A stretch of 64,000 nt of DNA, from NCBI RefSeq assembly GCF_000802305.1, contig NZ_JTDK01000011.1, positions 62,001-126,000 of the forward strand. Direction: 5' to 3'. Position 1 is the first letter of the stretch; every line of letters starts with the position of its first letter. Made by a program: the position numbers and the translations under genes. Origin of the DNA: Microbacterium mangrovi. Its GTDB lineage: Bacteria > Actinomycetota > Actinomycetes > Actinomycetales > Microbacteriaceae. The notes under the pieces are model-generated. The model saw nothing but the letters and a program-made list of their open reading frames with translations. It searched no databases and was not told the origin of the DNA. Below are positions 1 to 64,000 of this stretch, piece by piece.

Positions 1-189
1 TACGCATCGTTCGGAGTCAGCGGCGAGGTCATCGCGACGGTCGCCGAGCGGGTGCCCGGCTCCCTGCGGTTCGCGTCCCGGGTGGCCGTGCCGGACGTCC
101 CGATCCCGTACGCGCACGACCTCGAATACGCCGTGCTGCCGACACCGGAGCGGATCGAGGCGGCCGTGCGGGAGGCGGTGGCCGCATGA
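1..189 (+). CDS. Alpha-ketoacid dehydrogenase E1 beta subunit, C-terminal end (partial)
   Basis: Only the last 62 residues are present; the gene begins before the window. The tail (RFASRVAVPDVPIPYAHDLE, then LPTPERIEAAV) is what is usually seen at the end of the transketolase-like beta chain of pyruvate, acetoin or branched-chain 2-oxoacid dehydrogenases, which with the alpha chain decarboxylates the 2-oxoacid on thiamine diphosphate and passes the acyl group to a lipoyl domain. The stop overlaps the start of the next gene (ATGA), and that gene encodes a lipoyl domain, which supports the assignment. The substrate cannot be told from this fragment. Confidence 0.75.
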   Translation, partial: YASFGVSGEVIATVAERVPGSLRFASRVAVPDVPIPYAHDLEYAVLPTPERIEAAVREAVAA

Positions 190-416
190 GCGACGTCGTG
201 TTCCCGTCGATGTCCGACGACACCGACGCACAGGGAGTCGTCATCACGTGGTTCGTCGAGTCGGGCGAGCGCGTGGAGGCCGACGACCTCATCGCCGAGA
301 TCGCGATGGACAAGATCGACATGGAGATCCACGCCGAACGCGGCGGCATCCTCACCGTGCTCGTCCCCGAGGATCAGGCGACCGCCCAGGGCTCGGTGAT
401 CGCCCGCATCGAGTAG
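186..416 (+). CDS. Free-standing lipoyl-domain protein
   Basis: This 76-residue protein is one complete biotinyl/lipoyl domain and nothing else. The probable lipoylated lysine is K43 in the turn AMDKIDME, flanked by the glycines of a lipoyl hammerhead (G17, G27, G54). In ordinary complexes this domain is fused to the E2 acyltransferase; here no peripheral-subunit-binding or catalytic E2 domain follows. Translation is coupled to the upstream E1 beta gene by a 4-nt overlap, so it very likely serves as that enzyme's swinging arm. A biotinyl carrier role is less likely because the usual MKM of biotin carriers is absent. Whether the E2 core lies elsewhere cannot be seen. Confidence 0.8.
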   Translation: MSDVVFPSMSDDTDAQGVVITWFVESGERVEADDLIAEIAMDKIDMEIHAERGGILTVLVPEDQATAQGSVIARIE

Positions 417-421
417 TCCCC

Positions 422-435
422 GACCGGGCCCGGTC
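422..435. repeat. GC-rich perfect palindrome, possible terminator stem
   Basis: GACCGGGCCCGGTC is a perfect 14-bp palindrome six bases after the stop of the lipoyl gene, and a second GC hairpin (GGGGCC-G-GGCCCC) follows at 452-464. They could end the dehydrogenase transcript before pepN. There is no T-tract, so the termination role is a guess. Confidence 0.35.
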
Positions 436-511
436 CCTGTGCGTGTCGCCGGGGGCCGGGCCCCACCATGCCCCGGAGGGAACCACCGGCGCTCGATGGT
501 TGACTGAAGGG

Positions 512-3133
512 ATGACCGATCTTCCGCGCCCGGACAACGAGAACCTCACCCGCGACGAGGCGGCGGCCCGTGCCCGCGTCGTGCGCACGCACGATTACGC
601 GATCGACCTGGACTTCTCCGCCGCGGCCGATCCGCAGACCGACACGTTCCCGGTGCGCACGCGGCTGACGTTCGACGCCGAGAAGGGGGCATCCACGTTC
701 CTCGACTATCTCGGTGCACGCGTCGACGCCGTGACCCTGAACGGGGTGCCGCAGGATGTCGCGGCGATCGTCGACGGCGCCCGGATCGTCCTGTCGCCGC
801 TGGCCGCGAACAACGTGGTCGAGATCGTGTCAGTGTCGATCTACTCGCGATCGGGGGAGGGCGTGCACCGTTTCGTCGACCCCGCCGACGGCGCCACCTA
901 CCTGTACTCGCAGAACGAGCCGGTCGACTGCCGCCGCATCTACCCGTGCTTCGACCAGCCCGACCTGAAGGCGCGGTTCCGCGTCACGATCACCGCCGAT
1001 GCGTCCTGGCACGTGGCCGCGAACGGCGCGCTGGAATCCGAGCGGTCCGCCGGCCCGCAGACCAGCACCCGCGTCTTCGCCGAGACCGAACCGATGTCGA
1101 CCTACATCACGACGTTCCTCGCGGGGCCGTACGCGCTCTGGCACGACGAGTATGCCGGGCGCACGGCATCCGGCGTGGAATCGGTCATCCCGCTGGGCAT
1201 CGCGGTGCGCGCGTCGCTCGCGCCGAGCATGGATGCCGACGAGGTCTTCGAGATCACCAAGCAGGGCCTGGACTGGTTCCACCGCAGCTTCGACGTCGCC
1301 TACCCGTGGGGCAAGTACGACCAGGTCTTCGTGCCGGAGTACAACCTCGGCGCGATGGAGAACCCGGGCCTGGTGACCTTCACCGAGCACTACGTGTTCA
1401 CGTCGCCCGCGACCGAGGCGCAGCACGAGCAGCGGGCGAACACGATCCTGCACGAGATGTGCCACATGTGGTTCGGCGACCTCGTGACCATGCGCTGGTG
1501 GGACGACCTCTGGCTCAAAGAGTCGTTCGCCGACTACGTGGGCACCCTGGCGACCGCCGAGGCGACCCGGTTCACCACCGCCTGGACGACCTTCGCCTCG
1601 CGTCGCAAGGCCTGGGCGTACCGGCAGGACCAGTTCCCGACGACGCATCCGATCGTCGCCGACATCATCGACCTCGAGGCCGCCGACCAGAACTTCGACG
1701 GGATCACCTACGCGAAGGGCGCGTCGGTGCTCAAGCAGCTGTCCGCGTTCGTCGGGCAGGATGCCTTCCTCGCGGCCGCCCGCACGTATTTCGCCCGCCA
1801 CGCCTGGGGCAACACCACGCTCGACGACTTCCTGCAGGCGCTGGAGGAGGCATCCGGGCACGACATGCAGTGGTGGGCGGATGCCTGGCTCACCACCGCG
1901 GGGGTGAACCGCCTGCGGGTGGCGACCACCGTCGACGGCGACGCGATCGCGTCGGCCGTGTTGCACCAGGACGGCGTCGACCCGCGCACCGGCCAGACGG
2001 TGCTGCGCCCGCACGTGCTGCGCATCGGCGTCTACGATCCCGACGAGGACCCGGCGGCGTTCGAGACCGCCCTCGACGTGCGCATCGACGGTTCCGAGGT
2101 CGCGATCCCCGAGCTGGTGGGCACCCCGGCGAACCGGATCCTGCTGCCGAACGACGGCGACCTCACCTACGCGAAGATCATGCCCGACCCGCACTCGCTC
2201 GCGGTCATGCTGGATGCCGGTCTCGACGACGAGCTGGCCCGCGCGACCGCGCTCGCCGGCGCCTGGAACCTGGTGCGCGACGGCGAGCTCCCGGCCGCGC
2301 GCTTCGTCGACGGGGCGGTCGCGAACCAGCATCTGCTGGAGGACTCCGGCGTGCTCGCGCAGGTGCTGCAGCAGGCCGGCGCGGGGCTCGCGGCGTACAC
2401 GACGGCCGACGAGCGCCCGCGACTGCTCGCACGCTGGATCGCGCTCCTCGTCGACGAGATCGCGGAGGATGCCGAGCCGTCCGACCGGCGCACCGTGCTG
2501 CTGCGCACGCTCTTCGCGGCCCTCGGCGAGGTGCGCTCGCCGGCCGAGCCGGTGCTCGACGTCGTGCGGTCGTGGATGGACGATCCCGCGTTCGCCCTCG
2601 GCGAGGAGCTGACGTGGGACGCCTGGGTCGCGCTCGCAGCGCATGGGGAGGCGGATGCCGGTGCGCTGCGCGCCGCCCAGTCCGCGGCACCGACCGCGGT
2701 GTCGGCCGTCGGCCTGATCCGCGCGCTCGCCGCACGGCCCGACGCGGCTGTGAAGGATGCCGCCCGCGCGGCCGCCTATGCCGGACGATCGGCGGACGGC
2801 GCCGTGCTCTCGAACGACGAGCTGCAGGCGACGATCGACGGCCTCGGGATCGACCCGCACGACGTCGGCGGCGGTCACGACGCCGACTACTGGCAGCGCA
2901 TCGATCACGTGTGGACGGCCCAGAGCCAGGGGCAGGCGACCCGGGTCGTGTCGGGTCTGTTCCCCGGCCACGCGGAGCTCGCCGACGGGGATGCCGAGCG
3001 GCATCCGCTCGTCGTCGCCGCGCAGGGGTGGCTGGATGCCCGGCCGGACGCCCCGCACGCGCTGCGCCGCATCGTCATCGAGCGCCTCGACGACCTCCGG
3101 CGGCGGCTGCGCGCCCAGGCGGCATCCGCCTGA
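512..3133 (+). CDS. pepN: Aminopeptidase N (M1 family zinc metallopeptidase)
   Basis: This 873-residue protein removes N-terminal residues from peptides in the cytoplasm. The exopeptidase motif GAMEN is at residues 280-284, the zinc site is H314-E-M-C-H318, and the third ligand is E337 in LKESFADY, giving the family spacing HEXXH-X18-E. A beta-sandwich N-terminal domain (about 1-210) and a long helical ERAP1-type C-terminal domain (about 540-873) complete the actinobacterial form, and the length is normal. I chose the ATG beginning MTDLPRPDNENLTRDEA because similarity begins there; the frame is open further upstream but that part overlaps the lipoyl gene and reads as arginine-rich shadow. It is convergent with sufU. 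Confidence 0.95.
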   Translation: MTDLPRPDNENLTRDEAAARARVVRTHDYAIDLDFSAAADPQTDTFPVRTRLTFDAEKGASTFLDYLGARVDAVTLNGVPQDVAAIVDGARIVLSPLAANNVVEIVSVSIYSRSGEGVHRFVDPADGATYLYSQNEPVDCRRIYPCFDQPDLKARFRVTITADASWHVAANGALESERSAGPQTSTRVFAETEPMSTYITTFLAGPYALWHDEYAGRTASGVESVIPLGIAVRASLAPSMDADEVFEITKQGLDWFHRSFDVAYPWGKYDQVFVPEYNLGAMENPGLVTFTEHYVFTSPATEAQHEQRANTILHEMCHMWFGDLVTMRWWDDLWLKESFADYVGTLATAEATRFTTAWTTFASRRKAWAYRQDQFPTTHPIVADIIDLEAADQNFDGITYAKGASVLKQLSAFVGQDAFLAAARTYFARHAWGNTTLDDFLQALEEASGHDMQWWADAWLTTAGVNRLRVATTVDGDAIASAVLHQDGVDPRTGQTVLRPHVLRIGVYDPDEDPAAFETALDVRIDGSEVAIPELVGTPANRILLPNDGDLTYAKIMPDPHSLAVMLDAGLDDELARATALAGAWNLVRDGELPAARFVDGAVANQHLLEDSGVLAQVLQQAGAGLAAYTTADERPRLLARWIALLVDEIAEDAEPSDRRTVLLRTLFAALGEVRSPAEPVLDVVRSWMDDPAFALGEELTWDAWVALAAHGEADAGALRAAQSAAPTAVSAVGLIRALAARPDAAVKDAARAAAYAGRSADGAVLSNDELQATIDGLGIDPHDVGGGHDADYWQRIDHVWTAQSQGQATRVVSGLFPGHAELADGDAERHPLVVAAQGWLDARPDAPHALRRIVIERLDDLRRRLRAQAASA

Positions 3134-3141
3134 TTCCGTGC

Positions 3142-3257
3142 GGTCGCCCCGCGAGGAGCGCAGCGACGAGACGAAACGCAAAGAGCGGGGTGGGGCTCAC
3201 TGCGTTTCGACTCGGGCGCGCTTCGCGCGGCCTCGCTCAACGACCGGGGGTTCAGGC
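3142..3257. repeat. Inverted pair of 'CGTTTCGTCTCG...CTCAACGACCGG' repeats
   Basis: Between the convergent pepN and sufU genes lie two copies of one repeat in opposite orientation: a reversed copy containing CGACGAGACGAAACGC and a forward copy containing GCGTTTCGACTCGG and ending CTCAACGACCGGGG. Related copies occur at about 41876-41950, 49945-49992 and inside the ECF ATPase gene near 62553-62623. The inverted pair could fold into a long hairpin and act as a two-way terminator. Confidence 0.7.
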
Positions 3258-3707
3258 GCGGGCGAGGGCGTCCTCGAGGGCGACCCAGGCGAGCATGGCG
3301 CACTTCACGCGGGCCGTGAACTTCGAGACGCCCGACAGGGCCGAGGCATCCCCGAAGGTCTCTTCGTCGAGCGGGATCGTACCGCGCGAGCGCAGGGCTT
3401 CGCGGAACCGGCCGATCAGCTCGGCGGCATCCTCACGGGTCATGCCGCCTTCGTCGGTGGCGTCTTCGACGAGGGTGGTGAGCATCGATGCGGATGCCTG
3501 CGAGATGGAGCACCCGGCGCCCTCCCACGTCACGTCGCGGATGACGTCGCCGTCCACGCGCACGCGCAGCGTGATCTCGTCGCCGCAGATCGGGTTGCGC
3601 TGATGCGAGGTCGCGTTCGCGCCCTCTTCGGCGGCGAGGCCGAAGCCCTCCCGGCCCTTGGAGTGATCGAGGATCAGCTCCTGGTAGAGGCCCTCCAGCG
3701 CGCTCAT
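3252..3707 (-). CDS. sufU: SufU, zinc-dependent sulfurtransferase partner of SufS
   Basis: This 151-residue IscU-like protein accepts persulfide sulfur from SufS and passes it to Fe-S cluster assembly. The zinc-ligand set of the SufU family is complete and in register: C41 and D43 (NPICGD), C66 (GAGCSIS) and C136 (VKCAMLAW); the 18-21-residue insertion that distinguishes SufU from IscU is present between C66 and C136. Its start overlaps the stop of sufS (ATGA), so the two are translationally coupled as a sufS-sufU pair. The rest of the SUF system (sufB, sufC, sufD) is not in this window. Confidence 0.95.
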   Translation of the reverse strand: MSALEGLYQELILDHSKGREGFGLAAEEGANATSHQRNPICGDEITLRVRVDGDVIRDVTWEGAGCSISQASASMLTTLVEDATDEGGMTREDAAELIGRFREALRSRGTIPLDEETFGDASALSGVSKFTARVKCAMLAWVALEDALARA

Positions 3708-5032
3708 GCGTCCGCTCCGAAGAAGCTCCGCACGCCGGAGACGGCATCCAGGAACGTGTCGATCTCGTCTTCGGTGGTGAACACCGAGGCGGATGCCCGC
3801 ACCGAGGCGGTGATCCCGAACCGGCGATGCAGCGGCTGCGCGCAGTGGTGCCCGACGCGCACCGCGACGCCGCGGGAATCCAGGAACTGCCCGACATCGT
3901 GCGCGTGCACGCCGTCGACGTCGAACGATGCCAGCGCGACGCGCTCCACACCCGCCGGCGCGTCACCGAGCAGCCGGATGCCGGGCAGCTGCCGCAGGCC
4001 ATCGCGCATGCGCTTCTCGAGCTCCCGCTCGCGGGCGTGCAGCACATCCATCCCGAGGCCGTCGAGGTAGCGCACCGCGGCGGCCAGGGCCACCGCCTGC
4101 GAGACGGGCTGCGTGCCGGCCTCGAACTTGTGCGGCGCCGGCAGGAAGTCCGCCTTCTCGAGCGTCACCGTCGTGACCATCGACCCGCCGGTGAGGAAGG
4201 GCGGCAGCGCGTCCAGCAGCTCGGCGCGGCCGTAGAGACCGCCGATGCCGTACGGGCCGAGCATCTTGTGCCCGGAGAACGCGGCGAAATCGACGCCCGT
4301 GGCCGGCAGGTCCAGCGGCAGGTGCGGCGCCGACTGGCAGGCATCCAGCACCGCGAGAGCGCCCACCTCGTGGGCCAGGGCGGTGAGCTCGGCGACCGGG
4401 TTCACGATGCCGAGCACGTTCGACACGTGCGGGAAGGCGACGATGCGGGTGCGCTCGCCGATGATCTCCGCCGCGGCGGCCAGGTCGAGCGTGCCGTCGT
4501 CGTGCACCGGGATCGCCCGGGTCACGGCGCCGGTGCGGGCGGCCAGCTCCTGCCACGGGATGAGGTTCGCGTGGTGGTCGGACTCGGTGAACACGATCTC
4601 GTCGCCGGGCCGGATCGCGAACGCGGATGCCGCCGCCCCGCCGCGGCCCGCGGTCGCATTGCCGATGGAGTACGCGACCAGGTTCAGGGCCGCCGTCGCG
4701 CCGGACGTCCAGACGAGGGTCTCTTCGTCGGCTCCCACGAACGAGGCGACCGCGGTGCGGGCGTCTTCGAACAGCTCGGTCGCCTCGGCGGCGAGCGTGT
4801 GCGCCCCGCGGTGCACGGCCGAGTTCGCGGTCTCGAGGAAGCGGCGCTCGGCATCCAGCACCGCGCGCGGCTTCTGGCTGGTGGCCCCGGAGTCGAGGTA
4901 CACGAGCGGGGCATCGCCGATCCGGGTGTCGAGGATCGGGAAGTCCGCGCGCACCGCGTTCACATCAAGCGGGCTCGCATCCAGCGGGCTCGCGTCGAGC
5001 GGGCGCACGTCGACAGGCGCGTGGGAAGTCAT
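3704..5032 (-). CDS. sufS: Cysteine desulfurase SufS
   Basis: This 442-residue class V aminotransferase-fold enzyme takes sulfur from cysteine for Fe-S cluster assembly. The PLP lysine is K256 in FSGHKMLGPYG and the persulfide-carrying cysteine is C397 in VGHHCAQPLHRRFG, the short-loop form typical of group II (SufS) enzymes that work with SufU. The N-terminus carries an odd extension with an exact tandem repeat, PLDAS-PLDAS-PLDV (residues 11-23), before homology starts at about residue 25. A -10-like TAGCCT lies six bases before the ATG, so the transcript is probably leaderless. Confidence 0.95.
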   Translation of the reverse strand: MTSHAPVDVRPLDASPLDASPLDVNAVRADFPILDTRIGDAPLVYLDSGATSQKPRAVLDAERRFLETANSAVHRGAHTLAAEATELFEDARTAVASFVGADEETLVWTSGATAALNLVAYSIGNATAGRGGAAASAFAIRPGDEIVFTESDHHANLIPWQELAARTGAVTRAIPVHDDGTLDLAAAAEIIGERTRIVAFPHVSNVLGIVNPVAELTALAHEVGALAVLDACQSAPHLPLDLPATGVDFAAFSGHKMLGPYGIGGLYGRAELLDALPPFLTGGSMVTTVTLEKADFLPAPHKFEAGTQPVSQAVALAAAVRYLDGLGMDVLHARERELEKRMRDGLRQLPGIRLLGDAPAGVERVALASFDVDGVHAHDVGQFLDSRGVAVRVGHHCAQPLHRRFGITASVRASASVFTTEDEIDTFLDAVSGVRSFFGADA

Positions 5033-5079
5033 CCTCCAAGGCTACGCGGCCAATCCGGGAGCGAGGTCGGGATGACGGA

Positions 5080-7209
5080 CTACTTCGCCTCCTGCGCCGT
5101 CTCGTTGACGTACTTCTCGGCCACCTGATCCTGCTCGGGGGAGTAGGGGCGGCCGGCGCGCTCCTGGCCCGGCAGCGGGCGCGACCGGCGTCCGTAGACG
5201 AGCTCCGACGAATCCAGCAGCCACGGCACGAGCGTGATCGTGACGCCGTGCACCAGCATCAGCTGCTGGGCGATGCGCCGCGAGCGCCGGTTGTGCAGGA
5301 TGGTCTCCCACCAGTGGCCGACGATGTACTGCGGCAGGTACACGGTCACCACCGAGGGCCCGTGCTTCTCGCGGTAGTGCTCGATGAACTTGATCACCGG
5401 CGCCGCGTAGCTTCGGAACGGCGAGGCGATGGTGACGAGCTGCATCGGGATGTCGTGCTCGGCCCACTCCTTCTCGACGTGCTCGGCATCCTCCGGCGAG
5501 ACCGCCACGTGCAGCGCGAAGGCCTCCTGGTGCTGGGCGGCCAGTGCGTAGTCGATCGCCTTCACGACGGGCTTCTGCAGCTTGTTGACCAGCACGATGG
5601 CGATGTCGCCCGACGAGCCGAAGTGGATGGTGTCGTCCATCCGGATCTCGTGCTCCACGTCGCGGTAGTACCGGTAGACGCCCATCATCAGGAACGACAG
5701 CAGCGGGATCATGATGAACACGAGCCACGCGCCGTGCGTGAACTTGGTGATCGTGACGATGATGAGCACGATGATCGTCATCGTGGCCCCGACGCTGTTG
5801 ATCACGAGGCCCTTGCGGTTGCCGAACGCGGTCTGCCGGTTCTCCCGGGTGCGCCGCTCGTCGGCCGGCATGGCCTTGAGCTCGCGCAGGCCCCGGATCC
5901 AGTGCCGGATCATGCCGCACTGGCCGAGCGTGAACGACACGAACACGCCGATGATGTAGAGCTGGATCAGGTTGGTGAGGTTGGCCTGGTAGATCACCAG
6001 CACGCCGATCGCGACGATGCCGAGGATGATCATGCCGTTCGAGTACACGAGACGGTCGCCGCGGGTGTTCAGCGACTTCGGCGCGTAGCCGTCGCGGGCC
6101 AGCACGGCGCCCAGCAGCGGGAACCCGTTGAACGCGGTGTTCGCCGCGAGCAGCAGCACCACCGCGGTGGCGGCCTGGATGATGAAGAACGGGATGCTGT
6201 TCATGCCGAACGTGGCGGCGGCGACCTGGGCCATGAGGCTCGGCTGGGGGTTGTTGCAGTTCCAGCCGATGAGCTCGGTGCAGGGGTTCTCCGCGTAGTG
6301 CACGCCGGAGACGAGCGCCAGCGTCGTGAGGCCGGCGAACAGCACGATCGCGATCGTGCCCATCAGAGCGAGCGTGGTCTGCGCGTTGCGGATCTTGGGC
6401 TTGCGGAACGCCTGCACGCCGTTCGAGACGGCCTCGATTCCGGTCAGGGCCGAACAGCCGCTGGAGAACGCGCGCAGGATGAGCAGGATGACGGCGGCCT
6501 GCGTGATGCTCTGCGAGTGCACCGCGTACTGGGCGCTCTCGGCGACCGGCGGGTGGCCGAGCGCGATCCGCACGAGACCGGTGACGATCATCACCAGCAC
6601 CGACCCGATGAACACGTACGTGGGGATCGCGAACGCGCGGGACGCCTCTCGCACGCCGCGCAGGTTCACGATGACGATCAGGACGACGAACGCGACGGCC
6701 AGCTCCACGCGCACGTTGTTGAGGAACGGCAGGGCGGAGATCAGGTTGTCCACGCCGGAGGCCACCGACACCGACACGGTCAGCACGTAGTCCACGAGGA
6801 GCGCGGCAGCCACCACGACGCCGGGCACCTCGCCGAGGTTCTTGCGCGCGACCTCGTAGTCGCCGCCGCCCGACGGGTAGGCCTTGATGAGCTGCCGGTA
6901 CGACAGCACGATCACGAACAGCAGCAGCACGACGGCGGCGGCGATCCACGGGCTGAACGCGAGGAACGCGAGCCCGCCGGTGAGCAGGATCATGAGCATC
7001 TCCTGCGGGCCGTACGCCACCGACGACAGCGCGTCGGACGCGAAGATCGGCAGCGCCATGCGCTTGGGCAGCAGGTGCTCGTCGGCGTTCGTCGTGGCCA
7101 GCGGGTCGCCCAGCAGGATGCGCTTGGCGATCGGCGTCTCGGGCTCGGCGCCCGATGCCACTTCGGAAGCCTCGCTGGCTTCGCTCTCGTTCATCACGCC
7201 GCGCGACAT
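5080..7209 (-). CDS. kimA: KimA-like APC-family potassium importer with USP-like cytoplasmic domain
   Basis: This 709-residue membrane protein has about twelve transmembrane helices (residues 50-490) followed by a soluble C-terminal domain of about 170 residues. Segments SSDALSSVAYG-like (FASDALSSVAYGPQE), LSYRQLIKAYPSGGGDYEVA, FSSGCSALTGIEAVSNG and WETILHN match what I remember of Bacillus subtilis KimA (YdaO), a K+/H+ symporter whose USP-like tail binds c-di-AMP. General databases would label it an APC amino-acid permease, and that remains the alternative. The N-terminal 45 residues are Ser/Glu/Ala rich and poorly conserved; a second in-frame ATG (MNESEAS) lies five codons downstream and could be the true start. 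Confidence 0.75.
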   Translation of the reverse strand: MSRGVMNESEASEASEVASGAEPETPIAKRILLGDPLATTNADEHLLPKRMALPIFASDALSSVAYGPQEMLMILLTGGLAFLAFSPWIAAAVVLLLFVIVLSYRQLIKAYPSGGGDYEVARKNLGEVPGVVVAAALLVDYVLTVSVSVASGVDNLISALPFLNNVRVELAVAFVVLIVIVNLRGVREASRAFAIPTYVFIGSVLVMIVTGLVRIALGHPPVAESAQYAVHSQSITQAAVILLILRAFSSGCSALTGIEAVSNGVQAFRKPKIRNAQTTLALMGTIAIVLFAGLTTLALVSGVHYAENPCTELIGWNCNNPQPSLMAQVAAATFGMNSIPFFIIQAATAVVLLLAANTAFNGFPLLGAVLARDGYAPKSLNTRGDRLVYSNGMIILGIVAIGVLVIYQANLTNLIQLYIIGVFVSFTLGQCGMIRHWIRGLRELKAMPADERRTRENRQTAFGNRKGLVINSVGATMTIIVLIIVTITKFTHGAWLVFIMIPLLSFLMMGVYRYYRDVEHEIRMDDTIHFGSSGDIAIVLVNKLQKPVVKAIDYALAAQHQEAFALHVAVSPEDAEHVEKEWAEHDIPMQLVTIASPFRSYAAPVIKFIEHYREKHGPSVVTVYLPQYIVGHWWETILHNRRSRRIAQQLMLVHGVTITLVPWLLDSSELVYGRRSRPLPGQERAGRPYSPEQDQVAEKYVNETAQEAK

Positions 7210-7310
7210 TACGCGGTTTACCGGCCTATTGCAACGTGACCGACCCGGAGACTATTCCCGCCCCGTTTTCCGCAGGTCACCGGGCCCGCGGTCGCCGGGG
7301 TCGCCGCGTC

Positions 7311-8528
7311 CTATGCCAGCCACTCCCGCGCTGCGACGACCAGCGCTTCGACGCCGCGCTCGATCGTCGGATGCAGCACCGGCGCGAAGTACGGCGAGTG
7401 GTTGGTCGGGATGTCGCTGTCGACCGTTCCCGCCGCGACCGCCGTCGCATAGGCGTGCGGGTCGTGTCCGCCCCAGAACCAGAACACGAGCGGCACGCCG
7501 GCGTCGCGCGCGAACCACGAAACGTCTTCCGAGCCGGTGAACATGCCCGGATCGATCACCTGGTCGGCGCCGAACGCGCGCTCGAACGCGGCGACGGTTC
7601 GTGCCGTGGCATCCTCGTCGTTGATCGTCGCGGGGAGGGTGTGCAGCGTGTCGATGGTGGGCGGTTCGCTGGCGCCGGACGCGAGGGCCTCGGCGTTCAC
7701 GATCCGCGTCACGGCATCCAGCACGTGCTCGCGCAGCTCGTCGTTCGGATACCGCAGGCTCATCTCGAGGGTCGCCTCGGTGGGGATGATGTTGTTCTTC
7801 AGTCCGGCGTGGATCGCGCCGACGGTGACCACCGCGACATCCCGCGGGTCGACTTCGCGCGAGACCACGGTCTGCAGGCGCATGATCGTCGCGGCGGCCA
7901 TCACGATCGGATCCACGGTGGCGTGCGGGCGGGACCCGTGGCCGCCGCGCCCGTACAGGGTGACCGTGATCCCGTCGGATGCCGCCATCTGGGTGCCCGG
8001 GCGCACGCCGATCCATCCCGCCGGGAGCGGGGTCAGGTGCTGGCCGAGCACGACGTCGGGGCGGGGGAAGCGGTCGAACAGGCCGTCATCGAGCATGGCG
8101 CGCGATCCGGCGCCGTACTCCTCGGCGGGCTGGAAGACGCCGACGACGGTGCCGTTCCACTCGCCGCGGGTCGCCGACAGGCGCTCCAGCGCGCCGAGCA
8201 GCGCCGTCACGTGCATGTCGTGCCCGCACGCGTGCATGACGGGAACGTCGACGCCGTTCGGATCGGTGCCGCGCGCGGTCGACGCGTAGTCGAGCCCGGT
8301 CGCTTCGAGCACCGGCAGGCCGTCCATGTCGGCGCGCAGATACACGGTGGGCCCGGGGCCCGCACCGTGCACGACGGCGACGGTGCCGGTGCGGCCGACG
8401 CCGGGCGTGTGCTCGATCCCGAGATCGAGGAGGTGACGGCCGATGACCTCGGCGGTGCGGTGCTCCTGGAACGAGAGCTCCGGGTGGCGGTGCAGGTCGA
8501 TGTACAGCGCTTCGAGGTCGAGAGTCAT
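7311..8528 (-). CDS. M20-family amidohydrolase (hippurate / IAA-amino-acid hydrolase type)
   Basis: This 405-residue cytoplasmic dizinc (or dimanganese) peptidase-fold enzyme probably hydrolyses an N-acyl amino acid or small amide. The metal site is visible as C101-G-H103 in VMHACGHDMH with E136-E137 in QPAEEYGAGS, a further His in GGHGSRPH of the lid domain, and the C-terminal metal His in TNHSPYF. The cysteine ligand is typical of the M20D amidohydrolases rather than of carboxypeptidases. The substrate is unknown. A -10-like TAGGCT sits seven bases before the ATG, which suggests a leaderless transcript. It is followed at its 3' side by the start region of the KimA-like gene on the same strand. 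Confidence 0.85.
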   Translation of the reverse strand: MTLDLEALYIDLHRHPELSFQEHRTAEVIGRHLLDLGIEHTPGVGRTGTVAVVHGAGPGPTVYLRADMDGLPVLEATGLDYASTARGTDPNGVDVPVMHACGHDMHVTALLGALERLSATRGEWNGTVVGVFQPAEEYGAGSRAMLDDGLFDRFPRPDVVLGQHLTPLPAGWIGVRPGTQMAASDGITVTLYGRGGHGSRPHATVDPIVMAAATIMRLQTVVSREVDPRDVAVVTVGAIHAGLKNNIIPTEATLEMSLRYPNDELREHVLDAVTRIVNAEALASGASEPPTIDTLHTLPATINDEDATARTVAAFERAFGADQVIDPGMFTGSEDVSWFARDAGVPLVFWFWGGHDPHAYATAVAAGTVDSDIPTNHSPYFAPVLHPTIERGVEALVVAAREWLA

Positions 8529-8569
8529 GCTCGTGAGCCTAGACCGCCGGTCGCTCCCGCCCGGCCCGT

Positions 8570-8623
8570 GTGCTCCGCTGTCCCGGATTGCGCCGGGTCG
8601 TGTCGTTCAGGACAGCGGAGCAC
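8570..8623. repeat. Perfect 14-bp inverted repeat with 26-nt loop
   Basis: GTGCTCCGCTGTCC at 8570-8583 is repeated as its exact reverse complement at 8610-8623. It fills the space between the 3' end of the LacI gene and the promoter of the amidohydrolase. It may terminate the alpha-glucosidase/LacI transcript or be a single member of an intergenic repeat family; there is no T-tract. Confidence 0.6.
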
Positions 8624-8636
8624 GTCGCCGGGGCGA

Positions 8637-9638
8637 TCAGCGCGGGGGAGCGGTCGATCCGCGCTCGATCAGCGCGAAGGGCAGGGCCGCCGCGACGGGA
8701 GGTGCCGGGGCATCCTCGTCGAGCGCGCGCAGCACCGCCGACGCCGCGGTGCGGCCCTGCTGCGTCGGGTACTGGTCGATGCTCGTCAGATCGAAGAACG
8801 CGGCCAGCTCATGCCCGTCGACGCCGACGATCGACACGTCGCCCGGCACCGACAGCCCGGCATCCCGGCACGCCTGCAGCGCTCCGATCGCCATCTCGTC
8901 GGATGCCGCGAAGACCGCCGTGACGGGTCCGGCCGCGAGCAGCTGCGCCGCGGCACGGTACCCACCGGCGACGGTGAAGTCGCCGATCGCGACGCGCTCG
9001 CCGGGCAGCGGGATGCCGGCGTCCGTGAGTGCGGCCTCGAATCCGGCGTGCCGGCGCGCCCCGACCCGGAAGTCGATGTCGACCGCGGCCTCGACGCCGA
9101 TGTGGGCGATCTCGCGGTGCCCGAGGCCGATCAGATGGGACGCCGCCAGCCGGGCGACGGCATCCTCGTCGACCGCGAGGGCCGGCAGCGCCTGGGGCCC
9201 GCCGATCGCGACCACGGGAATACCGAGATCCTGCAGCGCGTGCACCTCGAACGGCTCCAGCGCGAGCGAGATCGCCAGCACCGCGTCCACCCGATGCCGG
9301 CGCAGGAACGTCTGGAACAGGTCCCGCCGTGTGGCGGCATCCGTCGTGACGGCATACAGCGTGACGTCGTACCCGTTCTGCGCGAGCGTCTCCGTGACGC
9401 CCTCGAGGACCGCCCCGAAGAACCAGCCGCCGACGAACGGCACCAGCACCCCGACATTGCGGGTGCGGCCGGATGCCAGACTCGACGCCGACGCGGACGC
9501 CACGTAGCCGAGGGCGGATGCCGCATCGCGCACCCGCTGCCGGGCGCCCTCCGACACCTTGCCGCGGCCGTTGAGCGCGCGCGACACCGTCGCCGTCGAC
9601 ACGCCCGCGAGGCGCGCGACGTCGTCGATGGAGGTCAC
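8637..9638 (-). CDS. LacI-family repressor of the adjacent alpha-glucosidase gene
   Basis: This 333-residue regulator has an N-terminal LacI helix-turn-helix (TSIDDVARLAGVSTATVSRALNG, residues 2-24, followed by the hinge region to about 60) and a periplasmic-binding-protein-like ligand domain (about 62-330). I chose the GTG start because the HTH begins directly after it and because it lies only one base after the stop of the upstream alpha-glucosidase gene, with which it is evidently co-transcribed. Its expected target is the palindrome GTGTAAGCGCTTACAC in front of the alpha-glucosidase gene, so it would repress its own operon until an alpha-glucoside or maltose-like sugar binds. The inducer is inferred, not seen. 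Confidence 0.85.
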   Translation of the reverse strand: MTSIDDVARLAGVSTATVSRALNGRGKVSEGARQRVRDAASALGYVASASASSLASGRTRNVGVLVPFVGGWFFGAVLEGVTETLAQNGYDVTLYAVTTDAATRRDLFQTFLRRHRVDAVLAISLALEPFEVHALQDLGIPVVAIGGPQALPALAVDEDAVARLAASHLIGLGHREIAHIGVEAAVDIDFRVGARRHAGFEAALTDAGIPLPGERVAIGDFTVAGGYRAAAQLLAAGPVTAVFAASDEMAIGALQACRDAGLSVPGDVSIVGVDGHELAAFFDLTSIDQYPTQQGRTAASAVLRALDEDAPAPPVAAALPFALIERGSTAPPR

Positions 9639-9639
9639 G

Positions 9640-11361
9640 TCAGGCGGTTTCGATCCACACCGCGGCGTCGGTCGGCAGCATCCCGTCGACGAGCGGCGCA
9701 CTGGCGGCGACCACGCGTCCGGCGGGGAGCGCGACCGGCTCGGCTCCGAGGTTCGCGAGGACCGTCAGCTCGCCCGCGACCGTCGTGCGCCGCAGCGCCA
9801 CGACCTCGTCGCCGTACCCGCCGAGCCACTCGAGGGTGCCGGTTCCGAGGTCGCGCGAGCGCCGCTCGGCGAGCAGGGTGCGGTACAGGTTCAGCGTCGA
9901 GCCGGCATCCCGCGCCTCGTCGGCGCGGGCGAACGCGCCCCAGCCGGCCGGCTGCGGCAGCCAGGATGCTCCGGTGTCGTTGAAGCCCTGCGCCGGGTCT
10001 CCGGCCTCCCACGGCAGCGGCACGCGGCATCCGTCGCGTCCGTACCGCTCGTGGTTCGTGCGGAACCAGGTGGGGTCCTGCCGGGCGTCGTCGGGGATGT
10101 CGATGACCTCGGGGAGCCCGAGCTCCTCACCCTGGTACAGGTACGCGGAGCCGGGCAGCGACAGCATGAGCGTCGTCGCCGCCCGCGCACGGCGGAGGCC
10201 GACGGCCGGGTCGGGCAGGCCGGGCGTCTTCGGCCCGATGCCCGCGCCCTGGGGGATGTCCGCGGCCAGCGCGAGACGCGTCGCATGCCGGATGACGTCG
10301 TGGTTCGACAGCACCCAGGTCGACGGAGCGCCGACGGCCGTGTAGTCCTCGAGGGACTCGGTGATGACGTCCCGGAGCCCGTCGGCATCCCACGTCGTCA
10401 TCAGGTACCCGAAGTTGAACGCCTGGTGCATCTCGTCCGGCCGCACCCACAGCGCGGTCTTCTCGATGGTCGGCAGCCAGGCTTCGGCGCACAGGGCGCG
10501 CTCGCCGTCGTACTCGTCCAGCAGCAGGCGCCAGTCGCGGTAGATCTCGTGGACGCCCGGCTGGCCCCAGTAGGGGACGGATGCCTCGTCGCCGCCCATC
10601 GACCCGCCGGCGGGGTCGGGCGTGTAGTCGGGCAGGCCGTCCGCCTTGATGAGGCCGTGGGCGACATCCACCCGGAAGCCGTCGACGCCGCGGTCGAGCC
10701 AGAACCGCAGCACGCGGCGGAACTCCTCGCGCACCTCGGGGTTCGTCCAGTCGAAGTCCGGCTGGCTGACGTCGAAGATGTGCAGGTACCACTGGCCGGG
10801 GGTGCCGTCGGCCTCGATGACGCGCTCCCACATCGAGCCGCCGAACACGGACTCCCAGTTGTTCGGCGGCAGTTCGCCGTTCTCGCCCTTGCCGTCGCGG
10901 AACATGTAGCGGGCGCGCTCGCGGCTGCCCGGGGCCGCCTTCAGGGCCTCCTGGAACCACACGTGCTGGTCGGAGGAGTGGTTGGGAACGAGGTCGACGA
11001 TGACCCGGATGCCCCGCTCGTGAGCCGCGGCGAGCATCGTGTCGAAGTCGGCGAGAGTGCCGAACAGCGGATCGACGTCGCAGTAGTCGGTGACGTCGTA
11101 GCCGGCATCCTTCTGGGGCGAACGGTAGAACGGGCTCAGCCAGACGGCGTCGACCCCGAGCGTCTTGAGGTCGTCGAGCCGGCTCGTGATGCCGGGGAGG
11201 TCGCCGACGCCGTCGCCGGAGGCATCCGCGAACGAGCGCGGGTAGATCTGGTAGATGACGGCGGTGCGCCACCATTCGCTGCCCGGAGCGGCGGTCAGGG
11301 GAACGGCGGTCGCGGCAGCGGTGGCCGGGGCGGCGGTGTCTGATTCGACGGGCGCGGTCAT
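9640..11361 (-). CDS. GH13 alpha-glucosidase (oligo-1,6-glucosidase / maltase type)
   Basis: This 573-residue enzyme hydrolyses terminal alpha-glucosidic links in short glucosides. The (beta/alpha)8 barrel motifs of glycoside hydrolase family 13 are all present: DLVPNHSS (region I, about 123-130), DGFRVDVAHG with nucleophile D232, AEAW with acid/base E293, and SNHDV with D355. There is no signal peptide, so it acts in the cytoplasm on imported sugars; the first 28 residues are a low-complexity Ala/Thr stretch before homology starts. The LacI regulator gene follows directly on the same strand and a LacI-type operator lies 12 bp upstream of the ATG. No sugar importer is adjacent. Confidence 0.9.
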   Translation of the reverse strand: MTAPVESDTAAPATAAATAVPLTAAPGSEWWRTAVIYQIYPRSFADASGDGVGDLPGITSRLDDLKTLGVDAVWLSPFYRSPQKDAGYDVTDYCDVDPLFGTLADFDTMLAAAHERGIRVIVDLVPNHSSDQHVWFQEALKAAPGSRERARYMFRDGKGENGELPPNNWESVFGGSMWERVIEADGTPGQWYLHIFDVSQPDFDWTNPEVREEFRRVLRFWLDRGVDGFRVDVAHGLIKADGLPDYTPDPAGGSMGGDEASVPYWGQPGVHEIYRDWRLLLDEYDGERALCAEAWLPTIEKTALWVRPDEMHQAFNFGYLMTTWDADGLRDVITESLEDYTAVGAPSTWVLSNHDVIRHATRLALAADIPQGAGIGPKTPGLPDPAVGLRRARAATTLMLSLPGSAYLYQGEELGLPEVIDIPDDARQDPTWFRTNHERYGRDGCRVPLPWEAGDPAQGFNDTGASWLPQPAGWGAFARADEARDAGSTLNLYRTLLAERRSRDLGTGTLEWLGGYGDEVVALRRTTVAGELTVLANLGAEPVALPAGRVVAASAPLVDGMLPTDAAVWIETA

Positions 11362-11373
11362 GCCGCCAGTTTA

Positions 11374-11389
11374 GTGTAAGCGCTTACAC
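11374..11389. promoter_or_regulatory. LacI-type operator of the alpha-glucosidase operon
   Basis: GTGTAAGCGCTTACAC is a perfect 16-bp palindrome with the central CG of LacI-family operators. It lies between the divergent alpha-glucosidase and apt genes, 12 bp before the ATG of the former, where a bound repressor would block transcription. The obvious ligand is the LacI regulator encoded at the end of that operon. Confidence 0.85.
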
Positions 11390-11435
11390 CCTGTTGTCAT
11401 CGGACCCCGGCAGGCGTCGCGGGTACGCTGGGCGC

Positions 11436-11975
11436 GTGACAGATGCCGAGCTCGCCCGTGCCGAACGCCTCGCCCGTGCCGAGCGGATGATCCGGTCGAT
11501 CCCGGACTATCCCGAGCCCGGAGTCCTGTTCCGCGACATCACGCCGCTGCTCGCGGATGCCGCGGCGCTGCGCACGGTCGTCGAGGCGATGATCGCGCCC
11601 TTCGAAGGGCGCTTCGACGTCGTCGCCGGCGTCGAGGCCCGCGGGTTCCTGCTGGCCGGCGCCGCCGCGATCGCGGCCGGAGTGGGGCTCGTGCCGATCC
11701 GCAAGCAGGGCAAGCTCCCGCGGCCGGCGGCCGCCGTCTCGTACGACCTCGAGTACGGCTCGGCGACGATCGAGGCGCACGACGACATGCCCGTGGGATG
11801 CCGCGTCCTCCTGCTCGACGACGTGCTCGCCACCGGCGGCACCCTGCGCGCCGCCCACGAACTCGTCGACCGACTCGGCGCGCGGGTGGTCGGCACGGCG
11901 GTGCTCATGGAGCTCGAGGCCCTCGGCGGACGCGCCCTGGTGGGCGACGTGCACGCCGTGTTCCGGGTGTCCTGA
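11436..11975 (+). CDS. apt: Adenine phosphoribosyltransferase
   Basis: This 179-residue purine-salvage enzyme converts adenine and PRPP to AMP and pyrophosphate. The PRPP-binding motif VLLLDDVLATGGTL is clear, as are the family segments SIPDYPEPGVLFRDITPLL and VAGVEARGFLLAG. I prefer the GTG start: a -10-like TACGCT lies exactly six bases upstream, predicting a leaderless mRNA, whereas the ATG 42 nt further up would lie upstream of that -10. The stop codon overlaps the ATG of the following lipoprotein gene (TGATG), so the two are probably co-transcribed although their functions look unrelated. Confidence 0.93.
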   Translation: MTDAELARAERLARAERMIRSIPDYPEPGVLFRDITPLLADAAALRTVVEAMIAPFEGRFDVVAGVEARGFLLAGAAAIAAGVGLVPIRKQGKLPRPAAAVSYDLEYGSATIEAHDDMPVGCRVLLLDDVLATGGTLRAAHELVDRLGARVVGTAVLMELEALGGRALVGDVHAVFRVS

Positions 11976-13186
11976 TGCGCGCCGTCACCCGGCTCCGCTC
12001 TGCCGCCGCCCTCGCCGTGCTCGCGGTGGCCCTCACCGGCTGCACCGGCACGCCGGCGTCACAGGCCTCCGGAACGCACTCGGCGACGGCATCCGCGACG
12101 CCGAGCCCGACGCCCACTCCCACGCCGACGCCGACCCCGGCCGACCCCATCGCGGACCTCAGCCTGGCCCAGCGCGTGGGGCAGCTGTTCATGGTCGGCA
12201 CGGTGCTGCCGAATGCGGATGCCGCGACCGTCGCCGCGATCACGGATCGCCACGTGGGCAACGTGTTCCTGCACGGACGCTCGTCGGCGGGGGCGACCGC
12301 GATCGCAGCCCTCACCGCGAGGTTCCGCGCCCTGGTGTCGCGGGCATCCACGGGCGGCATCCCGCTGTGGATCTCCACCGATCAGGAGGGCGGCACCGTT
12401 CAGGTGCTGTCCGGACCCGGATTCGACCAGATCCCGTCCGCGCTGATGCAGGGCCGGATGCCGTCCGCGCAGCTGCGCTCGGACGCGGCCGAGTGGGCGC
12501 GGCAGCTGAAGGACGCCGGGGTGAACATGAACCTCGCGCCGGTCGCCGACATCGTCACGAGTCCCGCGACCGCATCACAGAATCCCCCGATCGGGCAGCT
12601 GAACCGCGAGTACGGCTTCGACCAGGCCTCGGTCGCCGTGGGCGCGGGGAACTTCGCCGACGGCATGCGTGCCGGGTCGGTCATGCCCGTGTTCAAGCAC
12701 TTCCCGGGTCTCGGCCGCGTGACGGCGAACACGGACTTCTCGGCCCACGTCGTCGACACGGTGATCGGCCCGGATTCGCCCGACGTCCGCGTCTACTGGT
12801 CGGTGCTTGCGCAGGGTCCTGCGTGCGTGATGGTCTCCAGCGCGTACTACGACCGGATCGATCCGTCGACGCCGGCCGTGTTCTCGCCGAAGGTGGTGCA
12901 GAACCTGTTGCGCGACCAGGTCGGGTTCGACGGCGTCGTGATGACCGACGACGTGTCCGCCGCCGTGGCGGTGAAGGCCTGGACGCCGGCCGAGCGCGCG
13001 GTCAAGGCGATCCAGGCCGGAGTGGACATCGTGCTCGTGGCATCCGACCCGAGCGTCCTCGCGCCGATGTACGACGCGGTGCTCGCCAAGGCGAAGTCCG
13101 ACCCGGCGTTCGCCGCCGAGGTGGATGCCGCCGCGCGCCGCGTCGTGGCGGCCAAGGCCGCCCAGGGGGTCGTCCCGGTGCCGTGA
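11975..13186 (+). CDS. GH3 beta-N-acetylhexosaminidase-like lipoprotein (NagZ family)
   Basis: This 403-residue protein begins with a lipoprotein signal (residues 1-22, lipobox LTGC with C23) and a Pro/Thr-rich spacer of repeated PT pairs (about 43-55), so it is anchored outside the cell membrane. The remainder is a glycoside hydrolase family 3 barrel with the NagZ signature KHFPGLGRVT and a likely nucleophile aspartate in VVMTDDVSA. Such enzymes cleave N-acetylglucosaminyl residues from peptidoglycan fragments or chitin oligomers. The KHFPGHG histidine of classic NagZ is replaced by leucine (KHFPGLG), so the acid/base arrangement may differ. Translation starts on the stop of apt. Confidence 0.85.
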   Translation: MRAVTRLRSAAALAVLAVALTGCTGTPASQASGTHSATASATPSPTPTPTPTPTPADPIADLSLAQRVGQLFMVGTVLPNADAATVAAITDRHVGNVFLHGRSSAGATAIAALTARFRALVSRASTGGIPLWISTDQEGGTVQVLSGPGFDQIPSALMQGRMPSAQLRSDAAEWARQLKDAGVNMNLAPVADIVTSPATASQNPPIGQLNREYGFDQASVAVGAGNFADGMRAGSVMPVFKHFPGLGRVTANTDFSAHVVDTVIGPDSPDVRVYWSVLAQGPACVMVSSAYYDRIDPSTPAVFSPKVVQNLLRDQVGFDGVVMTDDVSAAVAVKAWTPAERAVKAIQAGVDIVLVASDPSVLAPMYDAVLAKAKSDPAFAAEVDAAARRVVAAKAAQGVVPVP

Positions 13187-13195
13187 GGCCTGGTT

Positions 13196-13903
13196 TTACG
13201 CGGCGACGCGGGTGACGGCGGCGATCGCGGACTCGAAGAAGGTGAGTCCGTCGACGCCGGAGCGCATCGCGGCGGCCGTGTCGGGCCCGAAGCCGGGCTC
13301 GGTGGCGTGCTCCGGGTGCGGCATGAGCCCCACGACGTTGCCGCGCTCGTTGGTGACGCCGGCGATGTCGTTCAGCGACCCGTTCGGGTTGACGCCCGCG
13401 TAGCGGAAGGCGACGAGGCCCTCGCCCTCGAGCCGCTCGAGCGTCGCAGCGTCGGCGATGTACCCGCCCTCGCCGTTCTTCAGCGGGATCGTGATCTCGG
13501 CGCCCTGTTCGAACCCGTTCGTCCACGCGGTGTCGGCGTTCTCGACGACGAGCCGCTGGTCGCGGCGGATGAAGTTCTGCAGATCGTTGCGGATCAGGCC
13601 GCCGGGCAGCAGGTGCGCCTCGACGAGCATCTGGAAGCCGTTGCAGATGCCGAGCACGGGCATGCCGGATGCGGCGGCATCCTTGACCTCGCTCATGATC
13701 GGTGAGAGCGCCGCGATCGCGCCGGAGCGCAGGTAGTCGCCGTAGCTGAAACCGCCGGGCAGCACGAGCGCGTCGACGCCCTGGAGGTCGTGGGAGCCGT
13801 GCCACAGCGCGACGGGCTCGGCCCCGGCCAGCCGGACCGCGCGCTGCGCGTCGCGGTCGTCGAGGGAACCGGGGAACGTGATGACCCCGATGCGGGTGGT
13901 CAT
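13196..13903 (-). CDS. purQ: Phosphoribosylformylglycinamidine synthase subunit PurQ
   Basis: This 235-residue glutaminase subunit of FGAM synthase supplies ammonia for step 4 of purine synthesis. The class I glutamine amidotransferase triad is present: nucleophile C87 in GICNGFQ, and the His and Glu in GLMPHPEHA. The start codon overlaps the stop of purS (ATGA), so the two small subunits are coupled. The large subunit PurL is not in this window. The gene is convergent with the GH3 lipoprotein gene nine bases away. Confidence 0.95.
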
Positions 13904-14148
13904 TCGACGACCTCGATGCCCACGACGTCCTCGATGACCGAGTTGGAGAGGATGTCGGCCGCGATCTGCTCGGCCTGCGCGAGCACGGCGTCGTCGACGG
14001 GACCGTCGACGGTGAGCTCGAAGCGCTTGCCGATCCGGACGCCGCTGAAGGCATCGACGCCCAGGCGTCCGAGGGCGCCGGCGACGGCCTTTCCCTGCGG
14101 ATCGAGAAGTTCGGCCTTGGGCATGACGTCGACGACGATGGTGGGCAT
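13900..14148 (-). CDS. purS: Phosphoribosylformylglycinamidine synthase subunit PurS
   Basis: This 82-residue protein bridges PurQ and PurL in the multi-subunit FGAM synthase of Gram-positive bacteria. The sequence [20 protein letters not shown] and the later VRIGKRFEL are characteristic. The frame is open upstream, but PurS proteins are normally about 80 residues and homology starts at the chosen ATG, which has a GGAG nine bases before it. A -10-like TAGACT lies about 40 bp upstream. Divergent from the GH1 beta-glucosidase gene. Confidence 0.93.
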
Positions 14149-14255
14149 TCTGGCTCCAGAAGTCGTGGGCAGGCTGTCCCTCCAGTCTAGGACCCCGGGA
14201 CGGAGTCGATGACGGCCGGCGGCGAGGGGACGGGCGCGACGGAGAGAACCGCGCA

Positions 14256-14285
14256 TTGACGCGAATGAGAGCGCTCCCATAGAAT
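14256..14285 (+). promoter_or_regulatory. Promoter of the beta-glucosidase gene with CelR-like operator
   Basis: A -35 TTGACG and a -10 TAGAAT are separated by 18 bp, and the spacer contains TGAGAGCGCTCCCA (14266-14279). This differs at one position from TGGGAGCGCTCCCA, the box known for the CelR cellobiose-responsive LacI repressor of Thermobifida and Streptomyces. A repressor here would block RNA polymerase directly. The likely ligand is the LacI regulator encoded just after the glucosidase. Confidence 0.85.
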
Positions 14286-14291
14286 GCAAGG

Positions 14292-15728
14292 ATGACGACT
14301 CGACGCGAGTTTCCCGCCGACTTCCTGTTCGGCGCCGCCACGGCGGCCTACCAGATCGAAGGCGCGGCCCACGAAGACGGCCGCACCGACAGTATCTGGG
14401 ATGCCTTCGCGCGCGTGCCGGGTGCGGTCATCAATGCCGACAACGGCGAGGTCGCCTGCGATCACTACCACCGGTACCGCGACGACGTCGCACTGATGAA
14501 GCGCCTGGGCCTTCAGACCTACCGCTTCTCGACCTCGTGGTCGCGCGTGCGCCCCGACGGCGGTCCGCTCAACCGCGCCGGGATCGACTTCTACAAGCGG
14601 CTCGTCGACGAGCTCAACGCCGCCGGCATCCGGCCGTGGCTCACCCTGTATCACTGGGACATGCCCGAGGCGCTGCAGCAGCAGGGCGGCTGGACCAACC
14701 GCGACAACGTCGCCCGCTTCACCGACTACGCCCTCGACGTGCACGAGGCGCTCGGCGACGCCGTGCCGGTGTGGACGACGCTGAACGAGCCGTGGTGCTC
14801 GTCGTTCCTCAGCTACACCGCAGGGCTCCACGCGCCCGGGCACATGAGCGTGCGCGAGGGGCTGCTGGCATCCCACCACCTGCTTCTCGCCCACGGGCAG
14901 ACGGTTCAGGCGCTGCGTGCGCGGGATGCCGGCCTGAACCTCGGCATCACGCTGAACCTCACCGTCGCCGAGGCGGTCGACCCGCGGGATGCCGCCGACG
15001 TGGATGCCGCCCGTCGCATCGACGGCCAGTTCAACCGCTGGTTCCTCGATCCGGTGTTCCGCGGCGTTTACCCGGCCGACATCGTCGAAGACATCCGCGC
15101 CGTCGACGCCGACGCGGTGGCCGCGTTCGAGCAGGCCGTGCAGCCGGGCGACCTCCATGACATCTCCACGCACATCGACACGCTGGGGGTCAACTACTAC
15201 CACGGCGAGTACGTGTCCGGTCATGAGCCGGCCGTGCCCGTCGACGGCGGCGACGCCCCGACCGACCGTGAGGGGGCATCCCCCTTCCCGTCGCACCACG
15301 ACATCCACTGGCACGACCGCGGCCTGCCGCGCACCGGCCAGCACTGGGAGGTGCAGCCCGAGGGTCTCACCGCGCTGCTGCGCCGCGTGCACGACGACTA
15401 CGCGGATGCCGCCGGAACGGCCCTCTTCGTCACCGAGAACGGCGCGGCCTACGACGACCAGCCGGTCGTGGAGGACGGACAGACCCGCGTGCACGACGCC
15501 GCCCGCGCCGACTTCCTCGAGGGTCACCTCGGGGCGATCGCAGACGCCATCGACGCCGGAGTCCCGGTGGGCGGCTACTTCTACTGGTCGCTGCTGGACA
15601 ACTACGAATGGGCATGGGGCTACGAGAAGCGGTTCGGCATCGTGCACGTCGACTACGACACGCAGGTGCGCTCGCCGAAAGACAGCGCGCTGCGTTACGC
15701 CGACATCATCGCGGCGCGCACGATCTGA
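14292..15728 (+). CDS. GH1 beta-glucosidase
   Basis: This 478-residue cytoplasmic enzyme releases glucose from cellobiose and other beta-glucosides. Family 1 motifs are intact: the N-terminal [19 protein letters not shown], the acid/base E166 in TLNEPW, and the nucleophile E382 in FVTENGAA. There is no signal sequence, so imported disaccharides are the substrate. It is controlled by a CelR-like box overlapping its promoter, and a LacI regulator follows 38 bp downstream. No ABC sugar transporter is next to it, which is unusual for a cel-type cluster. Confidence 0.93.
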
Positions 15729-15766
15729 GGGCTGAGAGCGGTACCATCCGGTCGGAGGGATTCAGG

Positions 15767-16774
15767 ATGGCAGAAGCGATGGGGACCGTCACGATCGAAG
15801 AGGTGGCGGCGGCGGCGGGGGTGTCGCGCTCGACGGTCTCGCGGGTGGTCAACGGTTCGGAGCTGGTGCGTCCCGACACCGTCGCGGCCGTGCAGAAGGT
15901 GATCGCCGAGTTGCACTACGTGCCCAACCGGGCCGCCCGGTCGCTGGCGAGCCGGCAGACGATGGCGATCGCGCTGGTCATCCCGGAAGACACCAGCCGG
16001 TTCTTCGGCGATCCGTTCTTCGCTGCGATCGTGCCCGGGATCAACGCCCGGCTGCGTCGCGCGGGCTACATGCTGAACCTGCTCATCGCCGACTCCGACC
16101 CCGGCAACCGGCTCACCGGCTACGTTCGCGGCGGCTACGTCGACGGGGCGATCATCGTCTCGCACCACACCAGCGACACGTTCATCGACCACATCGTCGC
16201 GGCGGTCCCGGTCGTCTACGGCGGACGCCCCGCCCAGCACCGGCCCGGGACCTACTACGTCGACGTCGACAACGTGGCGGGGGCCCGGGAGGCCACCCGT
16301 CACCTCATCGAACGCGGATGCCGCACCCTCGGCACGATCACGGGCCCGCGGTCGATGCCCGCCGGCATCGACCGGCTCGAGGGATTCCGGCAGGCGCTGG
16401 CTGAGGCCGGCATCCCGGAGGGTCCCGTCGTCGCGGGCGACTTCAGCGTCGAGGGCGGCGCCGAGGCGATGCGGTCCATCCTGGCGGCCGGCGAAGTGCC
16501 GGACGGCCTGTTCGTGGCGAGCGACCTGATGGCGCAGGGTGCGCTGACCACGGCGCAGGGCGCCGGCATCCGGATCCCGCAGGACCTCAAGGTCGTCGGC
16601 TTCGACGACTCCAGCGTCGCGACCGCGGTCAACCCGAAGCTGACCACGATCCATCAGCCGTCGTACGAGCAGGGCGAGCTCATGGCCGAGATCCTGCTCG
16701 ACATCCTGTCCGGCGGCAAGCCGCCGCACGAGACGATCATGCCCGCCGAACTCGTGGTGCGCGAGTCGACCTGA
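15767..16774 (+). CDS. LacI-family regulator, CelR-like
   Basis: This 335-residue repressor has a LacI HTH (VTIEEVAAAAGVSRSTVSRVVNG, residues 8-30) and a sugar-binding core (about 65-335). The ATG is preceded by a good ribosome binding site (GGAGGG, eight bases away). It follows the beta-glucosidase gene and the CelR-like box lies in that gene's promoter, so I infer it is the cellobiose- or beta-glucoside-responsive repressor of the pair. A -10-like TACCAT in the short intergenic gap may allow separate transcription. It ends nine bases from the convergent purC. Confidence 0.85.
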   Translation: MAEAMGTVTIEEVAAAAGVSRSTVSRVVNGSELVRPDTVAAVQKVIAELHYVPNRAARSLASRQTMAIALVIPEDTSRFFGDPFFAAIVPGINARLRRAGYMLNLLIADSDPGNRLTGYVRGGYVDGAIIVSHHTSDTFIDHIVAAVPVVYGGRPAQHRPGTYYVDVDNVAGAREATRHLIERGCRTLGTITGPRSMPAGIDRLEGFRQALAEAGIPEGPVVAGDFSVEGGAEAMRSILAAGEVPDGLFVASDLMAQGALTTAQGAGIRIPQDLKVVGFDDSSVATAVNPKLTTIHQPSYEQGELMAEILLDILSGGKPPHETIMPAELVVREST

Positions 16775-16783
16775 TCGCGGCGC

Positions 16784-17689
16784 TCAGGCGCTGGTGAGGC
16801 GGGTCAGCAGCTCGCGATAGCGCGCCGCGGTGCGCTCGACGATCTCGGCGGGGAGCTCGGGCGGAGTGCCCTGCTTGTCCCAGTGGGCGGCCAGCCAGTC
16901 CCGCACGATCTGCTTGTCGAAGCTGGCCATGCGCTCGGCCGGGGTCGTGCCGGTGGCCCAGGCCTCGGCATCCCAGTAGCGCGAGGAATCGCTGGTGAGC
17001 ACCTCGTCGGCGAGGGTGAGGACGCCGTCGGCATCCACCCCGAACTCGAACTTGGTGTCGGCGAGGATGACACCGCGCTGCTCGGCGGCGGCCGCCGCGC
17101 GCTCGTAGACCTCCAGCGACAGGTCGCGCAGCTCCTCCGCGCGGTCGGCACCCACGATCTCGATCATCCGGTCGAACGAGATGTTCTCGTCGTGCTCGCC
17201 CTGCGGTGCCTTGTAGGCCGGGGTGAAGATGGGGGCCGGAAGCCGGTCGCCGTCCGAGAGTCCGGCCGGGATCCGGATGCCGCACACGGTGCCGCTGTGC
17301 TGGTACTCCGCCCAGCCCGACCCGGTGAGGTATCCGCGCACCACGCACTCGATCGGCTGCATGTCGAGGGCTTTGACGAGCATCGACCGACCGGCGACCT
17401 GGTCGGGCACGTGCCCTTCGAGGAGGTGATTCGGGATGCTGCGCCCGCCGTCGCCGCCGGCGAGCCGGTCGAACCACCACAGGCTGAGCGTCGTCAGCAG
17501 CACGCCCTTGCCGGGGATGCCGGGGCTCAGCGCGAAGTCGAAGGCGCTGACCCGGTCGCTGGCGACCAGGAGCATCCGGTCGGGGGCCGCCGTGGTCCCT
17601 GAGCTCGTCGAAGGGTCGGGGACGTAGAGGTCGCGGACCTTGCCGGAGGAGACGTGCCGCCATCCCGGCAGCTGGAGGGGGGATGCCAC
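16784..17689 (-). CDS. purC: SAICAR synthetase PurC carrying an in-frame repeat insertion
   Basis: This 301-residue ATP-dependent ligase joins CAIR and aspartate in purine synthesis. The core motifs are intact (SSGKVRDLY, SDRVSAFDF, VVRGYLTGSGW, LADTKFEFG). Between the first two lies an insertion, residues 25 to about 36, that includes PSTSSGT; the DNA under it (17597-17615, CCCTGAGCTCGTCGAAGGG on the plus strand) is a copy of an intergenic repeat found five more times in this window. The reading frame survives, so the enzyme is probably functional with a lengthened loop. The GTG start has a -10-like GATGAT six bases upstream, consistent with a leaderless mRNA. Confidence 0.93.
   Translation of the reverse strand: MASPLQLPGWRHVSSGKVRDLYVPDPSTSSGTTAAPDRMLLVASDRVSAFDFALSPGIPGKGVLLTTLSLWWFDRLAGGDGGRSIPNHLLEGHVPDQVAGRSMLVKALDMQPIECVVRGYLTGSGWAEYQHSGTVCGIRIPAGLSDGDRLPAPIFTPAYKAPQGEHDENISFDRMIEIVGADRAEELRDLSLEVYERAAAAAEQRGVILADTKFEFGVDADGVLTLADEVLTSDSSRYWDAEAWATGTTPAERMASFDKQIVRDWLAAHWDKQGTPPELPAEIVERTAARYRELLTRLTSA
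17597..17615. repeat. TTCGACAAGCTCAG-family repeat inside purC
   Basis: CCCTGAGCTCGTCGAAGGG belongs to the same family as copies at 36584-36601, 36624-36642, 49836-49854, 49923-49941 and 50097-50115. The other copies are intergenic; this one is translated in frame as part of PurC. Confidence 0.8.
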
Positions 17690-17728
17690 CCGCCCATCAT
17701 CCCAGACGCGCGGAGCGCCGCGCCCCGG

Positions 17729-18085
17729 TCAGCCCGCCGGGGTGATCGAATCGACGAACGCGTACGCCTCGGCGACGACGCGGTCCCACGTGTCGGGCCG
17801 CGCCGGGGCGAGCGTCACCCATTCGCGCATCGGCTTGTCGCGCATGATCGCCGGGTCGGCGTCGCCGGCCTCGATCAGCTCGCCGACGCGCTGCTCCGGC
17901 AGTTTGGCGAAAAGCTTGCCGGTGAATCCGACGAAGGCGAACACCTTGCCGCGCACGCTCAGGCCCTCCGACGCGAACATGCGCCCGAGCGAGATGCCCG
18001 GCCGGTCGCGGTACTCGTCGACGATCCGGTCGAAGATCGCATACGACTCGGGGAACTTCTCGCGGCGCGACGGAGCGGATGCCAT
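17729..18085 (-). CDS. TfoX N-terminal-domain-like protein
   Basis: This 118-residue protein resembles the small TfoX N-terminal domain family (GRMFASEGLSVRGKVFAFVGFTGKLFAKLP, a five-stranded sheet with flanking helices). Free-standing copies are common in actinobacteria and have no defined role; a link to natural competence, as for Haemophilus TfoX, should not be assumed. The ATG is preceded by a -10-like TACCGT six bases away, again suggesting a leaderless mRNA. It is divergent from the padR gene. Confidence 0.65.
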   Translation of the reverse strand: MASAPSRREKFPESYAIFDRIVDEYRDRPGISLGRMFASEGLSVRGKVFAFVGFTGKLFAKLPEQRVGELIEAGDADPAIMRDKPMREWVTLAPARPDTWDRVVAEAYAFVDSITPAG

Positions 18086-18137
18086 GTCGACACGGTACCC
18101 GGCACCCGGCGGGGTCGACAGGGGGTAGTCGATCCGG

Positions 18138-18155
18138 TATAGTCCATCTGGACTA
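18138..18155 (+). promoter_or_regulatory. padR promoter with overlapping operator dyad
   Basis: The -10 element TATAGT (18138-18143) overlaps TAGTCCATCTGGACTA (18140-18155), an inverted repeat with arms TAGTCCA/TGGACTA. A third half-site-like TGGACC follows nearby. Such a site over the -10 fits autorepression by the PadR protein encoded 20 bp downstream, relieved when a drug binds. Confidence 0.75.
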
Positions 18156-18175
18156 ATCGGAATGGACCATCCCGC

Positions 18176-18793
18176 ATGAAAGACCCCACCTGCAAACTCA
18201 CGCCGCTCGGCGTGATGATGCTGGCGCTGCTGCGCGAGGGCGACATGCATCCCTACGAGATGCTCCGGCTCATGCGTCAGCGCCACCGCGACCGGCTCGT
18301 GCCGATCACCAACGGCACCTTCTACCACACCGTCACGCGGCTGCAGAAGTTCGGTCTCCTCGTCGAGGTCGGCATCGACCGCGAGGGCAACCGGCCCGAG
18401 CGCACCACCTATGCGGTGACGGATGCCGGCACCCGCGCCGTCGTCGACTGGGTGCACGCCGAGCTGCCGCGCATCGACCACCCGGCCGAGTTCCCCGTGG
18501 CGCTCGCCGAGGCGCACAATCTGCCGCGCGACGCGGTGGCCGAGCTCCTCACCGAGCGCCGGGCGGCCCTCACCGGTGAGCACCGCCTCTACCAGGACGG
18601 GCTGGCGAGCGCCGTCGGCAAGGGCGTGCCCGAGCAGTACCGCATCCAGACCGAACGCCAGGAAGTTCTGCTGGCGGCAGAGCTCGCCTGGCTCGACGAC
18701 TTCATCGAACGCCTCACGGCATCCGGGATCCCCTGGGGTCCGGAGGATGCCGAACTCCAGACAGCGACCACCGAAAGGCGGCTCAGCGAATGA
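18176..18793 (+). CDS. PadR-family transcriptional regulator
   Basis: This 205-residue protein has a PadR winged helix (about 10-85: LGVMMLALLREGDMHPYEMLRLM, TNGTFYHTVTRLQKFGLLVEV) and a C-terminal helical dimerisation domain (PadR_C, about 95-190). Its gene overlaps the drug-exporter gene by ATGA, so it is the local regulator of that pump, probably repressing the pair through the dyad over its own promoter. The inducing compound is unknown. Confidence 0.9.
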   Translation: MKDPTCKLTPLGVMMLALLREGDMHPYEMLRLMRQRHRDRLVPITNGTFYHTVTRLQKFGLLVEVGIDREGNRPERTTYAVTDAGTRAVVDWVHAELPRIDHPAEFPVALAEAHNLPRDAVAELLTERRAALTGEHRLYQDGLASAVGKGVPEQYRIQTERQEVLLAAELAWLDDFIERLTASGIPWGPEDAELQTATTERRLSE

Positions 18794-20337
18794 CTGAACC
18801 ACACACCCGCGCCGATGCCAAGGCACAGGCATCCGACGCGCAGCGGGCGACCACGCCCGGGCCCATCACCGGCACCTACGCCACCGGGCACAAGCCCAAG
18901 AGTCCGTGGCCGGCCTTGTGGGCCCTGGTCATCGGCTTCTTCATGATCCTCGTCGACACGACCATCGTGTCGGTCGCGAATCCGGCCATCAAGGCCGCCC
19001 TCGACCCGCACTCCACCAACCTCGACAACGTCGTGTGGGTGACCAGTGCCTACCTGCTCGCCTACGCCGTGCCGCTGCTCATCACCGGCCGCCTGGGCGA
19101 CCGGTTCGGGCCGAAGAACATCTACCTCATCGGCCTCGCCGTCTTCACGCTCGCGAGCCTCGGCTGCGGCCTGTCGCCCACGCTCGGGGTGCTGGTGCTC
19201 TTCCGCGCCGTGCAGGGGCTCGGGGCATCCCTGATGACCCCGCAGACGATGGCGGTCATCACCCGCACGTTCCCGGCGGAGTCCCGCGGCGCCGCCATGG
19301 GCCTGTGGGGTGCGACGTCGGGCGTCGCGATGCTGGTCGGCCCGCTCGCCGGCGGCCTGCTGGTGGACGGCTTCGGCTGGGAGTGGATCTTCTTCGTGAA
19401 CCTGCCCGTCGGCGTCATCGGCTTCGTGCTGGCGTGGATCCTCGTGCCGAAGCTGAAGACCCACGAGCACCGCTTCGACATCGTCGGCGTCATCCTCTCG
19501 GCAGTCGGCCTGTTCCTCATCGTCTTCGGCCTGCAGGAGGGCCAGAACCAGAACTGGGATGCCCAGATCTGGATGATGATCGGCGGCGGCATCGCGATCA
19601 TGGCGATCTTCGTCATCCAGCAGTGGAAGACGAAGTCCGAGCCCCTCGTGCCGCTCGGCCTGTTCAAGGACCGCAACTTCTCGATCGCCAACGGCGGCAT
19701 CGCCACGGTCGGCTTCGTGGTGACCAGCATGTCGCTGCCGATGATGTTCTTCATCCAGCTCGGCCGCGGGCTCACGCCCACCCAGGCGGCGCTGCTGCAG
19801 ATCCCGATGGCGGTCATCGCCGGCGTGCTCTCGCCGTTCGCCGGGCGCCTGCTGGACCGGGTGGACCCGCGCGTGCTGCTCGTTCCGGGGCTGCTGATCA
19901 TGGCCGGATCCCTCTTCTGGTACTACACGCTGATGACCCCGGACACCCCGATCTGGATGTTCCTGCTGCCGTCGGCGACCATCGGTCTGGCCAACGCCGG
20001 CATGTGGGGGCCGCTGGCCACGACGGCGACCCGCAACCTCGAGCCGCGTCAGGCGGGCGCCGGCGCCGGCATCTACAACACGACGCGCACCATCGGCTCG
20101 GTGCTCGGTTCGGCGGCCGTCGCGGCGTTCATGCAGGGGCGCCTGGAGGCGAACCTCCCGGCCGCGGCATCCGGTGCGTCGTCGGGCTTCGGCACCGGTC
20201 AGCTGCCGTCGTTCATCGTCGGGGACTTCTCCACCGCGATGGCGCAGACGATGCTGCTGCCGGCCTGCGTGATGCTGATCGGCGTCGCGCTGGTGCTGTT
20301 CATGCAGCGCCCGAAGTTCCTCGACCGGCAGCGCTGA
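18790..20337 (+). CDS. MFS multidrug exporter, 14-TM DHA2 family
   Basis: This 515-residue inner-membrane protein has about fourteen hydrophobic helices (first at about 38-58) and DHA2 motifs: the DTTIVSVANPAIKAAL motif D1 region in helix 1, GRLGDRFGPKN (motif A) after helix 2, and GPLAGGLLVDGFGWEWIFFVNLPVG (motif C/antiporter region). Such proteins export drugs or toxic metabolites by proton antiport. It is co-transcribed with and translationally coupled to padR. The substrate cannot be told from the sequence. Confidence 0.9.
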   Translation: MTEPHTRADAKAQASDAQRATTPGPITGTYATGHKPKSPWPALWALVIGFFMILVDTTIVSVANPAIKAALDPHSTNLDNVVWVTSAYLLAYAVPLLITGRLGDRFGPKNIYLIGLAVFTLASLGCGLSPTLGVLVLFRAVQGLGASLMTPQTMAVITRTFPAESRGAAMGLWGATSGVAMLVGPLAGGLLVDGFGWEWIFFVNLPVGVIGFVLAWILVPKLKTHEHRFDIVGVILSAVGLFLIVFGLQEGQNQNWDAQIWMMIGGGIAIMAIFVIQQWKTKSEPLVPLGLFKDRNFSIANGGIATVGFVVTSMSLPMMFFIQLGRGLTPTQAALLQIPMAVIAGVLSPFAGRLLDRVDPRVLLVPGLLIMAGSLFWYYTLMTPDTPIWMFLLPSATIGLANAGMWGPLATTATRNLEPRQAGAGAGIYNTTRTIGSVLGSAAVAAFMQGRLEANLPAAASGASSGFGTGQLPSFIVGDFSTAMAQTMLLPACVMLIGVALVLFMQRPKFLDRQR

Positions 20338-20361
20338 GCCCGGGCATCCCTCGCGGCCTTG

Positions 20362-20404
20362 AACCGACAACAATGGCGGGGCGCGAGCGCAATTGTTGTC
20401 GGTT
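20362..20404. repeat. Perfect 13-bp inverted repeat, ACCGACAA family (copy 1)
   Basis: AACCGACAACAAT and ATTGTTGTCGGTT are exact complements separated by 17 nt, in the gap between the convergent drug-exporter and MmcQ-like genes. Three related copies are at 20876-20922, 20941-20985 and 47956-48000. In this position it could serve as a bidirectional terminator. Confidence 0.75.
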
Positions 20405-20415
20405 GAGCGGGATGC

Positions 20416-20826
20416 CTACCGGAGGCCGTGGTCGTCGAGATAGGCGCGGGCCACGGTCTTCGGGGCGCGGCTCAGCCACGCGTCGGTGAGGAACTCGGCG
20501 AGGCGGTCGCGCTCGAGCGCCGCGAGGGGCGTCAGCACCGCGGGGTAACCCTGGAAGTGCGGGATGTCGAACAGCAGCTCGGGCTCTGCGGCGAGCAGCG
20601 CCGCCTTCTCGTCGACCGACTCGGTGCGGAAGGCCAGCACGTCGCCGTCGGGCCACGTGCGCCCGAGCGCGGCGAGCTGGTCGAGGTCGGACTGACGCGG
20701 CCCGCGCATCCACGCGAACTGCACCCCTCCGACGCGCCAGCCCGGCGCGGCGTTGTGCCCGTTGGTGCGTTCTTCGGTGCGCGGCAGGGCCAGGGCGATG
20801 GCACGCACGTCCTCGATCGTGGCCAT
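20416..20826 (-). CDS. MmcQ/YjbR-like protein
   Basis: This 136-residue protein begins MATIEDVRAIALALPRTEER and contains the WMRGPR and VLAFRTESVDEKAALL segments of the MmcQ/YjbR family, small cytoplasmic proteins with a CyaY-like or double-wing fold that are sometimes described as DNA-binding but have no firm function. It lies alone between repeats of the ACCGACAA family and shows no operon partner; the gene upstream on the same strand does not exist (a repeat-filled gap follows). Confidence 0.75.
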   Translation of the reverse strand: MATIEDVRAIALALPRTEERTNGHNAAPGWRVGGVQFAWMRGPRQSDLDQLAALGRTWPDGDVLAFRTESVDEKAALLAAEPELLFDIPHFQGYPAVLTPLAALERDRLAEFLTDAWLSRAPKTVARAYLDDHGLR

Positions 20827-20875
20827 GCCGTCATCCTGCCCCTCGGAAGCGGCCGCCGCACCCCACCCGGTGCCT

Positions 20876-20985
20876 TCCACCGACGACAATTGCCCCCGTG
20901 GGAGACGATTCTTGTCGGCGGAGCGGCCGACGAGGCTGTTCAACCGACAAGAACGGCGGTGATCCGACGCGAATCTTGTCGGTGG
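20876..20985. repeat. Two further ACCGACAA-family inverted repeats in tandem
   Basis: Two imperfect copies occur back to back between the MmcQ-like gene and the siderophore-interacting protein gene: TCCACCGACGACAAT/ATTCTTGTCGGCGGA (20876-20922) and CAACCGACAAGA/TCTTGTCGGTGG (20941-20985). The second has one mismatch in twelve. Arms are conserved while loops differ, the usual picture for a mobile or structure-selected palindromic repeat. Confidence 0.7.
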
Positions 20986-21001
20986 AACGAGGTGCGGAAA
21001 C

Positions 21002-21805
21002 TCAGTCCTCGGGGTCGAAGGGGTCGATCGGGGCGTGGTGGTCCCACGCGACGACCCCGGTGCGCCAGTAGCCGCTGACCGCGGCCTGCGCGGGGCCGAG
21101 CCCCAGTTCGCGGCGCAGGTAGCGCCGCAGCGGCAGCAGGGCGGATGCCTCGCCGGCCGCGAACACGAAGGTGCCGGCATCCGGCGCGAGATCGCGCGCC
21201 TCGTCGGTGAGCTCCAGCTGCGCCTCGGTGACCGTGTACCGGCGGGCGTCGCCGAGGTAGGCGCGCGCGGCGTCCTCGGTGACGTCGCCGTAGACGAGCA
21301 CGTCGATGTCGGTGGACTCCGGCAGCAGCTCGACGAAGCGGGATGCCGCGGGCAGCGCCGTCCCGTCGACCACGAGCAGGGCGCGCTCGGCATCCTGCGG
21401 CGCCGACGCCGATCCGCGCGGGCCGACGACCACCAGCTCGTCACCCACCGCGACGCGGGCGCCCCACTGGGCGGCCGGGCCGGCGTCCGCGTGGCGCAGG
21501 ATGTCGATGTCGACCGACCGGGTCGTCCCCGTGTCGCGCACGTTCAGCGGGGTGAAGTCACGCCCGAACGTCTGCGCGGCGGGCCGGGTGATGCCGTCGT
21601 CGCCGTCAGCGACCGGCGCGACGAGCTCGCCCGTCACCGGGTTCGGGAAGTACACGCGCATGTGGTCGGTCGGACCCGTGCTGGCGAAGTCGGCGAATGT
21701 GTCGCCGGACAGCGTGACGCGCACGTAGTCGCCCACGTCCGTCACGGTGGTGACCGTCGCCGGCCGCGCCGTGAAGCGGTGCCGGGTGCGCTCGCGCTCG
21801 AACAT
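21002..21805 (-). CDS. Siderophore-interacting FAD-binding reductase (SIP family)
   Basis: This 267-residue flavoprotein has the SIP layout: an FAD-binding beta-barrel (about 10-125, with DHMRVYFP and FTPLNVRD) and a C-terminal NAD(P)H-binding region (about 130-260, with VVVGPRGSAS, FAAGEASALLPLRRYLR and SGYWRTGV). These enzymes reduce ferric siderophores in the cytoplasm to release iron. Its ATG overlaps the stop of purD (ATGA), so it is translated from the purD transcript although the functions are unrelated. No siderophore uptake genes are nearby. Confidence 0.88.
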   Translation of the reverse strand: MFERERTRHRFTARPATVTTVTDVGDYVRVTLSGDTFADFASTGPTDHMRVYFPNPVTGELVAPVADGDDGITRPAAQTFGRDFTPLNVRDTGTTRSVDIDILRHADAGPAAQWGARVAVGDELVVVGPRGSASAPQDAERALLVVDGTALPAASRFVELLPESTDIDVLVYGDVTEDAARAYLGDARRYTVTEAQLELTDEARDLAPDAGTFVFAAGEASALLPLRRYLRRELGLGPAQAAVSGYWRTGVVAWDHHAPIDPFDPED

Positions 21806-23079
21806 CAGAGCCCTTCCGCGACGCGGGCGGCGATGTCGGTGCGCACCTGGGCGCCGGTCAGGTCGATGTTCTCGACCGCCGTGTACGCGCGCTCCCGTGC
21901 TTCGGAGAAGGTCGTGCCCACGGCGACGACGTTGAGCACGCGGCCGCCGGTGGCCACGAGGCCCGCCTCGTCGCGTCCGGTCGCCGCGTGCGCGAGGTGC
22001 ACGCCCTCGACGGATGCCGCGGCATCCAGCCCGGCGATCTCGCGCCCGAGCACGGGGCGCACCGGGTAGCCCTCGCTGGCGACTACGACGGTCACCGCGC
22101 ACACGTCGGCGAACGCCGGCTTCGGCTGGTCTTCGAGGGTTCCGGATGCCGCGGCCAGCAGCAGCTCGGACAGCGGGTCGACGAGCCGGGGGAGCACCAC
22201 CTGGGTCTCCGGGTCGCCGAAGCGGGCGTTGAACTCGATGACCTTGATGCCGGCGTCGGTGAGGACGAGCCCCGCGTAGAGCAGGCCGATGAACGGGGTG
22301 CCCTCGGCATCCAGCTGGCGGATGACGGGCTCCGCGACCGTGCGCGTCACCTCGTCGACGAACTCCTCCTCGCTGCCGAAGCGGCCGTCGAGCCACGGCA
22401 GCGGCGAGTAGGCGCCCATGCCGCCGGTGTTCGGGCCCTGGTCGCCGTCTTGGAGACGCTTGTAGTCCTGCGCCGGGCTGAGCGGCAGCACGCGGTCGCC
22501 GTCGCTGAGGAAGAACAGGGAGACCTCGGGGCCGGCGAGGAACTCCTCGATGAGCACCGGCCCCGTGGGCAGGTACTGCTCGGCGTGGGCGAGGGCGGCC
22601 GCGCGGTCGTCGGTGACGATGACGCCCTTGCCGGCGGCGAGCCCGTCGGCCTTGACGACGTGCGGGGCGCCGAGGTCGTCGAGCGCGGCCTCGACCTCGG
22701 CCGCCGTGTGCGCGTGCACGGCCCGGCCGGTGGGGACGCCGGCGGCATCCATCACGCGCTTGGCGAAGGTCTTCGAGCCCTCCAGTTGCGCGGCCGCCTT
22801 GCCCGGACCGAACACCGGGATGCCGTGCTCGCGGACCTCGTCGGCGACGCCGGCGACCAGCGGGGCCTCGGGGCCGATGACGACCAGATCGATGTCGTGC
22901 TCGTTCGCGAAGTCGGTCACCGCCGACGGGCTGTTCTGGTCGAGCGGGACGACGGTCGCGTCCTGCGCGATCCCGGCATTGCCGGGGGCGGCGAAGATGA
23001 CGTGCTCGGCCGCTTCGGACCGCAGCGACAGGATGATGGCATGTTCGCGGGCGCCCGACCCGAGCACGAGAATTCTCAC
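21805..23079 (-). CDS. purD: Phosphoribosylamine-glycine ligase PurD
   Basis: This 424-residue ATP-grasp enzyme makes glycinamide ribonucleotide in step 2 of purine synthesis. The N-terminal LVLGSGAREHAI loop, the ATP-grasp segment VVKADGLAAGKGVIV, and the metal and ATP motif EFNARFGDPETQ are all present, and the length is standard. The GTG start is preceded by TAGGCT six bases away, a clear leaderless-type promoter. It is divergent from the parD gene. Confidence 0.95.
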   Translation of the reverse strand: MRILVLGSGAREHAIILSLRSEAAEHVIFAAPGNAGIAQDATVVPLDQNSPSAVTDFANEHDIDLVVIGPEAPLVAGVADEVREHGIPVFGPGKAAAQLEGSKTFAKRVMDAAGVPTGRAVHAHTAAEVEAALDDLGAPHVVKADGLAAGKGVIVTDDRAAALAHAEQYLPTGPVLIEEFLAGPEVSLFFLSDGDRVLPLSPAQDYKRLQDGDQGPNTGGMGAYSPLPWLDGRFGSEEEFVDEVTRTVAEPVIRQLDAEGTPFIGLLYAGLVLTDAGIKVIEFNARFGDPETQVVLPRLVDPLSELLLAAASGTLEDQPKPAFADVCAVTVVVASEGYPVRPVLGREIAGLDAAASVEGVHLAHAATGRDEAGLVATGGRVLNVVAVGTTFSEARERAYTAVENIDLTGAQVRTDIAARVAEGL

Positions 23080-23132
23080 CCTCCCAGCCTACCGACGGCC
23101 GATTCGGCGGGATGCCTGGATCCGACCCGCGT

Positions 23133-23151
23133 TACCAATTCTTGGTATCAT
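23133..23151 (+). promoter_or_regulatory. parDE promoter with autoregulatory dyad
   Basis: TACCAA-TTC-TTGGTA (23133-23147) is a perfect inverted repeat overlapping the -10-like TATCAT (23146-23151). Antitoxins of the ParD type usually repress their own operon by binding such a site. The GTG start of parD lies seven bases beyond the -10. Confidence 0.75.
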
Positions 23152-23158
23152 GGGGGCC

Positions 23159-23392
23159 GTGGCCACCAACACGTCGATCAGCCTCGATGAGCACTTCACG
23201 GACTTCCTCGCCCGCGAAGTGTCGACCGGGCGCTATCGGTCGGCGAGCGAGGTGGTCCGCGCCGGTCTGCGCCTGCTCGAAGACCAGGAGACGCAGATGG
23301 CGGCGCTGCGGGCCGCGCTCATCGCCGGCGAAGAGAGCGGTGAACCGGAGCGGTTCGACTTCGACGAGTTCATCGCCTCGAAGCGGTCGTGA
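23159..23392 (+). CDS. parD: ParD-like antitoxin
   Basis: This 77-residue protein has an N-terminal ribbon-helix-helix (TSISLDEHFTDFLAREVSTGRYRSASEVVRAGLRLLED), the CopG/ParD DNA-binding fold, and an acidic C-terminal tail that would wrap the toxin. I start at GTG because a -10 hexamer lies seven bases upstream and ParD proteins begin close to this point; an ATG three codons earlier overlaps the -10 itself. It overlaps the toxin gene by GTGA. Confidence 0.9.
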   Translation: MATNTSISLDEHFTDFLAREVSTGRYRSASEVVRAGLRLLEDQETQMAALRAALIAGEESGEPERFDFDEFIASKRS

Positions 23393-23685
23393 GGGTGGGC
23401 TCGTACCGCCTCACACCTGCCGCACGCCGAGATCTCTCGTCCATCTGGGACTTCACGGCCGAGCGCTGGGATGAGCAGCAGGCCGAGACGTACGTGCTCG
23501 AGATCGGGGACGCGGTCCAGCGGGCCGCGGATCGGCCGACTCGCGGCCGGGCCGTCGACGACATCCGCCCCGGCTACCGCCGCTACGCGATCGGCAGCCA
23601 CGTGATCTTCTTCGTCGAGCGCGAGCACGGCGTCGACGTCATCCGCATCCTGCACCAACGGATGGATCCGACCCGTCACTTGTAG
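23389..23685 (+). CDS. parE: ParE-like toxin
   Basis: This 98-residue RelE/ParE-superfamily protein has the expected pattern YRLTPAARRDLSSIWDFTAERW at the N-terminus, the conserved RPGYRRYAIGSHVIFF core strand region, and the C-terminal VIRILHQRMDPTRHL typical of ParE toxins, which poison DNA gyrase. The gene overlaps parD by four bases. The short pair stands alone between purD and an ABC exporter. Whether it is active cannot be judged, but no key region is missing. Confidence 0.9.
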   Translation: MRVGSYRLTPAARRDLSSIWDFTAERWDEQQAETYVLEIGDAVQRAADRPTRGRAVDDIRPGYRRYAIGSHVIFFVEREHGVDVIRILHQRMDPTRHL

Positions 23686-23709
23686 TGGTTGCAGGCGTCG
23701 ACCCCGCGG

Positions 23710-25206
23710 TCACCGGCGCCGGCGCCACCGTCCGAGACCCACCGCGGTCACCCACGACGCGACGACGGCGAAGGGCACGGGGGACGTCCACAGAACGGCG
23801 GCGCACGCGCCCCCGATCAGGGTGACCAGCACGGCGTCCGCCGCCCACGCGAGGCGGATGAGCGGCATCGGATCGCCCAGGGGCGACGGCGCGGGCATGA
23901 GCAGTGCCAGGGGCATCGGACCCTTGACCGCGTTGCTGATGCGCGTGGCGACCGCGAGGACGACCACGGCAAAGCACGAGAGCGTCGCTCCTCCCGGGGC
24001 GGTGCCGGTGGCCAGCGCGGTCGCCGCTGCGACGGAGACGGCGACGACCGTGCCGATCGCCAGCGGCATCACGGTGTGCGCGAGCAGGAGGTGTGCGTCT
24101 CCGATCCCGTACATCGGCAGGCCGGATGCGACGTCGGCCGCGTGGCGGATGCCGTCGGTGAGGGCGCCGAGGCTCACGAACAGCACCAGGCCGCAGGCGG
24201 ATCCGAGCAGGGCCTGCGGAGCCGAGGGGACGAGTGCGAGCGCGATCAGGATGCCCGCCCCGGCCAGTCCGAGAACGCCGGCCGCGAACCGTCCCGGTGT
24301 ACGGAGCGCACCGATGAGGTCGCGGCGGGCGAACAGCAGCAGGAAGCTCCCGCGTCGTCCGACGGCTCGCGTGTGTCGCCCACGAGTCGGGCGCGCCTGG
24401 TAGGTCGAGGATGCGGCGTTGAAGTCGAGACCGACGGTGTGGGTGACGGCGGAATCCCACCGCGCCGCCTGCGCGTCGAGGGCGGCCGGATCCAGCCGTT
24501 CCAGCATCGGGGGCACCGCGGAGACCAGGGCGATCGCCGCAGCGGCGAGGGCCGCGGTCGCCGGGATGCCGGCCGATCCGGAGCTCGGGAACGAACCCGC
24601 GATCCACCCCCAGGGCAGCACGCTCTGCAGGGCCGGGACCGCGAGGCCCGCACCGCCGAGCACGGCGAACAGCGCACCGAGCCACGCCGCCGGGCGCGGA
24701 TGGGCCTGGCCGACGAGCCACAGTGCGAAGGCGATGAGTCCCGCGAACATCCCCGCGGCAGCGAACGCGATCAGGCCGCCGATGCCCGTGCCGCCGGTCG
24801 CCAGCAGGCTCCCGCCGCACAGCACCGCCGCGGTGGTCGTGACCGTGACGATGAGCGCGCACGAGAGCAGCAGCGGGCGTCGGAAGCTCCGGAGCCGCGG
24901 TCGCTCGCTCCTGGCGAGCGACCACGTCAGGAACGGGGCGAGAACGGCAGGTCCCCGTGCGCGACCCGCCAGGAGAGCGGCGATCCACAGAGCATCGACG
25001 AGGATGCCGGCGATCGACGGCGCCGCCGGAGAGAGGAGGGCGGCCACCGCTGTGGGCGCGGTGATTCCGAGCCACAGCGCCCGCCCGACCGGAACCACGA
25101 AGATGAGCGCGCACATCACGGTCGCGTAGGCGATGTACGCGCGGTCGGCGGCCGAGCGCGGTCGCCGTGAATCCCAGATCTGCCGGGCCGAGAGCACGCG
25201 GGTCAT
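23710..25206 (-). CDS. ABC exporter membrane subunit (unassigned family)
   Basis: This 498-residue protein is very hydrophobic, with roughly twelve transmembrane segments in two groups separated by a soluble stretch (about 225-300). I do not recognise a named family. Its ATG overlaps the stop of the ABC ATPase gene by ATGA, so it is almost certainly the membrane partner of that ATPase. The arrangement (ATPase first, one large membrane protein second, no solute-binding protein) is that of an exporter or a two-component ABC-2-like system. The substrate is unknown. Confidence 0.65.
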   Translation of the reverse strand: MTRVLSARQIWDSRRPRSAADRAYIAYATVMCALIFVVPVGRALWLGITAPTAVAALLSPAAPSIAGILVDALWIAALLAGRARGPAVLAPFLTWSLARSERPRLRSFRRPLLLSCALIVTVTTTAAVLCGGSLLATGGTGIGGLIAFAAAGMFAGLIAFALWLVGQAHPRPAAWLGALFAVLGGAGLAVPALQSVLPWGWIAGSFPSSGSAGIPATAALAAAAIALVSAVPPMLERLDPAALDAQAARWDSAVTHTVGLDFNAASSTYQARPTRGRHTRAVGRRGSFLLLFARRDLIGALRTPGRFAAGVLGLAGAGILIALALVPSAPQALLGSACGLVLFVSLGALTDGIRHAADVASGLPMYGIGDAHLLLAHTVMPLAIGTVVAVSVAAATALATGTAPGGATLSCFAVVVLAVATRISNAVKGPMPLALLMPAPSPLGDPMPLIRLAWAADAVLVTLIGGACAAVLWTSPVPFAVVASWVTAVGLGRWRRRR

Positions 25207-25838
25207 GCCGCGCGGTCCAGATCGATGGTGACACCCGGCATCCGGGCGGCCAGCACGGGACTGTGGGTCGCGATCACGAGCGTCGTGCCGCGCGCACGGC
25301 GGTCGGCGAGGACATCGATCACCATCGCGAGGCGTTCCGGGTCGAGGCGCTGCTCGGGCTCATCGAGGATCAGCACCTCGCAGGGCCGGGCGAGTACGAG
25401 GCACAGACCGAACAACTGCGTCTGCCCGGACGACAGCTCCTGCGGGAACCGGGCGCCGAGCCCGGTCATCCCCAGCCGATTCAGGATGCCGTCCGCAGTG
25501 TCGTAGGGGGCGCCGCCGTCCTCGTCCCACGTCGCGGCGACGAGGGCGACATGGTCGCGGACGGTGAGGTCGCGGGCTGCCGGCGGCAGGCCGATCATCG
25601 CGGCCACCCGGCGGCGGAACGCACGGTCGCGTGCCGACACGGGGCTGCCCGCCACCCGCACGCTGCCCGTGGTCGGCCGCTGTGCGCCGGCGAGGACCCG
25701 CAGCAGCGTCGACTTCCCGGTGCCGTTGCGGCCGCGCACGATGACCGCCTCACCCGATGCGGCGATCGCCGACGTCGGCGGCAGCAGGGTGGTGCCCTCC
25801 GAGACGACGCTCACATCGACGACCTCGATCGCACTCAC
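25203..25838 (-). CDS. ABC transporter ATPase subunit
   Basis: This 211-residue ATPase has Walker A GRNGTGKST (about 35-43), a degenerate signature LSSGQTQL in place of LSGGQ, Walker B VLILDEPEQRL and the switch histidine in IATHSP. The GTG start has GGAGTG five bases upstream. It is coupled to the following large membrane protein and divergent from an MFS carrier gene 50 bp away. The weak signature and short length resemble ATPases of small exporter systems. Confidence 0.85.
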   Translation of the reverse strand: MSAIEVVDVSVVSEGTTLLPPTSAIAASGEAVIVRGRNGTGKSTLLRVLAGAQRPTTGSVRVAGSPVSARDRAFRRRVAAMIGLPPAARDLTVRDHVALVAATWDEDGGAPYDTADGILNRLGMTGLGARFPQELSSGQTQLFGLCLVLARPCEVLILDEPEQRLDPERLAMVIDVLADRRARGTTLVIATHSPVLAARMPGVTIDLDRAA

Positions 25839-25887
25839 AGCGCACTCCGATCTGTTGCTTGACTGCGAGGATAGTCAGACCGTCCTC

Positions 25888-27114
25888 ATGGCGACGGCCG
25901 AATGGAATCTCATGCGCACCGTCCTTCGCCGATCCGGCGTCTCGTATCTGCTCGCCACGTCGTTCGTCGGCCGGCTCCCCGCCGCTATGGCGGCGCTCGC
26001 GCTCGTGCGACTCGTGGTCGACGGGGGCGGCGGATTCGCGTTCGGCTCGACCGTCGTCGCCGCCTACATCGTGGGCGGCATGGTCGGCCAGCCGGTGCTG
26101 GCCCGCGTGGTCGACAGCACCGGACGCCGTCGGCCCGTGCTCCTCGGCGCCGCGATCGCCGCCACGGCCGGATTCGCGGTCACCGCGCTCACGGTGCAGG
26201 CACTGCCCTGGGCCGCCCTGGTGGCGGTGCTCGTCGCGGGTCTCGCGACGCCGCCGCTCGAGTCGGTGCTTCGCAGCCTCTGGACGGTGCTGTTCGCCGA
26301 CCCCGTCGAGCGGAACTCGGCATACGCCGTCGATGCGGCCGTGCAGGAACTCGCCTTCGTCCTCGGCCCGCTGCTCACCGCCGCCGGCATCCTGCTGTTC
26401 GGCGCGACCGGGAACGTGCTCGCGATGGCCGCCGCCGGACTCCTCGGTGCGATCGCGTTCGCGGCGCACCCGCGGATCCGCCGCACCGAGCCGGTCGCAC
26501 CGAGCGGTGAGACGCACGGGTCGCCGCTCGTGCGCGGGTCGTTCCTCCGCCTCCTCGTGCTGGTCGTCGCGATGGCGGCATCTGTCGGTGCACTCACGAT
26601 CACGGCGACCGCGTCCGCCGAAGACCGCGGCATCCCGGCGTTCTCGTCGTGGGCGATCGCCCTCAACGGCCTGGGCGCGCTGACGGGCGCGCTGGTGACC
26701 GCGCGCTTCCCGTTCCGTGTCGCGCCCGAGCGGCTCGTCCGGAGGCTGGGTCTGCTGCTCGCAGCGCTGTACCTGCCGACGGCGATCGCGGGTGCGCCGG
26801 AGTGGCTGTGGCTCGTGTTCGCCGCCGTCGCGGGGATCTTCCTTCCCGTCCTCCTCACGCAGATCTTCGCGCTGACGCCGGCCCTGGTCGACGTGCACCA
26901 CGGCAACGAGGCGAACGCCTGGGTGATCTCGGCGTTCGCGGTCGGCAATGCCGGCGGAACGATCGCCGCGGGGCAGATCATCGGTGCGCTGGGCGCGGCC
27001 GCAGGCATCCCGATCGCGGTGCTGGTGTGCGGAGCGGTCGGGATGCTCGGTGCCGCTCAAGCGGGCCCGGGCGCGTTCCACCGCGTCGCGGACGCCGCGC
27101 GATCCGTGTCGTGA
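25888..27114 (+). CDS. MFS transporter
   Basis: This 408-residue carrier has about twelve transmembrane helices. The motif-A equivalent is RVVDSTGRRRPVL after helix 2, and GNAGGTIAAGQIIGALG lies near the end. The frame is open further upstream but overlaps the ABC ATPase gene; the chosen ATG (MATAEWNLMRTVLRR) gives a short cytoplasmic N-terminus before helix 1, and a second ATG eight codons later is possible. A GATAGT hexamer 12 bp upstream may be the -10. The substrate is unknown; export of a small molecule is the usual role. Confidence 0.8.
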   Translation: MATAEWNLMRTVLRRSGVSYLLATSFVGRLPAAMAALALVRLVVDGGGGFAFGSTVVAAYIVGGMVGQPVLARVVDSTGRRRPVLLGAAIAATAGFAVTALTVQALPWAALVAVLVAGLATPPLESVLRSLWTVLFADPVERNSAYAVDAAVQELAFVLGPLLTAAGILLFGATGNVLAMAAAGLLGAIAFAAHPRIRRTEPVAPSGETHGSPLVRGSFLRLLVLVVAMAASVGALTITATASAEDRGIPAFSSWAIALNGLGALTGALVTARFPFRVAPERLVRRLGLLLAALYLPTAIAGAPEWLWLVFAAVAGIFLPVLLTQIFALTPALVDVHHGNEANAWVISAFAVGNAGGTIAAGQIIGALGAAAGIPIAVLVCGAVGMLGAAQAGPGAFHRVADAARSVS

Positions 27115-27182
27115 TGCCGTGGGCGCCGGATGACGGAAGCCGCGGATTTGCTCCCCGCCTGCGCCGCGGTTGAGGTGTTCGG

Positions 27183-27881
27183 TCAACGCAGCGCGGTCGA
27201 GACCGGCTCGGTGCCGCCCTTCCGAGCCAGCTCCGCCGAGGCCAGGTCGAAGACGCGGTCGCATCGGTCTGCCACTCGACGGTCGTGCGTCACGACGAGG
27301 AGTGTCTTCTCGTACTCCTCCTGCAGAGTGAGCATCTCGGTGATGGCGACCTCTGCCAGAGCATCGTCGAGAGCGCCGGTGGGTTCGTCGGCGAGGATCA
27401 GTTCTCCGGGTTTGAGCAGGCACCGTGCGAGTGCGACGCGTTGCCGCTCGCCGCCCGAGAGGGTCATGACCTTGTCCTGCGCCACGTGCTGGAGCCCGAG
27501 TCTGGTCAGCAGCTCCATGATCTCCTTCTCTTTGCTCGCGCGGCGCAACTTCACACTGTGCAGCCCGATGAGGATGTTCTCCATCGCGGTCGCCGAGTTG
27601 ATCAGCGCGAACGACTGGAACAGGTAGTTGACGTGCTTCCGGCGCAGGGCAGTGGCTGCGGCGCTGTTCATGCGGGGCAGTCGTTCGCCGCGGAGACGGA
27701 TCGTTCCCGACGTGGGGCTGTCGAGGAGCCCGACGATGTTGAGCAGGGTCGACTTTCCTGAACCTGACGGCCCGACGATCGCGACGGACTCCCCGTGCGC
27801 CACCTGCAGGTCGAGCCGGTCGAGAACGGTGCGGGACCCATACTTCTTCGTGAGGTTCTCGATCGTGAGCAGAGCGTTCAC
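27183..27881 (-). CDS. ABC ATPase of a bacteriocin-type export/immunity system
   Basis: This 232-residue ATPase resembles the LolD/MacB/SalX group: Walker A GPSGSGKST (about 37-45), the NYLFQSFALI Q-loop, signature LSGGERQR, Walker B LILADEPTGALD and the histidine in VVTHD. The GTG start follows an AGGAG by seven bases and comes nine bases after the stop of the large membrane protein, so it completes a three-gene unit with that protein and the small secreted peptide. It would power the membrane protein. The gene has lower GC and almost no GGATGCC motifs, unlike its neighbours. Confidence 0.88.
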   Translation of the reverse strand: MNALLTIENLTKKYGSRTVLDRLDLQVAHGESVAIVGPSGSGKSTLLNIVGLLDSPTSGTIRLRGERLPRMNSAAATALRRKHVNYLFQSFALINSATAMENILIGLHSVKLRRASKEKEIMELLTRLGLQHVAQDKVMTLSGGERQRVALARCLLKPGELILADEPTGALDDALAEVAITEMLTLQEEYEKTLLVVTHDRRVADRCDRVFDLASAELARKGGTEPVSTALR

Positions 27882-27889
27882 GGCGGCTC

Positions 27890-30091
27890 CTATTCTTTGA
27901 GCGCGGCACTCAGCTGCAGACGCGAGTACCGCCGGATGAGGAAGGTGATCAGTGCCATCTGGATCGCCAGCAGCATGACGTTGCCGAAGATCGCGCTCTT
28001 GGATTGCAGCAGGATCGAGGCGAGAACGGCGATCGCCCCGGTGGTGCCGACGAGCACGATGGGCACGATGAAGAGCCGCGTCAGCGAGTAGCCGAGCATC
28101 CGTTTGACGGCGAGTGCTTCGCGGTACGTGGTGGAGAAGAGCCTCAGCAGAGCGACGAGCGTGACCACCACGAGGATGAGGGCGAAGAGGATCACGCCGC
28201 CGAACAGCTGCAGGGTCGTTTGGATCGTCTTGGTGAGGCCCGCGATGAACTCGCTGACCGCGAGGAACTGCACCCGGTTGTCGTCGAGGTGGTACCTCGC
28301 GAGGTAGGCGATGCTGGTGTACTTCTGCGCGGCCGCCGCACTCAGCTTGACGTAACTGTTCTCGAGGCCGACCGCATTCAAGCTTTCGCTTTCGTAGGGA
28401 ACCATGTTCTCGGGTGTGATGACCAGGATGACCGGGTCGGTCACAGTCGCAGGCAGCTTCGGGTCGGTGGCCCATGAAAACAGCGGAGTCTTCGGTGAGT
28501 AGTTCTTGAATCCGATCTTCTCGCCGTTGTAGTACTCGGTGCGGATCGACGGATCACTCCACTCGTGCGTGTCTTCGGTCACCCATCCGCGCATTGCCTG
28601 CTTGGCCGCATCAGTCCAGGTATCGGGGAGGAGGAACACCCGCTCTCCCCGTTTCGCGCGAGCTACGACGTCGGCACTGACCGGGAACCCTTGGTCGGCG
28701 AGGGAGCTCGGAGAGGCTGCCATGTACCAGAACGGCTGGGTCGGCGGGGACTTGTAGACACCGGCCCATCCTTCAATGACTTCGCGGTCGAAGTAGGCAG
28801 TGTGGACCAGGGTGACGCCCGGCTTGTCCGCGATCGAGCGATACCAATGGTAGAAGTCCTTGGCCAGCTGACTGGACTGGCCGGTGATACTGGCGTCATC
28901 GTTGCCGGACTTCAGCTGGTACAGGATCTGCTGGTTCGCCACCCCCGCCCAGACTCGGCCGACCTCGGTGAGCTTGCCCGCTTCCCTCACGGGGCCGTCG
29001 ATGTAGGCGAACAGGACAGACACGGCGGCCGTCGCCAGTAGCGATGAGGCCGCGACGGCCCAGAGCAGAATTCGCTTGGAGTAGCGTCCGAGAATCGCCG
29101 TGACGGGCTTGACGGAGCTGAGCACTGCCGCGCCGATCGCGATGGCCACGAGTGCGGGAGCGGCTCCGACCACCGCGCCGCTCCACGCGGCTGCGAGAAG
29201 CGTCGCGTTCAGCTGGTACCCATGCGCCAGTGCGACGGTGAGCAGCATCGACAGCACAACCGCCACGGCAGTGCTGACCAGCACTGAACGAAACATGGTG
29301 ATCCCAAATCCCCACCGTGATCTCCCGAGCAAGAGATGCACACCGAGAACGGGCAGCGCGCGCACCGATTCGAAGATGAGGATGAGCAGCAGGAGGATCG
29401 ACGCCGCAATCATGCAGCCCAGCAGGATGCTGGGCAGCAGACCGCCGTCGGCGACCTGCCCATGCAGGGGGGAGACCATACTTTCGGGTGAGCGGCCGGT
29501 CGCGTTCGCAAGGGACCTCAGCAAGTCCGCCACCTCCGCGTGGTCGGCGCCGATGACCCGATAGGTCCCGTTGATCGTTCCCGACACGTCGACGAGATGC
29601 GCGAGCTGAACCACAGAAATTCGAGGAGCGAATGTGAGTTCTGGAATGCTGGCGATCACGTCTGCGGCGTTGGCATCCAAACCGATCGACTTCGTAGGAC
29701 CGCTCGTGAGGAGATTCGTGACCGTGACGGAATCAAACAGCGTTGTGTCGAGAAACTTCAGTTCAAGGGCGGCTGGAGGCGTATGCGGACTTGCGGTCAT
29801 CCCCACCCTGAGACCGGCAAGCCCGCCGTCCACGCTGGTCGATTGAGGATCCACGCGAACGATCGCGCGCCCGTGAGCGTCCGTAAAACGACCGAATGCA
29901 GAGAGTACGTCTGCCGATCGATCCTCGGACACGCCTGACAGGTAGATCGGCGTTGATCCGGCCGGATACCGGTCGACTTCTTGCACCAGGCGGTTGCCCT
30001 GGTTGAGGACGAGGATGAGGCTCGCCGTTGCTCCGATCAGCACGACAAGGATCGAACTTGCAAGTTTCGACCAGAAGGACATGGGCGTCAC
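27890..30091 (-). CDS. Bacteriocin-associated integral membrane protein (bact_immun_7tm type)
   Basis: This 733-residue protein has one N-terminal transmembrane helix (about 8-28), an extracellular stretch to about 215, a group of helices (about 220-370), a second long extracellular domain (about 370-610) and three C-terminal helices. Size and seven-helix plan match the family described as putative immunity proteins that accompany lactococcin 972-like bacteriocins (TIGR01654/DUF1430), which is a relative of FtsX/MacB permeases. It is followed by its ABC ATPase. I use the GTG start; an ATG three codons on is equally possible. The recognised bacteriocin is absent; instead a 36-residue secreted peptide is encoded just upstream. 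Confidence 0.75.
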   Translation of the reverse strand: MTPMSFWSKLASSILVVLIGATASLILVLNQGNRLVQEVDRYPAGSTPIYLSGVSEDRSADVLSAFGRFTDAHGRAIVRVDPQSTSVDGGLAGLRVGMTASPHTPPAALELKFLDTTLFDSVTVTNLLTSGPTKSIGLDANAADVIASIPELTFAPRISVVQLAHLVDVSGTINGTYRVIGADHAEVADLLRSLANATGRSPESMVSPLHGQVADGGLLPSILLGCMIAASILLLLILIFESVRALPVLGVHLLLGRSRWGFGITMFRSVLVSTAVAVVLSMLLTVALAHGYQLNATLLAAAWSGAVVGAAPALVAIAIGAAVLSSVKPVTAILGRYSKRILLWAVAASSLLATAAVSVLFAYIDGPVREAGKLTEVGRVWAGVANQQILYQLKSGNDDASITGQSSQLAKDFYHWYRSIADKPGVTLVHTAYFDREVIEGWAGVYKSPPTQPFWYMAASPSSLADQGFPVSADVVARAKRGERVFLLPDTWTDAAKQAMRGWVTEDTHEWSDPSIRTEYYNGEKIGFKNYSPKTPLFSWATDPKLPATVTDPVILVITPENMVPYESESLNAVGLENSYVKLSAAAAQKYTSIAYLARYHLDDNRVQFLAVSEFIAGLTKTIQTTLQLFGGVILFALILVVVTLVALLRLFSTTYREALAVKRMLGYSLTRLFIVPIVLVGTTGAIAVLASILLQSKSAIFGNVMLLAIQMALITFLIRRYSRLQLSAALKE

Positions 30092-30110
30092 CGTTGCTCT
30101 ATGCAGGGGC

Positions 30111-30129
30111 GGCTGGGGCCGCCTCAGCC
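30111..30129. repeat. Short hairpin between peptide and permease genes
   Basis: GGCTG and CAGCC flank a 9-nt GC-rich loop in the 40-bp gap between the peptide stop and the permease start. It could limit read-through so that the peptide is made in excess of the membrane protein, a common arrangement in peptide operons. That role is inferred. Confidence 0.4.
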
Positions 30130-30131
30130 GG

Positions 30132-30242
30132 TCAGCCTTTGGCGTTCCAGTAGACCGTCGCCGCCTGCGCCACGCCTGCGGTGCCTGCCACGAGCGCGCC
30201 GGACAGCAGCACGACGGAGAGGGTCTTCTTGAATGCCTTCAT
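30132..30242 (-). CDS. Short secreted peptide precursor, 36 residues
   Basis: A complete small gene encodes a classical Sec signal peptide: basic start MKAFKK, hydrophobic core LSVVLLSGALVAGTAGV, and an AQA cleavage site after residue 27. The predicted mature product is only ATVYWNAKG (nine residues; eight if cleavage is one later). It is the first gene of the peptide-permease-ATPase unit, which places it where lactococcin 972-like precursors are found, but it is far too short for that family and lacks its conserved core. It may be a peptide signal, a very short bacteriocin or a truncated precursor. The ATG has GAAG-rich sequence upstream as a weak ribosome site. I know no family for it. Confidence 0.6.
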   Translation of the reverse strand: MKAFKKTLSVVLLSGALVAGTAGVAQAATVYWNAKG

Positions 30243-30535
30243 CTTCACTTCTTGCCTTTCATTCATGTGGTCGACGGTGACGCCCATGCGTGGCCCGCCT
30301 TGCTGGTCAGCGGCTCGACGTGAGTCACGGCAGCGATGATCGCGGGCAGTCCCCAACGTCGCACGGGGCCGCGCACTGCGCGGCCCCGTGCAACGGGATT
30401 GAGTAGTCAGATCGTCGGAATTGAGTGTGAAAGGAGAGGTAGTGAGTAGTGCCCGGCTGATTTCCGTGCAGAGGCGATGTCGCGGAGGGGTGCACGCTCG
30501 GACGGAAGCCGCCGGACGCTTCGGCGTCGGCGAGA
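30243..30535. other. Intergenic region upstream of the peptide operon
   Basis: This stretch separates the SDR-hydrolase gene from the peptide operon on the same strand. It contains a strong hairpin (30361-30391) and must hold the promoter of the peptide operon, probably between that hairpin and the peptide start, but no convincing -35/-10 pair is evident. I see no gene in it. Confidence 0.5.
30361..30391. terminator. Strong hairpin between SDR-hydrolase gene and peptide operon
   Basis: GCACGGGGCCGCGC and GCGCGGCCCCGTGC form a perfect 14-bp stem with a 3-nt loop (ACT). It lies about 145 bp beyond the stop of the SDR-hydrolase gene and before the peptide gene. No T-tract follows on the minus strand, but a stem of this strength is likely to separate the two transcripts. 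Confidence 0.6.
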
Positions 30536-32380
30536 TCAGGATCGCGGCGTCGTGGCAGGGCTCCGCATCGTGCTGGTGTTGGCCGAAGAGGATGCCGAGC
30601 CCGCGAGCAGAGCGACGAGGGCATCGCCGTGGGTCAGCTGCGGATGGTGTCCGGCATCCTGAATCGAGATCAGCTCGACGTTCGGAAGCGTCTCGAGCCA
30701 CGCGGCGGCGTCGGGGGCGAGCGGGTCGTCGCTTCCCGTGATGATGCGGACCGGGCCGCGGAATCGCCCGAGGGCTTTCCGGAGTTCGACACGCCACAGC
30801 TCAGATCCCGCCCGGGCGAGCTGCTCGGCGACCCGTGCGGCGGTCGCCCGCTTGAGGTCGCCGACGCTCGACTCGAGGGCGGCCGCGCTCGCTTCGGATC
30901 CGGTCAGCCTGCGTGACAGCCGCGCCGCATCGCTGTGTCGCAGGGCGGTCCGGACGAGCGGCCGCATCCACCCCGACGCTCCCGTCGGTCCCTGCAGGAA
31001 GAAGGGCGAGATCAGCGTGAGCGACGCGACGCGTGCCGGCATCCGATCGGCCGCGACGACGGCCGCAGCCGCCCCGATGGAATGCCCGATGAGGTCCGCT
31101 GGCCCGTCGCCGAGCACCGCGGGCAGCCACTGCTCCCAGTCCGCGATGCCAGTGCCGCCGCTGAGGCCGAGTCCGGGCAGGTCGACGGCGCGCGCGCCGA
31201 TGCCGGATGCCACGTCGGCCCACGTGTCCGCGTTGACCGGCAGCCCGGGGAAGATCAGCCGGCCGGATCCGGATGCGCCGAGCTCGAACGTCCGGATGCC
31301 TCCGGCGTCGACGAATCGACGGTCGTCGGCCCGGGCGGCACCGAACCGATGCGCGGCCATGTAGTCGGCCCACCGTTCGACGGACACCAGGGGGTCGGGC
31401 ATCGGCATCCGGTGCCGGGCGGCGAAGGCGATGGTGGACTGCGTCGGGTATCGGTCGGTGGACATGAAGGTGAGCGTCTCGGGCTCGGCCCCGGTGATCC
31501 GCTGGGGGAGTCGCTTGATGACGCCGACCGGGATCCTCAGCCGGGGGACCCTCGCCCCGAGATGCCGGCCGACGTGCGTGAGCAGCTCTGCCAGCGGCGG
31601 GGTGGCGTCGTCGAGCAGCCAGTAGGCGGTGTCCGCGGCATCCGGATCGACCGCTGCCGTCGCCATGAAGGCCGCCAGATGGTCGACGGTGACGACCGGC
31701 ACGAACGTCGTCTCGCCCGCGGGCAATGCCGCGGCGGTGCCGTCCCAGATCTGCTCGATGGTTCCCGCCAGGCCGATGTATTGGTCGGACTCCCCGGTGA
31801 CGCTGTCGCCGATCACGGCGGCCGGATTGACGATCGTCCAGGGGATGCCCCGCTCCAAGGCGCGGGCCTGGAAGACGGCGTCGGATTCCACCTTCGACGC
31901 TTCGTAGGCGCCGAGTTCCCGGTAGACCGCGGCGCGGTGGTCGTCCGACCACGGAACGGCCGCGGGGTCCTGTCCGCCGACGCGGTAGCCCGAGATGTGC
32001 ACGACGCGCTGCAGGGCGGGGAGGTCAGCGGCGAAGTCGATCAGCTTCTCGACGATGCCGACGTTCGCATTTCGTGCCTCCTCGGCCGTCATCCCGAATC
32101 GGAACGACCCGGCGCAGCTGTGGATCTCGGTGACGTCCGTGAAGGCGGATGCTCCACCCGCGACGATCTCCGGGGCATCGAAGTCGACGATTGTCGTGCT
32201 GATGCTCCGGGTCAGGCCGTGCTCGGCGAGCCACCGGTCGAGACGCGCTCCGGACGCGGCGGTCCGCACCGCCGCCGTGACGTCCGCGCCGGCCTCGGCG
32301 AGGGCCAGGACGAGATACCGGCCGATCAGGCCGGATGCCCCGAAGACGAGAGCGTGACGGGGGGATTCGTGCGGGGTCAT
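30536..32380 (-). CDS. Fusion of extended SDR (epimerase-like) and alpha/beta hydrolase
   Basis: This 614-residue protein joins two enzymes. Residues 1 to about 345 are an extended short-chain dehydrogenase/reductase: Rossmann motif GASGLIG (14-20) and catalytic Y159-EAS-K163. Residues about 355-600 are an alpha/beta hydrolase with nucleophile S434 in GHSIG, an acid at D551/D552 (GSDDPLAPD) and H578 (DAGHH). Both active sites look complete. The start overlaps the stop of a TetR gene (ATGA). The SDR half resembles NAD-dependent epimerases or terpenoid/thioester reductase domains; the reaction is unknown, but ester cleavage linked to carbonyl or alcohol redox is a reasonable idea. Confidence 0.8.
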   Translation of the reverse strand: MTPHESPRHALVFGASGLIGRYLVLALAEAGADVTAAVRTAASGARLDRWLAEHGLTRSISTTIVDFDAPEIVAGGASAFTDVTEIHSCAGSFRFGMTAEEARNANVGIVEKLIDFAADLPALQRVVHISGYRVGGQDPAAVPWSDDHRAAVYRELGAYEASKVESDAVFQARALERGIPWTIVNPAAVIGDSVTGESDQYIGLAGTIEQIWDGTAAALPAGETTFVPVVTVDHLAAFMATAAVDPDAADTAYWLLDDATPPLAELLTHVGRHLGARVPRLRIPVGVIKRLPQRITGAEPETLTFMSTDRYPTQSTIAFAARHRMPMPDPLVSVERWADYMAAHRFGAARADDRRFVDAGGIRTFELGASGSGRLIFPGLPVNADTWADVASGIGARAVDLPGLGLSGGTGIADWEQWLPAVLGDGPADLIGHSIGAAAAVVAADRMPARVASLTLISPFFLQGPTGASGWMRPLVRTALRHSDAARLSRRLTGSEASAAALESSVGDLKRATAARVAEQLARAGSELWRVELRKALGRFRGPVRIITGSDDPLAPDAAAWLETLPNVELISIQDAGHHPQLTHGDALVALLAGSASSSANTSTMRSPATTPRS

Positions 32381-32976
32381 CGCGTCCCTCCCACGGTCTG
32401 GCAGCGCTGATCGATCAGGTCCGCCACGACGTCGGCGGCCGACACCAGGGGCGCGGTGCTCCGCATCGCGCGGGACACGATGACCGCCCCCTCGATCGTC
32501 GACACGACGACGGTCGCCAGCGACCGGGCCCCCGCGGCATCCACCCCGTTCGCCTCGAGCAGGGCGGCCGTCGGGGCGATCCACGACTCGAAGGCGGAGG
32601 CGCATGCCTGCCGCAGACGCTCGCTCTCCGCGCCCATCTCGAGGGTGACGACCGAGACCGGGCATCCCAGCCGGAAGTCGCTGTCGCCGACGATCGTCGT
32701 CAGTGCCTCGATCGCGGCGCGGGCGGCCTCGGCGGCGCTCCCGGCGGATGCGGCGGCTTCGAGGATCAGCGTCTCGAACTGCGTCGCGGCGAGGTCGACC
32801 GCCGCGACGCCCAGTCCCTCCTTGCCGTCGGGGAAGTGGAAGTAGATCGAGCCCTTCGGCGCGGCGGCGTGCTCGGTCACGGCGTTCAGGCCGGTGCCGC
32901 TGTAGCCGCTGGTCTGGATGAGCTCGAGCATGGATGCCGCGAGCCGTGCCTTGGTGAGGTCCCCTTTGGATGCCAT
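32377..32976 (-). CDS. TetR-family repressor (LmrA/YxaF type)
   Basis: This 199-residue regulator has the TetR HTH in residues about 10-55 (YSGTGLNAVTEHAAAPKGSIYFHFPDGKEGL) and a C-terminal ligand domain of the LmrA/YxaF group. It leads the operon with the SDR-hydrolase fusion (4-nt overlap). The perfect palindrome ATAGACCGGTCTAT ten bases before its ATG is its probable operator, so the fusion enzyme would be induced by a small molecule, perhaps its own substrate. Confidence 0.9.
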   Translation of the reverse strand: MASKGDLTKARLAASMLELIQTSGYSGTGLNAVTEHAAAPKGSIYFHFPDGKEGLGVAAVDLAATQFETLILEAAASAGSAAEAARAAIEALTTIVGDSDFRLGCPVSVVTLEMGAESERLRQACASAFESWIAPTAALLEANGVDAAGARSLATVVVSTIEGAVIVSRAMRSTAPLVSAADVVADLIDQRCQTVGGTR

Positions 32977-32985
32977 GGCTCAATA

Positions 32986-32999
32986 ATAGACCGGTCTAT
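32986..32999. promoter_or_regulatory. TetR operator palindrome
   Basis: ATAGACCGGTCTAT is a perfect palindrome. The core TAGACCGGTCTA is the site typical of LmrA/YxaF-type TetR repressors. It lies between the divergent TetR gene and the small hydrolase gene and could affect both. Confidence 0.85.
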
Positions 33000-33054
33000 A
33001 TATTTTGCAAATCCATGCGTGTCCATGGCTTCAACGCGTGGCTATCATCGAGCG

Positions 33055-33591
33055 ATGAGCCGGAACGCGATCATCTTCCACGGCACCGGCGGGAGCCCCG
33101 ACGTCGCGTGGTATCCGTGGCTGGACGCGCGGCTGACGGATCGGGGCTACCGGGTCGAACGCCCCTTCCACCCCCGCCTCAACGTCGACCCTGTCGCGGA
33201 GTTTCTGCCCGGTGTGCTCGCGTCGCACGCCTTCGACACGGAGACCGTGCTGATCGGGCACTCGGGCGGAGCCGCCCTGCTCCTCGCCCTGCTCGAGCAC
33301 CTCGAGACGCCGGTGGCCCAGTCGATCCTGGTCGCCGGCTACGCCACCCGGGTCAACGAGTCGGAGGAGCCGGTGCTGCAGGAGGCCTACGACTGGGATC
33401 GGATCCGCGCGAACGCCGGGGACCTGTACTTCATCAACTCGGTGACCGACCCTTACGGCTGCGACGCGAATCAGGGCCGTTTCATGTTCGATCGGCTCGG
33501 GGGCACGCAGATCATCCGTGACGAGGGACATTTCGGCGACTACGACCAGCCGTACGACACCTTCGAGCTGGTCGACCGGCTGATCCCATAG
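33055..33591 (+). CDS. RBBP9/YdeN-like serine hydrolase
   Basis: This 178-residue alpha/beta hydrolase of the small RBBP9/YdeN family has nucleophile S70 in IGHSGG, an early oxyanion-loop motif FHGTGGSP, and the catalytic His in RDEGHFGDY. The acid is probably in NSVTDPYGC. Natural substrates of these enzymes are unknown. A -10-like TATCAT sits six bases before the ATG, so the mRNA is probably leaderless. The TetR operator about 55 bp upstream may influence it. Confidence 0.85.
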   Translation: MSRNAIIFHGTGGSPDVAWYPWLDARLTDRGYRVERPFHPRLNVDPVAEFLPGVLASHAFDTETVLIGHSGGAALLLALLEHLETPVAQSILVAGYATRVNESEEPVLQEAYDWDRIRANAGDLYFINSVTDPYGCDANQGRFMFDRLGGTQIIRDEGHFGDYDQPYDTFELVDRLIP

Positions 33592-33601
33592 CCCCGCGGA
33601 C

Positions 33602-33721
33602 ATGTTCACGCGCACGACGGTGCTGTACGCCGGAGACTACGCCGACGCGAAGATCGAAGTGGCGGCGCTCATCGAGGCGGCAGGAATGCGGGCCGTGGAT
33701 GCCGGACCTCCTGCACGGTGA
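33602..33721 (+). pseudogene. Remnant of an F420-dependent-type NADP oxidoreductase
   Basis: Forty codons after the hydrolase gene read as the C-terminal end of a reductase: TVLYAGDYADAKIEVAALIEAAGMRAVDAGP. The pattern YAGDDxxAK...LI...G..xVDAGP is what I know from the F420-dependent NADP oxidoreductase-like Rossmann family, which is normally about 200 residues. The Rossmann nucleotide-binding part is missing, and the piece runs into the 3' end of the opposite-strand gene. It looks like decay after deletion, not a real small gene. Confidence 0.55.
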
Positions 33722-34163
33722 CGCGCGTGGTGCCGACCGCGTCCGTCGTCTCGTACCGCACCGGCATCCCGGGGTACGCCAGTGCGAACCAGAACACGGC
33801 GACGCCGTCATCGTCGTTCACGTCGTACCGCCGGCACTCGAGCTGCCCGAGCGGATGCGTGAGCGTCTCGGTGGTGACCGTCGCGCGGTCGACGGGGAAC
33901 GCGGCGTGCGCCTGCAATTCGTGCCAGGTCACGCGCCTGCCGACGGCTGCCTCGGGCGTGCCCACGGGATGGGTCTCGAGGAGGGTGCCCTCGTCGTCGC
34001 CGGCGGAGTAGCGGCTGATCCGCTCGGTCACCGTGCCGTCGGGCGCTTCCACCCGCATCCGGATGGCGGCCCCGCCGCGCAGCGCGCCGCGGATCTCATC
34101 GGCGGTGAACGGCGTCGGAAGCAGGTCATCGGCGAGGAGGTGCGGATCCCCGTTCTCGGTCAC
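33669..34163 (-). CDS. Hypothetical protein, 164 residues
   Basis: I do not recognise a family. The protein is soluble, acidic and has no signal peptide; it contains alternating short strands (ISRYSAGDDEGTLLETHPVGT, VTWHELQAHAAFPV, VAVFWFALAYPGMPVRYET), suggesting a beta-rich single domain. The GTG start is supported by a -10-like TATCCT six bases upstream. Its 3' end overlaps a reductase remnant on the other strand, which may mark a deletion junction. Confidence 0.65.
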   Translation of the reverse strand: MTENGDPHLLADDLLPTPFTADEIRGALRGGAAIRMRVEAPDGTVTERISRYSAGDDEGTLLETHPVGTPEAAVGRRVTWHELQAHAAFPVDRATVTTETLTHPLGQLECRRYDVNDDDGVAVFWFALAYPGMPVRYETTDAVGTTRVTVQEVRHPRPAFLPPR

Positions 34164-34234
34164 TCGGCCAGGATAGGCGCGGTGTCGACGACTGCCAACC
34201 GGGCAGATCCGACGGCTGTCGTCAGATCTGCCTC

Positions 34235-34280
34235 TTGACACCGCCCGCTGCCGGTCATAACCTACAACCAAATGGTTGTA
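34235..34280 (+). promoter_or_regulatory. Promoter and ArsR operator of the SRPBCC operon
   Basis: TTGACA (34235-34240) and TAACCT (34258-34263) are separated by 17 bp, an excellent sigma-70-type promoter. Immediately after it, TACAACCAAATGGTTGTA (34263-34280) is a perfect 8-bp-arm palindrome that covers the transcription start and the ATG of the ArsR gene. Binding there by the ArsR protein would shut off the operon. Confidence 0.85.
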
Positions 34281-34676
34281 CGAAATGAGCTGAGCGATGA
34301 GCAGATCGATCGCGTGTTCCAGGCCCTCGCGGCGGCGACGCGCCGCGACATCCTGCGCCGCACCATCGATCGCGAGCAGTCCGTGTCCGAACTCGCCCGC
34401 GATTACGACATGTCGTTCGCGGCGGTGCAGAAGCACGTGGCCGTCCTCGAGGCGGCCGAGCTCATCATCAAGCGCGCCGAAGGACGCGAGCGGCTGGTCC
34501 GCGCGAATCCCGTCATGATCGCCCGCGCCAAGGCCCTGCTGGCCCGCTACGAAGAACTCTGGCGTGCCCGCATCGCACGCCTCGACGATCTTCTCGCCGA
34601 AGACCCCGGGACGGATGCCGCCAGGCACCCCGCCCCACCGGCATCCGGAACCGACCGAACCGAACAAGGAGACTGA
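34272..34676 (+). CDS. ArsR-family regulator
   Basis: This 134-residue protein has the winged helix of ArsR regulators (IDRVFQALAAATRRDILRRTI, then VSELARDYDMSFAAVQKHVAVLEAAELIIKR). No metal-binding ELCVCDL motif is present, so it belongs to the large group of non-metal ArsR proteins that precede SRPBCC genes in actinobacteria. Its start codon lies inside the operator palindrome and only a few bases after the predicted transcription start. The SRPBCC gene begins two bases after its stop. Confidence 0.88.
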   Translation: MVVRNELSDEQIDRVFQALAAATRRDILRRTIDREQSVSELARDYDMSFAAVQKHVAVLEAAELIIKRAEGRERLVRANPVMIARAKALLARYEELWRARIARLDDLLAEDPGTDAARHPAPPASGTDRTEQGD

Positions 34677-34678
34677 CA

Positions 34679-35656
34679 ATGCCTGTCACCGACGTCCACT
34701 CCGACCCCGAGGACCTCACTGTCGTCGTCACGGCAGATCTCGCCGCCCCCGTCGAGCGCGTGTGGCGCGCGTACACCGACCCGCGTCAGCTGGAGCGCTT
34801 CTGGGGCCCTCCCGGATGGCCGGCCACGTTCACCGAGTTCGACTTCACCGTCGGCGGGCGCGCGCTCTACTCGATGACCGGCCCGCACGGCGAGACGTCG
34901 TCGGCGGCGTGGGAGTTCACCGCCATCGATGAGCCGCACGGCTTCACCGTCATCGACGCGTTCGTCGGCGCCGACGGAGTACCGGTCGACGGCGGTCAGT
35001 CCCGGATGGAGTTCGCTTTCGAGGCATCCGCATCCGGTACGAAGATGACCGCGACCTCGTACTTCGCCACCCACGAGTCGCTCGAGATGGTGCTGGAGAT
35101 GGGCATGGTCGAGGGCCTGCGCTCTGCGATGGGCCAGCTGGATGCCGTGCTCCAGGACCTCCGCGAGTACGCCCAGGGCAAGGGCACGCGCGTCGAGCTG
35201 CTCGACGACACCCACGTGCGCATCACGCGCCTGGTCGACGGACCGCGCGAGCTCGTCTGGCGCGCCTACAACGAGCCCGATCTCATGCGGCAGTGGCTGC
35301 TCGGTCCCGACGGGTGGGAGATGACCGACGTCGAACTGGCATCCGCGGCCGGCGACTCGTACCACTACCGCTGGGCGCCGATCGGCGACACCGGGGGAGA
35401 GCCCTTCGGCTTCGAGGGCGAGGCGGTCGTGCTGGATGCCCCGCGTCGCTCGGTCACGACCGAGCGGATGCAGGGCACCGACGGTCCCGAGACGATCAAC
35501 GACCTGAGCCTCTACGAGGAGGACGGCGCCACCCTCGTCACGACGCTCGTCGAATACCCCGATCTCGCCACGCGCGACCTGATCCTCGCCACCGGCATGG
35601 TCGACGGCATGGAAGCCAGCTACGCCCGTCTCGAGCGCGAACTGCTCACCGTCTGA
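34679..35656 (+). CDS. Tandem SRPBCC (AHSA1-like) domain protein
   Basis: This 325-residue protein contains two START-like AHSA1 domains in a row: one starts at about residue 12 (ADLAAPVERVWRAYTDPRQLERFWGPPGW) and a second at about 175 (RLVDGPRELVWRAYNEPDLMRQWLLGPDGW). Usually each is a separate protein of about 150 residues, so this is a duplication and fusion. SRPBCC domains bind hydrophobic ligands; this ArsR-linked group has no firm function. Good ribosome site AAGGAG seven bases upstream. It forms an operon with the ArsR gene and an alpha/beta hydrolase gene. Confidence 0.88.
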   Translation: MPVTDVHSDPEDLTVVVTADLAAPVERVWRAYTDPRQLERFWGPPGWPATFTEFDFTVGGRALYSMTGPHGETSSAAWEFTAIDEPHGFTVIDAFVGADGVPVDGGQSRMEFAFEASASGTKMTATSYFATHESLEMVLEMGMVEGLRSAMGQLDAVLQDLREYAQGKGTRVELLDDTHVRITRLVDGPRELVWRAYNEPDLMRQWLLGPDGWEMTDVELASAAGDSYHYRWAPIGDTGGEPFGFEGEAVVLDAPRRSVTTERMQGTDGPETINDLSLYEEDGATLVTTLVEYPDLATRDLILATGMVDGMEASYARLERELLTV

Positions 35657-35678
35657 CAAGACCGACAAGGAGAATGAC

Positions 35679-36539
35679 ATGACTGAACTGACCATCTCGA
35701 CCCACGTGGTCGGCACCGGCGAAGACGCGATCACGTACGACGTGCGCGGGGATCTGTCCACCGGCGTTCCGCTGCTCCTGTTCGGGGCGCCGATGGATGC
35801 CTCGGGCTTCCAGCAGCTCGCCGAGCAGTTCCCCGACCGGGTCGTGGTGACCTTCGACCCCCGCGGCACCGGGCGCAACCCCGTCGGCACGGGCGACCTC
35901 ACCGCGGCTCAGCACGCCGACGACGTGCACCGGGTCATCTCGGCACTCGGTGTGGGGCCGGTGGACGCCTTCGGCTCCAGCGGCGGCGCTGTGAACCTGC
36001 TCGCGGCGGCGGCCGCGCATCCCGAGGACTTCCGGGCCGTCGTCGCGCACGAGCCGCCGTCGGCGCCGCTGCTTCCGGACGCCGACGAGGTGCTCGCGGT
36101 CGTCGCCGACATCAAGAGCACCTACGCCGCGCAGGGCAACGGGCACGCGATGGCGAAGTTCATCGCCTTCGTGATGTTCGACGGGCAGATCCCCGACAGC
36201 TATCTCGATCAGCCGGCACCGGATCCGGCGATGTTCGGGATGCCGGCCGAGGACGACGGCGACCGCACCAACCCGCTCATCCGCAACATGCCGTCGGTCA
36301 TCGAGTATCGTCCCGACGTCGAGGCGCTTCGCGCCCTGGGCGACCGGCTCGTGCTGGCGGCCGGTGTCGAGTCCGGTCAGACGATGGCGGCGCGGGGCGC
36401 CCGGGCGATCGCCGCCGCGGTGGGGATCCCGGTGACGGACTTCCCGGGCAGCCACGGCAGCTTCCAGGACCAGCCGCCGATGTACCCCGGCATCCCCGTC
36501 GAGTTCGGCGCGCGGCTGCGCGAGGTCCTCGCGGTCTGA
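35679..36539 (+). CDS. Alpha/beta hydrolase
   Basis: This 286-residue enzyme has the strand-turn nucleophile motif FGSSGG with S101 as probable nucleophile, an oxyanion region LFGAPMDASG, and a late His in PGSHGSF. It follows the SRPBCC gene with AAGGAGAA at the right distance and is the last gene of the ArsR operon. Such trios may handle a hydrophobic xenobiotic, with SRPBCC binding and the hydrolase cleaving it, but that is a guess. Confidence 0.85.
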   Translation: MTELTISTHVVGTGEDAITYDVRGDLSTGVPLLLFGAPMDASGFQQLAEQFPDRVVVTFDPRGTGRNPVGTGDLTAAQHADDVHRVISALGVGPVDAFGSSGGAVNLLAAAAAHPEDFRAVVAHEPPSAPLLPDADEVLAVVADIKSTYAAQGNGHAMAKFIAFVMFDGQIPDSYLDQPAPDPAMFGMPAEDDGDRTNPLIRNMPSVIEYRPDVEALRALGDRLVLAAGVESGQTMAARGARAIAAAVGIPVTDFPGSHGSFQDQPPMYPGIPVEFGARLREVLAV

Positions 36540-36583
36540 ATACCCATCGGTCGCCACGCGCCCTGAGCACACCGGCCACGCGT

Positions 36584-36642
36584 CCTGAGCTTGTCGAAGG
36601 GCAAGACACCCCCGGGTGGACTGCCCTTCGACAGGCTCAGGG
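36584..36642. repeat. Inverted pair of TTCGACAAGCTCAG repeats, probable terminator
   Basis: CCTGAGCTTGTCGAAGGG (36584-36601) and CCCTTCGACAGGCTCAGGG (36624-36642) are two copies of one repeat facing each other. Together they form a long near-perfect stem just after the hydrolase operon, well placed to end its transcript before the sterol-carrier-like gene. Confidence 0.75.
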
Positions 36643-36668
36643 CGCCGACGCGCGCGTAGCGTGGGGGC

Positions 36669-37025
36669 ATGGTCCTTCCCACGATCACGACGGATGCCGG
36701 CCGCGCGGCGCTGGCCGCGGTGGCATCCGGCTCGGTGGCCCGCAACGATTGCGCCACGGCGGTGCGCTACCTGCTGCAGTTGCTCGTCGAGAAGGCGCCC
36801 GGACACACCGTCGAGGTGCGCGTGCCCCCGTTCGGCGCCGCCCAGGTGGTCGAAGGCCCTCGGCACACCCGCGGCACCCCGCCGAACGTCGTCGAGACGG
36901 ATGCCGCCACCTGGATCGCGCTCGCGACCGGCGCCGAGTCGTGGGCGGATGCCGTCGCCTCCGGCCGGGTCATGGCATCCGGCACGCGCGCGGACCTCTC
37001 CGACCTGCTGCCGCTGCGCCCCTGA
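36669..37025 (+). CDS. Sterol-carrier-like family protein
   Basis: This 118-residue protein matches the small bacterial SCP-2-like family found near purM/purF in many actinobacteria (sterol carrier family protein; VRYLLQLLVEKAPGHTVEVRVPPFGAAQVVEGPRHTRGTPPNVVETD, then TWIALATGAESWADAVASGRVMASGTRADL). The second half has the usual SCP-2 helix-strand pattern; the ligand is unknown. TAGCGT six bases before the ATG indicates a leaderless transcript. Confidence 0.75.
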   Translation: MVLPTITTDAGRAALAAVASGSVARNDCATAVRYLLQLLVEKAPGHTVEVRVPPFGAAQVVEGPRHTRGTPPNVVETDAATWIALATGAESWADAVASGRVMASGTRADLSDLLPLRP

Positions 37026-37044
37026 CCCGCGACCGCGCTTCGTT

Positions 37045-37094
37045 CGGGTGTCAACTTCGGGGGTTTGAAGCCGGGGCAGCTGCCACCCTCGGGC
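37045..37094. repeat. GGGTGTCAACTTC-family inverted repeat, degenerate copy
   Basis: CGGGTGTCAACTTC is followed after a GGTTTGAAGCC centre by a decayed complementary arm (CAGCTGCCACCCTCGGG). A much better copy is at 43533-43583. It lies between the sterol-carrier-like gene and a small membrane-protein gene. Confidence 0.5.
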
Positions 37095-37154
37095 AAACTC
37101 GGAGACCCGGGGCATCCCGGCGACCGCCACGCCGCCGCGTGAGAGAATGGGGGC

Positions 37155-37481
37155 ATGGCCGAGATCGAGCACACCGAGACCGCGCGCGTGCGCCGCGCGC
37201 CCAAGGTCGCTGTCTTCCTGGTGCTCGGTGCGGCGGTCGGCGTCCTCGTCGCGATGCTGCTGACCTTCGGGTTCAGCTCCGTGAACGCGAGCGCGGTGAC
37301 CGGGGTCACGTACTCCACCGCGAACATCTTCGGCTTCCTGGCGATCATCTGCGGCGCGGTCGGCCTGCTCCTCGGCGGTCTCGTGGCGATCATCCTGGAT
37401 CGGCGCAGCAGCCGCCGTGCCCGCAACGTCACGGTCGTGCGCGAGGAGTACCTCGGCGAAGAGGATGACTCCGACCGCTGA
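37155..37481 (+). CDS. Small two-helix membrane protein
   Basis: This 108-residue protein has two transmembrane helices (about 17-40 and 56-81) with a short connecting loop and a charged tail ending EEYLGEEDDSDR. I do not recognise its function; proteins of this kind are found beside purM-purF in related actinobacteria. GAGAAT six bases before the ATG suggests a leaderless promoter. It is convergent with the next gene. Confidence 0.75.
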   Translation: MAEIEHTETARVRRAPKVAVFLVLGAAVGVLVAMLLTFGFSSVNASAVTGVTYSTANIFGFLAIICGAVGLLLGGLVAIILDRRSSRRARNVTVVREEYLGEEDDSDR

Positions 37482-37487
37482 CCGCCG

Positions 37488-38075
37488 CTAGGCGAGTTCG
37501 GCGATGATCGGCTGGATGGCCGCGTCGAACATCACGATGTCCTGCCGCAGGCCGTCGGTGACGGCGATCGTCAGGGCGCCGATCCACCACACCCCGCGCT
37601 GCGCGAGCGGCAGCACCTGCACGTTCAGCTCGAAGGCGTGCGCCCGGCGTCCGACTTCGCGCTCGTACTCGGCGATCGCGCCGGCGTAGGCGCGGTACGA
37701 CGCGGCCGGCGTCTTCGTGTAGCGGGAGTGCATCGAGACGGCGTAATCGACGGCATCCCGCGCGTGCGGGGCGATCGCCGCGCGCAGCTCGTCGAACCCC
37801 TCGATGGGCAGCGCGACGAGCGTGTCGAACCCGTCGACGAGGTCCAGCGGCACCGGCGACGGGTGCGCGGTCGGCTCGACGGTCAGCTCCCAGTACTCGC
37901 GCCACTGCTTCTCGACGGCCGGCGACGCGTCGGCCTGCTCGTGGCGGGGCGGCACGCTCCGCAGGTGCGGGAGCTCCTCCGGGGACCGGATGCCGAGCAC
38001 CTGGCGCAGGTAGAGCGCGACGAGCACGGCCGTCGAGGCATCCTCTCGGATCGTCCACTCCGCCGCACCGGTCAT
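37488..38075 (-). CDS. Hypothetical protein, 195 residues
   Basis: I cannot assign a family. The protein is soluble, with no signal peptide, and has a long helical middle segment (about 95-150, ELRAAIAPHARDAVDYAVSMHSRYTK) and a terminal strand pair (RGVWWIGALTIAVTDGL). It is divergent from purM. A -10-like TAAGAT lies seven bases before the ATG, again leaderless in style. Confidence 0.7.
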   Translation of the reverse strand: MTGAAEWTIREDASTAVLVALYLRQVLGIRSPEELPHLRSVPPRHEQADASPAVEKQWREYWELTVEPTAHPSPVPLDLVDGFDTLVALPIEGFDELRAAIAPHARDAVDYAVSMHSRYTKTPAASYRAYAGAIAEYEREVGRRAHAFELNVQVLPLAQRGVWWIGALTIAVTDGLRQDIVMFDAAIQPIIAELA

Positions 38076-38268
38076 GGCGCCAATCTTAGAGCCGGTGTGC
38101 ATCGGCGGCATCTGCGGATCCGCCCGGCCGGGACGGATGGCGGCGGATTCCCCGTTCGGCCGGCGACATGGCCCCGGATCCACCGCCATCCGCGCACGAC
38201 GCCGCCGTCCGTGCCCGTGGCGGCGGCTCACGGATCCCGTCCAGCATCCCGCCGGGTAGGCTGTTCTG

Positions 38269-39390
38269 GTGGCCGGACCCTCGCACGCCGATCCCTATTC
38301 CGCTGCCGGAGTCGACACTGCCGCGGGTGACCGCGCCGTCGAACTGATGAAGGCATCCGTCCGTCGCACCCACGGGCCCGAAGTGCTCGGAGGTGTCGGC
38401 GGATTCGCCGGGCTCTTCGACGCCTCGGCGCTCGCCGTGTACCGGCATCCGCTGCTGGCGACCTCGACCGACGGCGTCGGCACCAAGGTCGCCATCGCGC
38501 AGGCGATCGACAAGCACGACACCATCGGTCACGACCTCGTCGGCATGGTCGTCGACGACATCGTGGTGGTGGGCGCCAAGCCCCTCTTCATGACCGACTA
38601 CATCGCGTGCGGCAAGGTCGTGCCCGAGCGCATCGCCGACATCGTGCGCGGCATCGCCGAGGGCTGCGCGCTGACCGGCACCGCCCTCGTGGGCGGCGAG
38701 ACGGCCGAGCACCCCGGACTCCTCGGGCCCGACGACTACGACGTCGCGGGTGCCGCGACCGGAGCGGTCGAGGCGGATGCCGTGCTCGGCGCCGACCGGG
38801 TGGTCGCCGGCGACGCGATCATCGCCCTGGCATCCAGCGGGCTGCACTCCAACGGGTACTCGCTGGTGCGGCACATCGTCGCGAACAACCACATCGTCTA
38901 CGGCGCGCACGCCGCCGACTTCGGCACCACGTGGGGCGAGACGCTCCTCGAGCCGACGCGGCTGTACACGACCCCGCTGCTGCAGCTGATCGCCGAGCAC
39001 CCGGGCGCCGTCCACTCGCTCAGCCACGTCACCGGCGGTGGCATCGCCGCGAACCTGGCGCGCGTGCTGCCGCGGGGCACGTGGGTGGATGTCGACCGCT
39101 CGACGTGGTCGCCGCTGCCCGTGTTCCGGGTGCTCGCCGGCCTCGGCGGACTCGACCTCACGCAGACCGAGGGCACGTGGAACCTCGGCATCGGATTCCT
39201 GGCCGCGGTCGACGCGGGCCGGGCGGATGCCGTGATCGCGTCGATCCGCGCGGCAGGCATCGAGGCCTGGCAGGTCGGCGTCGTCCGCGACGACGCGCTG
39301 CCGGCAGGAGACTTCGAACAGGGTGCGAAGGGCGTGGACGGCGGCGCCGTGCGCCTCGTCGGCGCCTACGCAGAATCAGGAGCGAACTGA
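38269..39390 (+). CDS. purM: Phosphoribosylformylglycinamidine cyclo-ligase PurM (AIR synthetase)
   Basis: This 373-residue enzyme closes the imidazole ring of AIR in step 5 of purine synthesis. Family motifs include TDGVGTKVAIAQ, HDLVGMVVDDIVVVGAKPLFMTDYIA, GGETAEHPG and VTGGGIAANLARVLP. The GTG start is preceded by TAGGCT six bases away, so the mRNA is probably leaderless. purF begins four bases after its stop, so they form an operon. Confidence 0.96.
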   Translation: MAGPSHADPYSAAGVDTAAGDRAVELMKASVRRTHGPEVLGGVGGFAGLFDASALAVYRHPLLATSTDGVGTKVAIAQAIDKHDTIGHDLVGMVVDDIVVVGAKPLFMTDYIACGKVVPERIADIVRGIAEGCALTGTALVGGETAEHPGLLGPDDYDVAGAATGAVEADAVLGADRVVAGDAIIALASSGLHSNGYSLVRHIVANNHIVYGAHAADFGTTWGETLLEPTRLYTTPLLQLIAEHPGAVHSLSHVTGGGIAANLARVLPRGTWVDVDRSTWSPLPVFRVLAGLGGLDLTQTEGTWNLGIGFLAAVDAGRADAVIASIRAAGIEAWQVGVVRDDALPAGDFEQGAKGVDGGAVRLVGAYAESGAN

Positions 39391-39393
39391 ACG

Positions 39394-40857
39394 ATGTGCG
39401 GCATCGTCGGCATGGTCGGAAACGGCCCGGTCAACCAGGAGATCTACGACGCACTGCTGCTTCTTCAGCACCGCGGCCAGGACTCCACCGGAATCGCCAC
39501 GGCGGAATCGTCGGGCGTCTTCCACATGCACAAGGCCAACGGCCAGGTGCGCGAGGCGTTCCGCACGCGTGACATGCGGGCCCTGCTCGGCAACATCGGG
39601 CTCGGCCATGTGCGCTACGCGACCCGCGGCAACGCCTCCCGCGAGGAGGAGGCGCAGCCGTTCTACGTCAACGCGCCGTACGGTCTCGTGCTGGTGCACA
39701 ACGGCAACCTGACCAACACGCGCGAACTCACCGACGAGCTCTTCCACCGCGACCGCCGGCACCTGAACACGAATTCCGACACCGAACTGCTGGTCAACGT
39801 GCTCGCCAACGAGCTGCAGGCATCCATCACGGGCATTCCGCTGCATGCCGACCAGGTGTTCGAAGCGGTCGAGCGCGTGCACGAACGCGTCGAGGGCTCG
39901 TACGCGGCGATCGCACTGGTCGCCGGACACGGCCTGCTCGCGTTCCGCGACCCGTTCGGCATCCGGCCCCTCATCCTGGGCGTGCGCCGCGGCGACGCCG
40001 GCGAGAGCGACGAGTGGGTCGTGGCATCCGAGTCCCTCGTGCTCGAGAACGCCGGGTTCGAAGTGGTGCGCGACGTCGCTCCGGGCGAGGCCGTGTTCAT
40101 CGACCTCGACGGCGTGCTGCACGCGAAGCAGTGCGCGAAGGACCCGCAGCTGTTCCCGTGCTCGTTCGAGTACGTGTACCTCGCGCGCCCCGACTCGGTC
40201 ATGAACGGCATCGCCGTGTACGAGACGCGTCTGCGCATGGGCGAGCGCCTGGCCGACACCATCGCGAAGTACACGCCGCGCGAGGCGATCGACGTGGTCA
40301 TGCCGATCCCCGACTCGGCGCGCCCGGCCGCGATGCAGGTGGCCCGCAAGCTCGGAATCGAGTACCGCGAGGGCTTCTACAAGAACCGCTACGTCGGCCG
40401 CACGTTCATCATGCCCGGCCAGGCGGAGCGCAAGAAGAGCGTGCGTCAGAAGCTCAACGCGATGCCGAGCGAGTTCGCCGGCAAGAACGTGCTGCTGATC
40501 GACGACTCCATCGTGCGCGGCACGACGTCGAAGCAGATCATCCAGATGGCGCGGGATGCCGGCGCCAAGTCGGTCACGTTCGCGTCCGCCGCGCCGCCGG
40601 TGCGCTACCCGCACGTGTACGGCATCAACATGCCGTCGCGTCACGAGCTGGTCGCGCACGGGCGAACCATTCCCGAGGTCGCCGAGGAGCTCGGCTGCGA
40701 CTACCTCGTGTACCAGGAGGTCGAAGACCTCCGAGCGGCGATCCTCGAAGGATCCGACATCGTCGACCTCGACATGAGCTGCTTCGACGGCCGATACGTC
40801 ACCGGGACCGTCAGCGACGAGTACCTGGCCTGGGTCGAGGGCTCGCAGCAGTCCTGA
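39394..40857 (+). CDS. purF: Amidophosphoribosyltransferase PurF
   Basis: This 487-residue enzyme makes phosphoribosylamine from PRPP and glutamine, the committed step of purine synthesis. The sequence starts MCGIVGM, so the catalytic N-terminal cysteine is exposed simply by removing Met, with no propeptide. The glutaminase domain (to about 240) includes LGHVRYATRGNASREEEAQPF, and the PRPP-binding motif is VLLIDDSIVRGTTSKQI. It is co-transcribed with purM and followed by a hairpin terminator. Confidence 0.96.
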   Translation: MCGIVGMVGNGPVNQEIYDALLLLQHRGQDSTGIATAESSGVFHMHKANGQVREAFRTRDMRALLGNIGLGHVRYATRGNASREEEAQPFYVNAPYGLVLVHNGNLTNTRELTDELFHRDRRHLNTNSDTELLVNVLANELQASITGIPLHADQVFEAVERVHERVEGSYAAIALVAGHGLLAFRDPFGIRPLILGVRRGDAGESDEWVVASESLVLENAGFEVVRDVAPGEAVFIDLDGVLHAKQCAKDPQLFPCSFEYVYLARPDSVMNGIAVYETRLRMGERLADTIAKYTPREAIDVVMPIPDSARPAAMQVARKLGIEYREGFYKNRYVGRTFIMPGQAERKKSVRQKLNAMPSEFAGKNVLLIDDSIVRGTTSKQIIQMARDAGAKSVTFASAAPPVRYPHVYGINMPSRHELVAHGRTIPEVAEELGCDYLVYQEVEDLRAAILEGSDIVDLDMSCFDGRYVTGTVSDEYLAWVEGSQQS

Positions 40858-40887
40858 CGAGGGCAGCCCTCACGCAGGTGCGCAAAA

Positions 40888-40917
40888 GCACCGGATGCGC
40901 CGTAGCGCACCCGGTGC
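40888..40917. terminator. Bidirectional terminator after purF
   Basis: GCACCGGATGCGC and GCGCACCCGGTGC pair with one mismatch around a CGTA loop. The hairpin lies between the convergent purF and DUF3073 genes. On the minus strand it is followed by TTTTGCG; on the plus strand by TTGCG. Confidence 0.8.
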
Positions 40918-40935
40918 TTGCGCGTCAGGGACGAC

Positions 40936-41148
40936 TCAGACTGCTTGCAGGGACCCTTGGTCCTGGTCTTCGTCTTCGTCGTCTTCGTCGTCGTACTGGT
41001 CAGCCCACTTGTCGACGTACTGGTCTTCGCCGCTCTCGTCGGGGTGACCGAGTTCGCGTTCCAGTGCCGCATAGTTGACGCTCGGACTGTACGACTTGAG
41101 TTCTCGGGCGATCTTGGTGTGCTTCGCCTTCTGACGGCCACGCCCCAT
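40936..41148 (-). CDS. DUF3073 protein
   Basis: This 70-residue protein is a typical actinobacterial DUF3073 member: MGRGRQKAKHTKIARELKSY followed by an acidic tail (DDEDDEDEDQDQ). The function is unknown. I chose the ATG with GAGGGGG ten bases upstream; a TTG two codons earlier is in frame but less likely. It is divergent from the universal stress protein gene. Confidence 0.88.
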   Translation of the reverse strand: MGRGRQKAKHTKIARELKSYSPSVNYAALERELGHPDESGEDQYVDKWADQYDDEDDEDEDQDQGSLQAV

Positions 41149-41191
41149 GCGCAACCCCCTCTTTTTGTAGGCGGGTCGTGCCGGACCCGTT

Positions 41192-41230
41192 GCATTGCAA
41201 ATGCCGGCCTGAGGCCGGGAAGAGTAGAAT
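41192..41230. promoter_or_regulatory. Divergent promoter region with dyads (DUF3073 / universal stress protein)
   Basis: The region contains GCATT-GCA-AATGC (41192-41204), CCGGCC-TGA-GGCCGG (41204-41218) and a -10-like TAGAAT (41225-41230) on the plus strand. The first dyad could be an operator and the second a hairpin in the minus-strand leader. No -35 with good spacing is obvious. Confidence 0.4.
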
Positions 41231-41300
41231 CCAGAATATCACGGCGGGTCCGGCCCGGCCCTTCTCCCCGGGTGAGACCGCCCCGGCGAGAGGGATGACG

Positions 41301-41858
41301 ATGTCCGACGAACAGAGCCAGAAAGACCCTGCCGAGAAGGCATCCGCGTCCACCACGACCGGTGCGGTGGTGGTCGGTGTCACCCCGGATCAGCCGGCGC
41401 GTGTGCTGAAGGTCGCCGCGAAGCACGCCGCTCTGCTCGGGGCGCCGCTCGTGATCGTGAACGTCGACGTGATGCGTTTCGTCACCTACGAGGACCCTGA
41501 TGGGATCGTGCATTCCGCTCCGCTCGACATGGACATCGACACCGGCAGCGACGACCTCGCGTCGGTGACGCAGCATGCCACGCAGCTGCTCGAGGGGCAG
41601 AACGTGCGCTGGAGCGTGCAGCAGCTGGTCGGGGATCCGGCCATCGCGCTGAAGAAGGTCGCCGACCAAACCGACGCGAGGATCATCGTCGTCGGCACGC
41701 GCCGTCGCGGATTCGGAGAATCGGTGCGCGAGTTCTTCACCGGATCGGTCGCCGCGCGGCTCGCCCACCGGCAGCTGCGTCCGGTGCTGGTCGTGCCGCT
41801 CGGCGAACCGGTCGCCGACGACGAAGACGTCGTCTGGGGAGAAGAACGGGCATCCTGA
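41301..41858 (+). CDS. Universal stress protein (UspA family)
   Basis: This 185-residue protein is a single Usp domain (about 20-170) with the ATP-binding signature VVGTRRRGFGESVREFFTGSV, that is GxxG-X9-G(S/T). Such proteins bind ATP and help survival in stasis or hypoxia in actinobacteria. Two in-frame ATGs are six bases apart; I use the second because AGAGGG is then seven bases upstream. A leader of about 65 nt is predicted from the TAGAAT hexamer. Confidence 0.88.
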   Translation: MSDEQSQKDPAEKASASTTTGAVVVGVTPDQPARVLKVAAKHAALLGAPLVIVNVDVMRFVTYEDPDGIVHSAPLDMDIDTGSDDLASVTQHATQLLEGQNVRWSVQQLVGDPAIALKKVADQTDARIIVVGTRRRGFGESVREFFTGSVAARLAHRQLRPVLVVPLGEPVADDEDVVWGEERAS

Positions 41859-41875
41859 GCCCCGCCGTCGGCACC

Positions 41876-41950
41876 GGTCGTTGAGCGCCCTTCGGCTCGC
41901 TTCGCTCGCTCAGGAACCGCGAAGCGAGACGAAACGCCTCGCTCGCTCGA
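41876..41950. repeat. CGTTTCGTCTCG/CAACGACC-family repeat
   Basis: The gap between the convergent Usp and PadR genes contains CGGTCGTTGAGCG, GCTTCGCTCGCTCAGG and GCGAGACGAAACGCC, a copy of the repeat seen near 3142-3257, 49945 and inside the ECF ATPase gene. It could fold and terminate transcription from both sides. Confidence 0.65.
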
Positions 41951-41962
41951 TGACCACGTGCG

Positions 41963-42571
41963 TCAGCCGCGGATCGCGCGGGTGACCTCGCGGGCGGCGG
42001 CATCCAGCGCGGCCGTCAGGTCGTCGACGACGGATGTCGCGAGCGACCCGCCGCGGGCGACGTGCGTGCGCAGGTCGGCGCGCACGCGGGCGCGGAACTC
42101 GCCCAGGGCGGCATCCGCCCGGGCCAGCTGCTCGCGCGCCGCGACCCGCGCGTCGTCGACCGGGGGAGCGGTCGGGGCCGTCTTGCGCTCCTCGCGCTCG
42201 GCGGCGGCGAGATCGGCGCGCAGGCTGCGCATCGCTTCGCGCACGCTGCCGCGCACCTCGTCGGCGAGGGCACGCACCGAGTCGGTGAGTCCGTCCTCGA
42301 TGCCCTGCAGCTCGTCGGCGCGGGCGGCGACCTCGGCGTGGCCGGCCGGGGTGATCTCGTAGACGGTCTTTCGCCCGTCGACGGTCTTGGTCACGAGGCC
42401 CTCCTCTTCGAGCTTCGCAAGGCGCGGATAGACGGTGCCGGCGCTGGGGGTGTAAGTGCCGCCGGTGCGGTCGGCCAGGGCCTGCATGAGGTCGTAGCCG
42501 TGGCGTGGCGACTCGTCGAGCAGGCTCAGCAGATAGAGCCGCAGGTCGCCGTGGGAGAAGACCGGGGCCAT
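41963..42571 (-). CDS. PadR-family regulator
   Basis: This 202-residue regulator has a PadR winged helix (about 8-80: LRLYLLSLLDESPRHGYDLMQALADRTGGTYTPSAGTVYPRLAKLEEEGLV) and a long Ala/Arg-rich coiled helical C-terminal part. It overlaps the stop of the DUF4097 gene (ATGA), so it is the second gene of that operon and most likely binds the twin CGATATATCG sites in front of it. Confidence 0.9.
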   Translation of the reverse strand: MAPVFSHGDLRLYLLSLLDESPRHGYDLMQALADRTGGTYTPSAGTVYPRLAKLEEEGLVTKTVDGRKTVYEITPAGHAEVAARADELQGIEDGLTDSVRALADEVRGSVREAMRSLRADLAAAEREERKTAPTAPPVDDARVAAREQLARADAALGEFRARVRADLRTHVARGGSLATSVVDDLTAALDAAAREVTRAIRG

Positions 42572-43434
42572 CACAGGCTCCCGTCGGCGGAGGAGGATGC
42601 CGGGGCATCCTCTGCGGCCTCGGTGCGGCGCAGCACCGTGATGTTGCCCGAGACGGAGTTGACCCGCACGTCCACGAACGACCCGCTCAGCTCGCCGGCG
42701 GAACCGGAGAAGTTGGTCGTGGGCCCGCCGCCCTGTCCTGATCGGATCACGCCGTCGACCAGCACGCGGCCGGAGATGCTGCGCATCGCGTAGTTCGCGG
42801 CGAGGTCGTGGTCGAGTCGGATGGTGCTCGCGCCGGACACCGTGTTCAGGTTGATCTGGTGTGCGTCGCCGGCGTTGTCGACCATCATGTCGCCGGACAC
42901 GGTGTCGATCGTGGTCTTTCGCACCGAGCCCTGCACGGCGACGTCGCCCGAGACGCTGTTGGCGTTGAGCGTGCCGCTGAGGGCCCGCGCCTGCACGTCG
43001 CCGGAGACCGCGTTGACGACGAGGTCGCCCTCGGCCTCGTCGACGATGATGTCGCCCGAGACCGTGTTGAGGCGTGCGCCGGAGCGGATGCCGCTGACCA
43101 GCGCGCTCGCGGAGACGACACCGAGGGTCAGGGCGATCTGGCGCGGCACGGCGATGCTGATCTCGGCGCGCGGGCCGGTGTTGCCGAAGTTGCGGAACAC
43201 TTCGAGGAAGTTGTCCCAACGCAGCTGCGGGTGGTCGATCTCGACGAAGTCGTCGGTGGCTTCGATGCGCAGGTCTTTGCCGGTGACGCCGTGCACTTCG
43301 ATGCGGACGCCGGGTTCGTCGTGCGCGACGATGTCGACCTGACCGCCGACGAGCCCGGCTTTCAGGGTGCGGATGCCATCGAGATCGATGACCCGCGACG
43401 AGCCGGGCTGGATGAGCCACTTCTCGGTGGTCAT
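42571..43434 (-). CDS. DUF4097 beta-helix protein
   Basis: This 287-residue protein consists of short repeated beta-strand turns (LNTVSGDIIVDEAEGDLVVNAVSGDVQA..., with VSGD/VSGS every 19-20 residues from about 110 to 275), the DUF4097 'putative adhesin' fold. No signal peptide or membrane segment is present, so a surface role is unlikely; related proteins are encoded with PadR regulators and may sense envelope state. The ATG follows AGGAGGAA by five bases. It is the first gene of the operon with PadR. Confidence 0.88.
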   Translation of the reverse strand: MTTEKWLIQPGSSRVIDLDGIRTLKAGLVGGQVDIVAHDEPGVRIEVHGVTGKDLRIEATDDFVEIDHPQLRWDNFLEVFRNFGNTGPRAEISIAVPRQIALTLGVVSASALVSGIRSGARLNTVSGDIIVDEAEGDLVVNAVSGDVQARALSGTLNANSVSGDVAVQGSVRKTTIDTVSGDMMVDNAGDAHQINLNTVSGASTIRLDHDLAANYAMRSISGRVLVDGVIRSGQGGGPTTNFSGSAGELSGSFVDVRVNSVSGNITVLRRTEAAEDAPASSSADGSL

Positions 43435-43461
43435 GGGTTCCTCCTGGGTTGAGAGCAGATT

Positions 43462-43504
43462 CACGATATATCGCGTTCAAGCGACGATAACACGATATAT
43501 CGCG
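43462..43504. promoter_or_regulatory. Twin CACGATATATCGCG operators
   Basis: The palindrome CGATATATCG occurs at 43464-43473 and again at 43493-43502, each inside an identical CACGATATATCGCG, 29 bp apart. They lie 30-70 bp upstream of the DUF4097-PadR operon. The low-GC core stands out in this genome. The PadR protein of the operon is the obvious ligand. Confidence 0.8.
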
Positions 43505-43532
43505 AGTTGTCGAGAACTCGGGGGATTCCCAT

Positions 43533-43583
43533 GTTCGGGTGTCAACTTCCGCGGGTTCATGCCCGGGAAGTTGGCACCCGAAC
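43533..43583. repeat. GGGTGTCAACTTC-family inverted repeat, intact copy
   Basis: GTTCGGGTGTCAACTTCC (43533-43550) and GGAAGTTGGCACCCGAAC (43566-43583) pair with one mismatch in 18; the 15-nt centre itself folds (CGGG/CCCG). It lies between the divergent DUF4097 and MerR genes. A decayed relative is at 37045-37094. Confidence 0.7.
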
Positions 43584-43597
43584 CGAGGAAGACGGGC

Positions 43598-43628
43598 TTG
43601 ACCTTGACGCCGCGTCAACTTCTAGCCT
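43598..43628 (+). promoter_or_regulatory. MerR-type promoter of the TipA-like gene
   Basis: TTGACC (43598-43603) and TAGCCT (43623-43628) are separated by 19 bp, and the spacer holds the dyad TTGACG-CCG-CGTCAA (43604-43618). An overlong spacer with a central dyad is the hallmark of MerR-family activated promoters, including tipA. The regulator it precedes is therefore probably autoactivated when its ligand binds. Confidence 0.85.
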
Positions 43629-43653
43629 GGGATCAACGACGAAAGGAGGGCAG

Positions 43654-44409
43654 ATGGACTGGTCCATCCAAGAGGTGGCGCGCCTCGCGGGCACGACGAG
43701 CCGCACGCTGCGCCACTACGACGACATCGGGCTGCTGCCCCCGTCGCGGATCGCCGCGAACGGCTACCGGCACTACGACGAGGCATCCCTCGTGCGCCTG
43801 CAGCGCATCCTGCTGCTGCGCGAGCTCGGCCTCGGACTCGAGCAGATCGGCGAGGTGCTCGGCCGCGAAACCGGCGAAGTCGAGGCGCTGACAGCGCATC
43901 TCGCCTGGCTGCGGCAGGAGCAGCAGCGGCTCACCCGGCAGATCGACTCGGTCTCTCGCACCATCACGACCCTGAAAGCAGAGGAACCCCTCATGGCACA
44001 GAACATGTTCGACGGCTTCGACCACACGCAGTACAAGGACGAGGTCGAGGAGCGCTGGGGCAAGGACGCCTACGCCCGCAGCGACGCCTGGTGGCGCTCG
44101 ATGAGCGCCGACGAGAAGGCGGCCTGGCAGACGAAGGTCTCGCAGTTGAACGCGGACTGGACGGATGCCGCCACTCGCGGCATCCCGGCCGACTCCGCCG
44201 AGGCGCAGGAGCTGGCCGCGCGCCACGTCGCGTGGCTCAGCTCGATCCCGGGGACGCCCGCCGGCGACGGCGGCGACCTCAAGGGATACGTCACCGGCCT
44301 CGGCGAGATGTACGTCGCCGACCCGCGTTTCGGCAAGAACTACGGCGGCTCCGCCGGCGCGGAGTTCGTGCGCGACGCCCTGCGCGTCTACGCCGACCGC
44401 GAGCTCTGA
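43654..44409 (+). CDS. MerR-family regulator with TipAS ligand domain
   Basis: This 251-residue protein has a MerR winged helix (1-75: WSIQEVARLAGTTSRTLRHYDDIGLLPPSR), a long dimerisation helix (about 76-108) and a C-terminal TipAS domain (about 115-251, with HTQYKDEVEERWGKDAY and the FGKNYGG end). In Streptomyces TipA the C-terminal domain binds thiopeptide antibiotics. As in tipA, an internal in-frame ATG (M114, MAQNMFDGF) follows an AGAGGA by nine bases, so a short TipAS-like form may also be made. The full-length start has GGAGGG upstream. Confidence 0.9.
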   Translation: MDWSIQEVARLAGTTSRTLRHYDDIGLLPPSRIAANGYRHYDEASLVRLQRILLLRELGLGLEQIGEVLGRETGEVEALTAHLAWLRQEQQRLTRQIDSVSRTITTLKAEEPLMAQNMFDGFDHTQYKDEVEERWGKDAYARSDAWWRSMSADEKAAWQTKVSQLNADWTDAATRGIPADSAEAQELAARHVAWLSSIPGTPAGDGGDLKGYVTGLGEMYVADPRFGKNYGGSAGAEFVRDALRVYADREL

Positions 44410-44614
44410 CCCCGCCGTCCCGCGTCCCGCCCCCTCCTCGCCCCCGCCGCCCGTCCCCGTGCTCCGCCCTCTCCGTCCGCGGGGGCGGGCGCCGTGCACA
44501 GAAATTCGCGCGGAGTACTCAAAGTCGGCCCCACGACCACTCAAAGCGCGCCGGGCGGCACTCAGCGGCCCGAATCCTTCGCGGGGGCTTAAGGATGCCG
44601 TGCGATACTGAGCC

Positions 44615-44632
44615 CGATACACGTCCGTATCG
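44615..44632. promoter_or_regulatory. Dyad in front of the RND exporter gene
   Basis: CGATAC-ACGTCC-GTATCG is an inverted repeat ending 24 bp before the GTG of the exporter. A partial direct copy (CGATACTGAGCC) is just upstream at 44603. It is the size of a TetR-type operator, but no TetR gene is adjacent. Confidence 0.55.
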
Positions 44633-44656
44633 ATCTCCGCGACTCGAAGGCATCCC

Positions 44657-47600
44657 GTGTCGAAGCTTGCCGTGCTGAGCCTGCGCAACCGCGCTCTCAT
44701 CGCCCTCATCACGATCGTCGCCGCCGTCTTCGGCGGCCTGGCCCTGACGAACCTGAAGCAGGAGCTGATCCCCTCGATCCAGTTCCCGCAGCTGGTGATC
44801 GTGTCGACCTACCCGGGTGCCTCCCCGGAGGTCGTCGCCAACGACGTGTCGACCCCGATCGAGAACGCGATCCAGGGCGTCGACGGGCTCGACACCTCGA
44901 GTGCGACCAGCACCACCAACTCCTCGATCGTGCAGGCGTCGTTCGTGTACGGCACGGATCTGACCACGGCCGAGCAGAAGGTCAGCCTGGCGATCGACCG
45001 CATCAAGGACACGCTGCCCAGTGGCGTCGACCCGAGCGTCATCGCCGCGAACATCGACGACTTCCCGGTCATCCAGCTCGCGGTGACGGGGTATTCGAAC
45101 GCCGAGCAGACGCAGAACACCCTCGACAACGAGGTCGTTCCCGACCTCGAGAAGATCGCCGGCGTCAACGCCGCGCAGGTGGTCGGCGGGCGCGGCTCGC
45201 GCGTGACGATCGTGCCGGATGCCGACAAGCTCGCCGCCGCCGGACTCACCACCCAGTCGATCACCACCGCGCTGCAGCAGAACGGCGTGCTCTACCCCGG
45301 TGGCAGCATCACCCAGGACAAGCAGACCCTCACCGTGCAGTCGGGAGCGCGCCTGACCTCGGTCGAGCAGATCAAGGCGCTGCCGCTGATCCCCGCCGCC
45401 GGGGCATCCGCCGCCGGGGCATCCGCCGCGGGGGCATCCTCTGCGGCCGCTGCGGCCACGCACGCGGGCGGTGCCGCGCTGCCCACCACGACGCCCCAGG
45501 TGAAGACGATCGGCGACGTGGCCGCCGTGGCGCAGAACCGCGACCCGGTCACCACCATCTCCCGCGTCAACGGCGAGAGTGCCCTCACCGTCGCGGTCAC
45601 CAAGCTCCCCGCCGCCAACACGGTCGACGTCTCCAAGGCGGTCCGCGCCGAGATCCCCGCGCTCGAGAAGAAGCTCGACGGAGCGAAGATCACCGTCGTC
45701 TTCGACCAGGCGCCGTACATCCAGCAGTCGATCGACTCGCTCGCGCAGGAGGGCCTGCTCGGCCTGGTCTTCGCGGTGATCGTGATCTTCATCTTCCTGC
45801 TGTCGGTGCGTTCGACGCTGGTGGCGGCGATCTCCATCCCGACGAGCGTGCTGATCACGTTCATCGGCATCCAGGCGTTCGGCTACTCGCTGAACATCCT
45901 CACGCTCGGCGCCCTGACGATCGCGATCGGCCGCGTCGTCGACGACTCGATCGTGGTCATCGAGAACATCAAGCGACATTACGTCGGAGACGCCGACAAG
46001 CTGGCGTCCATCACCCGGGCGGTCAAGGAGGTGGCGACGGCGGTGTCGGCCTCGACGATCACCACGGTCGCCGTGTTCCTGCCGATCGCCTTCGTGGGGG
46101 ATGTCACCGGCGAGCTGTTCCGGCCGTTCGCGCTGACCGTCACGATCGCGATGGTGGCATCCCTGTTCGTCGCCCTGACGATCGTGCCGGTGCTGGCGTA
46201 CTGGTTCCTCAAGCCCGGCAAGCCCCTGCTGGATGCCGCGGGCAACCAGGTCGATCCGGAATCGGCGGATGCCCCGCCCTCGCGCCTGCAGCGCAGCTAC
46301 CTGCCGATCCTCCGGTGGACGCTGAAGCACTCCTGGATCACCCTCACCCTCGCGGTGCTGGTGCTCGTCGGCACGTTCGCGGCGGCACCACTGATGAAGA
46401 CGAACTTCCTCGGCAACTCGGGCCAGAACACGATCACCATGACGCAGGACCTCGGCCCGGCCCCGTCGCTCGCGGCCGAGGCCGCCGCATCCCGCAAGGT
46501 CGAGCACGCCCTCGACGGCGTCGACGGCATCCAGACCGTCCAGACGTCGATCGGTTCGTCCGGTTCGGCGCTGCGCGACGCGTTCTCGGGCGGCGGTGCG
46601 GGCATCACCTACTCCATCACGACCGACCCGAACGCCGATCAGGCGCAGGTGAAGGCCGACGTGCAGCACGCGGTGGACGGCCTGTCGAACACGGGCACGA
46701 TCACGATCGCCGCGTCCGAGAGCCTCGGCTCGAACGACATCGCGGTCGACATCGCGGCTCCGGATGCCGCGACTCTCCAGGCCGCCACGAAGGCCGTCGA
46801 AGACGCCGTGAAGACGGCCGACGGCGTCGGTCAGGTCACCAGCAACCTCTCCGCCGACCTGCCCTACATCGGGGTCGTCGTCGACCGGCAGAAGGCCGCC
46901 GACAAGGGGCTCACCGAGTCCGCCGTGAGCGGGATGGTCTCGGCGGCCATGCAGCCGCAGCGGATCGGCACGGTCGAGATCGACTCGTCGACCCTCACCG
47001 TCTACCTGCAGACCAAGAACGCCCCGAGCTCGATCGCGCAGCTGCAGGCGCTGAAGATCCCGACGGCGACCGGCGAGGTGCGCCTGGACTCGATCGCCAC
47101 CGTCCAGCAGACCGAGGGCCCGACGTCGGTGACCACCGAGCGCGGCCAGCGCACGGCGACCGTCACCGCGACGCCGACGACCGACAACCTGTCGGTGGCG
47201 ACCGCGTCGGTGTCGAAGGCCGTGAAGGATGCCGACATCCCGCAGTCCGCGACGGCGACCATCGGGGGCGTGTCGAGCCAGCAGGGCACCGCGTTCCAGC
47301 AGCTCGGGCTCGCACTGCTCGCGGCGATCCTCATCGTCTACATCGTGATGGTGGCGACCTTCCGGTCGCTGCGGCAGCCGCTGCTGCTGCTGGTCTCGGT
47401 GCCCTTCGCGGCGACCGGCGCGATCCTGCTGCAGATCATCACCGGCGTTCCGCTGGGCGTGGCATCCCTCATCGGCGTGCTCATGCTCATCGGCATCGTC
47501 GTGACCAATGCGATCGTGCTCGTCGACCTCATCAACCAGTACCGCGAGAAGGGGCTGCGCGCCCATGACGCGGTGATGGCGGGCGGATCGCGGCGTCTGC

Positions 47601-47857
47601 GGCCGATCCTCATGACGGCCCTCGCGACGATCTTCGCGCTGACGCCGATGGCGCTCGGCGTGACCGGGCACGGCGGCTTCATCTCGCAGCCGCTCGCAAT
47701 CGTCGTGATCGGCGGCCTGGTGTCGTCGACGGTGCTCACGCTCCTGGTGCTCCCGACGCTGTACAACCTCGTCGAGGGGGCCAAGGAACGCCGGCAGGAG
47801 CGCCGGGCGGCCAAGCGCGCGAAGGCCGAGGAGGCCGCCGCGGCGAACGCCGGCTGA
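44657..47857 (+). CDS. RND-family efflux pump, AcrB-like
   Basis: This 1066-residue protein has the AcrB/HAE1 layout: helix 1 at about 12-32, a large extracytoplasmic loop, a helix group (about 365-530), a second loop, and five C-terminal helices (about 880-1040). The second half of helix-4 region reads FGYSLNILTLGALTIAIGRVVDDSIVVIENI, with the paired Asp of the proton relay. It would export hydrophobic compounds by proton antiport; no membrane-fusion or outer-membrane partner is adjacent, as expected in a monoderm. An Ala-rich linker (residues about 247-270) contains three exact AAGAS repeats. The GTG start lacks a strong ribosome site. Confidence 0.88.
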   Translation: MSKLAVLSLRNRALIALITIVAAVFGGLALTNLKQELIPSIQFPQLVIVSTYPGASPEVVANDVSTPIENAIQGVDGLDTSSATSTTNSSIVQASFVYGTDLTTAEQKVSLAIDRIKDTLPSGVDPSVIAANIDDFPVIQLAVTGYSNAEQTQNTLDNEVVPDLEKIAGVNAAQVVGGRGSRVTIVPDADKLAAAGLTTQSITTALQQNGVLYPGGSITQDKQTLTVQSGARLTSVEQIKALPLIPAAGASAAGASAAGASSAAAAATHAGGAALPTTTPQVKTIGDVAAVAQNRDPVTTISRVNGESALTVAVTKLPAANTVDVSKAVRAEIPALEKKLDGAKITVVFDQAPYIQQSIDSLAQEGLLGLVFAVIVIFIFLLSVRSTLVAAISIPTSVLITFIGIQAFGYSLNILTLGALTIAIGRVVDDSIVVIENIKRHYVGDADKLASITRAVKEVATAVSASTITTVAVFLPIAFVGDVTGELFRPFALTVTIAMVASLFVALTIVPVLAYWFLKPGKPLLDAAGNQVDPESADAPPSRLQRSYLPILRWTLKHSWITLTLAVLVLVGTFAAAPLMKTNFLGNSGQNTITMTQDLGPAPSLAAEAAASRKVEHALDGVDGIQTVQTSIGSSGSALRDAFSGGGAGITYSITTDPNADQAQVKADVQHAVDGLSNTGTITIAASESLGSNDIAVDIAAPDAATLQAATKAVEDAVKTADGVGQVTSNLSADLPYIGVVVDRQKAADKGLTESAVSGMVSAAMQPQRIGTVEIDSSTLTVYLQTKNAPSSIAQLQALKIPTATGEVRLDSIATVQQTEGPTSVTTERGQRTATVTATPTTDNLSVATASVSKAVKDADIPQSATATIGGVSSQQGTAFQQLGLALLAAILIVYIVMVATFRSLRQPLLLLVSVPFAATGAILLQIITGVPLGVASLIGVLMLIGIVVTNAIVLVDLINQYREKGLRAHDAVMAGGSRRLRPILMTALATIFALTPMALGVTGHGGFISQPLAIVVIGGLVSSTVLTLLVLPTLYNLVEGAKERRQERRAAKRAKAEEAAAANAG

Positions 47858-47955
47858 GCGGGTCTGTCAGGAGCTTCTTGACAGTGACGCCGGCCTCAGC
47901 CGGCGACCCGCCGCTGCCGGCCCGCCGCACCCGACGATCCGGCCCGCGGTTCGCT

Positions 47956-48000
47956 CCACCGACAAGATTTGTCGCCCCGGGGTGCGAATCTTGTCGGTTG
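47956..48000. repeat. ACCGACAA-family inverted repeat (copy 4)
   Basis: CCACCGACAAGATT and AATCTTGTCGGTTG pair with one mismatch around a 17-nt GC-rich loop, between the convergent RND and fhs genes. It is the same family as the repeats near 20362, 20876 and 20941. Confidence 0.75.
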
Positions 48001-48051
48001 AAGCGGGCGGGGACGGCGCGCGGGACGAGGCGACCCGCCGCCCGGGCGAGG

Positions 48052-49740
48052 TCAGAAGAGCCCGCGGATCGTGCCCTCGTCGTCGACGGTGATCGTGTTC
48101 GCGGCCGGCTTGGCGGGAAGCCCCGGCATCGTCATGATGTCCCCGCAGATCATCACGATGAAGCGCGCTCCGGCCGCGAGCCGCACCTCGCGGATGTCGA
48201 CGACGTGGTGCGCGGGCGCGCCGCGCAGTTTCGGGTCGGTCGAGAACGAGTACTGCGTCTTCGCGACGCAGACCGGGTAGGCGCCGTAGCCCTCGTCCTG
48301 CAGGCGGTGGATCTGATCGCGCACCTTCGTCGACGCGATGATGTCGGTCGCGTGGTAGATCCGGGTCGCGATCGCCTTCATCTTGTCCCAGAGCGTGTCG
48401 GAGTCGGCGTACGTGAAGCGCAGCTCCCCGTCCGCTCGCTCCGACCGCGCGGTGCATAGGCGCACCACCTCGCGCGCGAGGTCTTCGGCGCCGGTGCCGC
48501 CTTCGGCGTAGTGCTTGGCGACGATCGCGGTCGCACCGGCGGCCTCGACGGCGGCGATCACGGCGGCGATCTCGGCATCCGTGTCCTCTGCGCGATGGTT
48601 GATCGCGACGACGGCGGGGATGTTCCACGTGTCGCGGACCGTGCGCAGGTGGCGACGCAGATTCGGCAGGCCGTGCTCGAGCGCGGCGACGTTCTCGGTC
48701 GGCAGGTCCGGGACGTCGACGCCGCCGTGGTACTTCAGCGCCCGCACGGTGGCGACGATCACCGCGGCCGACGGGCGCAGTCCCGTGGTGCGGCACAGGA
48801 TGTCGACGAACTTCTCCGCACCGAGGTCGGCGCCGAACCCCGCCTCAGTGACCACGTAGTCCGCCAGGCGCAGCGCGGCGCCGGTGGCGATCACGGAACT
48901 GCAGCCGTGGGCGATGTTCGCGAACGGGCCGCCGTGCACGAAGGCGGGGGTGTTCTCGAGCGTCTGCACGAGGTTCGGTGCGAGGGCGTTGCGCAGCACC
49001 GCCGTCATCGCGCCGTGCGCGTCGAGGTCGCGGGCGCGCACCGGCATCCTGCTGCGCGTGTAGCCGACGACGATGTCGCCGAGCCGCTCCCGCAGGTCGG
49101 CGATGCTGACCGCGAGGCAGAAGATGGCCATGACCTCGGATGCCACGACGATGTCGAACCCGGACTCCCGCGGATAGCCGTTGCCGGCGCCGCCGAGCCC
49201 GATGACGACGTCGCGCAGCGACCGGTCGTTCACGTCGAGCACGCGCCGCCACGTGATGCGCCGGGCGTCGATGCCGAGCGCGTTGCCGTGATTGATGTGG
49301 TTGTCGATCATCGCGGCCAGCAGGTTCGTGGCGGCCTCGATCGCGGCGAAGTCGCCGGTGAAGTGGAGGTTGATGTCTTCCATCGGCACCACCTGGGCGT
49401 AGCCGCCGCCGGCCGCGCCGCCCTTCATGCCGAACACCGGGCCGAGCGCCGGCTCGCGCAGGCAGATCATGGCCTTCTCGCCGATCCGGGTGAGGGCGTC
49501 GCCGAGTCCGACCGTCGTGGTGGTCTTGCCCTCGCCGGCGGGCGTGGGCGACAGCGCCGTCATCAGCACGAGCTTGCCCTGCGGACGATCCTCCAGCGAC
49601 GCGAGGTACGGCAGCGACACCTTGCCCTTGAAACGTCCGTACGGTTCCAGGCTGTCGGCGGGGATGCCGAGACCGGCCGCCACCTCCCCGATCGGGAGCA
49701 TCCGTGCGGACTGCGCGATCTCGATGTTGCTGAGGCTCAT
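48052..49740 (-). CDS. fhs: Formate-tetrahydrofolate ligase
   Basis: This 562-residue ATP-dependent enzyme makes 10-formyl-THF from formate and THF, feeding purine and formyl-methionine synthesis. The ATP-binding P-loop [14 protein letters not shown], the [22 protein letters not shown] and the [18 protein letters not shown] segments are all characteristic, and the length is standard. GGAGAGGG lies upstream of the ATG. A leader of about 70 nt is predicted from a TAGGCT hexamer near 49813. The enzyme complements the purine genes nearby. Confidence 0.95.
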
Positions 49741-50128
49741 CGTCGAACCCTCTCCGGCCCGCCGGGTGGTGCGAGCCCTCAGGACGCGGCCCTCGTCGGC
49801 CGCCCCGCCAGCCTAGGCGCGCCGGGTGCGGTTTGGGCTTCGACAAGCTCAGCCCGCCCGATCACGCGCCCTGCGCCCGGGCCGCGCCCTGAACCCGATC
49901 TCGCGTCCTGAACCCGACCTCGCCCTGAGCCTGTCGAAGGGCAGCTGCGTTTCGTCTCGGTCGCGCTGCGCGCGTCCTCGCTCAACGACCGGGGGGGTCG
50001 CGCTGCGCCCGGGGTCGCGGGGCGACCGGGGGTCGCGCTGCGCCCGGGGTCGCGCTGCGCCCGAACCCGATCTCGCACCCCGAAGCCGGTCTCGCGCCCT
50101 GAGCCTGTCGAAGGGCAGTACCCCGGAC
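49741..50128. repeat. Intergenic region packed with repeats
   Basis: This gap holds three TTCGACAAGCTCAG-family repeats (49836-49854, 49923-49941, 50097-50115), one CGTTTCGTCTCG...CTCAACGACCGG repeat (about 49945-49992) and, between them, three tandem copies of GGTCGCGCTGCGCCCG (about 49996-50062). The part nearest fhs is the leader and promoter of that gene. I see no protein gene. Confidence 0.75.
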
Positions 50129-51070
50129 TCAGCCGGCCGTGTACTCGATGCCCCAGGTCAGCGTCCACGCCTCGCCGGGTTCCAGCCAGCGCAAACCGGT
50201 GCCGGAGTTCAGGGCGTCGGTCGGCGCCGTCATCGGCTCGACCGCGATCGCCACGTCGCGGCCCGGGTAGTCGGCGTTGAGGTACAGCACGCGGAAGTCG
50301 AATCCCTCGCCCTGCCAGAGGGTCACCCGGCCTCCGTCGGCGGCGGTCAGGGTGGTTCGGGCGATGCCGTCCGCGTCCCGGTGCAGGTCGGTGTACACCG
50401 TGTCAAGCGCGAGCTCGGACAGGGTGCGCGGCTGCCGGATGTCGGTCGCGGCATCCACCGGCTGCAGGTCGATGGGCAGCATCCGGTCGTCGGTCACATA
50501 CCGGGAATCAGCGGGGGAGTGCAGGGTCAGCTCGCTCGCCGGCACGTCGCCGAGGGTGAGGTACGGGTGCGTGCCGAGGGCGACGGGGGCATCCTGCTCG
50601 CCGACGTTGTCGATGCGGTGCGTGACCGTGAGTCCCGCGTCGCTGACCGCATACGTCACCTCGGTGGCGAGGTGGAACGGGTATCCGGACTGCGGGAACA
50701 CGTCGGCTGCGAGCGTGAGCCGCTCGGGCACCTTCTCGACGGCGCGGTAGGCGGCGAACCGCAGCAGGCCGTGCGAGGCGTTGTGGAACTTCGGCTCCGT
50801 GATCGCGAGCTGGTAGGTCTCGCCGCGCTGGCTCCAGCGGCCGTCGCGCACCCGGTTCGGCCACGGCACCAGCACGATGCCGGATGCTGCGGGCGTCGGC
50901 ATGCTCGCCGGGTAGGGCGCGACGACGGGGACGCCGCCGACGTCGAGCCCGCGCAGGGCAGCGCCCACCTCGGTGACGCGCGCGGTCACGCCGCCGCCCG
51001 GGGCGGTGAGCTGGTACTGAGTGCCCGTGGGGGAGGACGGGATGCCGGAGGGGGAGGTCACGGCATCCAT
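50129..51070 (-). CDS. Aldose 1-epimerase family protein
   Basis: This 313-residue beta-sandwich protein interconverts alpha and beta anomers of aldoses such as galactose or glucose. The family's catalytic residues are represented by FHNASHGLLRFAAYR (first His) and APVALGTHPYLTLGD (second His), with the general-base glutamate in the late IAVEPMTAP. I start at MDAVTSPSG, which matches family length. It stands alone between the repeat-rich gap and the divergent helicase gene. Confidence 0.88.
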   Translation of the reverse strand: MDAVTSPSGIPSSPTGTQYQLTAPGGGVTARVTEVGAALRGLDVGGVPVVAPYPASMPTPAASGIVLVPWPNRVRDGRWSQRGETYQLAITEPKFHNASHGLLRFAAYRAVEKVPERLTLAADVFPQSGYPFHLATEVTYAVSDAGLTVTHRIDNVGEQDAPVALGTHPYLTLGDVPASELTLHSPADSRYVTDDRMLPIDLQPVDAATDIRQPRTLSELALDTVYTDLHRDADGIARTTLTAADGGRVTLWQGEGFDFRVLYLNADYPGRDVAIAVEPMTAPTDALNSGTGLRWLEPGEAWTLTWGIEYTAG

Positions 51071-51137
51071 TCTGCTCGGGGAATGCCGCCGACGGCTGCG
51101 GATGCCGGTGCCCGGGTGTTCTCCCAGGCGCATCCGG

Positions 51138-51339
51138 TATCGTTGAGGTGTCGGCTTCGAGGCACCGCTTTATCCAGGCGGAAATCGTTGTTTGTCGCCT
51201 CGTGGGGCCGATGTCTCGCACTGTTCTGTGCGATTGACCATCATGTGAATGGCCCCCGGCCGACGGATGTCCGGGATGATCAGGCGTTTCCGCGTTCCTG
51301 ATCGCTGTTCTCGTGCGAGAACTCCGAAAGGACACACCC
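51138..51339 (+). promoter_or_regulatory. Promoter and long structured leader of the DEAD-box helicase gene
   Basis: A -10-like TATCGT is at 51138-51143, predicting a 5' leader of about 190 nt. The leader contains several inverted repeats, including TCGCAC-N6-GTGCGA (51216-51233) and GATCAGG-N12-CCTGATC (51278-51303), and has no open frame of note. Long structured leaders are usual for cold-shock helicases and allow control by temperature or by the helicase itself. The role here is inferred. Confidence 0.55.
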
Positions 51340-53559
51340 ATGCCCAAGAATCACAAGCAGGGCGGAAGCCGAGCCCAGAGCTTCGACCCGCGCTACGCGA
51401 AGAAGAGCGGCTACCGCCCCGGCGGCCAGCGCGACTTCGGACGTGACGAGCGCCGTGACGGTGGTCGTGACGACCGTCGGGATGCCCCGCAGAAGGCCGG
51501 TTCGCGCAGCCCGAACCACCGCGGTTACCGCCCGGCCGAGACCGACGGCGCCGCGAAGAAGTCCCGCTGGACGGCATCCGACCGCGCCGGCCGCGACGAG
51601 GCCCGCGGCATCCGCACCCACTCCCGCGACGCGCGCGGCGGACGTGACTTCGGCGACCGTCCGGCTCGTTCGTTCGACAACGACCGGCCGCGCCGTGAGT
51701 ACGGCAATGACCGTCCGACCCGTTCGTACGACAACGACCGGCCGAAGCGCTCGTATGACGACCGTCCCCAGCGTTCGTACGGCAACGATCGTTCGCAGCG
51801 GTCGTACGACGACCGTCCCCGTCGTGAGTACGGCAACGACCGTCCGCAGCGGTCGTACGGCACTGACCGCCCGGCTCGTTCGTACGACAACGACCGTCAG
51901 AAGCGCTCGTACGACGACCGTCCTCGTCGTGAGTATGGCAGCGACCGTCCCCGTCGTGAGTACGGCAATGACCGTCCCGCACGTTCGTACGACAACGACC
52001 GTCCGAAGCGCTCGTACGACGACCGTCCGGCTCGTTCGTACAACGACCGGCCCGCTCGTTCGTACGACAACGACCGTCCGAAGCGGTCGTACGACGACCG
52101 TCCTCGTCGTGAGTACGGCAGCGACCGCCCGCAGCGTTCGTACGACAACGACCGTCCCCGTCGCGAGTACAGCAACGATCGTCCGGCTCGTTCGTACGAC
52201 AGCGACCGCCCGAAGCGTGACGACCGGGCCGTGCGCCCGAACCGCTCCGACTGGAACGCGACCCCGAAGCAGCACGACGAGCATGTCGACGTGGTGCACG
52301 AGCGTCTACAGGCCGAGGCGATCGCCGCGGAGACCGTCGCCGGTCAGGGCTTCGCCGAACTCGGCCTCGGCGACAACATCGTCCGCGCGCTCGCCGATCT
52401 GGGGGCGGCATCCCCGTTCCCGATCCAGGCCGCGACGATCTCCCCGATCCTCGAGGGCAAGGACGTCCTGGCGCGCGGCCGCACCGGCTCGGGCAAGACG
52501 ATCGCGTTCGGCGCCCCGCTCGTGGAGTCGCTGCTGCGCGCCCGCGCCGGCAAGCCCCGCGAGTTCGGTCGCAAGCCGACCGCGCTGATCCTCGCCCCGA
52601 CCCGTGAGCTGGCGCTGCAGATCGACCGCACTGTGCAGCCGATCGCGCGCAGCGTCGGCCTGTTCACCACGCAGATCTACGGCGGTGTGCCGCAGGCGCG
52701 CCAGGTGGGCGCGCTGAAGAAGGGCGTCGACATCATCGTCGGCACCCCGGGCCGCATCGAGGACCTCATCAACCAGGGCAAGCTCGATCTCTCCGACATC
52801 CGCATCGTCGTGCTCGACGAAGCCGACCACATGTCGGAGCTCGGCTTCCTCGAGCCGATGCAGCGCATCCTGCGTCTGGTCGGCACGGGGCTCGACACCC
52901 CCACGCAGAAGCTGCTGTTCTCGGCGACGCTCGACCGCGAGGTCGCCGCGCTGGTGGACGAGTTCCTCGTGGAGCCGTCGGTCTACGAGGTCGCTGGCGA
53001 AGACCAGGACTCGGGCACCATCGACCACCGCGTGCTCGTCATCGACCACCGCGACAAGGCGGAGCTCGTGGAGCGGCTCGTCGACCGTGACGGCAAGACC
53101 CTCGTGTTCACGCGCACTCGGGCGTACGCCGAGATGCTCGCCGAGCAGTTCGAGGATGCCGGCATCAACGCCGTCGCCCTCCACGGTGACCTCAACCAGG
53201 CCAAGCGCACGCGCAACCTGAAGCGCCTCACCGACGGCCGCGTCAACGTGCTCGTCGCCACCGACGTCGCCGCCCGCGGCATCCACGTCGACGACATCGA
53301 CCTCGTCGTGCAGGCCGACGCTCCCGACGAGTACAAGACGTACCTGCACCGTGCCGGCCGCACCGGCCGTGCCGGTCGTTCGGGCACCGTCGTGACGCTC
53401 ATTACGCGTCAGCGCCGCCGTCGCATGACCGAGATGCTCGAGCGCGCCGAGATCGAGGCCCCGTTCGAGGACGCCCGCCCCGGTGACGACCTCATCGAGG
53501 AACTCGCCGGCAACCTGCCGACCGACGCGGAGCTCACCGGGGCGGCTCCCGCCGAGTAA
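51340..53559 (+). CDS. DEAD-box RNA helicase with long repetitive N-terminal region
   Basis: This 739-residue protein combines a disordered, highly charged N-terminus (about 1-315) with a complete DEAD-box core. The core motifs are ARGRTGSGKT (I), PTRELALQ (Ia), TPGR (Ib), DEAD (II), SAT (III), ATDVAARGIHV (V) and HRAGRTGRAG (VI). The N-terminus has about twenty degenerate copies of RSYDNDRP/RREYGNDRP/KRSYDDRP, rich in Arg, Tyr, Asp; in most helicases such RGG-like tails are C-terminal. It should drive RNA binding or condensate formation. The ATG follows AAAGGA by eight bases. Only the N-terminal tail is unusual. Confidence 0.93.
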   Translation: MPKNHKQGGSRAQSFDPRYAKKSGYRPGGQRDFGRDERRDGGRDDRRDAPQKAGSRSPNHRGYRPAETDGAAKKSRWTASDRAGRDEARGIRTHSRDARGGRDFGDRPARSFDNDRPRREYGNDRPTRSYDNDRPKRSYDDRPQRSYGNDRSQRSYDDRPRREYGNDRPQRSYGTDRPARSYDNDRQKRSYDDRPRREYGSDRPRREYGNDRPARSYDNDRPKRSYDDRPARSYNDRPARSYDNDRPKRSYDDRPRREYGSDRPQRSYDNDRPRREYSNDRPARSYDSDRPKRDDRAVRPNRSDWNATPKQHDEHVDVVHERLQAEAIAAETVAGQGFAELGLGDNIVRALADLGAASPFPIQAATISPILEGKDVLARGRTGSGKTIAFGAPLVESLLRARAGKPREFGRKPTALILAPTRELALQIDRTVQPIARSVGLFTTQIYGGVPQARQVGALKKGVDIIVGTPGRIEDLINQGKLDLSDIRIVVLDEADHMSELGFLEPMQRILRLVGTGLDTPTQKLLFSATLDREVAALVDEFLVEPSVYEVAGEDQDSGTIDHRVLVIDHRDKAELVERLVDRDGKTLVFTRTRAYAEMLAEQFEDAGINAVALHGDLNQAKRTRNLKRLTDGRVNVLVATDVAARGIHVDDIDLVVQADAPDEYKTYLHRAGRTGRAGRSGTVVTLITRQRRRRMTEMLERAEIEAPFEDARPGDDLIEELAGNLPTDAELTGAAPAE
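51650..52230 (+). repeat. Tandem repeats encoding the RSYDNDRP tail
   Basis: Units of 24-30 bp such as CGTTCGTACGACAACGACCG repeat with drift through this stretch. Unit length stays a multiple of three and third positions vary, so selection acts on the peptide. Confidence 0.85.
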
Positions 53560-53575
53560 GCAGCGTCCCCGATTC

Positions 53576-53613
53576 CGGATGCCTCGTCCCGCCGTTGCGG
53601 GGCGGGGCATCCG
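53576..53613 (+). terminator. Terminator after the helicase gene
   Basis: CGGATGCC and GGCATCCG form an outer stem enclosing CCCGC/GCGGG, followed by TCGTTT. It lies 16 bp after the helicase stop, between convergent genes. Confidence 0.75.
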
Positions 53614-53648
53614 TCGTTTGGAGGGGCTTCGCCCGACAATGATCCCGA

Positions 53649-54848
53649 TCAGGGGTCGATGCGTTCGCGCAGCGTGGTGTCCGGGCTGGTGCGGGCGAGC
53701 CGTGTGATCGGGATCAGCGGAGTGATGCCGAAGACGAGAACCGGCATGGTGATTCCTGCAATCAGGAACACGAACCAGTTCGTGGGGAATCCGATCCCAG
53801 TCGTCATGGCCACGACGGTCGCGATCACCGCTCCCCCGATGATCCCCACTGCGCCGATGATCCCTCCGATGCCTATGAGGATGCAGAGGAACAATCCCAC
53901 GACTTGTCGTCGAGTCCATCCGAGCGCGATCAGCAGACCGATCGAGCCGCGACGCGTAGCGAGCACTGCAGAGCCGAGCACCCAGGCGAGGATTGTGAGG
54001 ATGACGCAGAGCGCGACGATGGCGATGAGCGAGACGGACCGCATCAGCTGCTGTGTGACGGTGAGGCCGGTCAACAGGCTCGCGAAGCTCGAGGCGCTGT
54101 ACCCCTGGGTCCGGGCTTCGCTGATCACGTCGCCCAGAGCGGCCGTGGAGTCTGCAACCGCATATGCCTTCGGATAGACGTAGTTCTGGTCGAACCAGGC
54201 GGGGCTTTGCCCACGGTCATCAGCGACAACGAGCCGGAGCAGATCCGGCGCGCCGTAGGCTGTGCCCGGAACGTCGAGCGAGGCAGCTGCGCTGTCGTAC
54301 ACGCCGACGATCCGGATGGGTGTATATGTCCCGGTGCCAGTTCCATCCCCGTCGAGCGCGCGCTTGGCGTGCTCGAGGACGACGCTGTCTCCGACCCTCG
54401 CATGCAACGCATGCAACGTCGAGCTGTCAACGATCACCTCGCCGGCGCCGCGCGGTTCGCGTCCGTCCGTGAGGACGGGTTGGATCGCCGGAACTCGTGA
54501 TGTGAGGGCTACCCCGACCGCGGGGGTGTTCGACGATTGGTGGATCGCGACGCTGGCCTGGGTCCACCCGGTGATCTCCTGAACATGGTCCAGGTGCCCC
54601 GCGCTCTCGATCGCGGCCGTGGTCAGCTCCTTGGGGCTCGCGGACGTTCCATAACTGTCCAACTCGATACTGCGAAGTGCCGTGGCGCCGAGACCGTCGG
54701 GTCGCTCGGCCTGGCTGTCTGCATAAGCGGAGGCGGCTCCGAGAGTGCCGATGAACACAGCAACCGCAATGCTCGACAATGCGATCGCAACCGTGAACCT
54801 CTTGAGCATGGGAGCGAACAGCCACCCGGCCCGCGTGAGCGTCGTCAA
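53649..54848 (-). CDS. FtsX/MacB-like ABC permease
   Basis: This 399-residue permease has one N-terminal helix (about 18-42), an extracellular domain (about 45-265) and three C-terminal helices (about 272-385), the FtsX-like plan of MacB-type exporters. I chose a TTG start overlapping the ATPase stop (TTGA) with GGACGGAG upstream; other frames of the N-terminus lack a start. It is the last gene of a tightly coupled operon with an ABC ATPase, a lipoprotein and a small secreted protein. MacB-type systems act at the cell surface without moving substrate through the membrane; that may apply here. The gene looks foreign (lower GC, few GGATGCC motifs). Confidence 0.8.
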   Translation of the reverse strand: MTTLTRAGWLFAPMLKRFTVAIALSSIAVAVFIGTLGAASAYADSQAERPDGLGATALRSIELDSYGTSASPKELTTAAIESAGHLDHVQEITGWTQASVAIHQSSNTPAVGVALTSRVPAIQPVLTDGREPRGAGEVIVDSSTLHALHARVGDSVVLEHAKRALDGDGTGTGTYTPIRIVGVYDSAAASLDVPGTAYGAPDLLRLVVADDRGQSPAWFDQNYVYPKAYAVADSTAALGDVISEARTQGYSASSFASLLTGLTVTQQLMRSVSLIAIVALCVILTILAWVLGSAVLATRRGSIGLLIALGWTRRQVVGLFLCILIGIGGIIGAVGIIGGAVIATVVAMTTGIGFPTNWFVFLIAGITMPVLVFGITPLIPITRLARTSPDTTLRERIDP

Positions 54849-55477
54849 CGGAATGCTCCGTCCGCAAGGCAAATCCGATCTGTCACGAAGGGGCCGACCC
54901 TAGCGTCATGTGAGGCGACCAGGACTGCACGCCCCGCTTCGGCCTGCGCGGCAAGCAAGCGTCCGACCGCCCGCGCGTTCTCATCGTCGAGGCTCGCTGT
55001 CGGCTCGTCGACAACGAGGTTGGCGGGTGCATTCATCAATGCCCGAGCGAGAGAGACGCGATGCTGTTGGCCGCCGGAAAGCAGATTTCCCCGGGTGTCG
55101 ACCATGTGCTTGAGGCCGACCTCGCTGAGCAGACGACGAGCTGCACGACGATCGTTTTGGATGCCGGCGAGCATGACGTTCTGGACCGCTGTCAATTCTC
55201 CGAGCAGCAGTGGCGACTGGGGCATGAATCCCACTCGTACACCGCGCGCCGAACGCGCCTCCGCGCGGCCGCGACGGATGTCGTATTCCTGGCCGTCGAG
55301 GAGCACCGTTCCTCGGTCGGGGTGGATCAGCAATGCGGCGAGTCCGAGGACAGTGGACTTCCCGCTTCCGGATTCTCCCGACAGCCAGACCACCGACCCG
55401 TTCGGTACCCGAAGCGTCAGATCGCGCAGGACGGTCCGGTCGCCATACGACTTCGCTATTCCGTTGAGCTCGATCAT
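54845..55477 (-). CDS. ABC ATPase of the MacB/LolD type
   Basis: This 210-residue ATPase has Walker A GESGSGKST, signature LLSGGQQHRV, Walker B LVVDEPTASLD and the switch His in ASHDARV. The Q-loop reads FMPQSP. It overlaps both neighbours by four bases (lipoprotein stop with its ATG; its stop with the permease TTG) and so must be made together with them. Confidence 0.9.
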   Translation of the reverse strand: MIELNGIAKSYGDRTVLRDLTLRVPNGSVVWLSGESGSGKSTVLGLAALLIHPDRGTVLLDGQEYDIRRGRAEARSARGVRVGFMPQSPLLLGELTAVQNVMLAGIQNDRRAARRLLSEVGLKHMVDTRGNLLSGGQQHRVSLARALMNAPANLVVDEPTASLDDENARAVGRLLAAQAEAGRAVLVASHDARVGPFVTDRICLADGAFR

Positions 55478-57093
55478 CGATCGTCCCTGTCGTACTCGAC
55501 GCCGAATTGGGTGTTGACCAGCAAGGCCGTCTGTGCGAGGTCGCAGTCCAGGGGATGGCGGGGATCACCTGTCGCACGCGCCATCGCGGGGTGCCCTGTG
55601 CAGCCGATCCGATGCGAGACGATCGCCGCGACGGCCGCTACCTGCTGGCCCCAGTCGACATCCGCGCCGTCGAGGACTGCTAGTCGATAGAACAGCCAAG
55701 GACTGGTGATCCCGTCAGATGTGATCGCTGAGGGAAGGTGAACGACATAGGAGTCGTAGTAGGTCAGGATCTCATCGGAGTTTGCGAGGACGTGGTCCTG
55801 CGCCAGGACAAGGATCGCGTCGACGACGCCCTCGTTCGCGTTGGTGACGAGCGCCGGTTTGACCGTCACCCCGGGGACTGTGATCCCGGCATTGAGCAGC
55901 GCCTCGAGGATCGCGGCGAGCGACCGGGCGTCGTCCACGGAGTAGCTCCGTTGCTCGATTCGACGGACGATGTCGTCGCGGATCGCCTGTTGCGGGGTCG
56001 TCAATGGATGGTGTCCTGCCACGATTGCCAGTGCGCGCGCCTTCGTTGCATCGTTCATCGACTGATCCCGCTCAAGAGAATCCTCGACTGAGTGAAATGT
56101 GCCATGAGCGTCCGCAAGAGCTGTAAACGCGTCCCCAAGCGCCAGTTTCGCCTCGTAGGTGTTGTCGATCGTCCCGACAAACTCGACATGCTGCCGGTAG
56201 AGGCCCGACGAGCGGTCGAGCCTGCTCTGCGCACGATGGAGGTACGCCGCGAAGAGTTCTGGTCCACCGCCGCCCGCGTGGATCGCGCGAGCGAGAGCAG
56301 CCGCTTCGACGTCGTTGCCATCGGCGAGCTTGCTGAGCCGAGAACTCGCGGCCTGCATGACCTGGTCGATCGGTGGCCCTTCGAGCATGTACCCGCGTCG
56401 ACTCAACTCAACGGACGCCCACACGTCGAGTGCCCAGCCAACCGGCCCGTTGTGGGAGTTCTCGGCAATCTGCGATCGCTTGTACTGCGTGCATTGAAGT
56501 TGTTCACGTTCGCATGCGTCGACGACGCGCCAACGCGCGAGGGAGTTGAGTGACTTGACCCTGGAAACCGCGCGCAGAGCGGCCCTCACCGCGACGGATT
56601 TGTGATGAGTCGACTCGTCGACGACGGCGGCGATCCACAGCGCGGTGACGGCGTCGTCGGTCACGGGATCCGTGCGCGGTAACGGGACGGCGCTGACGGG
56701 AGCCACCTTGTGCTGGGACAGCGCGAGAAGCGCGAGCGAGACGCTCCGCCACCGGGCGGGGATCGCGCGATTCGCACTGTTGTTCAAGACGTGCGGGGAT
56801 GCGGCCACACTCATATCCACTGGGTGAGAAGCGAGTCCCACATCAGTTGCCGCCGATAGCAGGACTGCTGAGGAATAGAGATCGATCGCAGGCTGCCTTC
56901 CAACGGCCGGGTTGAAGAAGAGTCCCGAATTATCGATCAACGACCGAAATTCTCCTGCGAGGCGTGCTTGCGTCGCCGCCTGCGCCGAGGAGAGCGTGCT
57001 CTCTGGCTGTTTCACACAACCAGAGAGCGCTCCCGTCAGGCACACAACTAGGGCGAGGAAGACTAAACCAACTCGCGTGTGCTTTGACCGCAC
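55474..57093 (-). CDS. Large lipoprotein of unknown function in an ABC operon
   Basis: This 539-residue protein starts with a lipoprotein signal (lipobox LSGC, C26), so it is anchored outside. The rest is almost all helical with alternating Ala/Leu-rich segments, and one repeat-like element (VGTIDNTYEAKLALGDAF) recalls the alpha/alpha-toroid fold of prenyltransferase or cyclase-like proteins; this is only a resemblance. Two cysteines near the end (in IGCTGH and PLDCDL) may bond. It lies between the small secreted protein gene (GTG one base after its stop) and the ABC ATPase, and probably acts as receptor or chaperone for the secreted product. I know no family for it. Confidence 0.7.
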   Translation of the reverse strand: MRSKHTRVGLVFLALVVCLTGALSGCVKQPESTLSSAQAATQARLAGEFRSLIDNSGLFFNPAVGRQPAIDLYSSAVLLSAATDVGLASHPVDMSVAASPHVLNNSANRAIPARWRSVSLALLALSQHKVAPVSAVPLPRTDPVTDDAVTALWIAAVVDESTHHKSVAVRAALRAVSRVKSLNSLARWRVVDACEREQLQCTQYKRSQIAENSHNGPVGWALDVWASVELSRRGYMLEGPPIDQVMQAASSRLSKLADGNDVEAAALARAIHAGGGGPELFAAYLHRAQSRLDRSSGLYRQHVEFVGTIDNTYEAKLALGDAFTALADAHGTFHSVEDSLERDQSMNDATKARALAIVAGHHPLTTPQQAIRDDIVRRIEQRSYSVDDARSLAAILEALLNAGITVPGVTVKPALVTNANEGVVDAILVLAQDHVLANSDEILTYYDSYVVHLPSAITSDGITSPWLFYRLAVLDGADVDWGQQVAAVAAIVSHRIGCTGHPAMARATGDPRHPLDCDLAQTALLVNTQFGVEYDRDDR

Positions 57094-57094
57094 G

Positions 57095-57556
57095 TCACAC
57101 GTGAGCGGAAACTGTGATCAGCGTCCCGCCCACCTTGGTGGACGCAGTTGAGTAGACGCCGATGTACAGCGTCGACCAGGACGCACATACGGTTCCCGAG
57201 ATGCCGGCGTACGACGCTCTCGTATTCTTTACTCGAGCGGCGGGGGAAGAACCGTTGTTGCCGGATACGGACACCCCGACGCCCTTGATCGATGCAGATG
57301 CGCCAATACCGATCGGATCCCAATCCACATCGTTCTGGATGTAGGACAGCGATTTGGTTGCCTTAGCGCTGGTCAGGAAAGAACCGCAGTTGTCGCCCCC
57401 CAGAATTGTCTGCCTCCACACATTCGCTGTCAGTTTGCCTCCGCTGAAGCCTTTCGTGTTTGAGTCACTTTGTGCATAGGCCGCGCCAGGCACCAGGAGT
57501 GCTCCGGCGACCGCGGCAGCGAGCGACATCCCCAAGATTCTCGACTTTGTCTTCAC
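57095..57556 (-). CDS. Small secreted protein leading the lipoprotein-ABC operon
   Basis: This 153-residue protein has a Sec signal peptide (MKTKSR basic start, hydrophobic core, AYA cleavage after residue 28) and a mature part of about 125 residues rich in Ser, Gly, Thr, Asn. Two cysteines (C57 and C124) could form one disulfide. It is not lactococcin 972-like and I know no family. A strong GAGGAG site five bases before the GTG start, and its place first in the operon, suggest that it is made in quantity. It may be a bacteriocin-like protein, a toxin or a surface factor, with the ABC system for export or self-protection. Confidence 0.75.
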   Translation of the reverse strand: MKTKSRILGMSLAAAVAGALLVPGAAYAQSDSNTKGFSGGKLTANVWRQTILGGDNCGSFLTSAKATKSLSYIQNDVDWDPIGIGASASIKGVGVSVSGNNGSSPAARVKNTRASYAGISGTVCASWSTLYIGVYSTASTKVGGTLITVSAHV

Positions 57557-57857
57557 GAGTTCTCCTCATGTTCTTCGGCTGCCCCGTAAGGTCCAACCCA
57601 TTACTGCATTGGTAACAGGGTTGACCACGGCTCCGCAAACACTCATGAAATCGCCGCATCACTTCGGGTTGCAGCCTTGTCGGATGCCGGTATGCATTGA
57701 TGCAACGACACAATGAGTGGCCGTTCGCGGCTACCCAAGAAAATGTGCCTGATCGATGACTCAATTCGCCCGGCGTGCAATCCGGCTAAGGGCTCAGTCA
57801 TTCCGATTCAGAAGGAGCGACAACCAGAATTGCGGGCGTGCGCACGCGCACACAAAT
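57557..57857. other. Intergenic region upstream of the secreted-protein operon
   Basis: This stretch is lower in GC than the surroundings. It holds an inverted repeat CAACCC/GGGTTG (57594-57599 and 57618-57623) about 40 bp before the secreted-protein gene, a possible operator. I find no clear -35/-10 pair and no protein gene. Confidence 0.45.
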
Positions 57858-58913
57858 TCAGAACAGCCGGGTGGTGCCGGCATCCACTGCGGGGCGGCGG
57901 CCGGTGCGGATCACGGGGCCTGGACGCGGCGCGGTGAACCGCGGCTGCTCCTCTTCGAGGCGGCCGTCGAGCCCGTATCGGCGGACGAGGGGGCGCACCC
58001 GTTTCGCCAGCCAGGCGCGGTACGCCTTGGGCGCCTGCGTCGCTGCTCCCGGATAGAGCGCCCGATACGACGACAGCAGTTCCGGATGCTCCCGCGCGAG
58101 CCACTGCTGGAACCAGGGCTTCACCCCGGGCCGCAGATGCAGCGCGCCGAAGACGACCCGCGCGGCCCCGGCATCCCGGATGCGTCGCAGGGCATCGTCA
58201 AGGGAGGGGATCGAATCCGTGAGGTGCGGCAGGATCGGCATCAGGAAGGCGGTCACCGCGAAGTCGGCATCCGTCGCGGCGCGTACCGTCTCGAGTCGCG
58301 CGTTCGTCGTCGGGGTGCCGGGCTCGATCGAGTGCTGGAGGGCATCGTCGAACACCGCGATCGACATGGCCAGGCTGATGTCGACGGTGCCCGCGGCATC
58401 CTTGATCAGCGGAAGGTCGCGTCGCAGCATCGTCCCCTTGGTGAGGATCGAGAACGGCGTGCCCGAGTCGGTGAGCGCCGAGATGATTCCCGGCATCAGC
58501 CGGTAGCGACCCTCGGCGCGCTGATACGGGTCGGTGTTCGTGCCGAGGGCGACGTGCTCGTGCTGCCAGGACCCGCGGCTGAGCTCGCGTCGCAGTACCT
58601 CCGCGACATTGACCTTGACGACCACCTGCGAGTCGAAGTCGCGGCCGGCATCCAGATCGAGGTACTCGTGGGTGCCACGAGCAAAGCAGTAGACGCATGC
58701 ATGCGTGCAACCGCGATACGGGTTCACGGTCCAGTCGAACGGCATCGCGGATGTCTGGGGTACGTGGTTGAGTGCGCTGCGGGCGAGCACCTCGTGGAAT
58801 GTCATGCCGGCGAACTCGGGCGTGGTGACGGAGCGCACCAGCCCGCTCAGGTGCTCAAGACCGGGCAGTGCATCCGTGTCCGTGGCATCCAGCTCCTGTC
58901 CGTTCCACCGCAT
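57858..58913 (-). CDS. Rv2578c-family radical SAM protein
   Basis: This 351-residue protein has the radical SAM Fe-S motif C69-THA-C73-VY-C76 and the following FARGTHEYLDLDAG typical of the actinobacterial Rv2578c family (related to spore photoproduct lyase-like proteins). The reaction is unknown. I start at MRWNGQELDATDTDALPG, where family similarity begins; TTGACA-N17-TCTACT lies just upstream, with the -10 only seven bases before the ATG, so the transcript should be leaderless. An ACACA/TGTGT dyad overlaps the promoter. Confidence 0.88.
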   Translation of the reverse strand: MRWNGQELDATDTDALPGLEHLSGLVRSVTTPEFAGMTFHEVLARSALNHVPQTSAMPFDWTVNPYRGCTHACVYCFARGTHEYLDLDAGRDFDSQVVVKVNVAEVLRRELSRGSWQHEHVALGTNTDPYQRAEGRYRLMPGIISALTDSGTPFSILTKGTMLRRDLPLIKDAAGTVDISLAMSIAVFDDALQHSIEPGTPTTNARLETVRAATDADFAVTAFLMPILPHLTDSIPSLDDALRRIRDAGAARVVFGALHLRPGVKPWFQQWLAREHPELLSSYRALYPGAATQAPKAYRAWLAKRVRPLVRRYGLDGRLEEEQPRFTAPRPGPVIRTGRRPAVDAGTTRLF

Positions 58914-58920
58914 AATCTTG

Positions 58921-58949
58921 AGTAGAACACAGATACGATAGTGTGTCAA
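58921..58949 (-). promoter_or_regulatory. Promoter of the radical SAM gene with dyad
   Basis: Reading the minus strand, TTGACA and TCTACT are 17 bp apart. Within the spacer the plus-strand sequence ACACA-N10-TGTGT (58927-58946) forms an inverted repeat, a possible operator. Confidence 0.65.
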
Positions 58950-59066
58950 TCGAAGATCGAACATACCTGGGAGAGGGCTGGAACCCGCCGCCGCAGAGCG
59001 TGGGACTGAGTATCATGGATGCTGGAACTTGATCCCATCTACTCGACGGCGAGAGGCAGGCGCGAC

Positions 59067-60224
59067 ATGGAACGCGACATCTTTGACGAAGACCACGAGG
59101 CATTCCGCGAGGTCGTCCTGGAATTCATCAAGCGGTACGTCACGAACGAGTCGATCGCCCGCTGGGAGAGCGACGGCGAGATCGACCGCGCGACGATGCT
59201 CGCCGCGGGCGAAGCGGGCCTGATCGGCCTGTCGGTCCCCGAGGAATTCGGCGGAGCCGGGATGCTGCAGGACTACCGCTTCCGCACCATCGTCATGGAA
59301 GAGGTCATCCGCGCCGGTGCCGGATCCCTCGCCGGCGCGTTCGGCATCCAGGACGACCTGGCCGTTCCCTATGTCGTGCACATGGGCACCGACGAGCAGA
59401 AGGCGAAGTGGCTGCCGAAGATGGCCACCGGCGAGGTGCTCGGCGCACTCGCGATGACCGAGCCCGGCGCCGGCAGCGACCTGCGCGGCATCAAGACCAC
59501 CGCGAAGCGGGTCGAGGGCGGGTACCTCGTCAACGGCGCGAAGACGTTCATCTCCAGCGGCAAGACCGCCGACATGGTCGTGACCTTCGTCAAGACCGGC
59601 GAGGGCAACCGTCCCGACGCCTTCAGCCTGGTGATTCTCGAGAACGGGATGCCCGGCTTCGAGCACGGCAAGAAGCTCAGCAAGATGGGCTTCCACGGCC
59701 ACGACACGGCCGAGCTGTCGTTCACCGACGTCTTCGTGCCCCAGGAGAACCTCATCAGCGGCACCGAGGGCAAGGGCTTCATCCAGCTGATGATGAACCT
59801 GCCGCTCGAGCGCCTCTCGATCGCCGTCGCCGGAGCCGCGGCCGCCGAGGCGGCATTCGAGTGGACCCTCGCCTACACGAAGGACCGCCAGGCGTTCGGC
59901 GAGCGGATCATCGACTTCCAGAACACGCGCTTCCAGCTCGCGGACGTCGCCGTCACCGTGGACGCACTGTGGGCGTACGTCGACAAGGCCCTGCTCGCCT
60001 ACAAGGACGGCAAGCTGTCGGCCGAGGAGGCCGCGAAGATCAAGTTCTGGGCCACCGAACGCGAGTGGGAGGTCGTCGACACCTGCGTGCAGCTGCACGG
60101 CGGCTACGGCTACATCACCGAGTATCCGATCGCCCGCGCGTTCCTCGACGCCCGTGTGCACCGCATCTACGGCGGCACCAACGAGATCATGCGCGACATC
60201 GTGAGCCGCCAGCTCGCGAAGTAG
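59067..60224 (+). CDS. Acyl-CoA dehydrogenase, long-chain/isovaleryl type
   Basis: This 385-residue flavoenzyme oxidises an acyl-CoA at the alpha-beta bond. It has TEPGAGSDLRGIKTTA and the FAD-binding segment TKDRQAFGERI. The C-terminal position that holds the catalytic Glu in short and medium-chain enzymes is glycine here (RIYGGTNEIM), while the alternative base of long-chain and isovaleryl enzymes is present (E248 in LPLERL). That places it in the LCAD/IVD group. I start at MERDIFDEDHEAF, with GAGAGGCAGG upstream and a TATCAT hexamer about 50 bp before; upstream codons in the same frame are not homologous. Confidence 0.9.
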   Translation: MERDIFDEDHEAFREVVLEFIKRYVTNESIARWESDGEIDRATMLAAGEAGLIGLSVPEEFGGAGMLQDYRFRTIVMEEVIRAGAGSLAGAFGIQDDLAVPYVVHMGTDEQKAKWLPKMATGEVLGALAMTEPGAGSDLRGIKTTAKRVEGGYLVNGAKTFISSGKTADMVVTFVKTGEGNRPDAFSLVILENGMPGFEHGKKLSKMGFHGHDTAELSFTDVFVPQENLISGTEGKGFIQLMMNLPLERLSIAVAGAAAAEAAFEWTLAYTKDRQAFGERIIDFQNTRFQLADVAVTVDALWAYVDKALLAYKDGKLSAEEAAKIKFWATEREWEVVDTCVQLHGGYGYITEYPIARAFLDARVHRIYGGTNEIMRDIVSRQLAK

Positions 60225-60239
60225 TCGCCCCGAGGTGGG

Positions 60240-60264
60240 TGCCCCGGCCCGCTGGGCCGGGGCA
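60240..60264 (+). terminator. Rho-independent terminator of the acyl-CoA dehydrogenase gene
   Basis: TGCCCCGGCCC and GGGCCGGGGCA form an 11-bp stem with a GCT loop, followed by TCCTGCGTTTTTC. It lies 15 bp after the stop codon. Confidence 0.9.
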
Positions 60265-60310
60265 TCCTGCGTTTTTCGGGCATCCTGCTCGTCCCCCGCG
60301 TCGCCCTCGC

Positions 60311-60979
60311 TCGTCACGATGTGCGGGCCGTGGTGCGTTTCGTGACGACTGAGCCGTTGCGGGCCGCTTCGTTCGTCACGATGCGCGGGCCGGGGTGCGT
60401 TTCGTGACGAGTGAGCCGCTGGCGGCTGCGCCCGGTGGGATGCGGGTCCTCTCGACTCGTCACGATGTGCGGGCGTCCGCTTCGTGACGAGTCAGACGCC
60501 CGGCGCGCTTCGCTCGTCACGATGTGCGGGCCGTGGTGCGTTTCGTGACGAGAGCCGCCGGCGGCTGCGCCCGGTGGGGTGGATGCCGATCCCTCTCGAC
60601 TCGTCACGATGCGCGGGCGTCCGCTTCGTGACGAGTGAGCCGTTGCGGGCCGCTTCGGTCGTCACGAAGTCAGGTCCGGGATGCGTTTCGTGACGAGTGA
60701 GACGGGCCGGCGTGCTTCGCTCGTCACGATGTGCGGGCCGTGGTGCGTTTCGTGACGACTGAGCGTGGGGGATGCCGGGCCGCTTCGCTCGTCACGATGC
60801 GCGGGCCCGGGTGCGTTTCGTGACGAGTGAGCCGCTGGCGGCTGCGCCCGGTGGGATGCCGGGTCCTCTCGACTCGTCACGATGCGCGGGACGCGTGGCG
60901 TTTCGTGACGACTGAGCGTCGGGGATGCCGGGCCGCCTCGCTCGTCACGATGCGCGGCCGGCGCTGCACATCGTGACGA
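60311..60979. repeat. Array of ten palindromic TCGTCACGA...TCGTGACGA units
   Basis: Ten units begin at 60311, 60373, 60457, 60514, 60601, 60659, 60721, 60789, 60874 and 60942. Each has the exact arms TCGTCACGA and TCGTGACGA. Eight are 38 bp long and two (60457, 60601) are 34 bp. The loops share GTGCGGGCC or GCGCGGG near the left arm. Spacers fall into short (23-24 or 30 bp) and long (46-49 bp) classes, the latter with GGCGGCTGCGCCCGGTGGG. The pattern is that of REP/BIME-like elements rather than CRISPR, because spacers are themselves repeated. Confidence 0.9.
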
Positions 60980-60999
60980 CCGGACCCGGCGCCCGCGCA

Positions 61000-61752
61000 T
61001 CAGAACACCACGAACAGCGCCGCCGAGACCGCCCAGAACAGCACGATGAACACCGCGTCGCGGGTGCGGAAGGGGACCGGGTGGCGCTCGGTGCGCGTGG
61101 GGTGTGCACCGAAGGCGCGGGCATCCATCGCGAGCGCCACCCGCTCGGCGTGGCGGATCGCCCCCGCCAGGAGGGGCACGACGTAGCCGAAGCCGCGCGC
61201 GATCGCGGCGAACGGACCGGAGCCGCCGTGGGCACCGCGAACCCGGTGCGCCTGCCGGATCAACTCGAGCTCGTGCCGGAAACGCGGCACGAATCGAAAC
61301 GCCGCGATCGCCGTGTACCCGACGCGGTACGACACCCGCAGCTGCTGCACCAGAGAACGGGCCAGGTCGGGTCCGGAGGTCGTCATCCCCGCGATCAGGG
61401 CGAGCGCGATGATCGCGACGAGCCGCAGGGCTGTGGCGAAGCCCACCTGCAGCGCTCCGCCGTAAAGCGTCCAGCCGCCGATCTGCCACACGACCACGGC
61501 GTGCGAGACGCGGGCGGCATCCGTCCACACCGCCAGCCCGAAGCCGATCACCACGGCCGCGACCGGCAGCGCGAACAGCAGCATTGCGAGCAGCCGCGTC
61601 ATCCGCATGCCGATCAGCAGCGCCGCGTAAGCGAGCACGATGAAGGCGAGCGGGGTCGCGGCATCCCGCACGAACACGAGCACGATCATCGCCGGCAGGG
61701 GAGCGGCGAGCTTGGCCAGCGGATTCAGACCGTCCAGGAACCGGATGCTCAC
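61000..61752 (-). CDS. ECF transporter EcfT subunit (YkoC-like)
   Basis: This 250-residue membrane protein has about five transmembrane helices (residues 15-130 and 225-250) and a cytoplasmic coupling region with EcfT-type Arg motifs (IRQAHRVRG and AMDARAFG). It links the substrate-binding EcfS component to the ATPase. Its start overlaps the stop of the ATPase gene (ATGA), forming an operon of S component, fused ATPase and EcfT. It is last in that operon. Confidence 0.85.
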   Translation of the reverse strand: MSIRFLDGLNPLAKLAAPLPAMIVLVFVRDAATPLAFIVLAYAALLIGMRMTRLLAMLLFALPVAAVVIGFGLAVWTDAARVSHAVVVWQIGGWTLYGGALQVGFATALRLVAIIALALIAGMTTSGPDLARSLVQQLRVSYRVGYTAIAAFRFVPRFRHELELIRQAHRVRGAHGGSGPFAAIARGFGYVVPLLAGAIRHAERVALAMDARAFGAHPTRTERHPVPFRTRDAVFIVLFWAVSAALFVVF

Positions 61753-63488
61753 CGATCGCCTCCGGGGAGATCGGCGATTCGGGTCGCACCGGCGAGCTCC
61801 GGATGCCGCGTGAGGCCCGCGAGCGCTCGCAGCAGCGGCGGCGGACGCAGCCCGGTGCGCTGCAGCAGCGCGTCGTCGGCGAAGATCTGACTGGGCGTTC
61901 CGTCTCCCGCGATGCGCCCGGCGTCCATCACGATCACCCGATCGGCGTGGTCGGCGACCAGCTGCATGTCGTGCGTGACCACCACCACGGTGGTCCCGTG
62001 GGCGTTGAGGTCGGTCAGGATGCCGAGGAGCTCGGCGGCGCGGGCGCGATCCTGACCGAACGTGGGCTCGTCCAGCGCGAGCACCGGGGCCCCCGCGATG
62101 AGCGCCGTCCCGACCGACAGGCGGCGCTTCTGGCCACCGGACAGCAGGAACGGATGGAGGTCGGCGTGGGCCGTGAGACCGAACCGGCCGAGCATCTCGT
62201 CGACCGCCCGGTCCGGGATGCCGCCGAAACGCAGTTCGTCGCGGACCGTGTGCGCCACGAACTGGTGTTCCGGATTCTGGAACACGAACCCGACCGTCCG
62301 CGCACGGGCGCGTGCGTCGAGGCGAGCCAGGTCGGCGCCCGCGATCCGCACCGCCCCGCGCGGTGGGCGGATGACGCCGGCGAGGGCCTGCAGGAGGGTC
62401 GTCTTTCCGGCGCCGTTCGCCCCGACGACGGCGACGAACGAGCCCGCCGCGATGTCGAGGTCGATGCCGTGCAGCACCGCGGTGCGTCCGCGCCGGATGC
62501 GCAGGTCGCGGACCGAGACGAGGGGAGGGGCGGTGAGGGCCGCGACCGGGGGCTCAGGCGTTTCGTCTCGCTGCGCTCGCTCAACGACCGGGGGGTGAAC
62601 GACCGGGGGCTCAACGACCGGGGATCCCGGGATCCGCTCCAGCGCCCCCCGCAGCTGGGTGGGCGTCAGCGGGAGCGGATCGATCGGGTAGCCGGCATCC
62701 TGCAGGCGCAGCGCGGCCAGCGTCGAGACCGGCAGCCACACTCCGAGCCCTGCGAGCGTGCGAGCCCGCGAATGCAGCACCTCGTCGACTGGTCCGTCCG
62801 CGACGAGGCGGCCGCCGGCATCCAGCACGATCACGCGGGTCGCCAGCTCGACGGCCGCGTCGAGGTTGTGCTCGACGAGCACGATCGCGCGGTCCTGTCC
62901 GGCGACCTCGCGCAGCACCGCGTACACCTCGTCGATGCCCTGCGGATCGAGGTTGGCGGTGGGCTCGTCGAGTACCAGCAGCGGGGATCCCATCGCCAGT
63001 GCGGCGGCGATCGCGAGGCGCTGGCGTCCTCCGCCGGACAGCCGGTCGGGGTTGTCGTCGTGCCGGTCGGCGAGTCCGACGCGGCGCAGCGCCTCCGCGG
63101 AGCGCGCCAGCACGTCGGCGACCGGCAGCAGCAGGTTCTCCGGTCCGAACGCGACCTCGTCGAAGACGGTTCCGGTGACCACCTGAGCGTCGGGATCCTG
63201 GAACACCATGCCGACGTGCGCGCTGAGCGCTCCCGGCGTGGATTCGGATGCCACGAGACCGCCCACCTCGATCGTCCCGTCGACGTCGGCGGGAACGTCG
63301 TGGGGGATCAGGCCGTTCAGCGTCAGGGCCAGGGTCGACTTGCCCGAGCCCGACGGTCCGAGCACCAGCACCACCTCGCCGGGGCGCACGTCGAACGACA
63401 CCCCGCGGAGCGCGGGCGACGCGGCATCCGGAAACGACACCGACAGGTCGCGCACGCGCAGCAGGGGCGCCGCCGAAGGGTCAGGCAT
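61749..63488 (-). CDS. Fused ECF transporter ATPase (YkoD-like) with repeat-derived linker
   Basis: This 579-residue protein contains two ABC ATPase domains. The first has Walker A GPSGSGKST (44-52), signature RLSGGGRQR and Walker B LVLDEPTANLD; the second (from about 323) has Walker A GANGAGKT, signature LLSGGQKRR and Walker B LALDEPTFG. Between them, residues about 289-312 (PVVEPPVVHPPVVERAQRDE...) are encoded by a copy of the CGTTTCGTCTCG...CTCAACGACCGG intergenic repeat. It drives the ECF transporter with EcfT and the S component. Both catalytic centres look intact. Confidence 0.9.
   Translation of the reverse strand: MPDPSAAPLLRVRDLSVSFPDAASPALRGVSFDVRPGEVVLVLGPSGSGKSTLALTLNGLIPHDVPADVDGTIEVGGLVASESTPGALSAHVGMVFQDPDAQVVTGTVFDEVAFGPENLLLPVADVLARSAEALRRVGLADRHDDNPDRLSGGGRQRLAIAAALAMGSPLLVLDEPTANLDPQGIDEVYAVLREVAGQDRAIVLVEHNLDAAVELATRVIVLDAGGRLVADGPVDEVLHSRARTLAGLGVWLPVSTLAALRLQDAGYPIDPLPLTPTQLRGALERIPGSPVVEPPVVHPPVVERAQRDETPEPPVAALTAPPLVSVRDLRIRRGRTAVLHGIDLDIAAGSFVAVVGANGAGKTTLLQALAGVIRPPRGAVRIAGADLARLDARARARTVGFVFQNPEHQFVAHTVRDELRFGGIPDRAVDEMLGRFGLTAHADLHPFLLSGGQKRRLSVGTALIAGAPVLALDEPTFGQDRARAAELLGILTDLNAHGTTVVVVTHDMQLVADHADRVIVMDAGRIAGDGTPSQIFADDALLQRTGLRPPPLLRALAGLTRHPELAGATRIADLPGGDR
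62553..62623. repeat. Intergenic-type repeat inside the ECF ATPase gene
   Basis: GCGTTTCGTCTCG (62558-62570) is followed by TCAACGACCGGGG (62581-62593) and two more AACGACCGGGG copies. The same repeat occurs in intergenic DNA at about 3142-3257, 41876-41950 and 49945-49992. Here it is translated on the other strand as the Pro/Val-rich linker between the two ATPase domains. Confidence 0.85.
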
Positions 63489-63497
63489 GGCGGGCCG

Positions 63498-64000
63498 TCA
63501 GCGGCGCACGGTGCGCGCGACGCCGGCGTTTCGCAGGGCGATGCCGATGCGCAGGCCCACCCAGGTCCACAGCAGCGGTCCGAGGATCAGCACCACGTAC
63601 AGCGTGATCACCGCCCACAGCGGCAGGGCCGCCGCGTTCAGTGCGAATCCCATGACCACGGCCAGGGCGCCGCCGACGATCACGGCGGAGATGAAGTACC
63701 GCCAGGTCTGCCACGACCGGTAGCGGGTGAGGGCGGCGATCCCCTCCTGCAGGCCGCCGATCAGCAGCGCGGTGCCGAGATAGCGGGCGATCCACTGCGG
63801 AGCGAATGCGCTCGCGACGAGAGCCGCGAACAGGTGCGTGAGAAGCGCCACCCAGGGCAGCCGCAGCAGCGACTGCGCGATGATGCCGGGGATGACGTGC
63901 GAGCCGAGCACGAGACCGTACAGGACCGGGACCGCGGCGAACACGACCGGGCTGAGGTAGCCGGCGACCGTGGCCAGCAGCCCGGATGCGACGCCGATCG
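63498..64000 (-). CDS. ECF transporter substrate-binding S component, YkoE-like (partial)
   Basis: At least 167 residues of a hydrophobic protein are present; the frame stays open to the window edge, so the start lies beyond it. It has about five transmembrane segments, and the motif GGLQEGIAALTRYRSWQ resembles the LLQGLGAEl.F...YRRW region of YkoE, the hydroxymethylpyrimidine/thiamine-type S component. Together with the fused ATPase and EcfT this would be a YkoEDC-like importer. The substrate is inferred from that resemblance only. Confidence 0.75.
   Translation of the reverse strand, partial: IGVASGLLATVAGYLSPVVFAAVPVLYGLVLGSHVIPGIIAQSLLRLPWVALLTHLFAALVASAFAPQWIARYLGTALLIGGLQEGIAALTRYRSWQTWRYFISAVIVGGALAVVMGFALNAAALPLWAVITLYVVLILGPLLWTWVGLRIGIALRNAGVARTVRR

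What the first reader, a model, noticed from the sequence alone, without database searches (positions are those of the whole stretch)
53649..57556. Four-gene operon of secreted protein, lipoprotein, ABC ATPase and FtsX-like permease with no named family
All four genes touch or overlap (stop and start one base apart or sharing four bases). The first encodes an abundant-looking secreted 125-residue protein with two cysteines, the second a 539-residue lipoprotein I cannot assign, the last two a MacB-type ABC pair. The logic resembles bacteriocin production with self-protection, but neither secreted component belongs to a family I know. The operon is nearly free of the host GGATGCC motif (one near 55164 in about 4 kb) and lower in GC, so it is probably transferred.
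Basis: partly seen in the sequence, partly recalled or inferred. Interest (0 to 1): 0.78.

Follow-up and report, generated by a model that had tools for sequence, protein, structure and literature searches.

The report
Likely bacteriocin operon with self-protection
This actinobacterium carries a rarely found, probably transferred four-gene cassette that secretes a small protein of an undescribed family, together with a membrane-anchored lipoprotein and a pump that probably protect the producer from it; it looks like a new type of antibacterial weapon, but its activity is untested.

Summary
The four abutting genes exist as described. The secreted protein (SEC) and lipoprotein (LIPO) match no Pfam or NCBIfam family. 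SEC relatives were found at eight other loci: six have the same order SEC-lipoprotein-ATPase-permease (one with a second lipoprotein); G072 has the parts rearranged, with SEC split over two frames; G696 has SEC-LIPO only. Two further loci keep the ABC pair without SEC, as an immunity-only remnant would. The module sits where 21 of 29 genus relatives examined have helicase and radical-SAM genes close together, and is the window's poorest stretch in GC and GGATGCC: probably acquired. The predicted SEC model (pLDDT 81) is a beta-sandwich with an inserted amphipathic hairpin, its most conserved part. Its best structural row is the MspA porin rim, tied with Ig-like adhesin domains; leukocidin-type pore formers fill 21 of 50 rows, but no sequence relationship was found. 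Most likely: a Sec-exported antibacterial protein, possibly pore-forming, with LIPO and a MacB-type ABC pair as self-protection. The logic resembles lactococcin 972, but SEC is not a member. Activity is untested.

The parts
57095..57556 (-). SEC: secreted 153-residue precursor (GTG start), mature part about 125 aa, 12.6 kDa
   Evidence: relatives at 8 other loci; mass
57473..57556 (-). Sec-type signal peptide of SEC (cleavage after AYA judged by eye, no predictor run)
   Evidence: mature N-terminus inferred
57242..57319 (-). mature residues 52-77 (DPIGIGASASIKGVGVSVSGNNGSSP), putative membrane hairpin
   Evidence: mostly low-confidence part between two long predicted strands; 17 of 26 columns invariant in five close members (window included) against 24 of 99 elsewhere
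55474..57093 (-). LIPO: 539-aa lipoprotein, predicted alpha/alpha toroid
54845..55477 (-). ABC ATPase (210 aa), best NCBIfam rows FtsE and the lactococcin-972 transporter class, both below cut-off
53649..54848 (-). FtsX/MacB-type permease (probable start TTG 54848; ORF open from 54872)
51313..53559 (+). left flank: DEAD-box helicase; marks the junction, not part of the system
57858..58964 (-). right flank: radical SAM protein; marks the junction, not part of the system

Best explanation
A mobile toxin-immunity cassette. SEC is exported by Sec, folds outside the cell as a beta-sandwich (probably disulfide-tied) with a long hairpin, and kills or inhibits related Gram-positive bacteria, possibly by oligomerising and inserting the glycine/serine-rich hairpin into their membrane. 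LIPO, probably made by coupled translation and anchored on the outer face of the producer's membrane, binds SEC; the MacB-type ABC pair uses ATP to push SEC off the membrane, together protecting the producer. Shown: gene order, conservation, ABC class, loci with the ABC pair but no SEC; probable acquisition. Predicted: folds and hairpin. Inferred: killing, pore formation, immunity roles.
For: SEC, lipoprotein, ATPase and permease contiguous and in the same order at 7 of 9 SEC loci, window included. An eighth (G072) has SEC (split), permease, a protein in the lipoprotein position and ATPase side by side in another order. Two loci keep a window-type ABC pair without SEC, one of them with LIPO fragments; both genomes also carry a complete, divergent operon. 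None of six other SEC/ABC loci tested is at the helicase/radical-SAM junction; that junction is narrow (74-1341 bases) in 21 of 29 genus relatives. Lower GC and motif-poor. ATPase 32% identical to the lactococcin 972 ATPase, whose orf2-orf3 could encode the immunity ABC transporter (PMC4055356, passages). MacB-type transporters give resistance to antimicrobial peptides in Gram-positives (PMC5985334, passages). SEC model: MspA rim Z 9.3, 105 aligned, 3.5 A; 21 of 50 rows are leukocidin/haemolysin-type pore formers, Z 6.9-8.2, 114-117 aligned. Hairpin tip is the most conserved part.
Against: No activity data. G696 has SEC-LIPO beside pheS/pheT without the ABC pair and no strong permease match elsewhere (best E 1e-10), so the ABC pair is not strictly required. 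MspA Z 9.3 is tied with Ig-like adhesin domains (8.8-8.9); the tool's note says best Z 7-8 is usual for models without a clear match; Foldseek's best hit is a gamma-adaptin ear at E 2.2e-3. Profile comparison finds no similarity to 24 MspA-family sequences. Hydrophobic alternation is only mildly unusual: 4-5% of shuffles match it in four proteins; in the other three it is not unusual, and in two of these the longest run (tied in one) lies outside the hairpin. By recall, each predicted hairpin arm is short for a membrane span.
Confidence: 0.55

Rival explanations
1. SEC is a surface or matrix protein (adhesin, fibre or cell-envelope channel); LIPO and the ABC pair are its dedicated assembly or release machinery.
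For: SEC also matches Ig-like adhesin domains (4b5z Z 8.9). MacB-type ABC pairs can move lipoproteins and serve cell division (PMC5985334, passages). SEC-LIPO without ABC in G696 makes LIPO the closest partner.
Against: The ABC pair without SEC at two loci would then have no cargo. Patchy distribution and low-GC insertion fit a competition trait better. No sorting signal seen in SEC by eye.
Confidence: 0.15
2. A lactococcin-972-like bacteriocin: the beta-sandwich binds a cell-wall precursor and blocks wall synthesis, with no pore.
For: Same plan: Sec signal, all-beta protein, ABC ATPase nearby; lactococcin 972-like proteins are described as beta-sandwiches that interact with lipid II and are not predicted to form pores (PMC11796350, passages).
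Against: No sequence similarity between SEC and lactococcin 972 or between the permease and its orf2 protein. The most conserved part of SEC is an amphipathic hairpin, though that could also be a binding loop.
Confidence: 0.2
3. SEC is a pore former aimed at eukaryotes (protists, insects, plant cells) and the ABC pair is incidental or protective.
For: The structural rows include many pore formers active on animal cells.
Against: A dedicated lipoprotein plus ABC pair is not expected if the producer's membrane is not at risk; sequence searches find no relation to those toxins.
Confidence: 0.06
4. SEC is a secreted signal or decoy; LIPO and the ABC pair sense it (BceAB-like sensing).
For: MacB-type transporters can be sensors (PMC5985334, passages).
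Against: No regulator gene lies inside the seven same-order operons; flanking regulators were not searched for. SEC is a folded 125-residue protein, large for a signal.
Confidence: 0.04

Closest known systems
Lactococcin 972 / streptococcin B systems (pBL1 lcn972-orf2-orf3; scbABC)
   Same: Sec-secreted all-beta bacteriocin followed by a membrane component and an ABC ATPase; ATPase 32% identical
   Different: no SEC or permease similarity; here a lipoprotein and an FtsX/MacB-type permease stand in place of the large orf2 membrane protein
MspA-type porins (PF09203)
   Same: predicted beta-sandwich with an inserted hairpin, best row Z 9.3; two Cys flank the stem in 19 of 24 MspA relatives, neither in 5, and two Cys flank the hairpin in SEC
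   Different: no sequence or profile similarity; 125 residues against a 179-position family model; found in 9 of 148 class genomes, all in family f22, not in the window's genome
Leukocidin/alpha-haemolysin family of beta-barrel pore formers
   Same: 21 of 50 structural rows, Z 6.9-8.2, 114-117 of 125 residues aligned (two rows, 6u4p and 6u3y, assigned by recall because their titles do not name the protein)
   Different: less than half the length of those chains (255-293 residues in most rows), no sequence similarity; Z near the level of common arrangements
MacB/BceAB/LolCDE-type (FtsX) ABC transporters
   Same: FtsX C-terminal domain in 8 of 8 permeases; ABC ATPase
   Different: partner is a lipoprotein without a family; no MacA adaptor family was matched
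CmmAMP-I, a 14-kDa Sec-secreted antibacterial protein of Clavibacter (Liu et al. 2013; name, size and activity recalled, only the title seen in a reference list)
   Same: same bacterial family, size class and Sec secretion (recall)
   Different: sequence not available here (paper not held), so relatedness is untested

Membership tests
MspA porin family (PF09203) | sequence profile match | tested here: not met
   no Pfam row for SEC up to E 1; no MspA row up to E 10 for 8 SEC proteins, window included; hhalign probability 0.1-0.2% against 24 members; no PF09203 match in the window's genome
MspA porin family (PF09203) | rim beta-sandwich with inserted stem hairpin | tested here: inconclusive
   2v9u Z 9.3, 105 aligned, 3.5 A, tied with Ig-like and RTX-like folds at 8.8-8.9
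MspA porin family (PF09203) | octameric pore in a mycolic-acid outer membrane | not testable with these tools
   needs purified protein
Leukocidin/alpha-haemolysin family | sequence profile match | tested here: not met
   no such row in Pfam or PDB sequences
Leukocidin/alpha-haemolysin family | cap-type beta-sandwich with stem | tested here: inconclusive
   Z 6.9-8.2
Lactococcin 972 family | bacteriocin sequence family | tested here: not met
   no such row in Pfam/NCBIfam; hhalign probability 0.1% against Lcn972 of pBL1
Lactococcin 972 family | ATPase of TIGR03608 above cut-off | tested here: not met
   128.6 bits against a cut-off of 254.85
Lactococcin 972 family | large orf2-type membrane protein (TIGR01654) | tested here: not met
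   no such row for the permease or LIPO; no alignment of the permease profile to the orf2 protein
Lactococcin 972 family | Sec-secreted precursor followed by ABC genes | tested here: met
   signal peptide judged by eye
MacB/FtsX-type ABC transporter | FtsX-like permease plus ABC ATPase | tested here: met
   FtsX 33.5 bits (cut-off 25.5), ABC_tran 100.5 bits (cut-off 25); FtsX in 8 of 8 permeases, MacB_PCD in 2 of 8 and just under cut-off in the window's

The most novel reading that the evidence does not exclude
SEC is the founding member of a family of miniature MspA/leukocidin-fold beta-barrel pore-forming bacteriocins of Gram-positive actinobacteria without an outer membrane, neutralised in the producer by a toroidal lipoprotein and a MacB-type ABC pair; it would place mycobacterial porins and animal-cell pore formers next to an antibacterial weapon of the same fold.
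Probability: 0.27. Interest if true: 0.85.

Novelty: new variant of a known kind. Interest (0 to 1): 0.62.

Why it matters
By recall, few protein bacteriocins of actinobacteria are known. Here is a compact module, rarely found but present in several Microbacteriaceae, a Cellulomonas and two Demequina genomes, whose two extracellular proteins match no named family, with complete operons, a rearranged one and immunity-like remnants to compare. If the secreted protein forms pores, it gives a 125-residue natural beta-barrel pore former and a testable link between MspA-type porins and pore-forming toxins; if it does not, it is still a new secreted antagonism system with a lipoprotein/ABC self-protection scheme that can be tested in harmless bacteria.

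Tried and rejected
Sequence searches for a known family of SEC or LIPO gave only weak, scattered rows or nothing: Pfam and NCBIfam (best for any SEC Imm40 at E 0.0094 in 1 of 6), PDB sequences, plasmids by tblastn (no match), viral contigs (8 stretches, none confirmed), BFVD structures (one row under E 0.001, TM 0.36 to a 1144-residue phage protein).

MspA by sequence: rejected. Lactococcin 972 membership: rejected. LIPO as an enzyme: structural rows are mostly terpene cyclases, epimerases, transcobalamin and GH76 at Z 8-13, a level the tool calls common for helical folds. Only two acidic residues (D71, E421) are invariant in the six-row alignment, so I read it as a binding scaffold; not tested.

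Dropped matches: L006-L010 (E 3e-4 to 8e-4) lie in long or unrelated ORFs without a neighbouring permease in the DNA held; L010 keeps a short local match (SEC residues 84-127, 39%) in a 380-residue frame, left unexplained. G061 (E 7.7e-4) is in the same E range; I report it as a look-alike because of its neighbours and do not count it among the SEC loci.

LIPO-position proteins in G115, G072 and G061 show no significant match to the window's LIPO; those of G115 and G1222-C4 are 25% identical in a forced alignment. Some hits are circular because the profile held the sequence found: G072, G115-C1 and G1222-C3 permeases, and SEC of G072, G115, G696, G747, G416. Independent evidence is for SEC of G115 (E 2.5e-10) and G072 (E 1.9e-5), for SEC of G1222-C4 (E 1.5e-14), for two permeases, and for the permeases of G115-C2 and G1222-C4.

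Insertion boundaries: no flanking direct repeat found. Promoter/terminator scan uninformative. Literature listings showed no title on this system; subscription journals are mostly not held.
Full report
What is there. On the minus strand, 57556-53649, four genes abut: SEC (secreted, 153 aa), LIPO (539-aa lipoprotein), an ABC ATPase (210 aa) and an FtsX-type permease. SEC/LIPO are one base apart, LIPO/ATPase share ATGA, ATPase/permease share TTGA if the permease starts at 54848. Pfam and NCBIfam give SEC and LIPO no family. The ATPase is a clear ABC ATPase (Pfam); its best NCBIfam rows are FtsE and the lactococcin-972 transporter, and it is below the cut-off in each of the 25 rows shown of 200. 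The permease has an FtsX domain.

Relatives. In whole-genome samples, the SEC sequence matched 1 of 58 near relatives (own genome only); LIPO 2 of 398 family genomes (own and G416); a two-row SEC profile 4 of 396 order genomes (own, G747, G696 and one dropped match) and 5 of 394 class genomes (own and four dropped matches); a six-row LIPO profile 2 of 44 genomes of G747's genus (G747 and G696 again) and 2 of 257 own-genus genomes (own, and fragments in G1222); a six-row SEC profile 4 of 249 family genomes (own, G115, G072 and the marginal G061). The samples overlap. A pattern scan of the 84,980-species collection gave 56 candidate stretches and 4 confirmed loci: Microbacterium oleivorans, Cellulomonas carbonis, Demequina oxidasica, Leifsonia shinshuensis; it can only see close relatives. 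The window's genome is in the family of G416, that is Microbacteriaceae; the genus is probably Microbacterium (inference).

Gene content. SEC relatives are at nine loci, the window included. Seven have SEC, a lipoprotein-type gene, ATPase and permease in that order on one strand: window, M. oleivorans, C. carbonis, D. oxidasica, L. shinshuensis, G115-C1 and G1222-C4, which has a second lipoprotein-type gene (lipoboxes judged by eye). G072, a single-contig genome of 927,303 bases (by recall the size of Tropheryma whipplei Twist), has SEC split over two reading frames, and divergent from it permease, a 297-aa protein in the lipoprotein position and ATPase. G696 has SEC and LIPO only, followed by genes I read as pheS and pheT, and only weak permease matches elsewhere (best E 1e-10). 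Two loci have the ABC pair but no SEC match in the 17-19 kb held: G1222-C3, with LIPO fragments in two frames, and G115-C2, without LIPO match. Their permeases are 32-50% (G1222-C3) and 32-38% (G115-C2) identical to the five window-type permeases against 21-24% to the divergent pair G115-C1/G1222-C4; in the tree the divergent pair, G072 and G061 are split off with support 0.97. Both genomes also hold a complete divergent operon. This is the pattern expected of immunity genes kept after loss of the toxin, but other histories are possible.

A look-alike. G061 has a secreted 171-aa protein whose SEC match is marginal (E 7.7e-4; hhalign probability 1.4%), then a 311-aa lipoprotein-type protein without Pfam match, an ATPase and a permease (profile E 3e-8) in the same order. 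I do not count it, but it suggests that the layout is wider than the sequence family.

Transfer. Between the helicase stop (53559) and the radical-SAM stop (57858) the window has 4299 bases. Of 37 other genus genomes with a radical-SAM match, 29 loci were fetched; in 21 of these 29 the end of the helicase match lies 74-1341 bases from that gene, and in the other 8 no helicase match was seen within the roughly 1.5 kb of flank held. None of six loci of other SEC/ABC operons tested (L011-L015, L023) shows the helicase or the radical-SAM gene; L088, L089, L091 and L092 were not tested. GC is 0.634 (SEC gene 0.58) against 0.697, and GGATGCC is at its minimum. Acquisition is more likely than loss in all the others, but no boundary repeat was seen.

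Structure of SEC. AlphaFold2 on six natural sequences: mean pLDDT 81, pTM 0.78; high-confidence strands 2-9, 12-20, 29-51, 78-96, 106-114 and 117-124, with a poorly predicted stretch in between the two long ones (blocks of pLDDT 63, 50, 61 over residues 51-80). The VIA-align second look puts the MspA rim domain first (Z 9.3, 105 aligned, 3.5 A), then staphylococcal adhesin domains and an RTX-like domain (8.8-8.9); 21 of 50 rows are leukocidin/haemolysin-type pore formers, Z 6.9-8.2 (two rows assigned by recall). Foldseek alone gives no PDB match at E<=0.001. Residues 52-77 are the most conserved part: 17 of 26 columns invariant in the five close members, window included, against 24 of 99 elsewhere. 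The two halves alternate hydrophobic and small residues around a KG turn, as membrane hairpins do. By shuffling, the longest alternating run is matched in 203-238 of 5000 shuffles for four proteins; for the other three in 912-2917 of 5000, and the longest run lies outside the hairpin in G115 and is tied with one outside it in L. shinshuensis. Two cysteines lie either side of the hairpin in the window's SEC; in 24 MspA relatives two cysteines flank the stem, both present in 19 and both absent in 5. Against this, profile comparison finds no relation to MspA. So pore formation is a lead, not a result.

Structure of LIPO. Predicted alpha/alpha toroid, pLDDT 85; rows are mostly terpene cyclases, epimerases, transcobalamin (Z 8-13), a level common for helical folds. 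I read it as a binding scaffold.

Mechanism and rivals. The best reading is a Sec-exported antibacterial protein with LIPO and a MacB-type ABC pair as self-protection. The closest worked-out analogue is lactococcin 972, whose orf2-orf3 could encode an ABC transporter involved in immunity (PMC4055356, passages read) and whose relative streptococcin B is an active bacteriocin, although the B and C gene functions had not been verified by experiment (PMC11796350, passages read). MacB-type transporters protect Gram-positive bacteria from lantibiotics and a sporulation peptide (PMC5985334, passages read). SEC and the permease are not members of the lactococcin 972 families. Loci with the ABC pair alone favour immunity; the G696 locus without it is the main awkward case and suggests that LIPO alone may suffice, or that the G696 copy is decaying. 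A surface-assembly role and a lactococcin-972-like wall-targeting role are the main rivals.

Novelty. Listings of nine searches showed no title on this system in the open library. I rate it a new variant of a known kind: the plan (secreted toxin plus ABC self-protection) is known, the two extracellular families have no name in the libraries searched.

Noticed in passing
window 27183-30242, minus strand: A second bacteriocin-like locus in the window's other low-GC stretch: a 36-residue ORF with a signal peptide and only about nine residues after it (30242-30132; also the in-frame end of a longer ORF), a 733-aa membrane protein resembling TIGR01654 (39.9 bits, cut-off 189.35), and an ATPase close to TIGR03608 (225 bits, cut-off 254.85). 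Possibly a lactococcin-972-type locus with a tiny or truncated bacteriocin.
   Followed up: partly
L089 8795-12278 (genome G072): A reduced 0.93-Mb genome of the same family keeps the module with SEC divergent and split over two reading frames, then permease, a 297-aa protein and ATPase.
   Followed up: partly
L090 6867-10197 (genome G061): Same four-gene layout with a barely related secreted protein and a different lipoprotein-type protein: the architecture may be wider than the sequence family.
   Followed up: partly
window 51313-52300: The DEAD-box helicase carries a long N-terminal repeat region of the type DRPxRSYDND.
   Followed up: no
L008 about 1070-1917 (genome G1039): Two tandem small secreted proteins with similar cysteine patterns beside peptidoglycan-binding-type proteins; the weak match to SEC (query residues 5-70) was dropped.
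   Followed up: no
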